Of a stretch of DNA of 58,230 nt, positions 1 to 58,230 are shown piece by piece. Under the pieces are notes generated by a model, which was not told the origin of the DNA, did not search any database, and saw nothing but the letters and a program-made list of their open reading frames with translations. How positions within the stretch are numbered: the first letter of the stretch is position 1; each line of letters begins with the position of its first letter. The position numbers and the translations under genes are program-made. Source of the stretch: Clostridia bacterium (GTDB taxonomy: Bacteria > Bacillota > Clostridia > Christensenellales > Aristaeellaceae); the NCBI GenBank assembly GCA_017463245.1, contig JAFTPN010000070.1, forward strand, positions 1 through 58,230, written 5' to 3'.

Positions 1-1
1 C

Positions 2-97
2 CCCGCGAAGGTGCATCTGCGCAAATGGGTGATCACGCTGGTGGTTTACCCGGCCATGGCGGCTGCGCTGGCCGGGATCATGACGCTGATCCTGTGA
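2..97 (+). CDS. C-terminal fragment of a membrane protein (5' end outside window)
   Basis: An open frame enters from the left edge and ends at TGA 95-97. The 31 visible residues end in a hydrophobic stretch (about 20 residues rich in A, L, V, I), so this is the last membrane helix of an otherwise unseen protein. The next gene starts 18 bases later, so it is probably the first visible member of the same operon. The family cannot be named from this fragment. Confidence 0.6.
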   Translation, partial: PAKVHLRKWVITLVVYPAMAAALAGIMTLIL

Positions 98-115
98 GCA
101 AAAGGAGCGAATGAT

Positions 116-901
116 ATGAAGCCTGATTACAAGAACTGGGTACCCAAGGGAATGCTTTACGGCTTTGCAGCGGGTCTGGCGGCTGCGCTGGCGCTGCTGC
201 TGATCAGCCTGTTTGCGCTGCCACAGGGGATGCTGCGCACGATCCTGCTGGTGGTGTCCGTTCTGGCGGCGGTGATTCTGCTGGTGGTAACGATCTGGCT
301 GACCATGATGCACCGGGCGTTCTCCTACAATGGCAAGCGTCAGCTGGCCAAGGCCATTGTGGAGGGAACGGCGGCGTATGTCAGCATTCCCGACGGCGGC
401 GTTGGCCTGGATGTGGGCTGCGGCAGCGGCGCGCTGACCATCGCCTGCGCCAAGCGGAATCCCCGTGCAAGGATGATCGGCATTGACCGCTGGGGCAAGG
501 AATACGCCTCCTTTAACAAGCCCCTGTGCGAGCAGAACGCCCGCGCCGAGGGCGTGACCAACACCAGCTTCCAGCAAGGCAACGCGTTGCACCTCGACTT
601 CCCGGACGAAAGCTTTGACGCGGTAACCAGCAACTATGTCTACCACAACATCACCGGTGCAGACAAGCAGGGTTGCCTGCGGGAAACGCTGCGGGTGCTG
701 AAAAAGGGCGGCACTTTCGCGCTGCATGACATCATGAGCAGAAGCCGCTACGGCAACATGGAGGCATTCGCTGCCCAGCTGAGAGCGGCAGGCTATGAGC
801 GTGTGGAGCTGATCGACACCACCAATGGTATGTTCATGTCCCGCAGGGAGGCTGTGCTGATGGATCTGGCTGGCTCCACTCTGCTGGTGGGCAGAAAATA
901 A
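116..901 (+). CDS. Membrane-anchored class I SAM-dependent methyltransferase
   Basis: 261 residues. Two hydrophobic segments (about residues 13-35 and 42-64) anchor the N-terminus. A Rossmann-type methyltransferase domain follows: motif I is GLDVGCGSG (97-105), the acidic end of strand 2 is in IGIDRWG, and a FDAVTSNYVYHN segment and a hydrophobic 'LKKGGTFALHD' strand come later. An AGGAG Shine-Dalgarno lies about 9 bases before ATG 116. The gene is followed after 12 bases by the ATC-hydrolase-like gene. The substrate cannot be told; the family includes small-molecule and lipid methyltransferases, and the membrane anchor favours a hydrophobic or envelope-located acceptor. Confidence 0.85.
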   Translation: MKPDYKNWVPKGMLYGFAAGLAAALALLLISLFALPQGMLRTILLVVSVLAAVILLVVTIWLTMMHRAFSYNGKRQLAKAIVEGTAAYVSIPDGGVGLDVGCGSGALTIACAKRNPRARMIGIDRWGKEYASFNKPLCEQNARAEGVTNTSFQQGNALHLDFPDESFDAVTSNYVYHNITGADKQGCLRETLRVLKKGGTFALHDIMSRSRYGNMEAFAAQLRAAGYERVELIDTTNGMFMSRREAVLMDLAGSTLLVGRK

Positions 902-913
902 GGAGGGAGAGCA

Positions 914-1576
914 ATGCAGTACACCTTCTGTGAAAAGCTGATGTGGTTCGCGCTGGCAAAGCCGTCGTTCCGGCATCTGGCGCAAAAGCATTCTCAATGG
1001 AATGCACCGGCTTTCCGCCGGAAGGCCAAGGTAATCTTCGGAGAAATGGTGGCCCGGACGCCGGATATCGGCGGACTCAAGGAAAATCCGCTGCGCATCT
1101 GCCTCTCCGGTGGCATGGTGTGGCTGAGCATCTACGAGGCGGCGGAGGGCGCGATGGATGAGGCGACCTTTGCCGATATGGTCAGCACCAGCATGGACTC
1201 ACCGCTGGTTCGCGCCGCCTTCAAAATGAAGAAGAAAACCACCTTCACGCTGAAAGCCCAGCAGTTCCGCAAGGAAACTGCCGAGCGGACAAATCCGCTG
1301 TGCAGGGATAACCCCTTCCACTGGAACGTAGAGGTCATCCTTGGCCGGGATGCAGACGAGTACCGCATCAACTACCGCCAGTGCGGGCTGTGCGCGCTGG
1401 GAAAGCAGGAGGGGCTGCTGCACCTGGTGAAGCATATGTGCGCGCTGGACACCATGTCCATCGATTGGATGGGCGGCGTGCTGCATCGCACCAAGACCCT
1501 TGCGAGCGGCGGGGACTGCTGCAATTTCTATATTTGCAGAAAGGATTCCAAGTGGGAACGGGAGGCGGGCGCATGA
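914..1576 (+). CDS. L-2-amino-thiazoline-4-carboxylate (ATC) hydrolase-like protein
   Basis: 220 residues with the look of the ATC hydrolase family (PF14196): a helical N-terminal half and a C-terminal half containing CGLCALGKQEG, HMCALDTMSIDW and SGGDCCNFYI. The characterised founding member opens the thiazoline ring of ATC on the route to L-cysteine, but most Clostridial relatives are uncharacterised, so the substrate is open. A GGAGG site precedes ATG 914. The stop overlaps the start of the next gene in an ATGA arrangement, which indicates translational coupling. No signal peptide, so probably cytoplasmic. Confidence 0.7.
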   Translation: MQYTFCEKLMWFALAKPSFRHLAQKHSQWNAPAFRRKAKVIFGEMVARTPDIGGLKENPLRICLSGGMVWLSIYEAAEGAMDEATFADMVSTSMDSPLVRAAFKMKKKTTFTLKAQQFRKETAERTNPLCRDNPFHWNVEVILGRDADEYRINYRQCGLCALGKQEGLLHLVKHMCALDTMSIDWMGGVLHRTKTLASGGDCCNFYICRKDSKWEREAGA

Positions 1577-2268
1577 ACCAGACAAAGCGCATGAACCTTG
1601 CCCTGATCTGCGGTATGCTGGGCTGCCTGTGTATGGGCGGCGGCGACTGGCTGATGATTTACGGCGACACGTCCCATTCCGGCAGCCTGTACTGGCTTAC
1701 CGAGGGCGTGACACAGATCGCCCCTTGGCGCAATGCGCTGGCCATGGCGCTGTCCTTCCCGGCGATCATCCTTTACGGCATTGCGCTGTTTGCGATTGAG
1801 GGATATATCACGGCGGAGAAGCACCGCCGCGTCAACCATTACCTCACCATCTTCAGCCTGACCCCGTGGCTGGCGCTGCATCTGTTCTATGTGATGATCC
1901 TGTACATGTTTGCCTGGATGAACGGCAACGGCTATGCGCATGCGGCGCTCTCGGCAGCGGAGGCGTTGTTCAGCCACCTTTCGTGGGTGGTGATCGCCAG
2001 CGAGGCGCTGATGCTGCCGCCCTTCCTGTACTGGGCATGGCTGCTGGCAAAGGGCAGGAGCGTGCTGCCCCGCTGGATGGCGGCGGTCAATCCGCTGACG
2101 ATCTACGCCGTGTTGTCGGTTGGCAAGGTCATCCTGCCGGAGGGTGCGTTCCGCATCGGCTTCATCAACGGGCTGATGAGCGAGAGCATGATCGTTTGGT
2201 TTGGTCTGCTGCTTGGCTGCAATCGGAAAGCATTCGCCAAGGGAGGAGCGTCCGATGAAATACTTTGA
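1573..2268 (+). CDS. Polytopic membrane protein, DUF6796-like
   Basis: 231 residues starting at the ATG that overlaps the upstream stop (ATGA). About six hydrophobic segments are separated by short loops. Recognisable features are GGGDWLMIYGD near the first helix and HLSWVVIASEALMLPPF in the middle. It resembles the DUF6796 group often seen beside ATC-hydrolase-like and methyltransferase genes in Clostridia; function unknown. It overlaps the following hydrolase gene by 14 bases. A transporter or integral membrane enzyme are both possible. Confidence 0.65.
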   Translation: MNQTKRMNLALICGMLGCLCMGGGDWLMIYGDTSHSGSLYWLTEGVTQIAPWRNALAMALSFPAIILYGIALFAIEGYITAEKHRRVNHYLTIFSLTPWLALHLFYVMILYMFAWMNGNGYAHAALSAAEALFSHLSWVVIASEALMLPPFLYWAWLLAKGRSVLPRWMAAVNPLTIYAVLSVGKVILPEGAFRIGFINGLMSESMIVWFGLLLGCNRKAFAKGGASDEIL

Positions 2269-3058
2269 GTTTGGTCAGCAAAACGAGAAGCTGATGGTGA
2301 TGCTCCATGGCGGCGGCGTATGCTACAAAGGTGTGATGCCGGTAGCCGAGCAGCTCAGCAAGGATCTTCATGTGATCGTGGTCGCCTATGACGGCTTCAA
2401 TCCGTCCGAGCCGGAAACGGAGTTTACCTCCGTGATGGATGAGGCAAAGCGCCTTGGGGATTACATCATCCGCCATCACGGTGGGAAGATCGATATTCTT
2501 TACGCGCTCTCCTACGGCTGCCGTGTGCTGCTGGAGGTATTGGCAGACAAGCGGTTGACCATCACCACCGCCATTGCCGATGGCATGAGTACCCGGGAGT
2601 ATCCCCGCATCAAAAGCAAGCTGGGCAAAGACGTTTACTGCTTCTTCTTCACCGGGCTGTTTTACATCATGATGGGCAAGGCCGGGCCGCTGCGCAAGCG
2701 ATTCCTGGCACGGATCACCGGGCGCACCGTCGAAGAGGCGGAGCGGCTGCTCTATCAGCAGGCCACATGGCGCAGCTGGAAGAACCAGGACTTGTGCCTG
2801 ATCAACAGGCCCATTGATTTCAGCGTTTTCAAGCGTACCGATATGCACATCTGGCATGGCGTCAACAGCAGCGTGGAGAAGAAGCTGGCCAGAGATATCC
2901 GCAAGTGGCAGGACGCGGGCTATGCCTTCACCTACAAGGCCTTTCATGATGTGGGGCATGGCGGCCTTGCGGGGGAGCATACCGACCGATTCATGGAGGA
3001 GGTCAAGGCGACCCATCAGCTGTCCCTTGACAAGAAGAAAGCCGCTCAGCGCAGTTAA
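2255..3058 (+). CDS. Alpha/beta hydrolase fold protein
   Basis: 267 residues. The start at 2255 follows GGGAGGAG by 6 bases and lies inside the end of the preceding gene. Hydrolase-fold signs are the oxyanion-type HGGGV segment (about residue 18), the YDGF turn, and a nucleophile elbow ALSYG (the first Gly of GxSxG is Ala). A late His is in HDVGHGG. It is paralogous to the hydrolase at 4588: both share YDGF..(S/T)E..T.FT.V.D and a GGKI/GGRI stretch. Substrate unknown; esterase, thioesterase or C-C hydrolase activity are all compatible. Confidence 0.75.
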   Translation: MKYFEFGQQNEKLMVMLHGGGVCYKGVMPVAEQLSKDLHVIVVAYDGFNPSEPETEFTSVMDEAKRLGDYIIRHHGGKIDILYALSYGCRVLLEVLADKRLTITTAIADGMSTREYPRIKSKLGKDVYCFFFTGLFYIMMGKAGPLRKRFLARITGRTVEEAERLLYQQATWRSWKNQDLCLINRPIDFSVFKRTDMHIWHGVNSSVEKKLARDIRKWQDAGYAFTYKAFHDVGHGGLAGEHTDRFMEEVKATHQLSLDKKKAAQRS

Positions 3059-3097
3059 GGTTCAGCTCTGATTTGATTTCGAAGGAGAATGCAGGTT

Positions 3098-4066
3098 ATG
3101 AAGATTCTTGTCATCGGCGCTGGCGTGATCGGCGGCTATCTGGCGCATGTGCTGCATCGGGCCGGGAACGAGGTGACGCTGCTGGCTCGCGGCGCATGGA
3201 AGGAGCAGCTGTGCAGCAATGGACTGCGCATTCGCCATCAGCTGCAGCGGAAAGATACTGTGGACAAGCTGCGCATCATCGACCGCGTGGACGATTGCTG
3301 CTACGATGCGGTGTTCGCTGTGATGCAGCATCAGCAGATGTGGAGCGCGCTGGACGACCTTGCCCGGGTGAACACCGATCTGGTGACGCTGGTGGGCAAC
3401 AACATGTCTGCCGCTGACATGGAACAGTCGATCCATGCGCGCGAGGTCTCGTCACGCACGGTGCTCTTCGGCTTTCAGGGAACTGCCGGACGCAGGGAGG
3501 ACGGACGCATCGTCAGCGTTCATATGAAGGATGGCTCCATGTCGCTGGGCTGCCTGCACAGCCTGCCCTCTGCGGAAGTCATGGCGAAGGTGGAGGCCAT
3601 GTTCCAAGGCACAGCCTACCGTCTGACATGGACGCGGGATATGGAGGCGTGGTATCGCACGCACCTGACGCTGATCCTGCCAGTATGCTACCTATGCTAT
3701 GCTGCGGACTGCGATCTGCGGCGTGTCACCCGCCATCAGCGGAAGCTGTTGCTGGATGCGGCGAATGAGGCCTGCGGGCTGCTGACAGCGATCGGGTCGC
3801 CTGTTCTTCCTGAGGGGGAGGAAACGTACTACCGTCCCGGCTTCAAACGCATGCTGATGGCTGGCATGGTATTTGTGATGGCTAAAACCGTTGTGGGCGA
3901 GCTGGTGGCCTCCGAGCATTGCCGCCATGCGGTGACCGAGATGGAGGGGCTGGATGCGGCCTTCCATGCGCTGCGACTGCAGGCGCCGGACTTCGCCATG
4001 CCCGCGTGGGATACCCTGCGCAGCGCCATGCCGGGTTGGAGCGAGCTGCACAAACGCTGGGACTAA
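3098..4066 (+). CDS. Ketopantoate reductase-family (ApbA/PanE) oxidoreductase
   Basis: 322 residues. The N-terminal dinucleotide-binding motif is GAGVIGGYLA (about residues 7-16) with LLAR at the end of strand 2, as in NADP-dependent PanE proteins. A helical C-terminal domain follows. The NxxSA-type region of true PanE appears as VGNNMSAADM. I chose ATG 3098, ten bases after the GGAG site, over ATG 3089, which sits on top of it. The operon context is not pantothenate synthesis, so it may reduce another 2-keto acid or an imine. Confidence 0.75.
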   Translation: MKILVIGAGVIGGYLAHVLHRAGNEVTLLARGAWKEQLCSNGLRIRHQLQRKDTVDKLRIIDRVDDCCYDAVFAVMQHQQMWSALDDLARVNTDLVTLVGNNMSAADMEQSIHAREVSSRTVLFGFQGTAGRREDGRIVSVHMKDGSMSLGCLHSLPSAEVMAKVEAMFQGTAYRLTWTRDMEAWYRTHLTLILPVCYLCYAADCDLRRVTRHQRKLLLDAANEACGLLTAIGSPVLPEGEETYYRPGFKRMLMAGMVFVMAKTVVGELVASEHCRHAVTEMEGLDAAFHALRLQAPDFAMPAWDTLRSAMPGWSELHKRWD

Positions 4067-4086
4067 ATGTACTGAGGTGAAGGAGA

Positions 4087-4575
4087 ATGAAGAAGAAAGA
4101 ACATCTGTCGTTTTTCGGCTGCGGGCCGGTGTATGGTGCGATCATCATCACGCTGACGGTGCTGGGCGCCATCGCAGGTGGTCAGTCCCTGCTCAGCGGC
4201 GGAAGGGTGCTGCAGCTCAAGTGGCTTTTCTGGCCCTTTGGCATTGCGCTGATCATCCTCGGCATTGTGATGTGGGCGCTGGCAAACTTCCATTCCAAGC
4301 TGGATCAGAACATCGTCAGCAATACGCTGGTCACCACCGGCGTGTATGCATGGGTGCGTAATCCCATCTATTCTGCGTTCATGCTGGCCTGCGCGGGCGT
4401 GCTGCTGCTGGTCTGCAACCTGTGGCTGCTGATCCTGCCGCCCTTCTACTGGGCGCTGATGACCCTTCTGGTATCCGCCACCGAAGAAAAGTGGCTGCGG
4501 GATCTGTACGGGCAGCAGTATGTGGATTACTGCGCCCGGGTGAACCGCTGCATTCCGTGGTTCCCGAAGAAGTGA
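4087..4575 (+). CDS. Isoprenylcysteine carboxyl methyltransferase-family membrane protein
   Basis: 162 residues with four to five hydrophobic segments. The C-terminal half carries the ICMT/PEMT signature: TTGVYAWVRNPIYSAF (SAM-contacting RNP segment), a later EEKWLRDLYGQQYVDYC stretch and the conserved ending IPWF. Bacterial members methylate small or lipid substrates; the exact acceptor is unknown. AGGTGAAGGAG precedes ATG 4087. It sits between the reductase and the second hydrolase, with short spacers on both sides. Confidence 0.8.
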   Translation: MKKKEHLSFFGCGPVYGAIIITLTVLGAIAGGQSLLSGGRVLQLKWLFWPFGIALIILGIVMWALANFHSKLDQNIVSNTLVTTGVYAWVRNPIYSAFMLACAGVLLLVCNLWLLILPPFYWALMTLLVSATEEKWLRDLYGQQYVDYCARVNRCIPWFPKK

Positions 4576-4587
4576 GGAGGGGCAAAT

Positions 4588-5361
4588 ATGAAATTCCATG
4601 AATCCGGCCTGTGGGACGCGCCCGTTCTGCTGCTGCTCCCCGGCACCTGCTGCCATTGGCAGAAGAACTTCGGCCATGTGCTGCCCATGCTGAACCGGCG
4701 CTTCCATGTGGTCTGCGCCTCCTATGACGGCTTTGACGAAACGGAGGACACGACCTTCACCACCGTCACCGACCAGGTGGAGAAGATCGAAGATTTTGTG
4801 CAGCAGAGCTTCGGCGGACGCATCCATGCGGTGTACGGCTGCTCTCTGGGCGGTTCGCTGGCAGGGATGCTGGTGGAGCGGGGCAACATCCATGTCAACC
4901 ACGCCATTCTTGGCAGCAGCGATCTGGATCAGGAGGAAGGTTTGTCCGCCCGGTTCAAGGCGTGGCTCATCGGCAAGGTGCTCTACGGCGTGATGCAGAA
5001 GGGGCAGCTGCCCCGCTGGATGCAGAAGCGGCTGGACGCCAAGCCGCCGGAGCAGAAGGCCTACATGGAAAAGATGCTGGCCATGATGGGTCTGCGGGAT
5101 CGCTCCATGGCCTTTGTGAAGCGGGAAAGCATCCGCAACCAGTTCTATTCCGATCTCGTCACGCCGCTGGGGGAGAAAATCAGCGTCGAGGGAACCACGG
5201 TGCATTGCTTCTACGCGAAGAAAATGGGCGAGGTGTACCTTGAACGGTACAGGCAGCATTTTGTCCAGCCCTACATTGTGACGCATGATCTGCTGCACGA
5301 AGAGCTGCTGGTTTGCCAGCCGGAAAAGTGGGTGCAGGAAGTGTGCCGCGCGGTGGAATAA
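4588..5361 (+). CDS. Alpha/beta hydrolase fold protein (paralogue of 2255-3058)
   Basis: 257 residues. It has an LLLPGTCCHW strand-turn, a YDGF turn, the nucleophile elbow GCSLGG and a late His-containing segment THDLLHEELL. Unlike its upstream paralogue it keeps the canonical GxSxG. It is the last gene before a strong new promoter at 5386, and no terminator lies between its stop and that promoter. The shared YDGF.E.T.FT.V.D pattern supports duplication and divergence within the operon. Confidence 0.75.
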   Translation: MKFHESGLWDAPVLLLLPGTCCHWQKNFGHVLPMLNRRFHVVCASYDGFDETEDTTFTTVTDQVEKIEDFVQQSFGGRIHAVYGCSLGGSLAGMLVERGNIHVNHAILGSSDLDQEEGLSARFKAWLIGKVLYGVMQKGQLPRWMQKRLDAKPPEQKAYMEKMLAMMGLRDRSMAFVKRESIRNQFYSDLVTPLGEKISVEGTTVHCFYAKKMGEVYLERYRQHFVQPYIVTHDLLHEELLVCQPEKWVQEVCRAVE

Positions 5362-5385
5362 GCCAGTATCCATAATGGTTTGCGC

Positions 5386-5414
5386 TTGACAGATACCATT
5401 TGTTATGCTATATT
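5386..5414 (+). promoter_or_regulatory. Sigma-A-type promoter
   Basis: TTGACA (5386-5391), 17-base spacer, TATATT (5409-5414). Predicted transcription start is about 5421, at the edge of the palindrome described next. Confidence 0.8.
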
Positions 5415-5420
5415 TCTATC

Positions 5421-5436
5421 GTTAGTTGCGTCTAAC
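5421..5436. promoter_or_regulatory. Putative DtxR/IdeR-type iron operator
   Basis: GTTAGTTGCGTCTAAC is an inverted repeat with TTAG-N6-CTAA half-sites. That is the same core geometry as the DtxR/IdeR iron box (TTAG-GTTAGC-CTAA). It covers +1 to +16 of the predicted transcript, a repressing position. The regulator gene is not in the window. Confidence 0.55.
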
Positions 5437-5441
5437 GAAGT

Positions 5442-5469
5442 GGCTGCAGCAATCGCTGCGGCCTTTTTT
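5442..5469 (+). terminator. Rho-independent terminator or attenuator in the ABC operon leader
   Basis: GGCTGCAGC / GCTGCGGCC stem (one G-U pair), AATC loop, then six T. It lies downstream of the promoter and operator but upstream of the ABC genes. It would either end read-through from the upstream operon or attenuate the new transcript after about 45 bases. Confidence 0.65.
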
Positions 5470-5522
5470 GAAAAGACGAGTTAACCTCGACTAATTAGAA
5501 ATCGCTAACAGGAATGAATGCC

Positions 5523-7256
5523 ATGATGATCAACAAGCGCCTCATCGGCGCAGTTCCGGAAAGCAAGAAATACATCGCTGGCAATGTCATCGTGCAATGG
5601 GTGTCGCTGATGGCCAATGTGTGCATGATGGGCGCCATCGCCAGTCTTTTGCAGCGGCTGTTTGACAACACAGCAACCACCGCTGCCATCGTCGTGACGG
5701 TGGTGATCGGCCTGATCGCCCTGGCGGTGCGCTTTGTGTGCGCGCTGGCGGCCAGCCGGATGGGCTACCTGTCCTCGAAAACCGTCAAGGCCACCCTGCG
5801 GAAGATGATCTACCGCAAGCTGCTGCGGCTGGGAGCGTCCTACTCCGAGAAGGTGCGCACCTCCGAGGTGGTGCAGGTGGCGGTGGAGGGCATTGACCAG
5901 CTGGAGACCTACTTCGGTGCGTATCTGCCCCAGTTCTTCTATGCCATGCTGGCGCCGCTGACGCTGTTCGTGATCCTGAGCTTCATCAGCTTCCCGGCGG
6001 CCATCGTGCTGCTGGTGTGCGTGCCGATGATCCCCGTGGCCATCGCCGCCGTGCAGACCTGGGCAAAGAAACTGCTGAGCAAATATTGGGGGCAGTACAC
6101 CCAGCTGGGCGATACCTTCCTTGAAAATCTGCAAGGCCTGACCACCCTGAAAATCTACCAGACCGACGGCCGCCAGCACGAGCGCATGAACGAGGAAAGC
6201 GAGCATTTCCGCCGCATCACCATGAAGGTGCTGACCATGCAGCTCAACTCCATCACCATCATGGATCTGATCGCCTATGGCGGCGCGGCGCTGGGCATGG
6301 TGATGGCCGTGACGCAGTTCGCGGGCGGGCATGTGACGCTTGCCGGGGCGCTGCTGATCATCCTGCTGTCGGCGGATTTCTTCATCCCCATGCGGCAGCT
6401 GGGCAGCTTCTTCCACATCGCCATGAACGGGATGGCCGCCAGCGACAAGATCTTCCGCCTGCTGGATCTGCCGGAGGAAGCCAACGGAACAAAGCAGCCC
6501 AAGGGGCATGCCATTGCGGTGAAGAATCTGCACTTCTCCTACGAGGCAGACCGCGAGGTGCTGCACGGCGTGGACATGACCTTCCCGGCGGGCAGCTTCA
6601 CTGCCATCGTGGGCGAGAGCGGCTGCGGCAAGTCCACCATCGCGGCGATCCTCACCGGCAAGAACCGCGGCTATTCCGGCGGCGTGACGCTGGGAAGCGT
6701 TCCCCTTGCCGAGGTCAGCGAGGACGCCCTTATGCGCACGGTGACCTACATCGGCCACGCCAGCTACCTGTTCAAGGGCAGCGTGCGGGAGAATCTGCTG
6801 ATGGGCAAGCCCACCGCCGCCGATGCGGAGCTCTGGGCCATGCTGGAGAAGGTGAACCTGGCGGATTTCCTCCGCAGCGAGAACGGCCTCGACACGCAGC
6901 TCACCGAACAGGCGGGCAACCTCTCCGGCGGCCAGCGGCAGCGTCTGGCGCTGGCTCGTGCGCTGCTGCACGACAGCCCGGTGTACATCTTCGACGAGGC
7001 TACCTCCAACATCGACGTGGAGAGCGAGAACGACATCATGGCGCAGATCCATGCGCTGGCCAAGAGCAAGACCGTCATCCTGATCTCCCACCGCCTGGCC
7101 AGCGTGACCGGCGCGGACAACATTTATGTCATGCAGGACGGCTGCGTGGTGGAGTCCGGCACCCACCTGACGCTGCCCAAAGCCGGTGTGTATGATCGCC
7201 TCTGGAAAGCCCAGCAGGCGCTGGAAAAGTATACCGGCAAGGAGGTGATGGCATGA
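5523..7256 (+). CDS. ABC exporter-fold half transporter, CydD/YbtP-like
   Basis: About 577 residues: an N-terminal six-helix ABC type-1 membrane domain and a C-terminal ATPase. ATPase motifs are Walker A GESGCGKST, signature LSGGQRQR, Walker B VYIFDEATSNID and H-loop ISHRL. The membrane-domain text (LETYFGAYLPQFFYAM, GDTFLENLQGLTTLKIYQ, FIPMRQLGSFFH) is CydD-like. Four ATGs cluster at the start; AGGA at 5510 is best spaced for ATG 5523, though 5514 is possible. It overlaps the second half transporter by four bases (ATGA), so a heterodimer is expected. Related exporter-fold pairs either export thiols (CydDC) or import siderophore-iron (YbtPQ, IrtAB); the iron-type operator favours the latter. 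Confidence 0.85.
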   Translation: MMINKRLIGAVPESKKYIAGNVIVQWVSLMANVCMMGAIASLLQRLFDNTATTAAIVVTVVIGLIALAVRFVCALAASRMGYLSSKTVKATLRKMIYRKLLRLGASYSEKVRTSEVVQVAVEGIDQLETYFGAYLPQFFYAMLAPLTLFVILSFISFPAAIVLLVCVPMIPVAIAAVQTWAKKLLSKYWGQYTQLGDTFLENLQGLTTLKIYQTDGRQHERMNEESEHFRRITMKVLTMQLNSITIMDLIAYGGAALGMVMAVTQFAGGHVTLAGALLIILLSADFFIPMRQLGSFFHIAMNGMAASDKIFRLLDLPEEANGTKQPKGHAIAVKNLHFSYEADREVLHGVDMTFPAGSFTAIVGESGCGKSTIAAILTGKNRGYSGGVTLGSVPLAEVSEDALMRTVTYIGHASYLFKGSVRENLLMGKPTAADAELWAMLEKVNLADFLRSENGLDTQLTEQAGNLSGGQRQRLALARALLHDSPVYIFDEATSNIDVESENDIMAQIHALAKSKTVILISHRLASVTGADNIYVMQDGCVVESGTHLTLPKAGVYDRLWKAQQALEKYTGKEVMA

Positions 7257-8905
7257 AGCGCAGCCATTTCAAGGTCATGGCGCGGCTCATCGGGCTGGTG
7301 AAGCCGCTGACAGGCTTCATGCTGCTGGCCATCACCATGGGGCTGATCGGCCACCTGTGCGCGGCGTTCATCACCATCTTCGGCGGCTTTGCGCTGCTGG
7401 ATGTGCTGGGGAAGCCCGGCCACGGCATGGGCGTGGCCTTTGCCTGCATGGCGGTGTTCTCCATCGCCCGGGCGGGGCTGCGCTACGGCGAGCAGGCCTG
7501 CAACCACTTTATCGCCTTCAAGCTCCTGGCGCTGATCCGCGACAAGGTCTTCGGCGCGCTGCGCAGGCTCTGCCCTGCCAAGCTGGAGGGCAAGGACAAG
7601 GGCGACCTGATCTCCGTTATCACCAGCGACATCGAGCTGCTGGAGGTCTTTTACGCCCACACCATTTCGCCCATCGCCATCGCCGCGCTGTTCTCGGTGA
7701 TCATGGTGGGCTTCATCGGCGGCGTGCATCCGCTGCTGGGCGCGGTGGCGGCTGCGGCCTATGCCGTGGTGGGCATTGCTGTGCCGCTGTTCATCTCCAA
7801 GATGAGCGGCGAGGACGGCGCGCGCTTGCGCCGCAAGTCCGGCGAACTCAGCAGCTTCGTGCTGTGCAGCCTGCGCGGTTTGAATGAGACCATCCAGTAT
7901 GGTCAGGGCGAGCGCCGCTTCAGCCAGATGCAGCAGCACACAGCTGACCTTGCCGCTGACGAGGAGCGCATGAAGCGCGTGAGCGGTCGCAACATCGCCA
8001 TCACCAACAGCATCATTCTGCTGTTCGACCTGACGATGCTGCTCCTGTCCGCGTTGCTGTGCCAGCAGGGCGTCATCGGCTTTGAGGGCGTAGTCATCGC
8101 CACGCTGGCGTTGATGAGCTCCTTCGGCCCGGTGGTGGCGCTGGCGAACCTGGGCTCCACGCTGCAAAGCACCTTTGCCGCCGGCAACCGTGTGCTGGAC
8201 ATTCTGGACGAATCCCCCGTGGTGGAGGACGTGACCGGCCAGCCTACGACCGCCTTTACGGGTGCAAAGGCGGAGAACGTGACCTTCGCCTACGGGGACG
8301 AAACCATCCTTGACGGCGTGTCGGTGGATGTGCCCAAGGGCAGCGTGATCGGCGTCAACGGCCGCAGCGGCAGCGGCAAATCCACCCTGCTGAAGCTGAT
8401 GATGCGCTTCTGGCGGGTGCAGCAGGGGTCGATTTCCCTGTCCGGGCGCAGCGTGGATGCCATCAACACCGCCGACCTGCGCAGCATGGAGGCTTTTGTC
8501 ACGCAGGACACCCACCTGTTCCATTCCAGCATTGAGGAAAACCTGCGCATCGCCAAGCCCGACGCCACCCAAGCCGAGATCGAAAATGCCTGCCGCAAGG
8601 CCTCGGTGCATGAGTTCATCACCCGCCTGCCCCAGGGCTATGACACCCCCGTGGCGGAGCTGGGAGACAGCCTCTCCGGCGGCGAGCGGCAGCGCATCGG
8701 CCTGGCGCGGGCTTTCCTGCACGACGCGCCGCTGCTCCTGCTGGACGAACCCACCAGCAACCTGGACAGCCTCAACGAGGCGGTGATCCTGCGCTCCCTG
8801 CGGGAAGAACGCGCGGACAAGACCGTGGTGCTGGTGTCTCACCGCAAATCCACCATGGGCATTGCTGACAAGGTGTACTCCGTGGAGCATGGGAGGGTCT
8901 GCTGA
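7253..8905 (+). CDS. ABC exporter-fold half transporter, CydC/YbtQ-like
   Basis: 550 residues, membrane domain followed by ATPase. Walker A is NGRSGSGKST, the signature LSGGERQR, Walker B LLLLDEPTSNLD and the H-loop VSHRKS. It starts inside the stop of the first half transporter and its own stop overlaps the next start, so the three genes are translationally coupled. Both ATPases keep the catalytic Glu after Walker B, so neither site is obviously degenerate. The likely role is as partner of 5523-7256 in one heterodimeric transporter; the cargo is not visible in the sequence. Confidence 0.85.
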   Translation: MKRSHFKVMARLIGLVKPLTGFMLLAITMGLIGHLCAAFITIFGGFALLDVLGKPGHGMGVAFACMAVFSIARAGLRYGEQACNHFIAFKLLALIRDKVFGALRRLCPAKLEGKDKGDLISVITSDIELLEVFYAHTISPIAIAALFSVIMVGFIGGVHPLLGAVAAAAYAVVGIAVPLFISKMSGEDGARLRRKSGELSSFVLCSLRGLNETIQYGQGERRFSQMQQHTADLAADEERMKRVSGRNIAITNSIILLFDLTMLLLSALLCQQGVIGFEGVVIATLALMSSFGPVVALANLGSTLQSTFAAGNRVLDILDESPVVEDVTGQPTTAFTGAKAENVTFAYGDETILDGVSVDVPKGSVIGVNGRSGSGKSTLLKLMMRFWRVQQGSISLSGRSVDAINTADLRSMEAFVTQDTHLFHSSIEENLRIAKPDATQAEIENACRKASVHEFITRLPQGYDTPVAELGDSLSGGERQRIGLARAFLHDAPLLLLDEPTSNLDSLNEAVILRSLREERADKTVVLVSHRKSTMGIADKVYSVEHGRVC

Positions 8906-9246
8906 TGGCGGATATTCAAAGCAAGCGCGAGCGGGAAAAGCGCATCGTCTCCGAGATGATCGCCCTGTACTGCCACAAAAAGCACGGCACACGCGGCTGC
9001 ATCTGCGAGGACTGCGCCGAGCTGAACGCCTATGCGGAAATGCGCTCGGACAAGTGCCCCTTCATGGAAACAAAGACCTTCTGCGCCAACTGCCGGGTAC
9101 ATTGCTACAAGGCCGATATGCGGGAGAAGATCCGCGAGGTCATGCGGTTTTCCGGGCCGAGGATGATCCTCCACCACCCGGTGATGGCCATCCGCCATGT
9201 GATCGAATCAAAGCGTGAAAAGAAACGATTGGAGAAGCAACAATGA
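8905..9246 (+). CDS. Nitrous oxide-stimulated promoter family Cys-rich protein
   Basis: 113 residues matching the PF11756-type protein. An MIALYCHKKHG opening is followed by CICEDCAEL, KCPFMETKTFCANCRVHCY and a C-terminal MRFSGPRMILHHPVMAI stretch. Seven or so cysteines in CxxC-like spacing suggest a metal or Fe-S site. The biochemical role is unknown. The gene is coupled to the ABC pair by an overlapping stop/start and to the DUF454 gene by four bases, which ties it to the same transport function. Confidence 0.8.
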   Translation: MADIQSKREREKRIVSEMIALYCHKKHGTRGCICEDCAELNAYAEMRSDKCPFMETKTFCANCRVHCYKADMREKIREVMRFSGPRMILHHPVMAIRHVIESKREKKRLEKQQ

Positions 9247-9617
9247 AGAAGATGCCGTATATCATTCTGGGCTGCATCGGCGTAGGCCTGGGCGCTGTGG
9301 GCGCGGTGGTGCCCATGCTGCCCGCCTTTCCCTTCCTGATGCTGGCGGCGTTCTGCTTTGCCCGTTCCAGCGAGAAGCTGAACAACTGGTTCATCAATAC
9401 CAAGCTGTACAAGGATAACCTGGCGGACTATGTTGCCGGGCGCGGCATGACCATAAAGACCAAGGTGCGCATCATGGTCACGGTGACGCTGCTGATGTCT
9501 GTGGGCTTTGTGATGATGGGTCTCAAGGGCGTGACGGTGGGCTGCATCGTGCTGGGTTGCGTTTGGGCGTTTCATATTGTATACTTTATCTTTGGAGTCA
9601 AGACGATTCAGGCGTAA
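9243..9617 (+). CDS. DUF454 (YbaN) family small inner-membrane protein
   Basis: 124 residues with three to four membrane helices. The family opening GVGLGAVGAVVPMLPAFPF is clear, as is CFARSSEKLNNWF and the TIKTKVRI cytoplasmic loop. YbaN proteins have no established function. In this operon the gene follows the Cys-rich protein with a four-base overlap and precedes the metal-binding fusion protein by 21 bases, suggesting an accessory role in metal transport. Confidence 0.85.
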   Translation: MKKMPYIILGCIGVGLGAVGAVVPMLPAFPFLMLAAFCFARSSEKLNNWFINTKLYKDNLADYVAGRGMTIKTKVRIMVTVTLLMSVGFVMMGLKGVTVGCIVLGCVWAFHIVYFIFGVKTIQA

Positions 9618-9638
9618 GCGCAGGGAAGGGAGAATAAC

Positions 9639-9986
9639 ATGGAAAACATCATTATTATCGGCATCCTTGCGGTGGTCATCGTGATCGGCATTGTGAACAC
9701 GGTGAAGCATTTCAAGGGTCAGGGCGGCTGCTGCGGTGGCGGTGGAAGCTACAAGCCCCGGAAAAAGAAGCTGTCTGCTGTGCTCTACACGAAAACCTTC
9801 AAGGTGAACGGGATGCATTGTGAGCATTGCAAGAACCGCGTGGAGGAGGTCGTCAATGACATCCAGGGCGTGGCCGGGAAGGTCAACCTCAAGAAAGCCG
9901 AGGTCACGGTGTCCTATGCGGAAGACGTTGCAGACGATGTGATCAAGGCCAGGATCGAAAGAGCGGGGTATACCGTTGTTGATTGA
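9639..9986 (+). CDS. FeoB-associated Cys-rich membrane protein fused to a heavy-metal-associated (HMA) domain
   Basis: 115 residues. Residues 1-25 are a single membrane helix, then a short GGCCGGGGS Cys/Gly patch and basic RKKK, as in FeoB-associated Cys-rich membrane proteins. Residues 48-115 form an HMA (CopZ-like) domain with the GMHCEHC metal site and a classical beta-alpha-beta-beta-alpha-beta pattern. The protein would hold a soluble metal-binding domain at the membrane next to the transporter. HMA domains usually bind Cu(I), Zn or Cd, so the metal need not be iron. Last gene of the operon; a strong terminator follows. Confidence 0.8.
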   Translation: MENIIIIGILAVVIVIGIVNTVKHFKGQGGCCGGGGSYKPRKKKLSAVLYTKTFKVNGMHCEHCKNRVEEVVNDIQGVAGKVNLKKAEVTVSYAEDVADDVIKARIERAGYTVVD

Positions 9987-10003
9987 CGCGTATGCCTGAC
10001 AGC

Positions 10004-10042
10004 ATGAAATGCCCTCCGCACGAGCAGCGGAGGGCATTTCAT
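10004..10042. terminator. Bidirectional terminator between convergent operons
   Basis: A perfect 16-bp inverted repeat (10004-10019 with 10027-10042, ATGAAATGCCCTCCGC arm) with a seven-base loop. It lies between the plus-strand metal operon and the minus-strand cotJ genes; the T-runs are short. Confidence 0.7.
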
Positions 10043-10124
10043 GTGTATGGGCATTTCTACTCAGGGGGCTTCCGATATTTCCGCGGCAATCAGAAGGCGG
10101 TATGACGGCTCTTTCGATTGTGAA

Positions 10125-10610
10125 TCATGTGTGAGAAGGCTTGTCCCAAGGCTCGTGTTTCGATGGGCTTTCAGACCCTTGTTGTTCTTGTGCAGTTGCA
10201 GCATCTGCTGCCAGATCCTCATGCAGGTCGGTGATGGGGTCGGCCTTCACGGCCATGGCAGCGGCGTGGTAGGGGTGACCGCTGGCAAACTGGGGATAGA
10301 CGCCCAGGCCATGGTCGGTGAAATAGGGGGCGAAGGCGCTGTCCTGGATCTGGCTGTCGGTCAGGTCGCGGGTGAGCTGGTGGATCATGCTGCCCACCAT
10401 CTCGAGGTGCCCAAGCTCTTCGCATCCCACGTCGGTGAGCAGACCCTTCAGCTCGTTGTAGGGCATGGCGTAGCGCTGGCTCAGGTAGCGCAGGGAGGCG
10501 CCCAGCTCGCCATCGGGGCCGCCGTATTGGCTGATGATCACCGAGGCCATGCGCTGGTCGGGCTTGCGGATGCGAACGGGATATTGCAGTTCTTTTTCAT
10601 ACACAAACAT
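10125..10610 (-). CDS. cotJC: CotJC/manganese-catalase-family protein, C-terminally short
   Basis: 161 residues. The N-terminal two thirds match the CotJC dimanganese catalase fold: MFVYEKELQYPV start, GELGASLRYLSQRY (first Glu ligand) and EELGHLEM (Glu and His ligands). After LHEDLAAD the sequence diverges into a polar tail and stops. In the family the next segment supplies a Glu (Asp here) and then a second His on a final helix, and no frame downstream restores it. It may be a structural coat protein rather than an active catalase. It lies four bases after the CotJA/JB fusion gene and is presumably expressed in the mother cell. Confidence 0.75.
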   Translation of the reverse strand: MFVYEKELQYPVRIRKPDQRMASVIISQYGGPDGELGASLRYLSQRYAMPYNELKGLLTDVGCEELGHLEMVGSMIHQLTRDLTDSQIQDSAFAPYFTDHGLGVYPQFASGHPYHAAAMAVKADPITDLHEDLAADAATAQEQQGSESPSKHEPWDKPSHT

Positions 10611-10613
10611 GGC

Positions 10614-11414
10614 TTATGCCTCCTTTCCGCAGCAGCGCTGATATTCCCAGGGCCAGGGGCCGTCCAGCCAGGACCAGCGGTTGCAGTCGGAGGTGAAGGT
10701 GCAGCCGCAGTCGTCGTCCATCTGCTCGGTGAGCTTGCGGAGCAGCGCCAGCGCCTGCTGATCGCAGGGGTGGGTGTTCAGGTACAGCCGCAGCTCCCAG
10801 ATGCTGAATTTGTCCTCCTGGCATTGGGTGGTGCAGGCATTGTCGGTGCAGCGCTCGCCGCACATGGGCTTGTCGAGGCAGCCAAACAGCGTGCCGCGGT
10901 TCAGCGCCATTTCGGCACAGTACATATTGTCCAGGTCGTGGTGCTGGGCATAGACCATGGCGGGGGTGCGGCTGCTGCAGGAGCAGTCATCGCCGCAGGA
11001 ACGCTGGCGGCCGTTGCAGGAGCACTCATCGTTGCAGGAACGCTGGCGGCTGGAGCAATCGTTATCGCAGCTGGTGCGGGACTGACGGGAGCAGTCGTTA
11101 TCGCAGTTGCTGCGGGACTGGCGGCAGTCGTCGTTGCATTCGCAGCTGGTGCGGGTCTGGCGGGAGCAGTCGTTATCGCGGTCATTGCTCCTGTTGCAGT
11201 TGGTGTGGTGATTGCAGCTCTGGCAGCTGCAGGTGCTGGTTACGCGTCCCTGGCAGTTGTTGCAGCTGCAGGTGCTGGCCACGCGACCCTGGCAGCTGTT
11301 GCAGGACTGGTGGCTGTTGCTGGTATTGCTGCTGCTGTTGCGGCAGGGGCAGGCGGCACGGGCATCGCCATCGATGCTGGTGCCGATATAGTCGTTACGC
11401 ATAGGACAGGTCAT
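10614..11414 (-). CDS. Cys-rich CotJA-CotJB fusion spore coat protein
   Basis: 266 residues in three parts. Residues 1-150 are low complexity, rich in C, S, N, R and D with repeats such as RQSRTSCDNDC and CQGRVxSTCSC. About 151-176 is a CotJA-like segment (MVYAQ...NRGTLFGCLDKP). About 203-260 is a CotJB-like segment (WELRLYLNTHPCDQQAL ending in PWPWEYQ). I count about 38 cysteines. CotJA and CotJB are normally separate small proteins encoded before cotJC; here they are joined and carry a disulfide-prone extension. The GGAAGG site abuts ATG 11414, so translation might begin four codons later. Confidence 0.75.
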   Translation of the reverse strand: MTCPMRNDYIGTSIDGDARAACPCRNSSSNTSNSHQSCNSCQGRVASTCSCNNCQGRVTSTCSCQSCNHHTNCNRSNDRDNDCSRQTRTSCECNDDCRQSRSNCDNDCSRQSRTSCDNDCSSRQRSCNDECSCNGRQRSCGDDCSCSSRTPAMVYAQHHDLDNMYCAEMALNRGTLFGCLDKPMCGERCTDNACTTQCQEDKFSIWELRLYLNTHPCDQQALALLRKLTEQMDDDCGCTFTSDCNRWSWLDGPWPWEYQRCCGKEA

Positions 11415-11462
11415 CCTTCCTGTTCGATGATCGCAGGCGTTGCCTGCACTCTCAACCTATGC

Positions 11463-11487
11463 AAAAAATGCCGCTGTGTGCGGCATT
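11463..11487 (-). terminator. Terminator of the radical SAM gene
   Basis: AATGCCGC / GCGGCATT stem with a five-base loop and six T on the minus strand, overlapping the stop codon of the gene ending at 11487. Confidence 0.8.
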
Positions 11488-12368
11488 CAGATATAGCTTT
11501 CGTCCTGGCCGAACAGCGGCACAAAGTCCGTGCTGGCGGAGGCGGCCTCCTGCTGGAAGCCTGGCAGCTCCAACGCCTGCATATGATCCCGCACCCGGTG
11601 GTACTCCCGGGTGGTGATGGTGCGATCCAGCCCCTTGATGCTCACATCGTTGCAGGGGACGTACTGGCGCATCAGGCTCACGGGGGTGCCTGCGGGCAGG
11701 TTCTCCTTCACCCAGTTCAACAGGGCAATGCTCTCGCTGGTCAGGCCGGGGAGGATCAGGTGCCGGACGATCACACCCCGCTGCATAAGGCCGTTCTCGT
11801 CATACCGGGCTGCGCCGGTCTGGCGGCACATCTCGGTGATGGCGGCGCTGGTGGCCTCGAAGTAGTCGCTGGCCTGGGCGCAGAGCTTGCCCATGGCAGG
11901 GGAGAAATGCTTCAGGTCGGGGAGGTAGACGTCGATGACGCCTTCCAGCTTGTGCAGGGTGTCCACGGTCTCGTAGCCGGAGGTGTTCCACACCAGCGGC
12001 ACCGGGGGACGGTAGATGGCCAGGGCCTCCAGGATCTTCTCCACATAGGGCGTGGCGGTGATGAAGCTGATGGAGTGCATCCCGGCATCCACCAGGCGGC
12101 GCAGGCTCTCGGCCAGCTGGGCAGGGGTGAAGTCACGCCCCAGGTTGCGGTGGCTGATGTCGGCGTTCTGGCAATAGGCGCAGCGCAGGGTGCATCCGCT
12201 GAAAAACACCGCTCCCGTGCCGCGGCTGCCGCTGATGGGCGGCTCCTCCCACAAATGGGGCTGGATGCGGGCAATGCGCATGGTTTCCGGCAGGCGGCAA
12301 AAGCCGTGGCCGGTGCTTTCGGTGCGCTGCGCACCGCAGCGGCGGGGACAAAGCGTGCAGGAGTCCAT
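11487..12368 (-). CDS. PflX-like radical SAM protein (COG1313 type)
   Basis: 293 residues. The N-terminus has a CTLCPRRCG cysteine motif, followed by the radical SAM cluster motif C-x3-C-x2-C in SGCTLRCAYCQN (about residues 55-66). Later come a conserved YLPDLKH strand and ILPGLTSES, as in the PflX group related to pyruvate formate-lyase activases. The substrate is unknown. ATG 12368 is preceded by GAGGTG at good spacing; upstream in-frame codons run through the GGAATGC repeat and are not real. It stands alone with its own terminator. Confidence 0.8.
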   Translation of the reverse strand: MDSCTLCPRRCGAQRTESTGHGFCRLPETMRIARIQPHLWEEPPISGSRGTGAVFFSGCTLRCAYCQNADISHRNLGRDFTPAQLAESLRRLVDAGMHSISFITATPYVEKILEALAIYRPPVPLVWNTSGYETVDTLHKLEGVIDVYLPDLKHFSPAMGKLCAQASDYFEATSAAITEMCRQTGAARYDENGLMQRGVIVRHLILPGLTSESIALLNWVKENLPAGTPVSLMRQYVPCNDVSIKGLDRTITTREYHRVRDHMQALELPGFQQEAASASTDFVPLFGQDESYI

Positions 12369-12416
12369 ATCATTCACCTCATGAGCATTGTAGCACCTAA
12401 TTGCCCGGAGGGCAAC

Positions 12417-12536
12417 TGGAATGCGGAATGCGGAATGCGGAATGCGGAATTTAGTTTGTGGCCTGGCACCCCATTGTCCTGGCAAAGGGAACACATTTAA
12501 TTCCGAATTCCGAATTCATAATTCCGAATTTCTCCG
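12417..12536. repeat. GGAATGC/GAATTC short tandem repeat block
   Basis: Four tandem GGAATGC-like heptamers (from about 12418), a unique stretch, then degenerate inverted copies built on ATTCCGAATTC (12500-12533). The same motif recurs at 44379-44410 and 54429-54463. It separates the radical SAM gene from the rimP promoter. Confidence 0.75.
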
Positions 12537-12544
12537 GAAATCGC

Positions 12545-12573
12545 TTGTATTTCCTGAATTGTTGTGGTATACT
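12545..12573 (+). promoter_or_regulatory. Promoter of the rimP-nusA-infB operon
   Basis: TTGTAT (12545-12550), 17-base spacer, TATACT (12568-12573). Predicted start is near 12580, giving a leader of about 220 bases before rimP. Confidence 0.75.
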
Positions 12574-12656
12574 GCCAGAGTGTGGTTAGCTCTGCCTGTG
12601 TTTACAGGCGCGATATGCGCACAGCGCGCAATGAATGAAAGAAGGGTTTGACGTAG

Positions 12657-12756
12657 AGAGTGGACATGGCCGAGCGGCAAGGCCGCAGGCAATTCGGTTT
12701 TTCGCCGGAGAGCTTGCTGTGCTGTGCCTGTAAGGCTGATGTTGGCACTCTTTTCT
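12657..12756 (+). ncRNA. Structured leader/attenuator upstream of rimP
   Basis: AGAGTGGACAT (from 12657) pairs with ATGTTGGCACTCT (ending 12751), and the closing stem is followed by TTTTCT. Internal hairpins include CCGAGCGG... and the GCCGCAGGC region. The long-range stem plus U-run looks like a transcription attenuator for the nusA operon, whose product is itself a termination factor. No known Rfam family was recognised. Confidence 0.5.
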
Positions 12757-12803
12757 ATTACCTTTCTGGAAGAAAATGTTAATTGCGAGGTGAATCAACC
12801 GAA

Positions 12804-13283
12804 ATGCCGAAAGCAGAACTGACGGCCAACGTCACGCCCAAGTGTCAGCGCCTGGCGGATCAGCTGGAATTTGAGCTGGTGGATGTGAGCCTGGACAAGG
12901 AGGGCGCGGGCAAATACCTGCGCATCTACATCGACAAGCCCGAGGGGATCTCCCTGGACGACTGCGAGAAGTACCATCGCGCCATCCAGCCCCAGCTGGA
13001 AGACTACGACTACGACTTTCTGGAGGTGTCCTCCCCTGGCGTCGATCGTCCGCTGAAAAAGGATCGCGACTTTGAGCGCGCCATCGGCACGGAGGTGGAG
13101 GTTCACCTGTTCAAAGCCATGGACGGCACCAAGCTCATCACCGGTCACCTGGCGGATTTCTCCAAGGAAGAGATCGTGCTGGATACCCCGGCGGGAGAGA
13201 AGCGCCTGGCCCGCAAGGCCTGCGCCCTGGTGAAGCCCGTGGTGGACATGGAAGGTGTCGAAAGCGTGGACTTGTCCGAATAA
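12804..13283 (+). CDS. rimP: Ribosome maturation factor RimP
   Basis: 159 residues, typical family length. RimP assists 30S subunit maturation (central pseudoknot and S12 region). Recognisable text is LRIYIDKPEGISLDDCEKYHRAI and the LEVSSPGVDRPL signature, followed by a C-terminal SH3-like barrel. ATG 12804 is preceded by GAGGTG; the in-frame upstream ATG at 12783 has no good ribosome site. First gene of the translation operon; nusA follows 39 bases later. Confidence 0.95.
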   Translation: MPKAELTANVTPKCQRLADQLEFELVDVSLDKEGAGKYLRIYIDKPEGISLDDCEKYHRAIQPQLEDYDYDFLEVSSPGVDRPLKKDRDFERAIGTEVEVHLFKAMDGTKLITGHLADFSKEEIVLDTPAGEKRLARKACALVKPVVDMEGVESVDLSE

Positions 13284-13322
13284 GCCCCGCATACAATATG
13301 CATTGGAAGGACGTAGCGAACA

Positions 13323-14486
13323 ATGAAATCCGAAATTATCGAGGCTATCAAGGCGCTTGCCAAGGAAAAAGAGATCAGCGAGGAAATGCTCTTCTCCACC
13401 ATCGAGGAGGCGCTGAAGGCCGCCTATCGTAAGAATCTGCCCAAGGGCGCTGTGGTGCCCACCAACCTGGCCGTGACCGTGAGCCGCGAGACCGGCGCTG
13501 CCCAGGTGTTTGCCCGCAAGCTGATCGTGGAAGAGGTGGAAGAGCCCGGCAGCCAGATCACCCTGGAGGAGGCCAGCAAGCTGAACCCCAACTACCAGAT
13601 GGGCGACATTGCCGAGGTGGATGTGACCCCCAATGGCTTCCTGCGCGTGGCTGCCCAGACCGCCAAGCAGGTGATCATGCAGCGCATCCGCGAGGCCGAG
13701 CGCGGCAAGATCTATGATGAATACATCGAAAAGGAAAGCGAGATCCTCACCGCCATCGTGCAGCGGGTGGAGCCCAAGGCCGTGTATGTGGAGCTGGGCC
13801 GCACCGAGGGTGTGCTGGAGCAGAACGAAATGATGCCCGGCGAAGTCCTCCACGACGACGACCATGTGAAGGTCTACGTGCTGGAAGTGCATCGCGCAGG
13901 CCCCGTGGGTCCCCGTGGCCCCCAGGTGCGCGTGAGCCGCATCCATCCCAACCTGGTCAAGCGCCTGTTCGAGATGGAAGTGCCGGAAATCGCCGGCGGC
14001 GTGGTGACCATCAAGTCCATCGCCCGCGAGGCTGGCAGCCGCACCAAGATGGCTGTGCATTCCTCCGACATGATGATCGATCCCGTGGGTGCCTGCGTGG
14101 GTCAGCGCGGCAGCCGCGTTGACCGCGTGGTGAACGAGCTCAAGGGCGAGAAGATCGACATCATCAAGTGGTCCAGCGACCCTGCCGAGTTTGTGGCTAA
14201 CGCCCTGAACCCCGCCCATGTGCTGAGCGTGTTCGTGGCTGAAAACGAAAAGGCCTGCCGTGTCATCGTGCCGGACAATCAGCTGTCCCTGGCCATCGGC
14301 AAGGAAGGCCAAAACGCTCGCCTGGCCGCCAAGCTCACCGGCTGGAAGATCGACATCAAGTCCCAGTCCCAGGCTGCCGAAATGACCGACATGGTGGATG
14401 TGGACATCGACCTGCCGGTGATGGAGGACGAGGCCTTCGACCAGTTCCCCATGGTGGATATCGCCGGTGACGACGATACGCTGTAA
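13323..14486 (+). CDS. nusA: Transcription termination/antitermination protein NusA
   Basis: 387 residues with the Firmicutes domain order: N-terminal RNA polymerase-binding domain (1-130), S1 domain (about 135-200, IVQRVEPKAVYVELGR), and two KH domains (GACVGQRGSRVDRVVNEL and LSLAIGKEGQNARLAAKLTGWKIDI). It ends shortly after KH2 with an acidic tail and has no C-terminal acidic repeats. It binds RNA polymerase and modulates pausing and termination. An AAGGACG site precedes ATG 13323. Confidence 0.97.
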   Translation: MKSEIIEAIKALAKEKEISEEMLFSTIEEALKAAYRKNLPKGAVVPTNLAVTVSRETGAAQVFARKLIVEEVEEPGSQITLEEASKLNPNYQMGDIAEVDVTPNGFLRVAAQTAKQVIMQRIREAERGKIYDEYIEKESEILTAIVQRVEPKAVYVELGRTEGVLEQNEMMPGEVLHDDDHVKVYVLEVHRAGPVGPRGPQVRVSRIHPNLVKRLFEMEVPEIAGGVVTIKSIAREAGSRTKMAVHSSDMMIDPVGACVGQRGSRVDRVVNELKGEKIDIIKWSSDPAEFVANALNPAHVLSVFVAENEKACRVIVPDNQLSLAIGKEGQNARLAAKLTGWKIDIKSQSQAAEMTDMVDVDIDLPVMEDEAFDQFPMVDIAGDDDTL

Positions 14487-14505
14487 GGAGCAGGGAGGTT
14501 CGCCA

Positions 14506-14802
14506 ATGAAACCGAAAAAGATACCCATGCGGATGTGCGTGGGCTGCCGGGAAATGAAGCCCAAGCGGGAATTGATCCGCGTGGTGCGCTCCCCGGAGGG
14601 CGAGGTTTCGCTGGATCCGGTGGGCAAAAAGCCCGGCCGCGGCGCCTATGTGTGCCGCAATGAGAATTGCCTGAAGCGAGCCATCAAGCAAAAGCAGCTG
14701 GAGCGCCAGCTGGAGGTGCAGCTGACCGAGGAGGTCGCAACGCAGCTCCAGGAGACCATCGCCGCGCTCCCTGCAGACGGAGGCGAAGATGTTCTTGGAT
14801 GA
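14506..14802 (+). CDS. rnpM: RNase P modulator RnpM (YlxR)
   Basis: 98 residues. It has the YlxR signature MRMCVGCREMKPKRELIRVV and GRGAYVCRNENCLKRA. The family binds RNA and in Bacillus/Clostridia has been linked to RNase P RNA. AGGGAGG lies nine bases before ATG 14506. It sits 19 bases after nusA, as in nearly all Firmicutes, and overlaps ylxQ by 14 bases, indicating coupled translation. Confidence 0.93.
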   Translation: MKPKKIPMRMCVGCREMKPKRELIRVVRSPEGEVSLDPVGKKPGRGAYVCRNENCLKRAIKQKQLERQLEVQLTEEVATQLQETIAALPADGGEDVLG

Positions 14803-15142
14803 ACAGAAGCTTCGCGGCCTGATGGGGCTGTGCGTGCGGGCAAGGCAGGCGGTGTTTGGTGAGGATGGATGCTTGAAAACCATCCGATCCGGTAACTGCG
14901 GTGTGCTGCTGATGGACAGCGGCGCCTCGCCCGCCACAAAAAAGAAGTACCGCGATGCCTGCGCTCACGCGGGCGTAACGCTGGGAATCATACCTGAAGG
15001 AATGCTGCTGGAGGCAACCTCACGCCCGGGCATGGCCATGGCCATCCCCAAGGGCGGGCTGGCACAGCAGATCACCCGGCTGCTGGATGCAGCCGACCCA
15101 ATACAATCGGCAAATAATTGCGGGGGTGCAAGCGTCGAATGA
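14789..15142 (+). CDS. ylxQ: L7Ae/L30e/Gadd45-family RNA-binding protein YlxQ
   Basis: 117 residues. The L7Ae fold is indicated by [15 protein letters not shown], the [16 protein letters not shown] strand-helix and the [25 protein letters not shown] strand pair. A kink-turn RNA-binding role is expected from the family; its specific RNA is unknown. The start overlaps rnpM and the stop overlaps the infB start (ATGA), so it is embedded in the coupled operon. Confidence 0.9.
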
Positions 15143-18015
15143 CGAATGTGAAGAGTAAAGGTGCTACGAAGGAGCTGGCTGTTGAAGCCCAGAAGGTGCT
15201 GGGCGACGCCACCCGTGTGCGCAAGGGAGCTGACAGCCTGGTTCAGTCCCTGAAGAAGCTGGAAAACCGCTTCCAGCGTGAAAAGGAGGAGGCCGCTGCC
15301 CAGCTGCGCCGCGAGGAGCAGCAGAAGGCCATCGCCTCCCACTCCAAGGCATTTACCATGCTGGACGATGAGGACAAGGCTCAGATCGCCGCTGCTGAGG
15401 CTGCCGAAAAGGCTGCCAAGGAAGCTGCTGCCAAGGCCGCTGCCGAGAAGGCTGCCGCTGAAGCTGCTGCCGCCAAGGCCGCCCAGGAAAAGGCTGCTGC
15501 CGAAGCTGCCGCTGCCAAGGCTGCCGAGGAAAAGGCCAAGGCCGCTGCCGCCAAGGCTGCGGAGCCCAAGAAGCCTGCCATCGGCCAGATCATCAGCCGT
15601 CCCGGCCAGCAGCCCCAGCCCCAGAAGCCTGTGGGTCTGGCGCCCAATGTGATCCGTGCGCCCCAGCCCGCTCGCCCCGTGCAGCAGGGTCAGCAGGGTG
15701 CCCGTCCGGCTGGCCCCTATGGCCGTCCTGCCAATCCCCAGGGTCCCTACGGCCGTCCTGCCAACCCGCAGGGTCCCTATGGCCGTCCCGCCAATCCCCA
15801 GGGACCTTACGGCCGCCCTGCCAATCCTCAGGGTCCCTATGGCCGTCCCGCTAACCCCCAGGGTCAGCAGGGCCAGTTCGCCCGTCCTGCCCAGGGCGGC
15901 GCGGCTCGTCCCCAGGGTCAGTTCGGCCGTCCTGCCGGTGCCCCCGGCCAGGGTGGCTTCGGCCAGCGTCCCGCTCCCGGTGGAGCGCCCCGTCCCGGCA
16001 TGGGCGGCGGCCGTCCCCAGGGCGGCATGAGCCGCAGCAAGGCGCCGGAGCTGGCTCCTCCCATGGAGAAGGAGCGCGTCTCCAACTACGATCCCAACAA
16101 GAAGAACTACGTGCGCCAGCACGATCCCGAGCGTGTGACCCGCAACCGCAAGCAGGAAGCCCGCAACAATTTCAATGGCTACGATGATGATGTGATCCGC
16201 GGCGGCAAGCGCTCCCGCGTGAAGAAGCCCTCTGCCCAGCAGATGATGGCGCCCATCAAGATCGAGACTGCCTACATGGCGGGCGATACCATTGTTGTGC
16301 GCGACCTGTGCGAGAAGATCGGCAAGACCTCCGGCGAGATCATCAAGAAGCTGTTCCTGCTGGGCAACATGGCCACCATCAACAGCGAGATCGACTTCGA
16401 TACCGCCCAGCTGGTCTGCTCCGACTTCGACATCACCCTGGAGCGCAAGGCCGAGCAGACTGCCGAGGACGCCCTGGTGGCCGAGGACTTCACCGATACC
16501 GAAGAGAACCTGCTGCCCCGTCCCCCGGTGGTCACCATCATGGGTCACGTCGACCACGGCAAGACCAGCCTGCTGGACTACATCCGTTCCAGCCGCGTCA
16601 CCGCTGGCGAGGCAGGCGGCATTACCCAGCACATCGGCGCTTACACCGTGGATGTGGATGGCCAGGCCATCACCTTCCTGGATACCCCCGGCCACGAGGC
16701 CTTCACCGCCATGCGTGCCCGCGGCACCCAGGCCACGGACATCGCCGTGCTGGTGGTCGCCGCTGACGACTCCGTGATGCCCCAGACCGTGGAATCCATC
16801 AACCATGCCAAGGCTGCCGAGGTGCCGGTGATCGTTGCCATCAACAAGATGGATAAGCCCACCGCCAACCCCGATCGCGTGAAGCAGGATCTGACCAACT
16901 ACGGCATTGTGTGCGAAGACTGGGGCGGCGACACCATCTGCGTGCCTGTGTCCGCCCTCACCGGCGACGGCGTGGATGAGCTGCTGGAAATGATCCTCAT
17001 GCAGGCCGAAATGCTGGAGCTGCGCGCCAATCCCAACCGCTTGGCCAAGGGCGTTATCGTCGAGGCCAAGCTGGACAAGGCTCGCGGCCCCCTGGCCACC
17101 GTGCTGCTCCAGAATGGTACCCTCCACGTGGGCGACAACATCGTTGCCGGTCTGGCTGCTGGCCGCGTCCGCGCCCTGATCAACGACCGGGGCGAGAAGG
17201 TGCAGTCCGCTGGCCCCTCCATGCCCGTGGAGATCATGGGCTTCGATGAGGTTCCCTCTGCTGGCGATGAGATGATCGCCGTGGGTGACGATCACCTGTC
17301 CCGCAAGGTGGCCGACGAGCGCCGCGAGAAGCTGCGTGCCTCCCGCGAAGCCACCGCCGCCAAGATGAGCATGGAGAACCTCTTCTCCAGCCTGGAGGAA
17401 GGCAAGACCGTGACCCTGAACCTGATCATCAAGGCCGATGTGCAGGGTTCTGTGGAGGCCGTGAAGCAGGCCATGCTGAAGCTCACCTCCGACGAGGTGA
17501 AGGTGCGTGTGCTGCACTCCGGTGCTGGCGCCGTGACCAAGGACGACGTGAACCTGGCCAGCGCCTTCAACGCCATCATCATTGGCTTCAACGTGCGCCC
17601 CGATGCTTCCGCCCGCGAGGCTGCCGAGAAGGAAAAGGTGGATGTGCGCCTGTACACCATCATCTACAAGGCCATCGAGGACATGGAGAAGGCCATGAAG
17701 GGCCTGCTGGAGCCGGAGTACAAGGAAGTGCTGCTGGGTCATGCGGAAGTCCGCAACGTGTTCAAGATCACCGGCGCGGGCATCATTGCCGGCTGCTATG
17801 TGCAGGACGGCAAGGTGCAGCGTAACGCCCAGGTGCGCCTCCTGCGCGACAACGTGGTCGTCTTTGAGGGCAAGCTCTCCAGCCTGCGCCATCTCAAGGA
17901 AGACGTGAAGGAAATGAAGGAAGGCTTCGAGTGCGGTATGTCCCTTGAAGGTCACAACGACATCAAGGAAGGCGACATCGTCGAGTGCTTCATCATGGAA
18001 GAAATCCCGCGGTAA
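15139..18015 (+). CDS. infB: Translation initiation factor IF-2
   Basis: 958 residues from ATG 15139, which overlaps the ylxQ stop. Residues 1-160 are a charged Ala/Lys/Glu helical region, 160-310 a Pro/Gly/Gln-rich linker holding five exact decapeptide repeats, about 375-430 the IF2N domain, and then the GTPase with G1 [10 protein letters not shown]3 DTPGHEAF and G4 NKMD. Domains II-IV follow (end [11 protein letters not shown]). It delivers fMet-tRNA to the 30S subunit and promotes subunit joining. A TTG at 15118 is in frame but less plausible. Confidence 0.97.
15712..15861 (+). repeat. Five tandem 30-bp repeats in infB
   Basis: Exactly 5 x 30 bases encode [10 protein letters not shown] five times (IF-2 residues 192-241). 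Synonymous third positions vary between copies, so the array is not a very recent amplification. Confidence 0.95.
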
Positions 18016-18486
18016 GGGGCTTTGCCCCTTACAACCCCACCAGAGGGGCTTTCAGCCCCTCTGGACTCCCTGACCAAAGGGCCGTTCGGCCCTCTGGACT
18101 CCCATGCGGGGAGGGTGTTTCAAGGTGGGGACAAGCAGGGGTCACGCCGCGCTATGGGCGCGCCGCGACGCGGGAGAAGTAGCCAAAAGCCTCCCTCTCG
18201 AGGGAGGTGGCAGCCGCTTGCGGCTGACGGAGGGAGTGGTTCTGCCACTTGCCTCAACACGCTACTTTTTTCCACCATTGTAGGGGCGATCTGTGATCGC
18301 CCGCACCAACGCCCTGGGGCAAGCTGCTTCAGGGCGTTGCGGGTATCTGTAACAGGCGAAACTTGCCCGTCAAAATCGGACAAGCCATTCGCCGAAAGGG
18401 ATTCTCAAGGGATGAAATCCCTTGAGCGGAGTCCAGAGGCAGAGCCTCTGGCGGGTTGTCAGGGCAGAGCCCTGACCAGGAGACGT
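18016..18486. repeat. Composite palindromic repeat block between infB and rbfA
   Basis: This 471-base spacer holds several repeat units found elsewhere in the window: short GC hairpins (TTTGCCCC and CCAGAGGGG types, 18016-18125), a CTCCCTC/GAGGGAG element (18184-18246), a GTAGGGGCGATC palindrome (18280-18303), and the GAGTCCAGAGGCAGAGCC and TCAGGG/CCCTGA hairpins (18428-18478). No coding potential was seen. The last hairpin ends just before the rbfA ribosome site. Confidence 0.8.
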
Positions 18487-18873
18487 ATGAACAATAATTT
18501 TCAGCGTATTGACCGTATTTCTGAGGAGGTTCGCCGGGAGGTGGATCGGATCATCCGCGAGGAGCTGAACGATCCCCGCATTGCTGGTACTTTCTCCATC
18601 ACCCGTGCTGAGGTGACCCGCGACCTGCGGTTTGCCAAGATCTTTGTTTCTGTGCTGGAGGATGACAAGCGCGATGACATGCTCAAGGCGCTCAAGAGCG
18701 CTGCGGGCTACATCCGCCGCGAGCTGGCGCGGGGCATTGTGATCCGCCAAAGCCCGGAATTGTCCTTTGTGAAGGACGAGAACATTGCCTATGGCGTACA
18801 CATTGCCAAGGTACTGGCTGATGTGCAGAAGACGGAAGGAATGAATGCCAATGGAACTGATCCGGAGGCCTGA
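18487..18873 (+). CDS. rbfA: Ribosome-binding factor A
   Basis: 128 residues. It has the RbfA KH-like fold text RIDRISEEVRREVDRIIREELNDPRI and RDLRFAKIFVSVLED, ending in HIAKVLADVQ. It is needed for late 30S maturation around helix 1 of 16S rRNA. CAGGAG precedes ATG 18487. An open frame extends upstream through the repeat block but lacks family similarity there. It overlaps nrnA by 23 bases. Confidence 0.95.
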   Translation: MNNNFQRIDRISEEVRREVDRIIREELNDPRIAGTFSITRAEVTRDLRFAKIFVSVLEDDKRDDMLKALKSAAGYIRRELARGIVIRQSPELSFVKDENIAYGVHIAKVLADVQKTEGMNANGTDPEA

Positions 18874-19816
18874 TGAGGTTGCCCGGCTGATCCAGTCAGC
18901 CCAGACCATCGCCCTGTGCAGCCACGTGAACCCCGATGGCGACACCGTGGGCAGCGTGCTGGCGCTGAAGCTGGGTCTGGAGCGCCTGGGCAAGCAGGTG
19001 AGTGTATACTGCCAGGACAAGATTCCCTCCACGCTGGCCATGCTGCCTGGGGTGGGGGAGTTTCGCCATGCGGATGCGCAGCGCTACGACCTGCTGATCT
19101 GCGTGGACGTGTCCGACCAGGGTCGCATGGGCGACTGCCAGCAGCTGTTGCAGCAGGCAGAGCGCACCGCGCAGATCGACCACCACGGCACCAACCCCTG
19201 CTACACCCAGGTGAACAGCGTGGACGCCGATGCGCCTGCCACCGGCCTGCTCATCAAGGAGCAGCTGGATGTGCTGGGTGTGGGCGTTGACCGCGCCATT
19301 GCCATGTGCCTGTATGCGGCTATTTCCACCGACACGGGCAACTTCGCCTTCAACAGCACCAATGCCGAGGCTTTCCAGGTGATGGCGCAGCTGATGGACA
19401 GCGGCCTGCCCCTGGACGAGATGAACCGCGTGCTGTTCCGCCAGCGCCAGAAGCCCCATGTGCGCCTGCTGGCACGGGCGCTGAGCAGCCTCACCTTCCA
19501 CGCGGAGGAGCGCATCACCGCCATGCGGCTGACCTATCAGGACTTCCTGGACTGCGGCGCTCTGCCGGAGCACGCCGACGCCATTGTGAATTATGGCCTG
19601 GACATCCCCGGCGTGCATATGGCGCTGCTGGCGAGGGAAAATGAAGATGGCAGCATCAAAATGGCGCTGCGTGCCGTGGCGCCTGCCCGGGTGGACGAGA
19701 TCGCCCGCAGCTTTGGCGGCGGCGGCCACGCCCAAGCCTCTGGCTGCACCCTGCACACCTCCCTGAACGAGGCGGTGGAAGCGGTGCTCGCTGCCATGAA
19801 CAAAACCATCCAATGA
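18851..19816 (+). CDS. nrnA: DHH/DHHA1 phosphoesterase, NrnA-like nanoRNase/pAp phosphatase
   Basis: 321 residues. DHH-family motifs are present in order: SHVNPDGDTVGS, the VDVSDQ metal ligand, IDHHGTNP, and the C-terminal DHHA1 motif FGGGGHAQASGC. Family members degrade 2-5 nt RNAs and dephosphorylate 3'-phosphoadenosine 5'-phosphate. Candidate starts are 18845 and 18851; the GGAAGGA site fits 18851 slightly better. Its place between rbfA and truB is standard for Firmicutes. Confidence 0.92.
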   Translation: MELIRRPDEVARLIQSAQTIALCSHVNPDGDTVGSVLALKLGLERLGKQVSVYCQDKIPSTLAMLPGVGEFRHADAQRYDLLICVDVSDQGRMGDCQQLLQQAERTAQIDHHGTNPCYTQVNSVDADAPATGLLIKEQLDVLGVGVDRAIAMCLYAAISTDTGNFAFNSTNAEAFQVMAQLMDSGLPLDEMNRVLFRQRQKPHVRLLARALSSLTFHAEERITAMRLTYQDFLDCGALPEHADAIVNYGLDIPGVHMALLARENEDGSIKMALRAVAPARVDEIARSFGGGGHAQASGCTLHTSLNEAVEAVLAAMNKTIQ

Positions 19817-19826
19817 GGTTGGATCG

Positions 19827-20720
19827 ATGAATGGATTTCTGAATATCCTCAAGCCGCCGGGCATGACCTCCGCCGCTGTGGTGGCGCAGGTTCGCCGCCT
19901 GACGGGGGAAAAGCGGGTCGGCCACGCCGGAACGCTGGACCCGGAAGCCGCCGGCGTGCTGCCTGTGATGATAGGCAAGGCTGCGCGGCTTTTCGATTAT
20001 CTGGTGGACAAGGAAAAGGAATACGTGGCCGAGTGCGCCTTTGGCGTGGCTACCGATACCCAGGACGCCACCGGCAAGGTCATCGCCTCCGGGGAGAACT
20101 ACCCCAGCTATGCGCAGGTGCAAGCGGCCTCCCGCCAGCTCATCGGCGATATCTGGCAGCGCCCCAGCATGTACAGCGCCATCAAGCAGGACGGCGTGGC
20201 CATGTACGAGCGCGCCCGCCGGGGCGAGAGCGTGGAGGTACCCCTGCGCCAGGTACACGTGGCGTCTATCGACTTTCACGGCGAAATGCCCGACCATGGC
20301 GTGCTGATGACCATCCGCTGCGGGCGGGGGACGTACATTCGCTCCATCTGCAACGATCTGGGCGAGCTGGTGGGCTGCCCGGCGCATATGCGGTTCCTGC
20401 TGCGCAGCCAGAGCGGCGTGTTCCGGCTGGACACCGCCATGACCCTGGAGGAAGCAACTGCCCTGAAGGAGACCGGCGAGCTTGGCGAGCGCCTGCTGGC
20501 GCTGGACATGCCCCTGCAGCATCTGCCCCGGGTGGATGTGCGCCCTGGCCTGCGCAAGCAGGTGGAAAACGGTGTGAAGCTGCCCCTGAAACGGGTGGAC
20601 GGTGACGAGCTGGCGGAAGGCCAGGCCACGAGAGTGTATTTGGACAACGAATTCTGGGGCATGGCGGCGCGGGAAGGCGATATGCTGGTGTGGCGTGCGC
20701 TGATCGCCCCGGAAGGCTGA
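19827..20720 (+). CDS. truB: tRNA pseudouridine-55 synthase TruB
   Basis: 297 residues. The catalytic Asp lies in GHAGTLDPEAAGVLPV. Other family text is FLNILKPPGMTS at the start, RRGESVEVPLRQVHV, and RCGRGTYIRSICNDLG. A C-terminal PUA-like extension runs to the end. It forms pseudouridine 55 in the tRNA T-loop. GAGGTTGG precedes ATG 19827, ten bases after nrnA. Confidence 0.95.
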   Translation: MNGFLNILKPPGMTSAAVVAQVRRLTGEKRVGHAGTLDPEAAGVLPVMIGKAARLFDYLVDKEKEYVAECAFGVATDTQDATGKVIASGENYPSYAQVQAASRQLIGDIWQRPSMYSAIKQDGVAMYERARRGESVEVPLRQVHVASIDFHGEMPDHGVLMTIRCGRGTYIRSICNDLGELVGCPAHMRFLLRSQSGVFRLDTAMTLEEATALKETGELGERLLALDMPLQHLPRVDVRPGLRKQVENGVKLPLKRVDGDELAEGQATRVYLDNEFWGMAAREGDMLVWRALIAPEG

Positions 20721-20733
20721 AAGGAGGCGCGGC

Positions 20734-21651
20734 ATGCGCATTCTGCGTGATCCCAGGGCGTTGCAGCCCTGCGTGCTGGTGCTGGGGATGTTCGACGGCG
20801 TGCATCGCGGCCATCAGGCGCTGCTGATGGCGGGACTGGCGCTGGCTGAGGAAAACGGTCTGCCCCTGAACGTCTGCACCTTTGAGCCCCATCCCATGCG
20901 GGTGCTGCGGCCGGAAAAAGCGCCGCCCCTGCTGACCACTCTCACCGAGCGGGCGCGGCTGATGGCGGACTTTGGTGTGGACAATCTGTGCATCCTGCCC
21001 TTCAATATGGAAACCGCTGCCCAGTCACCAGAGGACTTCATGGCGGCGCTGGTGGCGCATTATCAGCCCAGGCATGTGGTGTGCGGCTTTAACTTCACCT
21101 TCGGCTATCGCGGCATGGGCAATGGCGAAAGCCTCCGGGCTTACGGCGCAGACCATGGCTTTGCGGTGACCATCGTGCCGGAGGTGGTGCTGGGGGGCGA
21201 GAGCGTCAGCTCCACCCGCATCCGCGGTCTGCTGGAAAAGGGCAGCATCCATGAGGCCACCCGCCTCCTGGGTCACAGCTACAGCCTCAGCGGCCGGGTG
21301 ATGGACGGCAAGCACATTGGCCGCACCATGGGCTATCCCACGGCCAACGTGGCCATCCCCCAGGGCAAGGTGCTGCCGGCCTTTGGCGTGTATGCCTGCT
21401 GGATGCAGGCGGGGGAGTTCATCTACCCCGCCGTGGTGAACGTGGGTCGCCACCCCACCCTGCCGGAGGGCAGCGTGACCGTGGAAGCCTACGCCCTGGA
21501 CGAGGAGCTTTCCCTCTACGGTCAGAAGGTGCGGCTGCTGTTCCTGGACTTCCTGCGCCCGGAGAAGAAATTCGACGGCGTGGAGCAGCTGAAAGCCCAG
21601 ATCGACCGGGACGCCCAGGAGGCAAGGGAATATTTTGACGAGTTGGTATAA
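20734..21651 (+). CDS. ribF: Bifunctional riboflavin kinase/FAD synthetase
   Basis: 305 residues. The N-terminal FAD synthetase nucleotidyltransferase has GMFDGVHRGHQALL and a later SSTRIRGLLEKG; the C-terminal riboflavin kinase has GRTMGYPTANV and the VNVGRHPTL segment. It makes FMN and FAD from riboflavin. AAAGGAGG precedes ATG 20734. It is the last gene of the operon, followed six bases later by a strong terminator. Confidence 0.96.
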   Translation: MRILRDPRALQPCVLVLGMFDGVHRGHQALLMAGLALAEENGLPLNVCTFEPHPMRVLRPEKAPPLLTTLTERARLMADFGVDNLCILPFNMETAAQSPEDFMAALVAHYQPRHVVCGFNFTFGYRGMGNGESLRAYGADHGFAVTIVPEVVLGGESVSSTRIRGLLEKGSIHEATRLLGHSYSLSGRVMDGKHIGRTMGYPTANVAIPQGKVLPAFGVYACWMQAGEFIYPAVVNVGRHPTLPEGSVTVEAYALDEELSLYGQKVRLLFLDFLRPEKKFDGVEQLKAQIDRDAQEAREYFDELV

Positions 21652-21656
21652 GAAAC

Positions 21657-21693
21657 GCTCCCCTTTGCGTGACTGCGAAGGGGAGCATTTTTT
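21657..21693 (+). terminator. Terminator of the rimP-ribF operon
   Basis: GCTCCCCTT (21657-21665) pairs with AAGGGGAGC (21678-21686), followed by a six-T run. Confidence 0.92.
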
Positions 21694-21730
21694 GTGCGTA
21701 GCTAAGTTTGTGGGTGGGGAATGTGGCCTT

Positions 21731-21846
21731 CCACCTCATCAGTCGCCCAAGGGCGACAGCTTCCCCTCAAGGGGAAGCCTTTGGCGGTGAGCATATTCTT
21801 TGCCTTCCCCTTGAGGGGAAGGTGGCCGTGAGGCCGGATGAGGTGG
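21731..21846. repeat. CCACCTCATC...GATGAGGTGG palindromic repeat (family A), copy 1
   Basis: 116 bases bounded by inverted CCACCTCATC/GATGAGGTGG ends. Inside are a GTCGCC/GGCGAC hairpin and two TTCCCCT...AGGGGAA hairpins around a variable centre. Other copies are at 26349-26462, 40678-40801 and 44490-44604. It resembles a MITE or REP-like element without coding capacity. Confidence 0.85.
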
Positions 21847-21872
21847 AACGCCGCAAGAACAGCACAGCATAT

Positions 21873-22466
21873 TTATGGTTTCCTGCAAATGATAATATTC
21901 GCAAACGGTGTCTCGAGAAGGTTAACAGCCTCCAACGATGTTTTGCTGATGAGCCCCAGTATGTTTTCAGGTGTATCAGGGTAGATCTTCAGCTTGCGGG
22001 AACCCATGTCTATGAAATCATCCTGATTCTTATCGATGGATAAGCACAAGCGCCCGTTGGGTCGCAGCAGAGCGGCCGCTTTGCCGATGAATGCTGCCTT
22101 GTCCTCAAAGTGCATCAGGGTCAATGAGGAATAGACAACATCGAAAGTTTCAGAGAAAGAATGGTGCAGGAAATCATCACAAATCAATGAAACATTGGAG
22201 AAATCCGATAGGTTTGCGGCTGCACGCTCAATGGTCTTGGGGGAAATGTCAATTCCGGTGAGCTGAAAGCAGCAGGGCGCAACCTTCCGGGCAATTCTTC
22301 CTGTTCCTATACCGATTTCCAAAACGGTTTTGCCAGAGTCCAGCTGCATCTGGTCAATGAATGCAGCGCCGTCCCATTGATCCATGTATTCTTGCAATTC
22401 GGGCGGATCGTGGAAGGGATCGTTGTCCTCATCGATCAATAGATCGTAGTGATTCACCACATTCAT
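21873..22466 (-). CDS. Class I SAM-dependent methyltransferase
   Basis: 197 residues. Motif I is VLEIGIGTGRIA, followed by LTGIDISPKTIERA, the CDDFLHH segment and FDVVYSSLTLMHF. Overall it is a stand-alone small-molecule methyltransferase of unknown substrate. The coding region is visibly AT-richer than its neighbours, which could indicate recent acquisition. It ends near a family A repeat and begins three bases after the stop of the DUF4349 gene, so it may be the last gene of the sigma-factor operon. Confidence 0.85.
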   Translation of the reverse strand: MNVVNHYDLLIDEDNDPFHDPPELQEYMDQWDGAAFIDQMQLDSGKTVLEIGIGTGRIARKVAPCCFQLTGIDISPKTIERAAANLSDFSNVSLICDDFLHHSFSETFDVVYSSLTLMHFEDKAAFIGKAAALLRPNGRLCLSIDKNQDDFIDMGSRKLKIYPDTPENILGLISKTSLEAVNLLETPFANIIICRKP

Positions 22467-22469
22467 GAT

Positions 22470-23540
22470 TTACTTCCTCCGCTTCCTGATGATCTTCACC
22501 ACGATCACCATCACCGCCACCACCCCAATGAAGGGCAGCGCTGCGGCCAGGAACACCGCCATGTCGCCCATGAACTCGGTGAAGGCCTCCCAGCCGGTCT
22601 GGATGGCGTCCATCAGGCGCTCGCCCAAGGACTTCTCCACATCGGTCAGGCTGTCGGCGGGGATCTCCTCCTGCAGGGACACGTCCACCGTGGCATAGTC
22701 CACCTGGCGGTCGGTGCTGTTCAGGCTGGCCTGCAGGCGATCGATCTGGTACTGAGTATCGGCTATCTGACTTTCCAGCGCCAGCAGGTCAGAAAGGTCG
22801 GCAGCGTCGGTCATCAGGGCTTGCAGGCGTGCCATCAGCGCCTGCTGGGTCTCCAGGCGGGTCTGGGTGTCGTAATAGGATTCGGTCACATCGTCGGCGG
22901 ACTCGCTGCGGCGGGTGATGCGGCCTGCATCGCCAGCGCCGGTGAGGAAGGCGTCCAGCTCGGCGGAGGGGATGCGCAGGGTCAGGTTGGCGGTGCGGCG
23001 GATGCCGGAGGCGTTCTCGTAGCAGTAGGAGATCCAGCCGCCCTTTTCCTCGCACAGCTGCTTGAGGGAGGCCAGGCTCTCGTCAAACTGCTGGGTGGTG
23101 ATGGTCAGGCTGGCGGTGCGGATGATCTTCTTTGCCTCGGTGGCTTCTTCCACGGCCATGTCGGAGGTGGACTTGGCCATCATCACCATGCCGCCATCGT
23201 AGCTGGCCTCGCTGTCGTAAACGGTGTCGCTGGCGGAACCGGCAGCCCGCAGGCTGTAGCCATTGGTGGCGCCATAGCTGGTGTAGCCGTATTCCTCCTG
23301 GGTAGATTTGCTGGGCGCCAGGTCGTCGCGGGTGAGCAGGGTGCCGCCCACCACAAACACCAGCGCGGCCGCCACGGAAAGGATGCGGGTCCAGGAGTTG
23401 CGTTTGTTGGTCTTCTGCATAGCTTCTTCCTCCACTTTCATCATCCAGCCGGCGTGGAAGTCCTCCGGCATGGGGGGCACGTCTTCCTGCAGGCTGCGGA
23501 GGTCCTGATCAAGCTTGTCAAAGTTCTCGGTGCTGTTCAT
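22470..23540 (-). CDS. DUF4349 membrane protein, probable partner of the adjacent sigma factor
   Basis: 356 residues. A short cytoplasmic N-terminus (1-48) is followed by one membrane helix (about 51-66), an extracytoplasmic DUF4349 region with KIIRTASLTITTQQFDESL and TLRIPSAELDAFL, a coiled-coil segment (about 235-280), and a C-terminal membrane helix with a basic KIIRKRRK tail. The start overlaps the sigma factor stop. The topology and pairing suggest an anti-sigma or signal-sensing protein, though DUF4349 itself has no proven role. Confidence 0.8.
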   Translation of the reverse strand: MNSTENFDKLDQDLRSLQEDVPPMPEDFHAGWMMKVEEEAMQKTNKRNSWTRILSVAAALVFVVGGTLLTRDDLAPSKSTQEEYGYTSYGATNGYSLRAAGSASDTVYDSEASYDGGMVMMAKSTSDMAVEEATEAKKIIRTASLTITTQQFDESLASLKQLCEEKGGWISYCYENASGIRRTANLTLRIPSAELDAFLTGAGDAGRITRRSESADDVTESYYDTQTRLETQQALMARLQALMTDAADLSDLLALESQIADTQYQIDRLQASLNSTDRQVDYATVDVSLQEEIPADSLTDVEKSLGERLMDAIQTGWEAFTEFMGDMAVFLAAALPFIGVVAVMVIVVKIIRKRRK

Positions 23541-24130
23541 CAGGCTTTCCTCCTTTCATTGTGTTGGACGGCGCGAGATGCAGATTGTTCCCTGTTTGTC
23601 AAAATTTCTGTCAGCTTCTGCCGGGCGCGGTTGATGCGGCTCTTCACCGTGCCGGAGGCTACCCCGGTGATCTGGGCGATCTCCTCATATTTGCGGCCTT
23701 CCACGGCGCTGAGGATCAGGGCGGTGCGCATGTCCTCCGGCAGCTGGTCGATGGCCTGGTAGAGCTGCCGCTTCTCGTCCCGGCGGACAGCGGTCTCGTC
23801 AGGCTGGGGAGCGGGATCGGCAGGGTCGAAGCCGGTTTCGGCCAGGGCGTCGGTGGATTCGGCAGCGCGGCGCTTCTGCCTGCGCAAAAAGTCCACGCAG
23901 CAGGAGGAAGCAATGCGATACAGCCAGGTCTCCAGCGCGCAGTCCTGCCGATACTGGGGCAGGGCGCGCCAGGCCTTCACCATGGCCTCCTGGGCGCAGT
24001 CCCGGGCGTCCTCCATGTGGTGGATATAGTGCCAGCACACCCGCCAGATGAGCTGCTCATAGGGCGTGATGAGCTGCTCAAAGGCGGCTGTGTCGCCCTT
24101 CTGGGCGCGGCGAAGGATGAGTTCATCCAT
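23540..24130 (-). CDS. ECF-type RNA polymerase sigma factor
   Basis: 196 residues. Region 2 is seen as DARDCAQEAMVKAWRALPQYR, region 4 as GRKYEEIAQITGVASGTVKS followed by RINRARQKL. A variable Pro/Asp-rich linker joins them. The GAGG site suits the second ATG (24130), seven bases downstream, better than 24136. The gene is coupled to the DUF4349 gene by overlap and transcribed from a near-consensus promoter. Confidence 0.9.
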   Translation of the reverse strand: MDELILRRAQKGDTAAFEQLITPYEQLIWRVCWHYIHHMEDARDCAQEAMVKAWRALPQYRQDCALETWLYRIASSCCVDFLRRQKRRAAESTDALAETGFDPADPAPQPDETAVRRDEKRQLYQAIDQLPEDMRTALILSAVEGRKYEEIAQITGVASGTVKSRINRARQKLTEILTNREQSASRAVQHNERRKA

Positions 24131-24203
24131 GGGCATACCTCGCTTTCAGGGTTCACCTGAGAGTTTGACGAATGGGAAGGCGGTTTTGTTCCATCTTTTC
24201 TCC

Positions 24204-24232
24204 ATTATGATAGAAGTTTTTCTACTTGTCAA
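24204..24232 (-). promoter_or_regulatory. Promoter of the sigma/DUF4349 operon
   Basis: On the minus strand TTGACA (24227-24232), 17-base spacer, CATAAT (24204-24209). Its -35 box overlaps that of the divergent MFS promoter. Confidence 0.8.
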
Positions 24233-24254
24233 CCGCCGGGGATTGTGATAGGAT
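24226..24254 (+). promoter_or_regulatory. Promoter of the MFS transporter gene
   Basis: TTGTCA (24226-24231), 17-base spacer, TAGGAT (24249-24254); a GATAAT at 24252 is an alternative -10. It is back-to-back with the minus-strand sigma promoter. Confidence 0.55.
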
Positions 24255-24285
24255 AATTCGAGTTTTACGAATGAGGTGCTTGCAT

Positions 24286-25449
24286 ATGGTACTGCTTGCT
24301 GTAATTTACCTGGCCTTCATCGCCCTGGGCTTTCCGGACAGCCTGCTGGGCGCTGCCTGGCCGATGATGCGTGTGGATATCGCCGCGCCCCTGTCCATGG
24401 CGGGAGCGGTGAGCATGGTGTGCTCTGCGGGAACGATCTGCTCCAGCCTGATGTCCAGCCGGGTGGTGAACCGCTTTGGTACGGGCAGGGTTACGCTGCT
24501 GTCCACCGCGCTGACCGCCGTGGCCATGATCGGCTATGCGCTGGCGCCTGCCCCCTGGCTGCTGTTTGTGGCGGCGATCCCGCTGGGGCTGGGCGCAGGT
24601 GCGGTGGATGCAGCGCTGAATAACTACGTTGCCCTGCACTACGAGGCCAAGCATATGTCCTGGCTGCATTGCTGCTGGGGTGTGGGCTGCTCCATTGGCC
24701 CCATGATCCTGGCGGGGTGCATTGCGGGCGGCCTGGGCTGGCGCATGGGCTATGGCATTGTGATCGCCCTGCAATTCCTGCTGGTGGCGGTGATGGCTGC
24801 CACCCAGAAGCTGTGGAAGGCAGAGAACGCCTCGCCCATCGCTCACGAGGCAGCGGAGCAGAAATTCCTCACCAATGGTCAGGCGCTGAAGCTCCCCGGC
24901 ATGAAGGCGGTGCTGTTCACCTTCTTCTGCTACTGCGCGGCGGAAAGCTCCATGATCCTGTGGACGGCCAGCTATGCGGAGTTCCTGGGCGTGACCAAGG
25001 ATCAGGCCAGCTTTGCCTCCAGCCTGTTCTTTGTGGGCATCACGGTGGGGCGCGGGCTGAATGGCTTCCTGGCCATGCGCTACACCAGCAAGCAGCTGAT
25101 CCGCACGGGCATCGTGCTGATGCTGGCGGGCATAGCGATCCTCTTCCTGCCCCTGGGCTATGCGGGCTGCCTGCTGGGTGTGGCGGTGATCGGCCTGGGC
25201 TGCGCCCCGGTGTACCCCTGCACCATTCACGAAACGCCCCACCGCTTTGGCGCATCTGCCTCCCAGGCGGCCACAGGCTTGCAAATGGCCTTTGCCTACA
25301 CCGGCTCCACCTTTATGCCGCCGCTGATGGGTCTGCTTACCAATGTGACGGGCATGGGCATCCTGCCCCTGTGGATGCTGGGGCTGACGGGCACCATGCT
25401 GGTGTGCAATGAAATGGTGAACAAGCGTACGATTCAAACTGAAAATTGA
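24286..25449 (+). CDS. Major facilitator superfamily transporter
   Basis: 387 residues with about 12 hydrophobic segments. It opens with YLAFIALGFPDSLLGAAWP, as in the FucP/YfkF-like sugar or unknown-substrate MFS group. The loop 2-3 motif is SSRVVNRFGTGRV, and a cytoplasmic mid-loop separates the two six-helix halves. ATG 24286 follows GAGGTG by eight bases. It is monocistronic and divergent from the sigma operon. The substrate cannot be assigned. Confidence 0.85.
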   Translation: MVLLAVIYLAFIALGFPDSLLGAAWPMMRVDIAAPLSMAGAVSMVCSAGTICSSLMSSRVVNRFGTGRVTLLSTALTAVAMIGYALAPAPWLLFVAAIPLGLGAGAVDAALNNYVALHYEAKHMSWLHCCWGVGCSIGPMILAGCIAGGLGWRMGYGIVIALQFLLVAVMAATQKLWKAENASPIAHEAAEQKFLTNGQALKLPGMKAVLFTFFCYCAAESSMILWTASYAEFLGVTKDQASFASSLFFVGITVGRGLNGFLAMRYTSKQLIRTGIVLMLAGIAILFLPLGYAGCLLGVAVIGLGCAPVYPCTIHETPHRFGASASQAATGLQMAFAYTGSTFMPPLMGLLTNVTGMGILPLWMLGLTGTMLVCNEMVNKRTIQTEN

Positions 25450-25469
25450 GTGACGGCTAAAAAAATTAC

Positions 25470-25498
25470 TTGCTATTTTTTGAAAACAGGTCTATAAT
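25470..25498 (+). promoter_or_regulatory. Promoter of the structured RNA and zinc-ribbon gene
   Basis: TTGCTA (25470-25475), 17-base spacer, consensus TATAAT (25493-25498). Predicted start is at about 25505, exactly where the conserved GGTTGAATTC of the RNA begins. Confidence 0.85.
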
Positions 25499-25504
25499 GA
25501 GCGC

Positions 25505-25711
25505 GGTTGAATTCCTTCGGGTCTGTGGTTGCAAGCCGATGCCAGTCGCAGGCAAAGCGGTCCACGTAAGGCGCCCAAAGCGGCGCTGAGCATGGTGCGG
25601 TTTAGAAGTAAGTCCGCCCGGAGCAACGACTCCGAGAGAAGTGCGTGAGGGCGCAAATGGCGCAGAGCTACCTTCCAGGCGGCGAGTGTGGGGTCAAAAA
25701 CCAGGTCAGCC
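25505..25711 (+). ncRNA. raiA-like large structured RNA
   Basis: A 207-base GC-rich region free of ORFs lies between a near-consensus promoter and the zinc-ribbon gene. GGTTGA at 25505 can pair with TCAGCC at 25706-25711, closing the whole element. Inner landmarks are GTTGCAAGCC, GATGCCAGTCGCAGGC and GTAAGTCCGC. The length, the GGTTGAATTC start and the closing stem agree with what I recall of the raiA motif, a highly structured Clostridial RNA of unknown function. I cannot run a covariance search. RNase P, SRP, tmRNA and 6S RNA were considered and do not fit. Confidence 0.6.
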
Positions 25712-25753
25712 GGAGAATTCGCCTATCTTTACTATTCAGGGGGTTACCTAACC

Positions 25754-26035
25754 ATGTACGAAGACAAGACGCTGGTATGCAAAGACTGTGGTGCTGAGTT
25801 CGTTTTCACCGCCGGTGAGCAGGAATTCTACGCCGAAAAGGGATTCCAGAACGAGCCCACCCGCTGCCGTGCCTGCCGTCAGGCCCGCAAGGCCAGCCGC
25901 CCCGCTGCTGGCGCTCCCCGTGAGATGCACGACGCTGTGTGCGCCGAGTGCGGGAAGCCCACTCAGGTTCCTTTCCTTCCCCGTGAAGACCGTCCTGTGT
26001 ACTGCAGCGAGTGCTTTGCGGCGCGTCGTGGTTGA
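25754..26035 (+). CDS. Double zinc-ribbon protein (zf_Tbcl-like)
   Basis: 93 residues. Two treble-clef-like zinc ribbons are visible: CKDCGAEF...CRACRQ (about residues 10-41) and CAECGKPT...CSECF (about 62-87), joined by an Ala/Pro linker. The first matches the zinc-ribbon proteins common in Clostridia with the VCKDCG.EF.FT.GEQEFY pattern. Function unknown; RNA or ribosome association is plausible but not shown. ATG 25754 follows AGGGGG. It is the only gene behind the structured RNA, with a terminator 14 bases after the stop. Confidence 0.8.
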   Translation: MYEDKTLVCKDCGAEFVFTAGEQEFYAEKGFQNEPTRCRACRQARKASRPAAGAPREMHDAVCAECGKPTQVPFLPREDRPVYCSECFAARRG

Positions 26036-26049
26036 TACGCTGCGCTTTC

Positions 26050-26078
26050 AAAAAAGTGGCTCTTGGAGCCACTTTTTT
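26050..26078. terminator. Terminator after the zinc-ribbon gene
   Basis: AAAAAAGTGGCTC / GAGCCACTTTTTT perfect 13-bp stem with a three-base loop and built-in T-run. Confidence 0.95.
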
Positions 26079-26084
26079 GAGTTT

Positions 26085-26700
26085 TTGGCAGGTCGTCACT
26101 GTGTCCGGCGCAAGCGCCGTCCACGGCCGTTCCGACCTGTAAGGAATGTTTTTCGCAGAGCGAAAAACGACCCGCCCCGCCGGGAGACCCGGCGGATACG
26201 AATTGAGTCGAAGGGGCTGCGGCCCCTCCGACGCCACCCTGGGGAGGTGCTTGGTTATAGCTTGCCGGGCGATAGATGCGGTGTGCGGGCGATCACAGAT
26301 CGCCCCTACAAATGCACAGCCAGGTGACAGGGCGCGTTGTGCGGCTTTCCACCTCATCAGTCGCCTTACGGCGACAGCTTCCCCTCAAGGGGAAGCCATG
26401 GTGCATGGCCATGCAAAAGCCTTCCCCTTGAGGGGAAGGTGGCCGAAGGCCGGATGAGGTGGAACGTCACTTCCCCCGCGTCGCGGCGCAACCGTATTTG
26501 CGCCGTGACCCCTGCTCGGAGACCGCCCTGCACCGCCCTCCCCGCATGGGTTTCGAAAGGGTCGAAGACCCTTCGTGGGATTCTTAAGGGCAAAGCCCTT
26601 AAGCGGAGTCCAGAGGCAGAGCCTCTGGTAGGGGAGTCCAGAGGGGACAAAGTCCCCTCTGGCGCATATTCCTGGGTTCACGCACATAGGTTGTGTCAAC
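26085..26700. repeat. Composite intergenic repeat block before the GerMN gene
   Basis: About 600 bases without a gene. They hold GC hairpins (26110-26260), a CGATCACAGATCG palindrome (26285-26309), a family A element (26349-26462), a GTCGCGGCGCAA...TTGCGCCGTGAC unit (26476-26512), and GAAGGGTC/GACCC, CAGAGGC/GCCTCTG and CCAGAGGGG/CCCCTCTGG hairpins (26540-26665). All recur elsewhere in the window. Confidence 0.75.
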
Positions 26701-26723
26701 CAAGATGCGAGGAGGCAGGAAAG

Positions 26724-27758
26724 GTGAAGCTGAATGTGAAGCGGGCGGATCTGGAACGGATCCTGATTGTGTGCGCGGCGGCGCTGGTGGTGGTGCTGGC
26801 GCTGCGGGGCGGTGGGGAGAAGCAGGTGGAGATGGTGTATGAGGAGCCGCCGCTGACGGTGACGGAGACCTCTGCCGGAGCCTCGGATGTGGAGATGCAG
26901 TCCACCGTGTGCTGGTATGAGGATGGGGACGGCTATCTGGTGCCGGTGACCCGGCAGGTGCCTAAGCAGGACGGCGTGGCCAAGGCCACCCTGGCGCTGA
27001 TGGTCAAGTCCAGTGAGAACGACCTGGCCGCCGCCCGCATGGGCTTGACCAATGTGATCCCCGAGGGTGTGACCTTCGACCTGGATATTTCGGGTGGTCA
27101 GGCGCGGCTGGACATGAGCAAGGAAGCCCTGAACTGCGCCTCGGCCGAGGAAGAACTGCTGATGGTGCATGGCGCGGCGGCGGCTCTGTGCGGCTTTGAC
27201 ACGGTGGAGGAGGTCAGCTTCCTGTTCGATGGGCAGAAGCGCAGCCGCCTGACCCACGGCACGGATGTGAGCGGCGTGTTTACCGAAAACGTGGTGAACC
27301 TGGAGAGCGTGACCACCATGGCCTCGGGCTATGCGGATCAGGTGCAGCTGTACTTCCCCTCCGCCAGCGGACGGCTGCTGGTGCCTGTGACCCGCACGGT
27401 GTTCTCACCGGCGGATATCTCCACCGCCATTCTGGAGCTGGCCAAAGGCCCCAAGACCGACAGCGGCCTGGAACGCCCCCTGCCGGAGGGCTGCGGCATC
27501 AAGTCGGTGAAGGTGAAAAACGGCACCGCTACCATTGACTTCAGCCAGGAGTTCATCAACGTGACCCAGCAGGATGATGGCGGCCAGCAGGCCATCCGTG
27601 CGGTGCTGTTCACCGCCAGCCAGTTCCCCGGCGTGAAGAAGGTGGAGATCCTGGTGGACGGCCAGCCCTACACCCCTGCGCCGGAGACGGCAACCACGTT
27701 CCTGAATGCGGCTGAGGAAGTCATGGCGCAGTACCCGGGCGTGATCGAAATAGACTAA
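26724..27758 (+). CDS. GerMN domain protein
   Basis: 344 residues starting at GTG 26724, eight bases after a perfect AGGAGG; no closer ATG fits. A membrane anchor spans residues 11-27. Two GerMN repeats follow (about 65-180 and 205-335), each with a LVPVTR segment and a later DFSQEFIN- or DMSKEAL-type strand. GerMN domains occur in the spore protein GerM, which helps anchor the engulfment channel. It precedes recO by 56 bases. Confidence 0.85.
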   Translation: MKLNVKRADLERILIVCAAALVVVLALRGGGEKQVEMVYEEPPLTVTETSAGASDVEMQSTVCWYEDGDGYLVPVTRQVPKQDGVAKATLALMVKSSENDLAAARMGLTNVIPEGVTFDLDISGGQARLDMSKEALNCASAEEELLMVHGAAAALCGFDTVEEVSFLFDGQKRSRLTHGTDVSGVFTENVVNLESVTTMASGYADQVQLYFPSASGRLLVPVTRTVFSPADISTAILELAKGPKTDSGLERPLPEGCGIKSVKVKNGTATIDFSQEFINVTQQDDGGQQAIRAVLFTASQFPGVKKVEILVDGQPYTPAPETATTFLNAAEEVMAQYPGVIEID

Positions 27759-27814
27759 GCAGGAAACCGCACCTTTCGGGGCGAATGCAATACTGAAGAA
27801 AAGGAGGTGCGCCC

Positions 27815-28543
27815 ATGCGGCAGACGGAACACACGGCCATTGTGCTGCGCTATGCCAACTACCGGGACAACGACCGGATGCTGACCCTGTTCAGTCCCAC
27901 CCGCGGGCGCATCGAGGCGCTGGCACGGGGGTGCAGGCGGCCAAAGTCCGCGCTGCTCAACGCCAGCGAGCTGTTTGCCCTGGGGGATTACGAGTGCTAC
28001 GAGCGGGGCGGCCGGATGACGGTCACCTCCGCCACGCTGATCGAGACCTTCTACCCTCTGCGGGCTGACTTCGACCGGCTGGCCTGCGGCACGTACCTGC
28101 TGAATCTGGCAGAAGCCGCCGTGCAGCCGGGTGAGCCGGATCAGGAGCTGTTTATGCTGCTTTTGCACACGCTGAGTCGGCTGACCTTCTCCGACCAGGA
28201 GTGGAAGCCGCTGCTGGCGGGGTTCCTGCTGCACTATGCGGCCTGCCAGGGTACCAAGCCGCGGCTGAACCATTGCGTGCATTGCAGCAAGCGGCTGACG
28301 GAGACCGAGCAGGTGTATTTTGATCAGGCAGAGGGCGGTCTGTGCTGCCACGACTGCCACACCCAGGGGCAGACCGCCGTTTCGGTGGCGCAAGCCCGCT
28401 GGATGCGCCACGCCCTGGAGACCGGCGCTTCCGCCTGGGTGAACGAGCCGGATCGCTACGCGCCCTTCACGCTGCTGCGGGGCTTTGTGGAAAGCCGGGT
28501 GGATAAACCGATTCGGGTAGCCAGCATGCTGCCAAAGGAGTGA
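27815..28543 (+). CDS. recO: DNA repair protein RecO
   Basis: 242 residues. The N-terminal OB-fold opens TAIVLRYANYRDNDRMLTLFS and continues IEALARGCRRPKS. The helical C-terminal domain carries the zinc site CVHC...CCHDC. RecO loads RecA together with RecR on SSB-coated DNA. AAAAGGAGG precedes ATG 27815. An acetyltransferase gene follows after six bases, so the two are cotranscribed. Confidence 0.95.
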   Translation: MRQTEHTAIVLRYANYRDNDRMLTLFSPTRGRIEALARGCRRPKSALLNASELFALGDYECYERGGRMTVTSATLIETFYPLRADFDRLACGTYLLNLAEAAVQPGEPDQELFMLLLHTLSRLTFSDQEWKPLLAGFLLHYAACQGTKPRLNHCVHCSKRLTETEQVYFDQAEGGLCCHDCHTQGQTAVSVAQARWMRHALETGASAWVNEPDRYAPFTLLRGFVESRVDKPIRVASMLPKE

Positions 28544-28549
28544 CCAAGG

Positions 28550-29041
28550 ATGCCCATTGCAGGAATCGAGCAGCCCAGCCTGCTCCCGGTGGATGATGGC
28601 CTGCGGCTGCGGAAATACGACGGCGTGGATGATTTCGCCCTGGCCTGGTATCAGGACGAGGAGCTGGTGTGGCTGGTAGACGGCGTGCGCCGCGCCTATG
28701 ATGCGGAGACGCTGAACAGGATGTACACCTACCTGAACGACCACGGCGAGCTGTACTGGATCGAGGTGGAAGAGAACGGCGCATGGCGCCCCATTGGGGA
28801 CGTGACCTTCTGGCAGGAGGATATGCCCATCGTGATCGGCGAGGCGGCATACCGCGGCAAGGGCATTGGCCGCCGGGTGATCGCTGCGCTGGTGCAGCGT
28901 GGGCGGGAACTGGGGTACGAGTGCCTCCGCGTGGAGGAGATCTACGACTGGAACGAAGGCTCCCGCCGGTGCTTCGAGAGCCTGGGCTTCCACGCCTGCG
29001 AAAAGACGGACAAGGGCAGCAGCTATGTGCTGGAATGTTGA
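28550..29041 (+). CDS. GNAT-family N-acetyltransferase
   Basis: 163 residues. The acetyl-CoA-binding motif A is YRGKGIGRRVIAALV, followed by the conserved YDWNEGSRRCFESLGF helix-strand. An N-terminal extension of about 30 residues precedes the GNAT core. Acceptor unknown; protein N-terminus, aminoglycoside and amino-acid acceptors all occur in the family. It lies six bases after recO and ends just before a terminator. Confidence 0.85.
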   Translation: MPIAGIEQPSLLPVDDGLRLRKYDGVDDFALAWYQDEELVWLVDGVRRAYDAETLNRMYTYLNDHGELYWIEVEENGAWRPIGDVTFWQEDMPIVIGEAAYRGKGIGRRVIAALVQRGRELGYECLRVEEIYDWNEGSRRCFESLGFHACEKTDKGSSYVLEC

Positions 29042-29048
29042 CACGGGC

Positions 29049-29082
29049 AGGCTTCCTCAAGGGAGGGAGCCTTCCTTTTTTT
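29049..29082 (+). terminator. Terminator after the recO-GNAT pair
   Basis: AGGCTTCCTC / GAGGGAGCCT stem with one G-U pair, four-base loop and a seven-T run. Confidence 0.85.
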
Positions 29083-29144
29083 GTGCCGACAGGGAAAATG
29101 TAGTAAATTTGTTACAAGTATTACGTGATTTTTGATGTTAAATA

Positions 29145-29153
29145 TGTTATAAT
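29145..29153 (+). promoter_or_regulatory. Extended -10 promoter of the SH3-protein gene
   Basis: TGTTATAAT is an extended -10 box (TATAAT at 29148-29153). No good -35 is seen at 17 bases. A TGTTAC-AAG-TATTAC direct repeat lies just upstream at 29110-29124. Confidence 0.6.
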
Positions 29154-29186
29154 GATTACGAAAATATTTCGATGGAGGCGTGGCAA

Positions 29187-30311
29187 ATGAAAAAGCTTTT
29201 CTGCATCGTGAGTATCCTGCTGGCGTTGATGCTGATGCCGGTCATTGCCCTTGCGCAGACGCAGGAGGAGTGGAATTTGTCGTGCAACAATAAAACGTCC
29301 GGCTCGACTACTGTTTATAAGACAGATGCAAAGGACGAGATAAAAGAAACGATCTCCGCAAACACGTATGTCAAGATTCAGGGTAGCGGTACTGATGGAC
29401 TATGTGTTATTACTTACATGGTAAATGGAAGGAAAAGCACTGGGTTGGTAAAGAGAAGTAACTTGGTAAGTTGCTCCTCTCAGGTTCGTGGATCAAATGG
29501 AATTGCAGATAATGTCCATGAGCTTGACCCCAATCACGATGAAATTCTGAAAAACAACAAAGTGATCACCGTTGCCGAAAGCTTATTGCAAAGCGGAACG
29601 ACGGACTATTCCGACTTGACCTTTGAATTGCCGGATTCCCCCGCCGCACAGGCCGCCCAGGCCACCGCAGGCAGGAAGTCCGCAGACAAGCAGCAGGATT
29701 CGCCCGCCGAAGTTCAGCCCTCTGTGGAAGCGAGCCAGCCTGCAAGCACCGCGCAGAAGAAATCGACAAATACCACACAGAAGAAGTCTGCAAGCACCAC
29801 CAGCCAGTCCACCCGGAAAACCACCACCAAGGGCGAAAAACTGGATATGTCCCTCACCATGGACGTGCCGGAGGGCGGCCAGCTGGCGGTGATCTACACC
29901 CCCAACACCGGCAAGTGTTCCCTGAGGGAGAAGGCTTCCAACAGCAGCAAGCTCATCAAGCAGTGCAAGGCCGGGCATCTGGTGCTGGTGCTGGAAAAGG
30001 GCAGCCAGTTCACCAAGATCAACGACAACGGCTACGTGGGCTATGTGCAAACCCGCTGCCTGCAGTTCTTCGATGAGCTGCCGGAGGCCATTGGCACCGC
30101 CAAGCTATCCTACAATGGCAAGGCTACGGGCGGCACCACCGTCAACGTGCGGCACACCGCCAGCAAAAAGAGCCGCAAGGTGGAGGAATGGCGCACTGGC
30201 ACCACGGTCACGGTGTTCAGCTATGCCGACGGCTGGTATGAGATCGAACACGATGGCGTGTACGGCTATGTGATGGATGAATTCCTGACCATGGACACCG
30301 CCCGGGAATAA
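29187..30311 (+). CDS. Secreted protein with two bacterial SH3 domains
   Basis: 374 residues with a Sec signal peptide (about 1-23, ending VIALAQ). An N-terminal region of unknown fold (30-150) is followed by a Ser/Thr/Lys-rich linker (about 160-225) and two SH3b-type domains (about 230-295 and 305-370). The latter are marked by CSLREKASNSSKLIKQC and NVRHTASKKSRKVEEW. SH3b domains commonly bind peptidoglycan. ATG 29187 follows GGAGG. The first third is AT-richer than the rest, hinting at a mosaic gene. Confidence 0.8.
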   Translation: MKKLFCIVSILLALMLMPVIALAQTQEEWNLSCNNKTSGSTTVYKTDAKDEIKETISANTYVKIQGSGTDGLCVITYMVNGRKSTGLVKRSNLVSCSSQVRGSNGIADNVHELDPNHDEILKNNKVITVAESLLQSGTTDYSDLTFELPDSPAAQAAQATAGRKSADKQQDSPAEVQPSVEASQPASTAQKKSTNTTQKKSASTTSQSTRKTTTKGEKLDMSLTMDVPEGGQLAVIYTPNTGKCSLREKASNSSKLIKQCKAGHLVLVLEKGSQFTKINDNGYVGYVQTRCLQFFDELPEAIGTAKLSYNGKATGGTTVNVRHTASKKSRKVEEWRTGTTVTVFSYADGWYEIEHDGVYGYVMDEFLTMDTARE

Positions 30312-30320
30312 CAAAGCAAA

Positions 30321-30346
30321 GGCTCCCTCGCGTGAGGGAGCCTTTT
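30321..30346. terminator. Terminator between convergent genes
   Basis: GGCTCCCTC / GAGGGAGCC stem with a four-base loop and TTTT; it can also serve the minus-strand gene ending at 30358. Confidence 0.8.
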
Positions 30347-30357
30347 GCGTGGGCGAT

Positions 30358-30645
30358 TTAGTTTTCCTTGGCGGTGTTGGCGGCGATCTGCGCCAGGTAC
30401 TGGTTGTTCTGCTGGGTCTTTTCGATCAGCTCGCCGAAGCCGTACATCAGCAGCGCGCTGAGCCACAGGCCAATGAAAATGATGATCAAAGAGGGGATCA
30501 TGGCCAGCAGGATCGTCGTGGGGCTGGTGTTGGCGGTTTCCGCAGACAGGAACGGCACCAGCAGCATGAGCGCTACCAGCACGAGTCCCACCCAGAAAAG
30601 CACCTTGGACAGCACCTTGATCTTTTTGCCAATGTTCTTGAACAT
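30358..30645 (-). CDS. Small membrane protein of unknown function
   Basis: 95 residues with two membrane helices (about 14-34 and 46-68), a basic N-terminus MFKNIGKKIKVLSK and a Gln/Asn/Ala-rich tail that may form a coiled coil (QQNNQYLAQIAANTAKEN). It resembles small Clostridial proteins encoded near zinc-ribbon or SHOCT-type genes, but no family is certain. It has its own near-consensus promoter and is monocistronic. Confidence 0.65.
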   Translation of the reverse strand: MFKNIGKKIKVLSKVLFWVGLVLVALMLLVPFLSAETANTSPTTILLAMIPSLIIIFIGLWLSALLMYGFGELIEKTQQNNQYLAQIAANTAKEN

Positions 30646-30675
30646 AATGCAGCCTCCCTTGCTTCGTGTGCTGTT

Positions 30676-30704
30676 ATCATAGCATAGGGCAAAAGAGTTG
30701 TCAA
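30676..30704 (-). promoter_or_regulatory. Promoter of the small membrane protein
   Basis: Minus strand TTGACA (30699-30704), 17-base spacer, TATGAT (30676-30681). Confidence 0.85.
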
Positions 30705-30762
30705 ATTCTGCATCCTTTTGGTGGGTTTCATGCGTCTATATAAGCGAAAGGGGGTGGAATGC

Positions 30763-31275
30763 ATGGCGGACGCAAGCGCAGGCCGAGCCAGCGAGGCGCT
30801 GGTGGTGGAATGGATGGCGCAGTATGGCACCGATGTGAAGCGCCTGTGCCTGATGCTGCTGAAGGACTTGCCCCTGGCAGAGGATGCAGCTCAGGAGACC
30901 TTCCTCAAGGCTTGGCGGAGCTATGCCGGCTTCCGCCAGGAGGCCGGGGAAAAGACCTGGCTGATGCACATTGCCCTGAATGTGTGCCGGGATATGCTGC
31001 GCACCCATTGGTTCCGCAGGTTTGACCGCCGCATCACGCCCGAAGAGCTGCCCCTGGCCTATGACCCTGCCTGGCCTGACCCCACCCTGGCGGCGGCCAT
31101 TGCCGCCCTGCCCCTGCACCAGCGGGAGGCCATTCTATTGCGGTACTGGCAGGGCATGGAGGTGGGGGAGATTGCACGGACAATGGGCTGCAGTATCAAT
31201 ACCGTGAAGTCCAACCTGCAGCGCGGCAAACGAAGGCTGAAGGAACGACTGGAAAGGTGGTATTACGATGAATGA
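30763..31275 (+). CDS. ECF-type RNA polymerase sigma factor
   Basis: 170 residues. Region 2 reads LPLAEDAAQETFLKAWRSY, region 4 LRYWQGMEVGEIARTMGCSI followed by NTVKSNLQRGKRRLKERL. ATG 30763 has a strong AGGGGGTGG site; upstream in-frame ATGs lack one. The stop overlaps the following anti-sigma-like gene by eight bases. This is the second sigma/membrane-protein pair in the window. Confidence 0.9.
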   Translation: MADASAGRASEALVVEWMAQYGTDVKRLCLMLLKDLPLAEDAAQETFLKAWRSYAGFRQEAGEKTWLMHIALNVCRDMLRTHWFRRFDRRITPEELPLAYDPAWPDPTLAAAIAALPLHQREAILLRYWQGMEVGEIARTMGCSINTVKSNLQRGKRRLKERLERWYYDE

Positions 31276-32395
31276 TGCCATGAAGAAGAACCTCGATCGC
31301 CAGCTTTCCCGTGTGCAATGGACGGCAGAAGATTCCAAGGCGGTTTGCTGCCGGATGCGTGAGGAAACGGAAGGGGCAAAGAGAAAGTGGCCGACAGGGT
31401 TTGCGCTGGTGGCGGTATTGATGATGGCAGCCACGGTGGCGCTGGCTGTGTCCAGCCAGGCGGGCATGCTGGACTTTCTGCACCACTTCAATGCCTACAT
31501 CCCAGGTGACGCCCAGACCTATGTGCAGAAGGACGTGGCAGTCTTTGACCATGAGCTGGTCACCGTGCAGGTGCGGGAGAGCTATTACGATGGGCGAACC
31601 CTGCGCCTGACGCTGGACATGGTGCCGAAGGAGGCAAATATGCTGCTTCTGGGCAGTACGGCAAGGTTCGACGATGCCTGGCAGGAGGTGATCGGCCTGG
31701 ATGATGCGGCGGGTGACCTGGCTGACACCCGTCAGGTGGAGGACATGGTTTCTCCCGATACGAAGCTCTACCGGGTCGCGGTGGAAGGAAAAACAGCAGG
31801 TGTGTGGCCGTTCGCTCCTGGTCAGACTGCTTTTGAAAATGCTGTTCTCGATCCAGAAACCGGCGTGCTGACCGTCTACCATCAGGAACTGTTCAGCGAT
31901 GATCAGCCGAAGCGCACGGTGGAATTTGAGGTGACGCTCTCGAAATATCCTGGCGAGGTGAAGGACGGGGCAGTGTATGCGCATACGCTGGAGGTGACCT
32001 CCGCAGCCAAGAAAACGCCGACCTATGAGAGCGAAGCGGTGGTGGATTACCCCCAGGCCGGGGCGCAGATCAACAGGCTGCTGCTGGAGGTGAAGCCCCA
32101 GGAAATCTACTATTTCATTGAGTTTACAGCGCCGGAGTATCAGCTAACGCCCCACAGAACCAGCAGCGCTGTGCTGTTTGAGTTTGTTGATGCAGCCTCT
32201 CCGGCGAAAAGGCTGCCCTATGGCCTGGTAGGCACCTACGGCGTGCGGCGGGTGGGCGAAGACCAGTATGTGCAATGGGGAACCCTTGGGCGGGATGAGC
32301 TGCACGACAGCTACCTGCTCCGGGCCCACGACGCGGACGACTTCACCCGCTACGAGACCATGAGCATTCCTGTGACATTGGTGAACGATGAATAA
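31268..32395 (+). CDS. Anti-sigma-factor-like single-pass membrane protein
   Basis: 375 residues. A cytoplasmic segment (1-42), one membrane helix (about 43-62) and a large extracytoplasmic beta-rich region (65-375) resemble DUF4179-type proteins encoded after Clostridial ECF sigma factors. There is no obvious zinc-binding HxxxCxxC motif in the cytoplasmic part. Translation is coupled to the sigma factor by overlap. The anti-sigma function is inferred from position and topology. Confidence 0.7.
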   Translation: MNDAMKKNLDRQLSRVQWTAEDSKAVCCRMREETEGAKRKWPTGFALVAVLMMAATVALAVSSQAGMLDFLHHFNAYIPGDAQTYVQKDVAVFDHELVTVQVRESYYDGRTLRLTLDMVPKEANMLLLGSTARFDDAWQEVIGLDDAAGDLADTRQVEDMVSPDTKLYRVAVEGKTAGVWPFAPGQTAFENAVLDPETGVLTVYHQELFSDDQPKRTVEFEVTLSKYPGEVKDGAVYAHTLEVTSAAKKTPTYESEAVVDYPQAGAQINRLLLEVKPQEIYYFIEFTAPEYQLTPHRTSSAVLFEFVDAASPAKRLPYGLVGTYGVRRVGEDQYVQWGTLGRDELHDSYLLRAHDADDFTRYETMSIPVTLVNDE

Positions 32396-32403
32396 GGCAA
32401 AGC

Positions 32404-32422
32404 CCCCGCCAAGTTGGCGGGG
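32404..32422. terminator. Terminator between convergent genes
   Basis: CCCCGCCAA / TTGGCGGGG with a single-base centre; it lies between the anti-sigma-like gene and the minus-strand methyltransferase. Confidence 0.65.
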
Positions 32423-32429
32423 TCATGTT

Positions 32430-33137
32430 TCATCGGCTCATGCGCACTTCCAGCATCACAAAGGTCAGCATATCCCTCAGCCCCCGGTCGATAAAGGCCT
32501 TGTCGTTCATGGCGTATTCATGGCCGGTGGCGAACCAGTCCTCCCACACCTCCTGGAAGTGGGCGGATTCGTAGGCCTTGATGGCAATGCCCTCGGCCTC
32601 GCTGGTCAGGTGCTGCACCCACCAGGCTGGGCTGTGGAACAGGGCGGCTTCCTCGCCAGCCCATTCCTGCATGAGGGGCGCAGACTGCATGGCTTCGTCC
32701 CGGATGCCGGGCATGGCCAGCAGGATGCTGCCGCCAGGAGCAAGCAGCGGGAGGATCTTACTGGCAAAGAGACCCTCTTCGCAGCCGAAGTAGTGGTAGG
32801 CGTCCACGCTGACGATGCTCTGGAAAAAGCCGTTGGCAAAGGGCAGGGTGTGGGCGTCGGCGTGGATGGGGATTAGCTTGTGCTGCTGCTCCCAGCTTTG
32901 GGCGCGCTGCCAGTTGCTGGTGGCGTCCACCCACAGGTCGGTGGCGAAGACCTTCTCCGCCCTGGTCTCCTTTGCGAGGAACAGGGAGGTGACGCCCGTG
33001 CCGCAGCCCAGATCCAGCACATAGCCGCCGGGAATGGCATCGGGGGCGTTGGTGATAAGCTCGTGCAGCAGCTTGAGGGAATTGGGTCCCATCAGGTATT
33101 CCTTGGTGAAAAAGGCCTTGTAGCTGTTGATGTTCAT
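32430..33137 (-). CDS. Class I SAM-dependent methyltransferase
   Basis: 235 residues. Motif I is VLDLGCGTGVTSLFLA, then VFATDLWVDAT, the VDAYHYFG segment and a LAPGGSILLAMPG strand. It begins MNINSYKAFFTKEYLMGPNS, like small-molecule methyltransferases of Clostridia. GGAGGAA precedes ATG 33137. A terminator hairpin ends only 18 bases upstream of the start, so expression may depend on read-through of the RNA at 33155-33320. Substrate unknown. Confidence 0.8.
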   Translation of the reverse strand: MNINSYKAFFTKEYLMGPNSLKLLHELITNAPDAIPGGYVLDLGCGTGVTSLFLAKETRAEKVFATDLWVDATSNWQRAQSWEQQHKLIPIHADAHTLPFANGFFQSIVSVDAYHYFGCEEGLFASKILPLLAPGGSILLAMPGIRDEAMQSAPLMQEWAGEEAALFHSPAWWVQHLTSEAEGIAIKAYESAHFQEVWEDWFATGHEYAMNDKAFIDRGLRDMLTFVMLEVRMSR

Positions 33138-33154
33138 GGTCGTTCCTCCAATCA

Positions 33155-33320
33155 AAAAATGTAAGGCACGCTGCACGCTGCCTTACATTTTTGCTATCAC
33201 AGGTGGGAAGGCTAAGGCGTTTGCAGCGCACCTGAACAGAAGAAGCTGCGCTTCTTGCTGTCCGGGTAAGGGGTTCTGCAAATCGCTACCTTAGAATTCC
33301 CAACTCCTTTGCGTTTTGTT
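33155..33320 (-). ncRNA. Rod-shaped structured RNA, 6S-like candidate
   Basis: A near-consensus promoter drives a minus-strand transcript of about 166 bases ending in a strong hairpin (ATGTAAGGCA arm) and six T. The body folds into one long rod. Paired arms, outer to inner, are GGGAA/TTCCC, CTAAGG/CCTTAG, TTTGCAG/CTGCAAA and ACAG/CTGT, with an AAGAAG/CTTCTT tip. A large asymmetric internal loop (AACCCCTTAC opposite GTGCG) sits in the middle. Size, architecture and own promoter suggest 6S RNA; a riboswitch or attenuator for the downstream methyltransferase is the main alternative. Confidence 0.55.
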
Positions 33321-33326
33321 GGTTTC

Positions 33327-33355
33327 AGTATACAGGAACAGGCAATATATGTCAA
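33327..33355 (-). promoter_or_regulatory. Promoter of the 6S-like RNA
   Basis: Minus strand TTGACA (33350-33355), 17-base spacer, TATACT (33327-33332). The -35 box overlaps the stop codon of the upstream dihydrouridine synthase gene. Confidence 0.88.
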
Positions 33356-34293
33356 GGCACAAATCCCGGCGCTTCCCGCAGGGGTGCTTGCAATAGCTTC
33401 TCCACGGCGGCGTGGTAGGTGTAGGGGTTGGTCTTGGCAATGAGCTTCATCATTTTTTCGGGGCGCTCAAAGCAGCAGGCCACGTGCTTCATCAGGCCGC
33501 GCATTTTGCAATGCACCTGATCCCGGGGGAAGATGCGGCTGTACTCCTGCTCCAGGGCGTCGTGGTAGCGGGCGATCTCCTCCACGGTGAGGGGCGCACC
33601 GCCCTGGAGCTGCCGGGGCAGGGCGGGATTGGCCAGCAGGCCGCGGCCGAGCATCATGGGCATCTGGGGATATTGGGCTTGCAGCGCCTGGCAGGCGGGC
33701 AGGTCGAACAGGTCGCCGTTGTACACCAGGGGCAGGCCTGCTTCTGCAGCCTGGCGGAAGACCTCTGGGTACACATCCCCCTTGTAGAACTGCACGCGAA
33801 GGCGCGGGTGGATGATCAGCTCCTTCATGGGGTATTGGCGCAGAATGTCCAGCAGGGCGTCCCATTCCTCCGGGGCGGCAAAGCCGATGCGGGTCTTGAT
33901 GGATATCGGCAGGGGCGAGTGGGCGAAGATCTCGTCCAGGAAGGCACGCAGCGCCTCCGGCTCCCGGAGCATCCCCGCGCCCTTGCCCTTGGCGGTTACC
34001 GTGCCGGAGGGACAGCCGATGTTCAGGTTCACTTCATCGTAGCCTCGCGCCTGCATTTCCTGCGCCGCCCAGAGGAAATGCTCCGGGTAGCGGGTCATGA
34101 TCTGCGGCACCACCGGCACGCCCTGATTGTTTTCCGGGGCGATGTCCCGGCGCTCCCGGGGCGAAAAGCAATGGTGGCTGGTGGGACTGACGAAGGGGAT
34201 GTAGTACTTTTCCACCCCGCCGAACAGCTGGTGATGCACCCGCCGGAACACCGCATCGGTCAGACTCTCCAGGGGTGCAGAGCGAATGTCCAT
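33352..34293 (-). CDS. tRNA-dihydrouridine synthase
   Basis: 313 residues. It is an FMN TIM-barrel: MDIRSAPLESLTDAVFRRVH opening, catalytic Cys in NIGCPSGTVTAKGKGAGML, SIKTRIGF, and the VYNGDLF and GRGLLANPAL FMN-phosphate strands. The helical C-terminal RNA-binding domain follows. It reduces uridine in tRNA D-loops. ATG 34293 starts the recognisable domain. An extended -10 (TGGTATAAT) lies upstream at 34323-34331 on the minus strand. Subfamily (Dus type) is uncertain. Confidence 0.9.
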   Translation of the reverse strand: MDIRSAPLESLTDAVFRRVHHQLFGGVEKYYIPFVSPTSHHCFSPRERRDIAPENNQGVPVVPQIMTRYPEHFLWAAQEMQARGYDEVNLNIGCPSGTVTAKGKGAGMLREPEALRAFLDEIFAHSPLPISIKTRIGFAAPEEWDALLDILRQYPMKELIIHPRLRVQFYKGDVYPEVFRQAAEAGLPLVYNGDLFDLPACQALQAQYPQMPMMLGRGLLANPALPRQLQGGAPLTVEEIARYHDALEQEYSRIFPRDQVHCKMRGLMKHVACCFERPEKMMKLIAKTNPYTYHAAVEKLLQAPLREAPGFVP

Positions 34294-34340
34294 GGCCTCC
34301 CGCCTTTCAAAAAAACTGGCATCATTATACCACATTTTGC

Positions 34341-34369
34341 TTGACAAACGCAATTTCCGCCGCTATAAT
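34341..34369 (+). promoter_or_regulatory. Promoter of the ABC-2 exporter operon
   Basis: TTGACA (34341-34346), 17-base spacer, TATAAT (34364-34369): a full consensus match. Confidence 0.92.
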
Positions 34370-34401
34370 GTCCGCCCAAAGAAAAAAAGGAGGAAATTTT
34401 G

Positions 34402-35379
34402 ATGCGTTTTTTGGAGGCAGAAGGCCTGAGCAAAACCTACATCCGCCGCTGCAAGCCCAAGGACGGCGGCATCTCCCGGCTGTGGAAGCGGGATACCCAG
34501 GTGATCAACGCCCTGCAGGATGCGTCCTTTTCCGTGAATGAGGGCGAGCTGGTGGGTCTCATCGGCCCCAATGGCGCAGGCAAATCAACAACGGTAAAGC
34601 TGCTTACCGGCATCCTCACTCCTACCGGCGGCACCTGCCGGGTGGATGGCCGGGTGCCGTGGCTGGAGCGCCGGGAGCATGTGCGCCACCTGGGCGCGGT
34701 GTTCGGCCAGCGCACCCAGCTGTGGTGGGACGTGCCCATCCACGATTCCTTCCTGCTCCTGCGGGATGTGTACAGCTTGGACAAGGCTGCCTGGCAGCGC
34801 CGGTTGGACGAGCTGGTGGACGCCCTTGACCTGGAGGAATTCCTGCACACGCCCCTGCGGCAGCTGAGCCTGGGGCAGCGGATGCGGGCAGAGCTGTGCG
34901 GTTCGCTTTTGCACCAGCCGAGGCTGCTGTTCCTGGATGAACCCACCATCGGTCTGGACGCGGTGAGCAAGCTGAAGCTTCGCGCCTTCCTCAAGGAAGA
35001 GAACCGCCAGCGGGGAACCACCATCCTGCTCACCACCCACGACATGGAGGATATGCTGGCGCTGTGCCAGCGGGTGATGGTACTGGGCAGGGGCAAGCTG
35101 CTCTACGATGGTCAGCTGGACGCCCTGCTGCGCCGCTACGACACGGTGCATACCCTGCGCTGCACCTTTGACGGCCAGGCCGATCTTTCCCGCCTGCCGG
35201 AGGCCATCCGCCAGGAGCGGGACGGCGAGGCGCACGCCCTGACCTTCGCCCCGGCGGAAATTCCCACAGGGGAGGTGCTCAGCCATGTGCTGGCCTGCGG
35301 CACCATCCGTGAAATGACCCTGAAGGAGCAGAACATCGACCACCTGATCGCCCGGATGTATGAGGAGATGCAGCTATGA
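34402..35379 (+). CDS. ABC-2 type exporter ATP-binding protein (COG4586-like)
   Basis: 325 residues. Walker A GPNGAGKST, signature LSLGQRMR, Walker B LLFLDEPTIGLD and H-loop TTHDME are all present. A substrate-specific RRCKPKDGG...LWKRDTQ insertion precedes the first strand, as in COG4586. The C-terminal 90 residues form an accessory domain. AAGGAGG precedes ATG 34402. The gene overlaps the first permease by four bases. Substrate unknown; relatives export antibiotics or lipids. Confidence 0.9.
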   Translation: MRFLEAEGLSKTYIRRCKPKDGGISRLWKRDTQVINALQDASFSVNEGELVGLIGPNGAGKSTTVKLLTGILTPTGGTCRVDGRVPWLERREHVRHLGAVFGQRTQLWWDVPIHDSFLLLRDVYSLDKAAWQRRLDELVDALDLEEFLHTPLRQLSLGQRMRAELCGSLLHQPRLLFLDEPTIGLDAVSKLKLRAFLKEENRQRGTTILLTTHDMEDMLALCQRVMVLGRGKLLYDGQLDALLRRYDTVHTLRCTFDGQADLSRLPEAIRQERDGEAHALTFAPAEIPTGEVLSHVLACGTIREMTLKEQNIDHLIARMYEEMQL

Positions 35380-36176
35380 GAAACAAGCTTCGTCCCTACC
35401 TCACGGCCTTCCGCGTCCGCGCCCTGCTGGAGACCCAGTACCGCGGTGCTGCCCTGGGCGGGCTGGTGACCCAGCTGTTCTTCGGGCTGGTGTACGCCTA
35501 TCTGTACGCCGCGCTCTATGCGGGCAGCGATCCGGCTGGCCTTCGCGCCACGGTGACCTATGTGTGGCTGCAGCAGATGTTCTTCCGGGCGCTGTTTGTC
35601 AGCGATGGGGAGTTGCAGCAGCAGATCATGAGCGGCTCCCTGGCCTACACGCTGTGCCGTCCGGTGGATCAGCACCTGTACTGGATCAGCCGCAACTTGG
35701 CTGCGCAGATCGTGGGCATGCTGATGCGCGCCGCGCCCATGCTGCTGCTGCAGATATTCGTGCCACAGGAGGTGCGCATGGCGCTGCCTGCCAGTCCCCT
35801 GGCGCTGGTGCAGTTTGTGGTGAGCCTGCTGCTGGGTGTGTTCTGCGTGTCGCAGATCCACGCCATCGGCCTGGCCTGCACCATGAAGACCCTGGACAAC
35901 CGCGGCCTGAGCGCCATGCTGAGCCTGCTTTTGATGACCTTCTCCGGCAATGTGGTGCCCCTGACCCTTTTCCCCGACAGCCTGCAAACGCTGATGCGCT
36001 ACCAGCCCTTTGCCCAGGCGCTGGACGCCCCCATCCGCGCGTACCTGTATGCGCCGCCCATGGGGGAGTGGCTGATCAGCGTGGTGGTGCAGCTGGTGTG
36101 GATCGCCGTGCTGATGGCGCTGGGGCGCTGGATGTGGGCGCGGCAGCTGCGCAATGTGACCGTGCAGGGAGGTTGA
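35376..36176 (+). CDS. ABC-2 type permease (COG4587-like)
   Basis: 266 residues with six hydrophobic segments. The N-terminus RPYLTAFRVRALLETQYR and the internal SGSLAYTLCRPVDQHLYW match the ABC-2 permeases that accompany COG4586 ATPases. It is coupled by an ATGA overlap to the ATPase and lies four bases before the second permease. Together with that gene it should form the heterodimeric membrane part of the exporter. Confidence 0.88.
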   Translation: MRNKLRPYLTAFRVRALLETQYRGAALGGLVTQLFFGLVYAYLYAALYAGSDPAGLRATVTYVWLQQMFFRALFVSDGELQQQIMSGSLAYTLCRPVDQHLYWISRNLAAQIVGMLMRAAPMLLLQIFVPQEVRMALPASPLALVQFVVSLLLGVFCVSQIHAIGLACTMKTLDNRGLSAMLSLLLMTFSGNVVPLTLFPDSLQTLMRYQPFAQALDAPIRAYLYAPPMGEWLISVVVQLVWIAVLMALGRWMWARQLRNVTVQGG

Positions 36177-36180
36177 TGAG

Positions 36181-36969
36181 ATGCGATACCTTTACCATGC
36201 CATGCGCATGAATCTGAAAAGCATTGCCCAGTACCGGGCGTCCTTCCTGATGCAGAACATTGCCCAGTTCGTGATGGTGGGCGGCGAATTCCTGGCCGTG
36301 GTGGTGCTGATGACCCGCTTCACCTCCGCCGGGCAATGGAGTGCCGAGGAGATCATGTTCTTCTGGGGCGTGATGCAGCTCACCTTTGCCCTGTGCGAGT
36401 GCCTGGGGCGGGGCGTTTCCACCTTTGCGTACTATGTGGGCAGCGGCGATTTCGATACCATGCTGCTGCGCCCGCGCCCCTTGATGCAGCAGGTGATGGG
36501 ACACCGGCTGGATCCCCGCCGCCTGGGCGGGATGATCGTGGGCGGGGGCGCCATTGCCCTGAGCTGCATCCGGCTGAACATTCCCTGGACGCTGGAAAAG
36601 CTTGGCTTGACGCTGGTGGCGGCGGTGGGCGGGTTCTTCCTGATCCTGGGGCTGTTCCTCATTGAGGCCACGGTGAGCTTCTTCTCCGTGCGCTCCATTG
36701 AAATGGTGAACGTGCTGACCTACGGCGGCCGCGCCACCTGCCAGTACCCCTCCGACCTGTACCCCCGGCCGCTGCGCATCCTGTTTACCTGGATCGCGCC
36801 CTTTGCGCTGAGCATGCACCTGCCCATCAGCTATGTGCTGGGCAAGCCCCTGTTCAGCGTTCCCGTGGCGCTGGTGTGGCTGGTGCCCCTGGCCGGGCCG
36901 CTGTTCTTCCTGCTGATGACCAGGGTGTGGTATGTGGGTGTGAGGCACTATCGGTCAACGGGGACGTGA
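36181..36969 (+). CDS. ABC-2 type permease (COG3694-like)
   Basis: 262 residues with six membrane segments. Family text includes YRASFLMQNIAQF, the DFDTMLLRPRPLMQQVMG loop and a C-terminal NVLTYGGRATCQYP...LRILFTW stretch. It is the last gene of the three-gene exporter operon. Beyond it lies only repeat DNA, with no clear intrinsic terminator apart from the repeat hairpins. Confidence 0.88.
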   Translation: MRYLYHAMRMNLKSIAQYRASFLMQNIAQFVMVGGEFLAVVVLMTRFTSAGQWSAEEIMFFWGVMQLTFALCECLGRGVSTFAYYVGSGDFDTMLLRPRPLMQQVMGHRLDPRRLGGMIVGGGAIALSCIRLNIPWTLEKLGLTLVAAVGGFFLILGLFLIEATVSFFSVRSIEMVNVLTYGGRATCQYPSDLYPRPLRILFTWIAPFALSMHLPISYVLGKPLFSVPVALVWLVPLAGPLFFLLMTRVWYVGVRHYRSTGT

Positions 36970-36982
36970 TGGGGCGGCATCT

Positions 36983-37350
36983 GCGCCCGCCACGTTACGG
37001 ACAGCGCCAAAAGCCTCCCTCTCGAGGGAGGTGTCAGGCGTAAGCCTGACGGAGGGAGTGGTTCTGCCGCTTCTTCCAACGCGAAGCTTGGCGGTGCATC
37101 TGTAGGGGCGATCTGTGATCGCCCGCCACGTTGCGGACAGCGTCAAAAGCCTCCCTCTCGAGGGAGGTGGATTCGCCGTTAGGCGAAGGCGGAGGGAGTG
37201 GTTCTGCCACTTGTCTCAATGCGCAACTTGGCTGTGCATCTGTAGGGGCGATCTGTGATCGCCCGCCACGTTGCGGACAGGGTACCAAAAGGCTCCCTCC
37301 CCGAGGGAGCTGGCAGCCGCTTGCGGCTGACTGAGGGAGTGGTTCTGCTG
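36983..37350. repeat. Three-copy compound tandem repeat (about 137-bp unit)
   Basis: The unit CGCCCGCCACGTTxCGGACAG + CTCCCTCTCGAGGGAG hairpin + GGAGGGAGTGGTTCTGCC + spacer + TGTAGGGGCGATCTG starts at about 36986, 37121 and 37260. Spacers diverge between copies. The same two motifs occur singly elsewhere in the window, so here they have fused into a higher-order array. Confidence 0.85.
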
Positions 37351-37384
37351 CTTGCACCATTGCGATGCTTTCCTTTGCAACTGT

Positions 37385-37640
37385 GCATTCATGTTACGCT
37401 GTTCTTTTCGTCTCGGCGAAAAGAACCAAAAGCCGACCGGGGCCGCCGATATTATCATGCAGCGGCGGCGCCCCCGGACCCCCGCTCCCGCTATGGGGTA
37501 GCGGGTCGAACTAATTTTACCCACCAGCTGCCTCGCGGGGGCGTCCAGTTTCGTGCGCCGTGTAGAACATCGCCATGGGAGCCTATCGCGCGGCATTGGC
37601 TCGCGCTCTGTGCGCAAGTTTGTTATTCTGGTTCGTTGTT
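37385..37640. repeat. Unassigned intergenic stretch with GTTCTTTTCG...CGAAAAGAAC hairpin
   Basis: About 250 bases without a credible gene. It starts with a GTTCTTTTCGTCTCGGCGAAAAGAAC hairpin (37400-37427; arms GTTCTTTTCG and CGAAAAGAAC), then GC-rich palindromes (GGCCGCC, CCCGCTATGGGGTAGCGGG). It is probably another intergenic repeat family. No promoter was recognised. Confidence 0.45.
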
Positions 37641-37645
37641 AGCAT

Positions 37646-37692
37646 GAAAAAACCCTCTGCAAGATGTGTAATCCTGCGGAGGGGTTCTTTTT
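37646..37692 (-). terminator. Terminator of the XRE repeat-protein gene
   Basis: AACCCCTCCGCAGG (minus strand) pairs with the GCAGAGGGTT side around a ten-base loop and is followed by T-residues. Confidence 0.75.
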
Positions 37693-37694
37693 GC

Positions 37695-38522
37695 TTATTG
37701 CTTGGTGGCAGCCTCATAAAGCTGGAGGATCGTCGATTGATCCACAAAGGGCAGCAGCTGGTTGATGCTCTTTCCGCTGCGCAAACAGTCGAGGGTGATC
37801 TGGTTCAGGGTATCTTTGCTGATGAAGGGCAGCAGCTCGGTGAAGGCTTTGTCTGCGGCGTTCCGCGCCAGGGCGATTTCATCAATGGTATCCTCATACA
37901 TGAAGGGCGCCAGCTGAACGATGCTCTCGCCCCGGGCTTCGCGCTCCCGCACAAGCCTGTCGATGGCGTCCTCGCTCATGAAGGGCGCCAGCTCCATAAA
38001 ACTCTTGCCCGCCTTGCTGCGGATCAGGGCGATCTCGTCCACCGCATCTTCGCTGGCAAAGGGGGCGTACCTGACCAGGCTGCCCTCCTGGGCTGCCTGC
38101 TGGCGCAGCAGCTCATCTACCATTTCCATGGGGAGAAAGGGAAGCAGCGCAGTCATGTCGGGTAAATGTTCCTGCTTCATCAGCTGATCGGTCAGGGTGT
38201 CCATCTGCTGGGGTGGCAGCAGGGGTGCGGCTCCGGCCACTTCCTCCACGGTGAGGGCAGGCAGCTCTTCCAGCTTGCCTTCCGCGGCCTTTTCCACCAG
38301 GCGGGAAGAACGCCCCAGCAGTTGGTCGATGGTCACGCCGAACAGCTCGGCCAGCTCCGGCAGCTTGGAGATATCGGGCATGGACTGGCCGCGCTCCCAG
38401 TTGCTCACAGCCTGGAAGCTCACGTTCATTTCATCGGCCAGCTGCATCTGGGTCATGTTGCGGTCGCGGCGCAGCTGGGCGATGGTTCGCCCGATGCGGT
38501 GCATATCAAAATCAAAACTCAT
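37695..38522 (-). CDS. XRE-family regulator with seven 26-residue C-terminal repeats
   Basis: 275 residues. The N-terminal helix-turn-helix (about 7-62) reads IGRTIAQLRRDRNMTQMQLA...VSFQAVSNWERGQSMPD. From about residue 95 there are seven units of roughly 26 residues with consensus (L/A)PF.s.D.hDEIa..r...GKSh.eL, probably a helical solenoid. The repeat part is not a domain I can name. ATG 38522 follows AAAGGAG. It is monocistronic with its own promoter. Confidence 0.85.
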   Translation of the reverse strand: MSFDFDMHRIGRTIAQLRRDRNMTQMQLADEMNVSFQAVSNWERGQSMPDISKLPELAELFGVTIDQLLGRSSRLVEKAAEGKLEELPALTVEEVAGAAPLLPPQQMDTLTDQLMKQEHLPDMTALLPFLPMEMVDELLRQQAAQEGSLVRYAPFASEDAVDEIALIRSKAGKSFMELAPFMSEDAIDRLVREREARGESIVQLAPFMYEDTIDEIALARNAADKAFTELLPFISKDTLNQITLDCLRSGKSINQLLPFVDQSTILQLYEAATKQ

Positions 38523-38558
38523 GGGTTGACTCCTTTCGTTGTTCACCGGTGTGCTTTG

Positions 38559-38587
38559 ATGATACGATATCAGGCTGCATTTGTCCA
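38559..38587 (-). promoter_or_regulatory. Promoter of the XRE repeat-protein gene
   Basis: Minus strand TGGACA (38582-38587), 17-base spacer, TATCAT (38559-38564). Confidence 0.6.
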
Positions 38588-38612
38588 TCAAGTGGTGATT
38601 GATAAGGAAAGA

Positions 38613-38651
38613 AAAGCAGCGCTTGAAGGAATGCCTTTCAAGCGCTGCTTT
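38613..38651 (-). terminator. Terminator of htpG
   Basis: AAAGCAGCGCTTGAA / TTCAAGCGCTGCTTT, a perfect 15-bp inverted repeat five bases beyond the htpG stop. The T-run is short. Confidence 0.8.
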
Positions 38652-38655
38652 GAAT

Positions 38656-40539
38656 TTACTTCACCAGCATCCCCAGCAGCTTCTGGCTGCGGGTCAGGAA
38701 GGCGGTGATCTCCTCGGCCTCCAGGGGCTGGGCGGCCATGCGGGCCAGGTCGTAGACCTGCTGGCACAGGAGGGCGGTGGTCTCGTCCTCGGGGTCGCGC
38801 TCGGCAAGAGCCTGAATGGTCTCGCTGCGGCGGTTCAGCACCAGAGTGAACTGGTCGGGCATATTGAAGCTCTGGCCGTAGAGGCGGCTCATCTCCTTGA
38901 AGCGGCGGGACTGCTCGTCCTCGGTGACCATGGCGGACATGTCCGCATTGGCCAGGGCTTCCAGCTTCACGGGCAGCTCGGCCTTGTCAAGGGCCTTGCG
39001 GAACAGCTCCTGCAGCTTGTCGGCATCCAGCTCCTTGCCCTCCTCGGAGTCCTCGGTCAGGCCGGACACATCAGCGTCCACGCGGGCAAAGGTCAGGGTC
39101 TCTTCGCCTTCCTTGGGGTAGTTGCCGTATTCCATAAAGGAGAGGAAGTTGCCGTCGATGATGGTGTCCATCACCGCCACATCGATGCCGCGCTGGGTGT
39201 ACAGCTCCACGCTGGCGGCCTGGCGCTTGGCGTCGTTGGTGTAGAAGACCTTCTTGCCGGCCTTTTCGCCGTTGCGGGTGGCGTATTCCTCCAGGGTGAG
39301 GTACTCGTCCTTGGTGGTTTTCAGCAGCAGCACGGGCTTGACACTCTCGTAGAACTTGTTGTCCTTCATGCAGCCGTACTTCACGAAGGGCGCAATGTCG
39401 TCCCAGTAGGTCTGGTAGGTCTCCCGCTGGGTGTTGAAGAGGCTTACCAGCTTGTCCGCCACCTTCTTGGTGATGTGGGCGGAGATCTTCTTCACATAGC
39501 CGTCATTCTGCAGGAAGGAGCGGCTCACGTTCAGGGGCAGGTCGGGGCAGTCGATGACGCCCTTGAGCAGCATCAGGAATTCGGGAATGACCTCCTTGAT
39601 GTTGTCTGCCACGAACACCTGGCCGGAGAAGAGCTTGATCTGCCCCTCGTGGGTGCCGAAGTCGTTCTTCAGCTTGGGGAAGTAGAGGATGCCCTTCAGG
39701 TTGAAGGGATAGTCCACGTTCAGGTGGATCCAGAAGAGGGGATCATCGTAGCCGAACATCTTGTGGTAGAGGTTCTTGTAGTCCTCCTCGGTGCAGTCAG
39801 AGGGCTTTTTCAGCCACAGGGGCGAGGTCTCGTTGATCAGCTGGGGCTGGGGCATTTCGTAAACGGTCTTGTTGGTGCCGTCCTCCTGAGCCTCCTGCTT
39901 TTCAAAGGGCTTGGCGTTGGCGTCCTTCAGGTAGATGGGGGAGGCCATGTAGCCGCAGTAGCGGTTCAGCACTTCGCGGACGCGCCAGACCTCCAGGAAC
40001 TCCTTCTCTTCCTCGCTGACGTGGAGGATGATGGTGGTGCCGTGCTGGGTGCGGCTGCCCTGGCTGATTTCAAAATCCATGCCGTCGGCAGAGACCCAAT
40101 GCACCGGCTCGGCGCCCTCCTGATAGGAGAGGGTCTCGATCTCCACATTCTCGGAGACCATGAACACGGAATAGAAGCCCAGGCCGAAGTGGCCGATGAT
40201 GTCGGCCTTCTCGCCGTCCTTGTCGTCGAAGTTCTTCATGAACTCCGTGGCGGAAGAAAAGGCCACCTGGTTGATGTAGCGGCGGACTTCATCGGCGGTC
40301 ATGCCGATGCCGGTATCGCTGATGGAGATGGTCTTGTTCTCCTTGTCCACGGAAACGGTGACGGACATGGCTTCCTCGGTGCCGGGGTGGAGCAGCTTGA
40401 ACTTGGTGATGGCATCGCAGCCGTTGCTGACGACCTCGCGCAGGAAGATATCCTTATCGGAATACAGCCAGCGCTTGATCACCGGCATAATGTTTTGTGC
40501 GTCGATAGAAACGGAACCCTTTTCCATATTGATGGCCAT
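38656..40539 (-). CDS. htpG: Molecular chaperone HtpG (Hsp90)
   Basis: 627 residues, full length. The GHKL ATPase motifs are present: REVVSNGCDAITKF (N-box), DTGIGM and GHFGLGFYSVFMV. The middle domain with the catalytic Arg segment LNVSRSFLQND and the C-terminal dimerisation domain follow. The protein starts MAINMEKGSVSIDAQ. It is an ATP-dependent chaperone. A CIRCE operator directly upstream of a promoter shows HrcA heat-shock control. Confidence 0.97.
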   Translation of the reverse strand: MAINMEKGSVSIDAQNIMPVIKRWLYSDKDIFLREVVSNGCDAITKFKLLHPGTEEAMSVTVSVDKENKTISISDTGIGMTADEVRRYINQVAFSSATEFMKNFDDKDGEKADIIGHFGLGFYSVFMVSENVEIETLSYQEGAEPVHWVSADGMDFEISQGSRTQHGTTIILHVSEEEKEFLEVWRVREVLNRYCGYMASPIYLKDANAKPFEKQEAQEDGTNKTVYEMPQPQLINETSPLWLKKPSDCTEEDYKNLYHKMFGYDDPLFWIHLNVDYPFNLKGILYFPKLKNDFGTHEGQIKLFSGQVFVADNIKEVIPEFLMLLKGVIDCPDLPLNVSRSFLQNDGYVKKISAHITKKVADKLVSLFNTQRETYQTYWDDIAPFVKYGCMKDNKFYESVKPVLLLKTTKDEYLTLEEYATRNGEKAGKKVFYTNDAKRQAASVELYTQRGIDVAVMDTIIDGNFLSFMEYGNYPKEGEETLTFARVDADVSGLTEDSEEGKELDADKLQELFRKALDKAELPVKLEALANADMSAMVTEDEQSRRFKEMSRLYGQSFNMPDQFTLVLNRRSETIQALAERDPEDETTALLCQQVYDLARMAAQPLEAEEITAFLTRSQKLLGMLVK

Positions 40540-40583
40540 GATGAATTACCTCCTGTTGGTGAGAGCAGATCGCTCTGGAAAGT

Positions 40584-40612
40584 ATTGTAGCACCACCCGG
40601 AAGGAATTGCAA
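40584..40612 (-). promoter_or_regulatory. htpG promoter
   Basis: Minus strand TTGCAA (40607-40612), 17-base spacer, TACAAT (40584-40589), just downstream of CIRCE in the direction of transcription. Confidence 0.8.
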
Positions 40613-40619
40613 GAGAAAA

Positions 40620-40646
40620 TTAGCACTCAAAGCACGAGAGTGCTAA
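40620..40646. promoter_or_regulatory. CIRCE operator (HrcA site)
   Basis: TTAGCACTC (40620-40628), nine-base spacer, GAGTGCTAA (40638-40646): an exact match to the CIRCE consensus. It lies immediately upstream of the htpG -35 box. Confidence 0.97.
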
Positions 40647-40677
40647 CAATTTGCAAAATGTTCATAGATGGAGGCGA

Positions 40678-40801
40678 CACCTCATCAGTCAGCGCAAGCG
40701 CTGACAGCTTCCCCTCAAGGGGAAGCCTTTAGTTGAAGCCAAGCAAAAAGCCTTCCCCTTGAGGGGAAGGTGGCCGAACGTAGTGAGGTCGGATGAGGTG
40801 G
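40678..40801. repeat. Family A palindromic repeat, copy 3
   Basis: It has CACCTCATC/GATGAGGTG ends, a GTCAGCGC/GCGCTGAC hairpin and paired TTCCCCT/AGGGGAA hairpins. The variable centre differs from copies 1, 2 and 4. Confidence 0.85.
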
Positions 40802-40821
40802 ACGCTGCAAGCTGCACAGAG

Positions 40822-40855
40822 AAACAAAGAGACGTTCCACGAATGAAACGTCTCT
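40822..40855 (-). terminator. Terminator of the acetyltransferase gene
   Basis: AGAGACGTT / AACGTCTCT stem, ten-base loop, T-rich tail on the minus strand. Confidence 0.8.
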
Positions 40856-40860
40856 TCTTC

Positions 40861-41409
40861 TTACAATTCCTTCACCATCATGCACAGATCATGCATGGTG
40901 CCATCCTGCTGCCGAATGGCGTTGGGACGCGCGCCGGTGTACCGGAAGCCCATCTTCTCGTAGAGCGCCTTGCCGCGGTCGTTGCCATCAACATATTCCA
41001 GTTCCAGCTGCATGATGCCCCGCTCCTTCGCGGCGGCGATCATCTGCTCAAACATGGCTGTGCCGATGCCAAGCCCCCAGAATTCCTTGTAAAGGGCAAT
41101 GGCCACATCGCCCCGGTGGCGGGTCTTGATATGGGAAAGGAAGGTCAGGTGGCAGTTGCCCGCAATGCGGCCATCCACCTCGCACACCAGCATGAGGTCG
41201 TTGGGGGAATCCAGCACGGCACGCAGGAAGGCCTCTTCCTTCTCCGGGGTGAAGTTGCGCTCCTCCGGATAGGCCAGCACAAAGGGGGACTCGCCTGCTA
41301 CGTCCTTCAGGTACTGGGCGAGGGGCGCGGCGTCCTTCGCGGGATCAGGCACGCGGATGACGGCGGTGCGGCCATCCTTGAGGGTGAATTGCTTTGAAGC
41401 GTAGAGCAT
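40861..41409 (-). CDS. GNAT-family N-acetyltransferase
   Basis: 182 residues. The acetyl-CoA site is FWGLGIGTAMFEQMIAAA, preceded by the GDVAIALYKE strand and followed by ALYEKMGFRYTG. ATG 41409 is preceded by GGAGG with seven-base spacing. The acceptor is unknown. The gene is flanked by repeat blocks on both sides and appears monocistronic. Confidence 0.85.
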   Translation of the reverse strand: MLYASKQFTLKDGRTAVIRVPDPAKDAAPLAQYLKDVAGESPFVLAYPEERNFTPEKEEAFLRAVLDSPNDLMLVCEVDGRIAGNCHLTFLSHIKTRHRGDVAIALYKEFWGLGIGTAMFEQMIAAAKERGIMQLELEYVDGNDRGKALYEKMGFRYTGARPNAIRQQDGTMHDLCMMVKEL

Positions 41410-41439
41410 GGGAACCTCCAAGAGAAATGAATAATGAAG

Positions 41440-41745
41440 GATGAATAATGGAGAGTGCGATGCGGGCGATCGCAGATCGCCCCTACAGGGTGTGGGAACA
41501 AGTAACGCATTGGGACAAGCGGCAGAACCACTCCCTCAGTCAGCGCAAGCGCTGACAGCTCCCTCGGGGAGGGAGCCTTAGCTACTCTCCTGCGTCGCGG
41601 CGCGACCGTATTCGCGCCGTGACCCCTGCTCGGAGATCACTATGCATGGCCTTCCCGCATGGGTTTCGAAAGGGACGAAGTCCCTTCGCGGGTTGTCAGG
41701 GCAGAGCCCTGACCGGGAGTGCAGAGGGCAGAGCCCTCTGCCCCG
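41440..41745. repeat. Composite intergenic repeat block
   Basis: It contains a GGGCGATC/GATCGCCC palindrome (41462-41487), an inverted CTCCCTC element (41521-41580), a GTCGCGGCGCGA unit (41590-41632), a GAAGGGAC hairpin, a TCAGGG/CCCTGA hairpin and CAGAGGGC/GCCCTCTG (41720-41742). No gene is seen. Confidence 0.75.
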
Positions 41746-43422
41746 TTACTTCTTCGCAGCGTCCTTTTCGCGCAGTTCCACGCGGCGGACTTTGCCGGAG
41801 ATGGTTTTGGGGAGGGCATCGACGAACTCGATGACGCGGGGGTATTTGTAGGGGGCGGTGAGCTTCTTGACGTGATCCTGGAGCTCCTTTTTCAGGGCGT
41901 CGGAGGGCTCCCAGCCGGGCTTGAGGACGATGGTGGCCTTCACCACCTGGCCGCGCATGGGGTCAGGCACGCCGGTGATGGCGGTTTCCAGCACGGAGGG
42001 ATGCTCCACCAGGGCGCTTTCCACCTCGAAGGGTCCAATGCGGTAGCCAGAGGACTTGATCACATCGTCCGCGCGACCCACATACCAGTAGTAGCCCCAT
42101 TCGTCGCGCCAGGCCACGTCGCCGGTGTGGTAGATCTTGCCGTCCCACACATCGGCGGTCATGCCCTCGTTGCGGTAGTAGCCCGCAAACATACCGATGG
42201 GCGCGCCATGGTGGGTGCGGACGATGATCTCGCCGGAAACGCCGGGCGGGCAGGGATTGCCCTCGCTGTCGATGAGGTCAACATCGAACACGGGGGCGGG
42301 CTTGCCCATGGAGCCGGGCTTGACCTCCATCCAGGGGAAGGTGGCCAGAGTGACCAAGAGCTCCGTCTGGCCGAAGGCTTCGCGCATTTCCAGGCCGGTG
42401 CGCTTCTTCCATTCCTCGTACATATCGGGGTTCAGGGGTTCGCCGGCCACGGCACAATGCTTCAGGCTGGAAAGATCATACTTGGAGAAGTCCTCCTGGA
42501 GCATATAGCGGTACATGGTGGGGGGCGAGCAATAGGTGGTGATCTTGAACTTTTCGATCATGGCCAGCAGCTCGCCAGCGTTGAACTTGTCGAAGTCGTA
42601 TACGAACACGCAGCTGCCGCCCAGCCATTGGCCATAGAGCTTGCCCCACACGGACTTGGCCCAGCCGGTCTCCGAGACGGTGAGGTGCAGGCCGTGATCC
42701 TGCACCTGCAGCCAGTACACAGCGGTGAGAATGTGACCCAGGGGGTAGAGGAAGTTGTGGGTCACCATCTTGGGCATACCGGTGGTGCCGGAGGTGAAGT
42801 AGAGCAGCATCAGGTCTTCGTTGTGGGGGTAATCCGCACCGGTGGGCTTCTCCCACTCTTCGGAGGCGGCGGCAAAGCCCTCGTCGTAGCTCAGCCAGCC
42901 TTCGCGCTGGGTGCGGACGATGACCTTGTGGCGCAGGTGGGTGCAGTCCGGGGCGGCCTCGTCGATGGCGTTGCAGACCACGGAGGTATGCTCGGTGGCC
43001 ACAATGACGGACACGTCCGCCGCATTGCAGCGATAGCGGATGTCCTTGGCGGTGAGCAGGTGGGTGGCGGGGATGGTCACCGCGCCGATCTTGTGCAGCG
43101 CCATGATGATGGGCCAGAACTCGTGATGGCGCTTGAGGATCAGCATCACGGCATCGCCCTTCTTCACGCCCAGGGACTTGAAGTAGTTGGCGGCCTTGTT
43201 GGAATCCACCATCATGCGCTGGAAGTCGTACTTCACCACATCGCCTTCGGGATTCGTCCACAGAAGGGCTTCGCGGGTGGGGTCTTCCTTGCCGTAGCGG
43301 TCGACCACGTCGTAAGCAAAGTTGAAAGAGTCGGGGCGCTTGATGCGGAAATTCTTGTTGAAATCCTCATAATTGATGAAATCGCCCTTGACATCCATGT
43401 ATTCATGATAAAGCGGCAGCAT
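41746..43422 (-). CDS. AMP-forming acyl-CoA synthetase (acetyl-CoA synthetase-like)
   Basis: 558 residues of the ANL superfamily. The P-loop-like motif is YFTSGTTGMPKMV, then EAFGQTE, YHTGDVAWRDEWGYYWYVGR, the hinge GRADDVIKSSGYRIGPFEVE and the catalytic Lys in LPKTISGKVRR. It converts a carboxylic acid to acyl-CoA through an acyl-adenylate. The MLPLYHEYMDVKGDFINYEDFNKNF opening (in two parts) is of the medium-chain/branched-chain synthetase kind. It follows the XRE-cupin regulator by 30 bases under one T-box leader. Confidence 0.9.
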   Translation of the reverse strand: MLPLYHEYMDVKGDFINYEDFNKNFRIKRPDSFNFAYDVVDRYGKEDPTREALLWTNPEGDVVKYDFQRMMVDSNKAANYFKSLGVKKGDAVMLILKRHHEFWPIIMALHKIGAVTIPATHLLTAKDIRYRCNAADVSVIVATEHTSVVCNAIDEAAPDCTHLRHKVIVRTQREGWLSYDEGFAAASEEWEKPTGADYPHNEDLMLLYFTSGTTGMPKMVTHNFLYPLGHILTAVYWLQVQDHGLHLTVSETGWAKSVWGKLYGQWLGGSCVFVYDFDKFNAGELLAMIEKFKITTYCSPPTMYRYMLQEDFSKYDLSSLKHCAVAGEPLNPDMYEEWKKRTGLEMREAFGQTELLVTLATFPWMEVKPGSMGKPAPVFDVDLIDSEGNPCPPGVSGEIIVRTHHGAPIGMFAGYYRNEGMTADVWDGKIYHTGDVAWRDEWGYYWYVGRADDVIKSSGYRIGPFEVESALVEHPSVLETAITGVPDPMRGQVVKATIVLKPGWEPSDALKKELQDHVKKLTAPYKYPRVIEFVDALPKTISGKVRRVELREKDAAKK

Positions 43423-43452
43423 AGCATTCCCTCATTTCAGTATAGAATAGGG

Positions 43453-44013
43453 TCAATCGTTTTCCTTGACGACCACGGCGATGAAGCGGCAATCGCCTTC
43501 CATGGCATACATGGCGTGGGGCAGGGAGGAATCGTAGTACACGGAGTCGCCGGGGGAGAGCAGCAGCTCGTTGCCGCCCAGGACGATCTTCAGGTAGCCT
43601 TCCAGCACGTAGTCAAACTCCTGACCCTCGTGGCTGTGGGCTTGCTTCACGGTGCCGGGAGCGTCCTGCTCCACGGTGACGATGAAGGGCTCGGCCAACT
43701 TGTTGGCAAAGTTGTAGGCCAGGTGCTGGTAGTGGTACTGCTTGCGGCGGTCGAAGGCCAGGCCTTTGCCGGAGCGGGTCAGCACATAGCCGCGGAGCTT
43801 GGGGCTTTCGCCGGTGAGCAGGTCGGAAATGTCCACGCCCAGGGTCTCGGCGATGTTGAACAGGTGGGAGAAGGAAAAGTCCTTTTCGCCGGTCTCGTAG
43901 GCAATGTAGTCATCCACCGGAACGCCGGACTTTTCGGCCACCTCTTCGGCGGTCATGCCGGAAATATCACGCAGGTCGGCAATTCGCAGGGCAATCAGCT
44001 GAATCTGGTTCAT
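43453..44013 (-). CDS. XRE-cupin transcriptional regulator
   Basis: 186 residues. The N-terminal helix-turn-helix (about 8-65) reads IADLRDISGMTAEEVAEKSG. The C-terminal cupin (about 100-180) carries AHSHEGQEFDYVLEG (cupin motif 1) and LSPGDSVYYDSSLPH (motif 2). Such regulators sense small ligands and are frequently paired with acyl-CoA synthetases in Clostridia. AGAGGAGG precedes ATG 44013. It is the first gene behind the T-box leader. Confidence 0.88.
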   Translation of the reverse strand: MNQIQLIALRIADLRDISGMTAEEVAEKSGVPVDDYIAYETGEKDFSFSHLFNIAETLGVDISDLLTGESPKLRGYVLTRSGKGLAFDRRKQYHYQHLAYNFANKLAEPFIVTVEQDAPGTVKQAHSHEGQEFDYVLEGYLKIVLGGNELLLSPGDSVYYDSSLPHAMYAMEGDCRFIAVVVKEND

Positions 44014-44308
44014 GGTGATCCTCCTCTGTCAGAAAAAATGTGGGATAAAAAAACCTGCTCCCTCGAAGTGAGGCGCAGGGCTTGAAAAGCAATTACAGGA
44101 ACACGCAGGGTGTTCGGGTGTCGGCTCCAACAAGCCCAAGCCTATCACGCGGCGGCGTCCTTCACTACTGGGGATGAACCCGTTGGCAAAGGCTGCTCAG
44201 GAGTGATGTACCCGATCCTGTGCCACCGGCTTGCACCAACCGCCGGTTCTCTGTGCGCAGGGAGGAAAAGGCTTGTCTCCGTCAGAGCATTTGGTTCAAT
44301 ATTTGGTT
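44014..44308 (-). ncRNA. T-box leader, predicted specifier AUC (isoleucine)
   Basis: The 295-base minus-strand leader has the T-box landmarks. The Stem I base is AGAGAACCGGCGG...GTTGGTGCAAGCCGG (about 44225-44255). The specifier region TAC-ATC-A-CTCCTGAGC (ATC at 44205-44207) aligns with the glyQS pattern GGC-A-UUCUUGAGC. A TGGAGCC (44123-44129) could be the tRNA-acceptor bulge, flanked by GGGCTTG (44131-44137). That arm can pair with CAAGCCC (44078-44084), whose 3' part is also the 5' arm of the terminator CCTGC/GCAGG + seven T (44047-44079). The T-box sequence is not fully canonical. Confidence 0.75.
44047..44079 (-). terminator. Regulated terminator of the T-box leader
   Basis: CCTGCGCCTC / GAGGGAGCAGG stem with ACTTC loop and a seven-T run. 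Its 5' arm overlaps the 3' arm of the antiterminator helix. Confidence 0.85.
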
Positions 44309-44314
44309 GAGTGT

Positions 44315-44343
44315 ATCATAGCACGGGGAAAGGGCGCTGTCAA
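44315..44343 (-). promoter_or_regulatory. Promoter of the T-box operon
   Basis: Minus strand TTGACA (44338-44343), 17-base spacer, TATGAT (44315-44320); start predicted near 44308. Confidence 0.9.
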
Positions 44344-44378
44344 TGGGGAGGATTGTTTTTTGAATGTACGGGAGGGGA

Positions 44379-44776
44379 ATTAGGAATTAGGAATTCGGAA
44401 TTCGGAATTGAGAGTGTGGACGGAGCGGGCGATCACAGATCGCCCCTACAAGGAGCTAATGTTTGCAACTGGGCACAGGATGCAACTTTCCACCTCATCA
44501 GTCGCCTAAAGGCGACAGCTTCCCCTCAAGGGGAAGCCATGGTGCATGGTCATGCAAAAGCCTTCCCCTTGAGGGGAAGGTGGCCGTGAGGCCGGATGAG
44601 GTGGAAAGTAGCAGTCCCTGCGTCGCGGAGCGCCCGTTGCGCTCCGTGACCCCTGCAAAGAGAAAACCCACCCGGCCATCGCCGAATGGGATTCTTAAGG
44701 GTCGAAGACCCTTGAGCGGAGTCCAGAGGCAGAGCCTCTGGCGGGAGTGCAGAGGGCAGCGCCCTCTGCGTCCTCG
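44379..44776. repeat. Composite intergenic repeat block
   Basis: GGAATTCGG short repeats (44379-44410), a GATCACAGATC palindrome (44425-44450), a family A element (44490-44604), a GTCGCGGAGCGC unit (44618-44655) and AAGGGTC, CAGAGGC and CAGAGGGC hairpins (44695-44770). No gene is seen. Confidence 0.8.
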
Positions 44777-45481
44777 TTATTTCTTCTGTCCGTAATAGGC
44801 GTTGGGGCCGTGCTTGCGGAGGAAGTGCTTGTCGCGGACGTAGGAGGGCATGGTGTCGCGGGTCTGGGTCATGGGCAGGGCTTCGGTATGCCAGGCCATC
44901 ATGGCGACCTCCTCCATGACCACGGCGTTATGGACGGCCTCAATGGCGTCCTTGCCCCAGGCGAAGGGACCGTGGTGGCGGGCAAGCACGCAGGGGACAT
45001 GGGCGGGGTTGAGGTTATTGTCCTCGAAGTGGGAGGCGATGACCTTGCCGGTCTCCAGCTCGTAGGCGCGCTCCACCTCTTCGGGGGTCAGGTCGCGGCA
45101 GCAGGGGATGGCACCGTAGATGTAGTCCGCATGGGTGGTGCCATAGGCGGGGATGTCGCGCCCGGCCTGCGCCCAGATGGTCGCCCAGCGGGAGTGGGTA
45201 TGCACCACGCCGCCAATGGTGGGGAAGCGGCGGTACAGTTCGGCATGGGTGGCGGTATCGGAAGAGGGGTTCATCTCGCCCTCCACCTTGTTGCCTTCCA
45301 GGTCGATGACCACCATGTCCTCGGGCTTCAGTTCCTCATAGGGAACGCCGCTGGGCTTGATGACGAACAGCCCCTTCTCCCGGTCGATGCCGGACACATT
45401 GCCCCAGGTGAAGGTCACCAGGTGGTGGGCGGGCAGGAGCATGTTGGCTTCGTATACTTTTTGCTTCAGAGCTTCAAGCAT
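44777..45481 (-). CDS. araD: L-ribulose-5-phosphate 4-epimerase-like class II aldolase
   Basis: 234 residues. AraD/FucA-family text: [25 protein letters not shown] (in two parts), the [18 protein letters not shown] region, the zinc His pair in [28 protein letters not shown], and the later His of RHHGPFAWG. The ending HGPNAYYGQ is typical of AraD. It interconverts L-ribulose-5-P and D-xylulose-5-P using a divalent metal. AAGGAG precedes ATG 45481. No araA/araB lie nearby; the upstream neighbour is the EAL gene, 13 bases away. Confidence 0.92.
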
Positions 45482-45494
45482 GGCTCGTTTCTCC

Positions 45495-47423
45495 TTATGC
45501 GATGTGATGGGCGGCCATGTGGGAAAGGAAAGCATTCTCCTCCATGGGGCGGGCGTAGTAGAAGCCCTGCATGCGATCCACGCCGATGTCCTGCATGCGG
45601 TGGGACTGTTCCAGGGTCTCCACACCCTCGATCAGCACCTGCACATCCAGGTGCTTCAATCCGCTGACCAGCGCCTGCAGCAGATCGTTGGCCTTGCTGT
45701 TCTCGTCTTCGGAAAGGAGGGACTTGTCCACCTTCACGACTTCGATGGGGTAGTTCAGCACGCTGGCCAGGTTGGAATAGCCGGTGCCAAAGTCGTCCAG
45801 GTAGAGGCCAACGCCCATTTCCTGCAGACCTTCGATATTCTTCATCAGCTGGTCGTTGATCTCGGTGAAAACACGCTCGGTGATCTCGATCTTGATCTGG
45901 CTGGGGTCCACCTGGTAGTGATCCAGATAGCGCTTGATGATGCTGCACATATCCTGCTCGGCAAACTGCTGGGCAGAGAAGTTGATGGAAATGGGGGGCA
46001 GCTTTTCATCCTTGTGCTGGCTGAGGAAGGAGCAGACCTTGCCCAGCACCATCCAGGTGACCTGGATGATGGAGCCGTTTTCCTCGGCGGCGGGGATGAA
46101 CACGCCGGGGGAAATGATCTTGCCATCCTCGTCCCGCAGGCGGAGCAGGGCTTCGGCCGCGCAGGGGTTGGTGCCGGTGGCATCGTAGATGGGCTGATAG
46201 CAGAGGAAGAAACGGTTGGTGGAAAGGCTGGAGGTGATCAGCTCGTTGATGTACTCGCGGTTGGCCAGCTTCTGCCGGACGTTATCGTCGAAGATCACGG
46301 CGGCGTTGTCGGGCAGGGTGCGAGCCTGGAGCTGGCAGTATTCCAGGTTGTTGATCAGCTCTTCGGGGGTGGTGCCGCCCTGGGGATAGCTCACCTGGGC
46401 AAAGGAGGCACCCAGCAGAATGTGCTTGCCGCCGATGTCCCAATAGTTGGTGAAGCGGTCGCGCAGGGTGGAGAGCTGAGCGGTGCAGGTATCGTCGGGA
46501 ATGTGATCGTGGAAGATCACGAAATCGGTGCCGTTGAAGCGGAAGAAGCGGTCGGAGGGGAAGGTGTGCTGGATCTCGTGGGCGATCTCCTGCAGCAGGT
46601 TGTCGCCGGTGGCAAGGCCGTGGCGGCGGTTGACGCGGCGGAAGTGCAGCAGGCTGACCTGCTGCAGGGTGAAGGGCTGCTGGGCAGCGATCATCCGCTG
46701 CATCAGGGCGGAAAGCGCCTCGCGGCTTCCGGCGCCGGTGAGATTATCGCGGTTCACATGCTGGCGCTGGCAGCACACAAGCAACAGCAGCAGCACAAAG
46801 GCCAGGGTGATGTTATCGATATTCATGGTGGGCGTCACAGCCTGGAAAACGGCCATGGCTACCGCTAAGAAGGGGATGATGATCATCACATGGTGGAAAC
46901 CGTGGTCGGTCTGCTGGCGGTGGACAAGGTAGTTCACCAGCACCACGCAGAACTGTGCAGCAAAGCAGAGGTTGCCAAGCTGCGCCAGGGGAGCGAGGGA
47001 CGTGGCTTCGAGATCGCCAGGGATAAACAGCAGGTGGTGGCTGTGGTTGGTTACACACAGCGCAGCATAGGCAAGGAAGATCAGCCAAATGGAGGTGCCT
47101 GCAATGCGCCCGCCCCGCTGAGCGAAGGAGCCAGCGTAGATCCTGGCCAGGGCGTAGGTGAAGATCAGCGTGGCAGACAGCGGTGTGAACAGCCGTGCCA
47201 GCAGCGCCAGCAGATGCAGCGTGTCGGCTGCGGGATCGGCGATGGACTGATAGGCAATATTGGCCAGGCGGGCGGCGCTGGCGAGGGTGGAAGTAAGCAG
47301 GCACGCAGCAAACAGGCCTGTGCGATTGCTCGCATAGACGCTGTCGGACATGGAGAAGGCCAGCAGGATCAACAAAAGGATCAAAGCAAGCATCTCCGGT
47401 ATGGCGCTGATGACCGGCAACAT
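45495..47423 (-). CDS. Membrane sensor with degenerate GGDEF and intact EAL domain
   Basis: 642 residues. Residues 1-220 hold about seven membrane helices (7TM/MASE-like sensor). Residues 225-365 form a GGDEF-like domain in which the signature reads NGTDF, so cyclase activity is unlikely. Residues 380-640 form an EAL domain keeping [44 protein letters not shown] and VLIEGVET, i.e. all metal and catalytic positions I can check. It should hydrolyse c-di-GMP at the membrane. It may be cotranscribed with araD. Confidence 0.9.
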
Positions 47424-47477
47424 TTCCCATTCACTTCCTTGGTCGGCCTATAGTTACAAACCGATGATACTATTTAC

Positions 47478-47506
47478 AGTATAGCGTGAAATTACCTAAA
47501 AAGCAA
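47478..47506 (-). promoter_or_regulatory. Promoter of the EAL gene
   Basis: Minus strand TTGCTT (47501-47506), 17-base spacer, TATACT (47478-47483). Confidence 0.75.
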
Positions 47507-47563
47507 GGTTCTGGCGAAATTTGGGGACGTTAAATTTAAGTTTCGCAAAAGAAATATCAAACT

Positions 47564-47620
47564 TGTTACACGTGTAACCTTTGCGGATGGGTTTTCTTTC
47601 TTCATCTTATATGGTATAAT
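47564..47620 (+). promoter_or_regulatory. Promoter region with GTTACACGTGTAAC palindrome
   Basis: A perfect 14-bp palindrome (47565-47578), which can also be read as TGTTAC-N3-TGTAAC, lies about 37 bases upstream of an extended -10 TGGTATAAT (TATAAT 47615-47620). The -35 is poor, so an activator at the palindrome is plausible. Confidence 0.55.
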
Positions 47621-47641
47621 AGCGCAACTGGAGGTGAGCCG

Positions 47642-48256
47642 ATGAAGCGGATGCTGTGCCTGCTGGCAGCGCTGATGCTGCTGTGCGTCCCCGCCCTGGC
47701 GGAGGACTTTGACCAGGCTGCCCTGGAGCAGATGGATGACTATGATGTCATGATGGACTTCCTGCAGGTGAACACCATCGTGCGCCCCAAGGATCAGCCC
47801 TATGCCGGCACCATCGACATGGAGGACGGGGAAGCGGCGGTATACCTGGATTTCATCCAGATGCCAAATGAGAACGCCACCCTGCTGCGGCTGATGCTCT
47901 GCCTCACGACCTACGAATTCATTGGCGCGGGGGAGCTGACCATCACCGTGGGGGACAAGGACTATATATATGAAGTGTTCCCGGAGATCTCGGAATACGA
48001 CCTGACCTATTTCGAGGACTACACCATCTGCATGACGGACGAGAGCCTGCCCATGATCAAGGCCATGGCGCGGAGCAAGAGCGATACCTTTGCCTTCCGG
48101 CTCATGGGAGAAAAAGGTTACACGGGAACCATCACCCTGCCCCTGGACACGGTGGCGGATATGTATGATACCTACATCGACCTGGGCGGCGCGCAGCAGA
48201 ATCTGACCCTCTGCCGCGACCTGTGGCCGGTGATGATTGAAAAAACAAGCAAATAA
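47642..48256 (+). CDS. Secreted protein of unknown function
   Basis: 204 residues with a Sec signal peptide (about 1-20, ending PALAED). The mature part is acidic and has no family I recognise. A long run of strands ends with LCRDLWPVMIEKTSK. GGAGGTG precedes ATG 47642. It is the first of three plus-strand genes that run on with short gaps or overlaps (12-base gap to the XRE-S24 gene). Confidence 0.7.
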   Translation: MKRMLCLLAALMLLCVPALAEDFDQAALEQMDDYDVMMDFLQVNTIVRPKDQPYAGTIDMEDGEAAVYLDFIQMPNENATLLRLMLCLTTYEFIGAGELTITVGDKDYIYEVFPEISEYDLTYFEDYTICMTDESLPMIKAMARSKSDTFAFRLMGEKGYTGTITLPLDTVADMYDTYIDLGGAQQNLTLCRDLWPVMIEKTSK

Positions 48257-48268
48257 CGGAGGCAGCAT

Positions 48269-48997
48269 ATGAGCAGACTTGGAGATCTGATCCGCACCGA
48301 GCGCGTGCGGGCAAAAATGACCCCCAAACAGGTGGCCAAGAAGTGCGGCGTGGCCGAGAGCTTCATCGTGGCGGTGGAGGCGGGCACCCGCATCATCGCG
48401 GACGATCAGGCGCGCCGCATCCTGAAAACCATTGGCCTTAAGGAGCATAACGAGGCGGACTTCACCCTGGACGACATCGCCGCCACGGTGGATCTGGCCT
48501 CGGTGCAGCCGCAGATGGCCAAGGCCGTTGCCCAGCCCAAGCCCAAGGAGGTGGAGAAGGTCGCTTCCACCGAGGAAAAGGACGAGGGCGTGGTGGGCAG
48601 CGTGTGGCTGGACGCCCTGACCAGCGTTTTGAAGCACGTGCCGGTGATGAATGCCGTGATGAAGCCCGTTGACCACAAGCTGCTGCCCATCCAGGGCGGG
48701 AAGATCGAGGGCGCGAACCCGGACAAGGTGTTCTATTTCCTTGCGCCCGACGACAGCATGCGGGGCTTCCGCATCCATGCGGGCGATCATGCCCTGGTGG
48801 TGCCCAGCCAGTCCCCGGTGGATGGCGCGGTGATGCTGGTGGAATACAACAACCACCGCTACCTGCGCAAGGTGAAGAAGCTGGATACCTACCAGGTGCT
48901 GCTGCAGTCCTACGACCGTGAATACGACGCGGTGACCGCCAAGCTGGGCGATGTGAACTTCATCGGCCGGGTGGTGAAGCTGGAGATCACGCTGTGA
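48269..48997 (+). CDS. XRE regulator with LexA-like S24 C-terminal domain
   Basis: 242 residues. The helix-turn-helix (about 3-60) reads LGDLIRTERVRAKMTPKQVA. A low-complexity linker (85-110) leads to an S24/LexA-fold domain (about 140-235). The latter has PDDSMRGFRIHAGDHALV (Ser of the Ser-Lys dyad) and the Lys region RYLRKVKKLDTY. Family members self-cleave or bind DNA constitutively. No classical Ala-Gly cleavage site is evident. The stop overlaps the next gene (GTGAAAAAG). Confidence 0.8.
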   Translation: MSRLGDLIRTERVRAKMTPKQVAKKCGVAESFIVAVEAGTRIIADDQARRILKTIGLKEHNEADFTLDDIAATVDLASVQPQMAKAVAQPKPKEVEKVASTEEKDEGVVGSVWLDALTSVLKHVPVMNAVMKPVDHKLLPIQGGKIEGANPDKVFYFLAPDDSMRGFRIHAGDHALVVPSQSPVDGAVMLVEYNNHRYLRKVKKLDTYQVLLQSYDREYDAVTAKLGDVNFIGRVVKLEITL

Positions 48998-49626
48998 AAA
49001 AGCTGATCAAGTGCCTGCCGCTGCTGGCCGTGCTGGCGCTGCTGGGGGCGATGATCTTCTCCAAGACGCCCAGCAATGAGGAACGCATCCAGCAGCTGAT
49101 CGACCAGCACGGCTTCCGCCCCAAGGAGAGCTATCTGCTGGACAGCGACGAACCCGGGGAGGATGGGGCGTACCTCTCCATGACCTACGGTCATCTGCCG
49201 GGCGAGGTGGGCGACCATTGGGCGCTGATGACCTTCCCCAGCGAGAAGCATGGCGTGGGCTTCGACGCCCAGCGCATGGAGCTGGTGTTGTTCGGCGATG
49301 GGGAGGAGCCGCTGCAAACCTTCACCTATGGGCAGGAGGAACTGGCGGCGGCGCTGACCTGGAGCAGCGAAACGCAAAACCTGTCCCTGACCCAGCGGAA
49401 CGAGCTTTTCCTCAAGCGCGCCATCACCCTGGGCGCACCCGCGCAGACCAGCGCGGGCAAGACCCGTTTTGAGCCCCATGACATGGCCACGCTGGTGATC
49501 CTGGTTCCCTGGGACGATGACCTGGAGGGTTTGGGTATCAGCATCACGGGCGTGGATGATGCAGGCGTGAGCCGGGAGTTTCACAATTACATGACCTTGC
49601 CGGAGGACGGCGGGGGGATGTTCTGA
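48994..49626 (+). CDS. Membrane-anchored/secreted protein of unknown function
   Basis: 210 residues. It starts with GTG 48994 inside the stop of the XRE-S24 gene. An N-terminal hydrophobic segment (about 5-22) acts as an anchor or uncleaved signal. The rest is a soluble acidic domain with no known motif. The coupling suggests it works with, or is regulated together with, the XRE-S24 protein and the secreted protein upstream. Confidence 0.65.
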   Translation: MKKLIKCLPLLAVLALLGAMIFSKTPSNEERIQQLIDQHGFRPKESYLLDSDEPGEDGAYLSMTYGHLPGEVGDHWALMTFPSEKHGVGFDAQRMELVLFGDGEEPLQTFTYGQEELAAALTWSSETQNLSLTQRNELFLKRAITLGAPAQTSAGKTRFEPHDMATLVILVPWDDDLEGLGISITGVDDAGVSREFHNYMTLPEDGGGMF

Positions 49627-49830
49627 GTAATTGCATACCTGTAGGGGCGATCTGTGATCGCCCGCGCGCTGCATGAATGCATAGTAGGCGGAAGAAGCGG
49701 CGGGGCGGGCGAACACAGTTCGCCCCTACATTTGCGAGGGGAAGCGACGGTGTGGAGCAAGCGGCAGAACCACTCCTTCCGTCAGGCTTACGCCTGACAC
49801 CTCCCTCGGGGAGGGAGGCTTTTGGTGCTT
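49627..49830. repeat. Composite intergenic repeat block
   Basis: Two back-to-back GGGGCGATC-type palindromes (49641-49664, and a variant with GAACACAGTTC at 49704-49730) and a CTCCCTC element in inverse orientation (49762-49824). No gene is seen. Confidence 0.8.
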
Positions 49831-49930
49831 GCCCCAGCAATGCACATGGAACAGCCTTGCACAAAAGCCCAGCAACAAAAGAAAGAACCAAAAAGTAGAT
49901 ATCAGGATGTAAAAACCAATAAAAATCCAG

Positions 49931-49959
49931 TTTACAAAGCCCGGCAAGTCTGGTATAAT
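49931..49959 (+). promoter_or_regulatory. rpsO promoter
   Basis: TTTACA (49931-49936), 17-base spacer, TATAAT (49954-49959). Confidence 0.85.
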
Positions 49960-49966
49960 GTCCAAT

Positions 49967-50082
49967 GGGTTTTTGTGAACCGTATGCGCGGACGCATGAA
50001 TCACTCCGACGGCGCACTGCGTGAACGGCGATTGACCCGAAAAATAGCGGCACAAGCCGCAAAGAAAATGGAGGAAGACACC
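49967..50082 (+). ncRNA. rpsO leader, possible S15 autoregulatory RNA
   Basis: A 115-base untranslated leader with ATGCG/CGCAT (about 49984-49997) and further GC stems, including GCGGC/GCCGC just before the ribosome site. S15 represses its own mRNA through leader structures in several bacteria. The specific S15 leader class is not recognised here. Confidence 0.35.
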
Positions 50083-50337
50083 ATGACCAAGAGCGAGATC
50101 ATCGCAGCCTACGCCCAGCACGAAGGCGACACCGGCTCCCCCGAAGTTCAGGTTGCCCTGCTCACCGAGCGCATCAACCACCTGAACGAGCACCTGAAGT
50201 CCAACAAGAACGACCACCACTCCAACCGTGGTCTGCTGCTGATGGTTGGCCGCCGCCGTGGCCTGCTGGAGTACCTGAAGAAGACCGACATCGAGCGCTA
50301 CCGCGCCCTGATCGCCAAGCTGAACCTGCGCAAATAA
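50083..50337 (+). CDS. rpsO: 30S ribosomal protein S15
   Basis: 84 residues, slightly shorter than the usual 88-89. The S15 text is clear: [40 protein letters not shown] and [19 protein letters not shown]. It binds the 16S rRNA central domain early in assembly. GGAGG lies seven bases before ATG 50083. It stands before pnp, the standard bacterial pairing. Confidence 0.97.
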
Positions 50338-50356
50338 GGGGGCGTTCGCCCCATTT

Positions 50357-50472
50357 CTCCGACATACTATTCGGGTCGCCTGAGACCGTCCACGCGATTG
50401 GAACGGGTGCACCGGGATGAATGCTGGGGGAGTGCGCAAGGAAGACGCAGCAAAGGTTATGTCCTGTCGGAG
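50357..50472 (+). ncRNA. Closed structured RNA element between rpsO and pnp
   Basis: CTCCGACA (50357-50364) pairs perfectly with TGTCGGAG (50465-50472) and encloses about 100 bases with internal stems such as GGGTC/GACC and GTGCG/CGCA. A strong terminator follows at once. No riboswitch class I know matches. It could be a pnp autoregulatory leader. Confidence 0.45.
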
Positions 50473-50508
50473 CCGCCGGGATGGACAAAGCTGTCCCGGC
50501 GGCTTTTT
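50472..50508 (+). terminator. Terminator/attenuator before pnp
   Basis: GCCGCCGGGA (50472-50481) pairs with TCCCGGCGGC (50494-50503), followed by five T. It separates rpsO from pnp and adjoins the 3' arm of the structured element. Confidence 0.9.
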
Positions 50509-50670
50509 CCCGCCTTTCGGATGAAGGAGTGAACATCCGGCAAGGCTGATGATGAGATGAATGTGCCTGGGGGATGTTATCCCTTGAAAATCCCATGGAG
50601 GGGTTTTCATATGATAGCATCTCCGGGCGGCATGGGGCGCCTTGCCCCGAACGTATATAAGGAGAAAAGC

Positions 50671-52827
50671 ATGGATAGCAAGAAATTTACCATGGATCTT
50701 GCCGGCAAAGAGCTGACGCTGGAATTCGGCAAGTATTGCGAGCAGGCTGCTGGCTCCGTGTGGGTGCACCTGGGCGATACCGTTGTGATGGTCAACGCCA
50801 CCATGGCGCCTACCCCCCGTCCCGGTGTGGACTTCTTCCCTCTGGCTGTGGATGTGGAAGAAAAGCAGTATTCCGTGGGCAAGATCCCCGGCGGCTTCAT
50901 CAAGCGTGAAGGCCGTCCTACCGAGAAGGCCACTCTGACCTGCCGCCTCATCGACCGTCCCCTGCGCCCCCTGTTCCCCAAGGGCATGCGCAACGACGTG
51001 CAGGTGGTCATCACCATCCTGAGTGTTGAGCAGGACGTTCCCCCGGAGATCCCCGCCATGATCGGTTCCTCCATCGCCCTGGGCGTGAGCGAGATCCCGT
51101 GGGGCGGCCCCACCGGTGCTGTGGTCGTTGGCCGCGTGAACGGTCAGTACGTCATCAACCCCGACGAGGAGCAGCGCAAGGTTTCCGATATGCACGTGTA
51201 CCTGGCTGGCACCAAGGACGCCATCATGATGGTGGAAGCCGGCGCCAACGAGGTTTCTGAAGAAGTGATGCTGGACGCCATCATGTTCGGCCACGAGGAG
51301 ATCAAGAAGCTGGTGGCCTTCCAGGAGGAGATCATCGCTGCCATTGGTAAGGCCAAGGTGGAAGTGCCCCTGAACGTGACCGGCGACGACGTGAAGGCCG
51401 CTGTGCGCGAGTTCGCCTATGACAAGTGCAAGTGGGTGTTCGACACCTTCGACCGCCAGGAGCGCCAGAGCCGCGAAGCTCAGGTGAAGGAAGAGACCCT
51501 GGCTGCTCTGTCCGAGCAGTTCCCCGAGCGCGAGAATGAGATCGCTGACGCCCTGTACTACCTGAACAAGGAGATCATGCGCGCCAAGATCCAGAACGAG
51601 GGCATCCGTCCCGATGGCCGTAAGGTCACCGAGGTGCGCCCCATCTGGTGCGAAGTGGGCGTGCTGCCCCGTGTGCATGGCTCTGCCGTGTTCACCCGCG
51701 GCCAGACCCAGGCGCTGACTGTGACCACCCTGGGCTCCACCAGCGAGGGTCAGATCCTGGATGGCCTCTCCAACGAGGACTTCAAGCGCTACATCCACCA
51801 CTACAACATGCCCCCCTACGCCACCGGCGAGGCTGGCCGCATGAAGAGCCCCGGCCGCCGCGAGATCGGCCACGGCGCTCTGGCAGAGCGTGCTCTGCTG
51901 CCCGTGATCCCCACCGAGGAAGAGTTCCCCTATGCTCTGCGCCTGGTGAGTGAGATCCTGTCCTCCAACGGCTCCTCCTCCATGGCCTCTGTGTGCGGCT
52001 CCACCCTGTCCCTGATGGACGCCGGTGTGCCGATCCACGCCCCCGTGGCTGGTGTGGCCATGGGTCTGATCAAGGATGCTGAGTCCGGCAAGGTTTCCGT
52101 GCTGACCGACATCCAGGGTCTGGAAGACTTCCTGGGCGACATGGACTTCAAGGTGGCTGGCACCATGAACGGTATCACCGCCATCCAGATGGATATCAAG
52201 ATCGCCGGTATCGACCGCGCTATCCTGAAGCAGGCTCTGGCTCAGGCTCTGGAAGGCCGCCTGCACATCCTCAAAATTATGCTGGATACCCTCGGCGAGC
52301 CCCGTGCTGAGCTGAGCCAGTATGCGCCCAAGATCGTGCGCTTCACCATCAACCCCGAGAAGATTCGCGAAGTTATTGGACCCGGCGGCAAGATGATCAA
52401 CAAGATCATTGCCGAGACCGGCGTGAAGATCGACATCGAGGACGATGGCCGCGTGTTCATCTCCACCCCCGATGCCGAGGCTGCCGCCAAGGCTCGCAAG
52501 ATCATCGAGGGCATTGCCAAGGATATCGAAGTGGGCGATGTGTTCACCGGCAAGGTCGTGCGAATCATGAACTTCGGCGCCTTTGTGGAGCTGGCTCCCG
52601 GCAAGGACGGCATGATCCACATCTCCAAGCTGGATAACAAGCGTGTGGAGAAGGTGGAAGACGTTGTGAACATCGGTGACGAGCTGGAAGTGAAGGTCAA
52701 TGAGATCGACGCCCAGGGCCGCATCAACCTGATCCGCAACGACATGGTCTACGAAAACAAGCCCGCCGAGCGCCGCGAAGGTGGCAACTTCCGCAGCCGT
52801 CCTCCCCGCCGTGATGGCCGTCAGTAA
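50671..52827 (+). CDS. pnp: Polyribonucleotide nucleotidyltransferase (PNPase)
   Basis: 718 residues. It has two RNase PH-like domains (first with [14 protein letters not shown], second with [20 protein letters not shown] in sequence), the helical linker between them, the KH domain ([12 protein letters not shown]) and the S1 domain ([20 protein letters not shown]). It degrades RNA 3' to 5' with phosphate. AAGGAG precedes ATG 50671; open frame upstream lacks family similarity. It is followed by a repeat-rich spacer. Confidence 0.97.
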
Positions 52828-52852
52828 GGAACGGGGCTGAAACCTGCGGTTT

Positions 52853-53145
52853 CAGGCTTCCCTTGGAGGAAGGCGTTTCGCCTACGGCGACCAGAGGGCC
52901 CTGCCCTCTGGACTCCCGGCAGGGGCGCTGCCCCTGCACCCTGCGAAGGGTCTTCGACCCTTTCGAAACCCTTTTTGCGGCGAATAGCTTGGATTTGCAA
53001 AAGCAACAGGCTAAATCAAGCAACAAGAATGGGGTGCGAAGGTTTCTCAAGGGCGATCGCAAAGCCCTTGAGTCGCGTCCGCAGACGCGAAACCTCTTGC
53101 GACATAATCAGTCCAGAGGGAACTTCCCTCTGGACTTTCACTTTA
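52853..53145. repeat. Array of short perfect hairpins between pnp and the M16 gene
   Basis: Successive stems are CCAGAGGG/CCCTCTGG (52900), GGGGC/GCCCC (52922), GAAGGGTC/GACCCTTTC (52945), CTCAAGGG/CCCTTGAG (53047), CGCGTC/GACGCG (53074) and GTCCAGAGGG/CCCTCTGGAC (53110). The unpaired middle (52978-53040) is AT-richer and shows no feature. Confidence 0.75.
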
Positions 53146-53204
53146 CATAGGAAGGAAAGCAGGTGGATATGCTAATGGAAAAGCATTTGGGGATGGAGAA
53201 GCGT

Positions 53205-54464
53205 ATGAACGATCAGTGGATTCTTCCCAACGGCCTGCGCATCATCGGCGAGCGCCTGCCCTACCTGCGCTCGGTGTCCATCGGCGTGTGGCTGGGCGTG
53301 GGCTCCATGATGGAAACGCCTGCGGAAAACGGCCTGAGCCACTTCCTGGAGCATATGGTGTTCAAGGGAACGGCCAAGCGCAATGCCCGGCAGATCGCCG
53401 AGGAAATGGATGCCGTGGGCGGCCAGCTCAATGCCTTTACCGGCAAGGACTGCACCTGCTACTATGCCAAGGTCATCGACGAGAATCTGCCCCTGGCGGT
53501 GGATATCCTGGCCGACCTGACCTGCCATGCGGTGCTGGATGAAACTGAGCTGAACAAGGAGCGGGGCGTGATCCTGGAGGAGATCGCCATGGACGAGGAC
53601 TCTCCGGAGGATCTGGTGCATGAGCTGTTGAGCAAGGCGCAGTTTGGCGAGCAGAGCCTGGGTATGCCGATCCTGGGCACCAGCGAGCTGATCGAAAACT
53701 ACACCCGCGCCGACCTGGCGGCCTATCGGCAGAAGCATTACTGCCCTGGCAACACCGTAGTGGCGCTGGCGGGCAACTACGATCCCGCCCAGGTCAAGGC
53801 GCTGGTGGAGCAGTTCTTCGGCGATTGGGAGAACCCGGCCATCGGCCTGCTCCTGCCGGAGCAGAAGCCCCTCTCCGGCGTGAATCTCTTCAAAGAGAAG
53901 GACACCGAGCAGATGCACCTGTGCATGGGCTTCACCGGCACGCCCTACGGCGGCGAGGACCTGTACCCCCAGGCGGTGCTGAACAACCTGCTGGGCGGCG
54001 CCATGTCCTCCCGGCTTTTCCAGCGCATCCGCGAGGATCTGGGCATGGCCTACGCCATCTACACCTATCCCAACAGCTACCGCGGCTGCGGCACCTTTGC
54101 GGTATACGCAGGCGTGTCGCCCAAGAATGGCGAGAAGGTGCTTTCCGAGATCCGCAGCGAAATGAAGAAGCTGCTGGAAAACGGCATCACCCAGAAGGAG
54201 TTCGACGCCTCCAAGCAGCAGCTGCGCTCCGGCTACCTACTGGGTCTGGAAAGCCCCGGCACCCGGATGCAGGCCATGGGTCGCGGCCTTCTGCTGCTGG
54301 GCAAGTCCATCACCCCCGACGAGACCATTGCCCGCATCGAAACGGTGACCATGGAGCATGTGATGGACAAGGCGAAGCGCATTCTTAGTGCGGAACCGTG
54401 CATTGCGGTGGTGGGAAAAGGGGCGGAAGAAATTCGGAATTCGGAATTCGGAATGCGGAATTAA
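53205..54464 (+). CDS. M16-family zinc metallopeptidase
   Basis: 419 residues from ATG 53205. The inverted zinc motif HxxEH is in SHFLEHMVFKGT, with the distal Glu in the EEIAMDEDSPEDL region; the C-terminal half has GMAYAIYTYPNSY. Starts at GTG 53163 and ATG 53169 are possible, but 53205 has a well-placed GGAG and gives the normal family N-terminus. YmxG/PqqL-type peptidases are usually found near pnp in Firmicutes, as here. The last nine residues (RNSEFGMRN) are encoded by an intergenic repeat. Confidence 0.9.
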   Translation: MNDQWILPNGLRIIGERLPYLRSVSIGVWLGVGSMMETPAENGLSHFLEHMVFKGTAKRNARQIAEEMDAVGGQLNAFTGKDCTCYYAKVIDENLPLAVDILADLTCHAVLDETELNKERGVILEEIAMDEDSPEDLVHELLSKAQFGEQSLGMPILGTSELIENYTRADLAAYRQKHYCPGNTVVALAGNYDPAQVKALVEQFFGDWENPAIGLLLPEQKPLSGVNLFKEKDTEQMHLCMGFTGTPYGGEDLYPQAVLNNLLGGAMSSRLFQRIREDLGMAYAIYTYPNSYRGCGTFAVYAGVSPKNGEKVLSEIRSEMKKLLENGITQKEFDASKQQLRSGYLLGLESPGTRMQAMGRGLLLLGKSITPDETIARIETVTMEHVMDKAKRILSAEPCIAVVGKGAEEIRNSEFGMRN

Positions 54465-54750
54465 GAGTGTGACCGCGGGCGATCGCAGATCGCCCCTACA
54501 GGCGCAAGGGAAAGGAATGCGTTGAGGCAAGTGGCAGAACCACTCCTTCCGTCAGCCGCAAGCGGCTGCCACCTCCCTCGGGGAGGGAGGCTTTTGGCCG
54601 CTGCCCCGCGTCGCGGCGCGCCCGTTGCGCGGCGTGACCCCTGCTTAGATGCGAACCAAACAATACCCCCGCATGGGTTTCGAAAGGGTCGAAGACCCTT
54701 CGCAGGGGAGTCCAGAGGGGACAGAGTCCCCTCTGGCGCCGAAGGCGAAA
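54429..54750. repeat. Composite repeat block overlapping the end of the M16 gene
   Basis: GGAATTCGGAATGC short repeats (54429-54463) form the gene's last codons. A GATCGCAGATCG palindrome (54475-54500), an inverse CTCCCTC element (54533-54596), a GTCGCGGCGCGCC unit (54606-54640) and GAAGGGTC and CCAGAGGGG hairpins (54675-54740) follow. Confidence 0.8.
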
Positions 54751-54761
54751 TGGAGATTGTT

Positions 54762-55505
54762 ATGAACGAAAGAATTTTGGCGCTGGATATTGGGGATGTG
54801 CGCATTGGTGTGGCAGTGAGCGACGCGATGCGGATGATCGCCACGCCGGTGGAGGTTATCAAGCGGGTGGGGTTTGGCCCGGATGTAAAGCGGGTCAAGC
54901 AGCTGTGCGAGCAGTATGACACCACCATTGTGTTGAGCGGGCTGCCCTACAATATGGATGGCACGCTGGGTTTTCAATCGGAAAAAGTAAAACTATTCTG
55001 CCAACAGCTTGAAAAAGCTGGCCTGACGGTGTATTATCAGGATGAGCGGTTGACCACGGTGACCGCCGAGCACGCTCTGCTGGAGGACAACATGCACCGG
55101 GCGGAGCGCAAGCAGAATGTGGACAAGGTGGCTGCGGCCATCATTCTACAGCAATACCTGGACTCCCAGGCACAAAATACGACGCCCAATGGGTGCGAAA
55201 GCGAGGAAACTACCATGACCATGGACAACGAGAGCAACATCATTGAACTGATCGACGACGAGACCGGCGCGACTGTGCCTTTCGAGCATCTGGCCACCAT
55301 CGAGCACGAGGGTGAGTACTACATTGCTCTGATGCTGATCGAAGAGGAAGACCAGAACGACGACGAGGGCGAAGTGGTCATCATGAAGATCGAAGCCGAC
55401 GACGAGGGTAACGAGTGCTACGTTTGCGTGGAGGACGAGGATCTGCAGGAGATCGTGTTCGAGAAGTTCCTCCAGCTGATGGAAGAAGCCGAGGACGAAG
55501 AGTAA
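54762..55505 (+). CDS. ruvX: RuvX (YqgF) Holliday-junction resolvase-like protein fused in frame to DUF1292
   Basis: 247 residues. Residues 1-138 are RuvX: LALDIGDVRIGVAVSDAM, the VLSGLPYNMDGTLG strand, and YYQDERLTTVTAEH with KVAAAIILQQYL. RuvX functions in 16S rRNA 5' processing and/or junction cleavage. Residues about 152-247 are an acidic DUF1292 domain (IIELIDDETGATVPFEHLATI). These are normally separate adjacent genes; here no stop lies between them. An internal ATG at 55215 with GAGG could also make the DUF1292 part alone. ATG 54762 follows GGAG. Confidence 0.88.
   Translation: MNERILALDIGDVRIGVAVSDAMRMIATPVEVIKRVGFGPDVKRVKQLCEQYDTTIVLSGLPYNMDGTLGFQSEKVKLFCQQLEKAGLTVYYQDERLTTVTAEHALLEDNMHRAERKQNVDKVAAAIILQQYLDSQAQNTTPNGCESEETTMTMDNESNIIELIDDETGATVPFEHLATIEHEGEYYIALMLIEEEDQNDDEGEVVIMKIEADDEGNECYVCVEDEDLQEIVFEKFLQLMEEAEDEE
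55203..55217 (+). promoter_or_regulatory. Internal ribosome-binding site and start inside the ruvX fusion
   Basis: GAGG (55203-55206), eight-base spacer, ATG 55215 in frame with the fusion. Its product would be a 96-residue stand-alone DUF1292 protein. Confidence 0.55.
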
Positions 55506-55894
55506 TGAGCGAGCATGAGCTGAACGACGCGGTGGTGGAGCTGACCGCCCCCGACGGCCAGGTGTTCCGCTTCCGCTACGGCGCGACCATTCCCTATGCC
55601 GGGCAGGACTATGTGGTGCTGCTGGAAATGGAGAATGATGCAAACGGCGAGGAGCAGATCCTCATCACCCGCGTGGAGGAAGCAGGCGACGGCCAGCTGT
55701 CCTTTGTGGTGGCGGAGGAAGAGGACGTGATCCAGCAGGTGTTCGACAAGTATGTGGCGCTGACCATCCACAACGCCGTGGACGGCCTGGAGGACTGCGA
55801 CTGCTGCCACGAGCATCATCACGAGCATTGCGATTGCGGCCATGAACATCACCACCATCACGATTGCGGCTGCGGCTGCCATCACGAGGAATAA
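55505..55894 (+). CDS. DUF1292 protein with His/Cys-rich metal-binding tail
   Basis: 129 residues starting in a TAATG overlap with the upstream stop. Residues 1-95 are DUF1292-like (VVELTAPDGQVFRFRYGATI, YVVLLEMEND). Residues 98-129 are almost entirely His, Cys, Asp and Glu (CDCCHEHHHEHC...CGCGCHHEE), a probable Zn, Ni or Co binding tail. It is the second DUF1292 copy in tandem. Function unknown; the tail may store or sense metal. Confidence 0.8.
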   Translation: MSEHELNDAVVELTAPDGQVFRFRYGATIPYAGQDYVVLLEMENDANGEEQILITRVEEAGDGQLSFVVAEEEDVIQQVFDKYVALTIHNAVDGLEDCDCCHEHHHEHCDCGHEHHHHHDCGCGCHHEE

Positions 55895-55900
55895 CCCAAT

Positions 55901-55928
55901 GCGCCGCGCAGAGAGCTGCGGCGCTTTT
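55901..55928 (+). terminator. Terminator after the DUF1292 gene
   Basis: GCGCCGC (55901-55907) pairs with GCGGCGC (55918-55924), followed by TTTT. Confidence 0.8.
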
Positions 55929-55969
55929 CACATTGTTACAGTTGTTACGCCCAAGGAGGGAATGCACCG

Positions 55970-57304
55970 ATGAAACGCTTGCTTGCTTTGATCCTGGCGG
56001 CCATGCTGCTTTTGCCGATGGTTTCGGCCAGCGCCATTGAGGAATGCCACCGGGTGAAGGTCACCAAGAAGGATACCACGCAGAAGAACAAGAGCATCGT
56101 GCGCCGCTGGTATGTGGACACCGTGCTGGACAGCGTGGACGAGGAGCTGGGCGTGATCGCCGATGAATATGTGGAGCGGCTGGCGCCTACCCTGCAAAAG
56201 GCCGGGAACAACACCAGCAAGAACTCCCGCCTGGATGTGGTGACCCGCCACAGCCGCACGGGCCTGACCTGGATGAGCTTTCTGGTGCAGGCCAGGACGA
56301 CGTATCACCGCGACCTGATCGCCCAGGAGATCCAGAGCCGCACCTTCGACATGACCACCGGCGAGCGCATCTGGCTGACGGACATCTTTGATGCGGAGAG
56401 CCAGGGCTGGGACATCCTGGAGGCGGCGGTGCGGGAGCAGGCCACGGCCTACTGGCCTGATGTTGCGCCGGACGCCGAGGCGCTGGAGGCGCTTTGCACC
56501 CGGCAGGCGCTGTCGGAATTGGACTTCACGCTGCATGGCATGTCGCTGGTGCTGCACATTCCGGCGGAGAAGCTCTACCCCGGCAAGACCACCCTGCTGG
56601 AGATCACCCTGATGTATCCGGACATCCGCCCCTACATGACGGAGCGCGCCCAGGTGGAAACGGATAATCTTTCCTATTATAAAACGGTGGCGCTGACCTT
56701 CGACGATGGCCCCAGCCGCACCAACACCAGCCTGACGCTGAATGCCCTGACGGAGGTGGGCGCCCGGGTGACCTTCTTTGTGATCGGCAACCGCATCGGG
56801 GAATATGACGACCTGGTGCAGCGGGAGCATGACGAAGGCCATGCGGTGGCATCCCACAACTGGAACCACAACAATGTATCCAAAACCAAGGCCTCCACGC
56901 TGCGTGCCATGGTGGAAAAGTGTGATACCGCCATGATCGCCGCCATTGGCCTGCCCACCCGCTACAACCGCGTGCCTTACGGCCTGTATAACCAGATGAT
57001 CAACGCCAAGACCGGCTGGCCGCTGATCCAGTGGAGCCTGGATACCTACGACTGGCGCGGCCTGTCCTCCGCCAAGGTGCTGAGCCGGGTGAAGAATGGC
57101 ATCAGCGACGGCGACATCATCCTCTGCCATGACATCAAGGACAATACGCCCAAGTCCGCCAAGGCCATCGCCAACTATCTGGCGGAGGAGGGGTACATCC
57201 TGCTGACTATCGACGAGCTGTTTGCCAAGGATGGCGTGACGCTGGAAGGGGACAGGGTGTATTATCGCTGCGTGGATGGGGACACGAGCATCAAAAAGCA
57301 GTAA
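55970..57304 (+). CDS. Secreted polysaccharide deacetylase (NodB homology, CE4)
   Basis: 444 residues. A signal peptide (about 1-22) and an N-terminal DUF3298/RsiV-like domain (30-230) precede the NodB domain (about 238-430). NodB motifs are TFDDGP (catalytic Asp and metal Asp), SHNWNH (metal His pair), RVPYG and the late IILCHD. It probably deacetylates peptidoglycan or another cell-surface glycan. AAGGAGG lies seven bases before ATG 55970. No promoter is obvious between the preceding terminator and the start. Confidence 0.9.
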   Translation: MKRLLALILAAMLLLPMVSASAIEECHRVKVTKKDTTQKNKSIVRRWYVDTVLDSVDEELGVIADEYVERLAPTLQKAGNNTSKNSRLDVVTRHSRTGLTWMSFLVQARTTYHRDLIAQEIQSRTFDMTTGERIWLTDIFDAESQGWDILEAAVREQATAYWPDVAPDAEALEALCTRQALSELDFTLHGMSLVLHIPAEKLYPGKTTLLEITLMYPDIRPYMTERAQVETDNLSYYKTVALTFDDGPSRTNTSLTLNALTEVGARVTFFVIGNRIGEYDDLVQREHDEGHAVASHNWNHNNVSKTKASTLRAMVEKCDTAMIAAIGLPTRYNRVPYGLYNQMINAKTGWPLIQWSLDTYDWRGLSSAKVLSRVKNGISDGDIILCHDIKDNTPKSAKAIANYLAEEGYILLTIDELFAKDGVTLEGDRVYYRCVDGDTSIKKQ

Positions 57305-57338
57305 GGATGCAACAAATTCTTAATTATTTGTAACAGGG

Positions 57339-57367
57339 TTGACGGAAATACCAGCAAATGGTATACT
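57339..57367 (+). promoter_or_regulatory. Promoter of the DUF3048 gene with flanking inverted repeat
   Basis: TTGACG (57339-57344), 17-base spacer, TATACT (57362-57367). GTAACAG (57330-57336) and CTGTTAC (57366-57372) form an inverted repeat around the promoter, a possible operator. Confidence 0.8.
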
Positions 57368-57414
57368 GTTACGGTAAAATCCCTGTGTGCAAATCCGTGA
57401 GGAGGTCATCCCTG

Positions 57415-58230
57415 ATGAAGAAGATCGTGAGCCTGCTGCTGATCGCGGCGCTGCTCTTGAGCCTGCTGCCTGCGGCCGTGGCCGAAACGGTGCTGGATCC
57501 CAACGAAAAGCGGAAGATCAAGCTGCAGAAGGTCGGCCTGAACGAGGCGGAGGAGGGCATCAGCCCCACCACCGGCCTGCCGCTGGAGGATCTGGAGGTC
57601 ATCGAGGGCTTTGCTGGTCTGGCCGTGACCGGGCGCTATATGCCCATGCTGGTGCAGATCGACAACACCGACGGCGGCGTTGACCTGCGTGCCCCCTGGG
57701 GCGCCAGCTATGCTGATATCATTTATGAAACGCCCCTGTACAAGGCGGGCAACACCCGCATGTCCTTCCTCTTTTCCGATCTGATCCCCGACAGCGTGGG
57801 TCCGGTGCGCTCTGCCCGCATGGGTCACGCCTGGCTGCGTGAGGAATGGGACGCGGGCTTCCTGTACTATGGCCAGCAGGAATATGACAAGGCCAACGTG
57901 AAGAAGGAGCTGCGTGATCTGGGCGTGGAGGACAAGGGTCTGGCCTTCTCCGGCACGGTGGGCGCAGGCAAGGCGTGGAAGAAGTACTATACCCGCCGCA
58001 AGTCTCTGGCTTCCCCCCATAATGTGGATGCCAATGCGGCCGCCATCTACGACCTGATCGATCCCGATTTTGTGCCCCGCAACCACACTTTCCTCTTTAC
58101 CGATGAGCTGCCCGAGGGCGACCTGGCCGACGAGATCCGCATCGATACCGGCCACAAGGATTACAGCTCTGCCCTGATCTACGACCTGGACAGCAACCTG
58201 TATTTCCGCTACATGGGCACCGGCAGCAAG
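57415..58230 (+). CDS. DUF3048 (YerB-like) secreted protein, 3' end outside window
   Basis: 272 codons are visible and no stop is reached. A Sec signal peptide (about 1-23, ending AVAET) is followed by the DUF3048 text SPTTGLPLE, YMPMLVQIDNT, ADIIYETPLYKAGNTRMSFLF and the strongly conserved DSVGPVRSARMGHAWL. Relatives such as YerB are lipoproteins of unknown function; this one shows no lipobox Cys. AGGAGG precedes ATG 57415. The gene probably continues for 70-100 more residues. Confidence 0.88.
   Translation, partial: MKKIVSLLLIAALLLSLLPAAVAETVLDPNEKRKIKLQKVGLNEAEEGISPTTGLPLEDLEVIEGFAGLAVTGRYMPMLVQIDNTDGGVDLRAPWGASYADIIYETPLYKAGNTRMSFLFSDLIPDSVGPVRSARMGHAWLREEWDAGFLYYGQQEYDKANVKKELRDLGVEDKGLAFSGTVGAGKAWKKYYTRRKSLASPHNVDANAAAIYDLIDPDFVPRNHTFLFTDELPEGDLADEIRIDTGHKDYSSALIYDLDSNLYFRYMGTGSK

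Follow-up and report, generated by a model that had tools for sequence, protein, structure and literature searches.

An isoleucine T-box of atypical form, as judged from its sequence, leads a gene pair encoding an XRE-cupin regulator and an AMP-forming acyl-CoA synthetase in the window, by which we mean the whole stretch of 58,230 nucleotides analyzed here (Clostridia bacterium, assembly GCA_017463245.1, contig JAFTPN010000070.1). We consider it probable that this T-box acts by transcription attenuation and governs the regulator together with a 2-methylbutyrate ligase for isoleucine salvage. When tRNA-Ile is uncharged, transcription would read past the terminator and both proteins, the XRE-cupin regulator and the ligase, would be made; the ligase would convert 2-methylbutyrate to its CoA ester, a 2-ketoisovalerate:ferredoxin oxidoreductase (VOR), which is encoded elsewhere in the window's genome, would use reduced ferredoxin to carboxylate this ester with CO2, yielding 3-methyl-2-oxopentanoate, and a transaminase would turn this product into isoleucine. 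Synthetase, biosynthesis and transport genes are classic targets of T-boxes. 2-Methylbutyrate is a common gut and rumen acid, and it has long been known from feeding studies that microbes of the gut and rumen make isoleucine and valine from 2-methylbutyrate and isobutyrate, respectively; to our knowledge, neither acid has been linked to a particular ligase in these bacteria. In the present loci, the RNA switch seems to specify what each ligase produces, and thus the codon would predict the substrate of the enzyme.

Organization of the leader and the gene pair

The leader is 295 bases long (44014-44308, minus strand) and lies between a promoter and the XRE-cupin gene, which is followed by the ligase gene (Table 1). 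The full promoter that the initial annotation had placed ahead of the regulator was found, with a spacer of 17 bases between its two boxes. Just past the -10 box, an imperfect inverted repeat was seen by eye in the window (44293-44309) and in the related locus L017 (CAATCAAATATTGATTG in L017), which is a possible operator for the XRE protein. The Stem I text noticed earlier is present as AGAGA at 44248-44252 and GGTTGGTGCAAGCC at 44228-44241. Counting the window itself, six leaders have this form (the others are L017, L098, L100, L018 and L020), and among these, two-sided changes were seen at one pair of the Stem I apical stem and at one of the nine pairs of the terminator.

Table 1. Features of the T-box leader and the two genes that it precedes (window coordinates)
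Feature	Position	Strand	Basis or remark
Promoter, sigma-70-type	44315..44343	-	TTGACA 44338-44343, 17-base spacer, TATGAT 44315-44320; read from sequence
T-box leader, Stem I to Stem III	44130..44294	-	RF00230, 54.5 bits, E 2.7e-11 (cmscan)
Stem I apical stem-loop CCGGC-GGTTGGTGCAA-GCCGG	44226..44246	-	5/5 pairs kept in 6/6 leaders
Specifier codon ATC (Ile)	44205..44207	-	By-eye alignment with own T-boxes; 6/6 leaders
Stem III region	44145..44160	-	RF00230 alignment
Linker hairpin GGCUU-GUUG-GAGCC, contains TGGAGCC	44123..44136	-	Invariant in 6/6 leaders
GGGCTTG, 5' strand of candidate antiterminator	44131..44137	-	Pairs with 44078-44084 in 41/42 cells
CAAGCCC, 3' strand of candidate antiterminator	44078..44084	-	2-base overlap with terminator
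Intrinsic terminator with T7 tract	44047..44079	-	9/9 pairs kept in 6/6 leaders
XRE-cupin regulator, 186 aa	43453..44013	-	Pfam HTH_3 and Cupin_2, both over cut-offs
AMP-forming acyl-CoA synthetase, 558 aa, probable 2-methylbutyrate-CoA ligase	41746..43422	-	MbcS model 466 bits; PDB 3etc 690.9 bits

The T-box covariance model RF00230, which had been proposed as a check on the minus strand, matched from Stem I to Stem III at a score below the gathering threshold of 93, at which the leader is missed. The other two families listed by cmscan for the leader region had E values of 7.3. In the window's own genome, 12 of the 16 RF00230 matches fell under the gathering score, and these include the matches ahead of hisS and pheS (genes assigned by eye), so this threshold is not decisive for the window leader. 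By eye, the specifiers of these 16 T-boxes are of many kinds, with codons for Met, Tyr, Trp, Val, His, Phe, Leu and Ile among them. The isoleucine specifier that had been suggested for the window was recovered: its ATC aligned by eye with the TTC of the pheS T-box and the ATC of an ilvA-like T-box of the same genome. Compared with the T-boxes of RF00230, the leader has the same AGAGA and GGTG Stem I text, specifier loop, Stem III and terminator, but it is without UGGNACC, and the genes that it precedes encode an XRE-cupin regulator and an acyl-CoA ligase.

Specifier codons and gene arrangement among relatives

A protein search gave 79 loci, with an XRE-cupin match beside the ligase in 75 of them, and an XRE-cupin match was found in 114 of 200 genomes of the family. 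The relatives show two arrangements, in which the XRE-cupin and ligase parts are encoded either separately, by two genes, or together in a single fused gene of about 750-770 codons. The 217 distinct leaders (distinct in the last 150 bases, near copies included) comprise 118 fused and 99 two-gene cases; one fragment counted as two-gene (L192) is probably a fused gene cut at the contig end. The canonical T-box motif was present in 102 of the 118 fused leaders and in 7 of the 99 two-gene leaders, not counting L024, whose match was judged false by eye, and 6 more leaders have the window's form. Ten of the 16 fused leaders without the motif belong to a second gene behind another fused gene at the same locus, and these ten second genes have no leader of their own. 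T-box presence across the relatives was scored with motif scripts, and RF00230 was run at 14 ligase leaders. It matched ahead of the ligase at all 14 loci scored: ten canonical leaders scored 81.3-104.3 bits, with five above the gathering score; the four loci of the window's form scored 55.6 (L097), 57 (L098), 50.4 (L100) and 41.4 bits (L099).

Unlike those of the T-boxes of the window's genome at large, the codons read by these leaders fall into two classes only. Among the 109 leaders with the canonical motif, 61 specify isoleucine and 48 valine, and no other specifier was found. These calls were made with a rule that favoured no codon (104 by its strict and 3 by its relaxed version) and 2 by eye; the codons were ATC (60), GTA (24), GTC (18) and GTG (5), and the two unclear cases were read by eye as ATC (L214) and GTG (L183). 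ATC is the specifier of all six leaders of the window's form and of six canonical two-gene leaders. Thus, the specifier, whose consistency among homologous loci had been raised as a check, is always an Ile codon in leaders like that of the window and only Ile or Val among the wider relatives. An order-wide search with an Ile-type query matched 122 of 248 genomes, and 27 of the 30 loci fetched had the motif, which read ATC in 25, GTC in one and, by eye, GTA in one. An Ile-read and a Val-read ligase occur together in 25 of 46 sampled genomes (genomes assigned by hand). This evidence from the relatives would widen the salvage idea to a valine branch. The best reading of these sequences is that uncharged tRNA-Ile or tRNA-Val would switch on ligases for 2-methylbutyrate or isobutyrate, and that VOR would carboxylate the resulting CoA esters, which gives branched keto acids.

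A T-box is lacking in most two-gene relatives, among them G001 of the window's genus. In G001 (L019 / L101), the XRE-cupin protein is 92% identical and the gene pair is kept, the T-box is gone, and by eye a short remnant resembling the start of the leader remains. The motif scripts did not find the T-box motif in archaeal relatives.

The acid of the ligase and the direction of the pathway

The best NCBIfam model for the window ligase was MbcS (NF047394), below its cut-off of 850 bits, and the nearest solved homologue was MacsMa of Methanosarcina acetivorans (PDB 3etc), aligned over residues 11-556 (scores in Table 1). K256, W259 and G351 of the window ligase align with MacsMa Lys256, which we take to be a pocket residue, and with the pocket residues Trp259 and Gly351. 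MacsMa (3ETC) is described as preferring 2-methylbutyrate and as handling propionate poorly in the CoA step; its Trp259 is reported to be critical for substrate binding, and a glycine in its pocket to replace a tryptophan of Acs. The window ligase shares V258 and V357 with MacsMa and has A at position 255 where MacsMa has G; it is T-box-led, unlike the archaeal relatives.

The Ile/Val label was mapped onto a FastTree phylogeny of 78 ligases with a T-box (10 ligases shorter than 380 aa were excluded). It changed twice on this tree, compared to an average of 26.3 changes, and never fewer than 21, in 200 trials with shuffled labels. At the two Ile/Val splits among the fused ligases, 47 and 4 of 479 columns were fully different, and three columns (255, 258 and 357) separated Ile from Val types at both splits, versus 0.39 expected. 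Fused Ile types have G at 255 and L at both 258 and 357, and fused Val types have A at 255, M, G or A at 258, and V or M at 357. In the alignment with 3etc, columns 255 and 258 flank Lys256 and Trp259, and column 357 follows Gly351 beside the acyl pocket. These three pocket-side residues support a sorting of putative substrates among the fused types; if both Val clades are truly one, the contrast is one event and not two. The same positions were also considered as a substrate predictor for the window ligase, and this was dropped because its residue set is mixed and MacsMa-like (A, V, V; MacsMa has G, V, V): A255 and V357 are Val-type states, and V258 occurs in neither fused type. Its two-gene kin also deviate from the fused-type code. 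Since the window ligase lies outside this code, homology alone speaks for its acid, and it most likely activates 2-methylbutyrate for isoleucine synthesis.

A route from propionate to isoleucine is known in some anaerobes, and the Ile-read ligase could in principle activate propionate, with propionyl-CoA being carboxylated to 2-ketobutyrate, which would feed the normal isoleucine pathway. Clostridium sporogenes offers a precedent, as it is reported to form isoleucine from propionate or alpha-methylbutyrate (Monticello 1984, as cited in PMC7476758). We regard this as improbable: it runs against the acid preference described for MacsMa and leaves the paired Val-read paralogues unexplained. The residues weigh little in this matter: position 255 holds the smaller Gly in the Ile types, but positions 258 and 357 hold Leu.

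VOR-type alpha, beta and gamma genes lie downstream on the same strand within 9 kb of 21 of 50 fused T-box leaders, which corresponds to 15 of 43 fused loci because tandem pairs share one VOR set. The other 29 of these 50 leaders had no VOR in this same-strand range of 9 kb, and four further leaders have a 2-isopropylmalate-synthase-like gene in place of VOR. In 10 of 13 archaeal loci, the XRE-cupin gene, the ligase gene and the genes for three VOR subunits are adjacent; this adjacency was not found in Methanobrevibacter, and the other two of the 13 were unscorable. A 220-aa P-loop-like protein is encoded between the ligase and VOR genes in T-box operons (L157:5495-6163 and kin), and it had no NCBIfam match.

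The MbcS match raises the prospect that the ligase supplies branched-chain fatty acid synthesis; a shortage of isoleucine would also leave the cell short of the anteiso primer 2-methylbutyryl-CoA, and the T-box would call for its salvage. Staphylococcus aureus MbcS, whose model is the best one for the window ligase, is reported to activate both 2-methylbutyrate and isobutyrate for the synthesis of branched-chain fatty acids, and the portion of its description at hand mentions no T-box. Against this role, archaeal membrane lipids are not fatty-acid based, and the T-box-led and archaeal ligases adjoin VOR genes as counted above; separate Val-read and Ile-read paralogues in one genome also fit amino acids better than primers. 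We hold the fatty acid role to be quite unlikely.

In the window's genus, VorB was found in 10 of 18 genomes, all within the 11 that have the XRE-cupin protein. The KorA of the window's own genome (G000:C74:16685-17749) passes the VorB model NF005507 with 579.6 bits against a cut-off of 399, as does the KorA of a T-box operon (L157, 547 bits). For KorB and KorC of the T-box operons, even the best-scoring model stayed under its cut-off, and the VOR alpha subunit does not reach the archaeal 2-ketoisovalerate alpha model NF006232, so the family does not fix the keto acid used. RF00230 gave no match near the VOR operon of the window's genome, which is on another contig, so this genome has only the ligase side under a T-box. 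The same genome also has T-box-led genes that by eye resemble de novo ilvA and ilvB, and thus salvage is not its sole route to isoleucine. Reviews and a rumen study describe 2-methylbutyrate as a precursor of isoleucine and isobutyrate as a precursor of valine. Taken together, the restriction of 109 T-boxes to Ile and Val codons, the VOR neighbors and the preference of MacsMa support the initial proposal that isoleucine starvation would induce salvage through a 2-methylbutyrate-CoA ligase.

The ligase and VOR reactions are reversible in principle, and VOR is catabolic in peptide fermenters, so the two enzymes might instead ferment branched-chain amino acids to acids. We find this very hard to credit, since a T-box would induce the genes under scarcity of the amino acid, whereas catabolism calls for the reverse, and AMP-forming ligases usually run toward the CoA ester.

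A literature search returned no T-box on a branched-acid CoA ligase, and an earlier description in Vitreschak 2008 or Gutierrez-Preciado 2009 is possible. The terms 'CoA' and 'acyl' are absent from the main texts of Wels 2008 and of the TBDB paper, main texts being distinct from TBDB entries. The Geobacter iorAB-paaK system (PMC2700814) likewise appears to tie a ligase and a 2-oxoacid:ferredoxin oxidoreductase to one amino acid, but there the acids are aromatic and the conserved leader is tryptophan-linked, whereas the acids here are branched; in the table of that paper, leuA alone is footnoted as a T-box.

The output end of the leader and other RNAs

In canonical T-boxes, the terminal antiterminator carries a UGGNACC bulge. 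This motif is absent from the window leader and its five relatives of the same form (6 of 6 leaders). TGGAGCC (44123-44129), which had been named as a candidate bulge, was rejected because it forms the 3' half of the hairpin GGCUU-GUUG-GAGCC. Of 115 ligase leaders with a T-box, 38 have the hairpin element CTTGWTGGAG (this base leaves out L202's second gene, which has no T-box leader), where it sits between Stem III and the antiterminator, and it was found in none of the 15 other T-boxes of the window's genome. Across the ligase leaders, the outer stem pairs of the hairpin covary (GG/CC, CG/CG and GA/TC), as expected of an RNA hairpin. In 32 leaders with the hairpin, a canonical UGGUACC bulge is also present 38-59 bases downstream, so that in those leaders hairpin and bulge are separate elements. 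The UGGA of the hairpin is the sole platform UGG common to all six leaders of the window's form. The discriminator of tRNA-Ile, read in one genome of the same family, is A73, which needs UGGU; the UGGU of the canonical relatives fits, and the UGGA of the hairpin does not. This discriminator was taken from another genus of the family because pattern searches of 18 genomes did not find a tRNA-Ile gene in the window's genus; a further pattern search over 9 genome handles gave 3 matches, all in another genus of the same family.

The mutually exclusive antiterminator and terminator that had been proposed were borne out in part. The terminator is kept in all six leaders. The exclusion looks weak: the two stems overlap by 2 bases, constrained folds with one or the other differ by 0.3 kcal/mol, and the strands GGGCUUG and CAAGCCC, whose pairing is kept nearly throughout, are nearly invariant in sequence, so covariation neither supports nor refutes the pairing. 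When the six leaders were folded, the best structures differed and had no antiterminator in common.

The atypical leader may be read in two ways, as a decayed switch or as a T-box whose output works differently. In the first case, the switch would be dead and the ligase would be under the XRE-cupin protein alone. The missing bulge, the RF00230 score of 54.5 bits compared to 81-104 in canonical relatives, and the complete loss of the leader in G001 are in line with decay. However, the specifier is kept in six leaders from two genera (g1 and g33), and the terminator pairs are kept as well; in addition, a stretch of about 34 bases around the hairpin hardly varies among the six leaders, versus a mean column identity of 79% over the leader, and this conservation speaks for a hairpin that may well be in use. 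We consider decay unlikely. A different output is our tentative suggestion, which we hold with less than even confidence: the window and its five relatives may have a new T-box output, in which the UGGN bulge, universal elsewhere, was lost and its role moved to the lineage-specific hairpin. The UGG of the hairpin loop would then catch the CCA end of the tRNA and open the hairpin, which would free GGGCUUG to pair with CAAGCCC and so weaken the terminator. In this view, the wider system of T-boxes that name the acid of the ligase would extend over Ile, Val and perhaps Leu codons. A functional leader of this atypical form would mean that a T-box is able to sense tRNA without the standard bulge.

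Several other RNAs were observed. A raiA RNA in the window (25512-25718, plus strand, 173.6 bits) was the window's only Rfam match over the gathering score. The window's genome has a second T-box-led acyl-CoA ligase (L003 / L302:3991-6522, G000:C69), with the specifier CTG (Leu) and 94.2 bits; the encoded protein, of 843 aa, resembles a TIM barrel linked to a ligase of the FadD kind. Of its relatives, 30 were fetched and 29 scanned, and the motif was present in 15, all reading CTG (three by eye). At L214 (3334-3576, minus strand), a divergent T-box of 112.9 bits reads TTC (Phe) before a gene that by eye is phenylacetate-CoA-ligase-like (PaaK-like); the motif was found in none of 30 relatives, so it is a single case. 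At L110, L111 and L144, divergent T-boxes that by eye read CTC (Leu) precede a 2-isopropylmalate-synthase-like gene (283 bits, under the cut-off of 532), and at L144 this gene is followed by a TIM-barrel-ligase gene.
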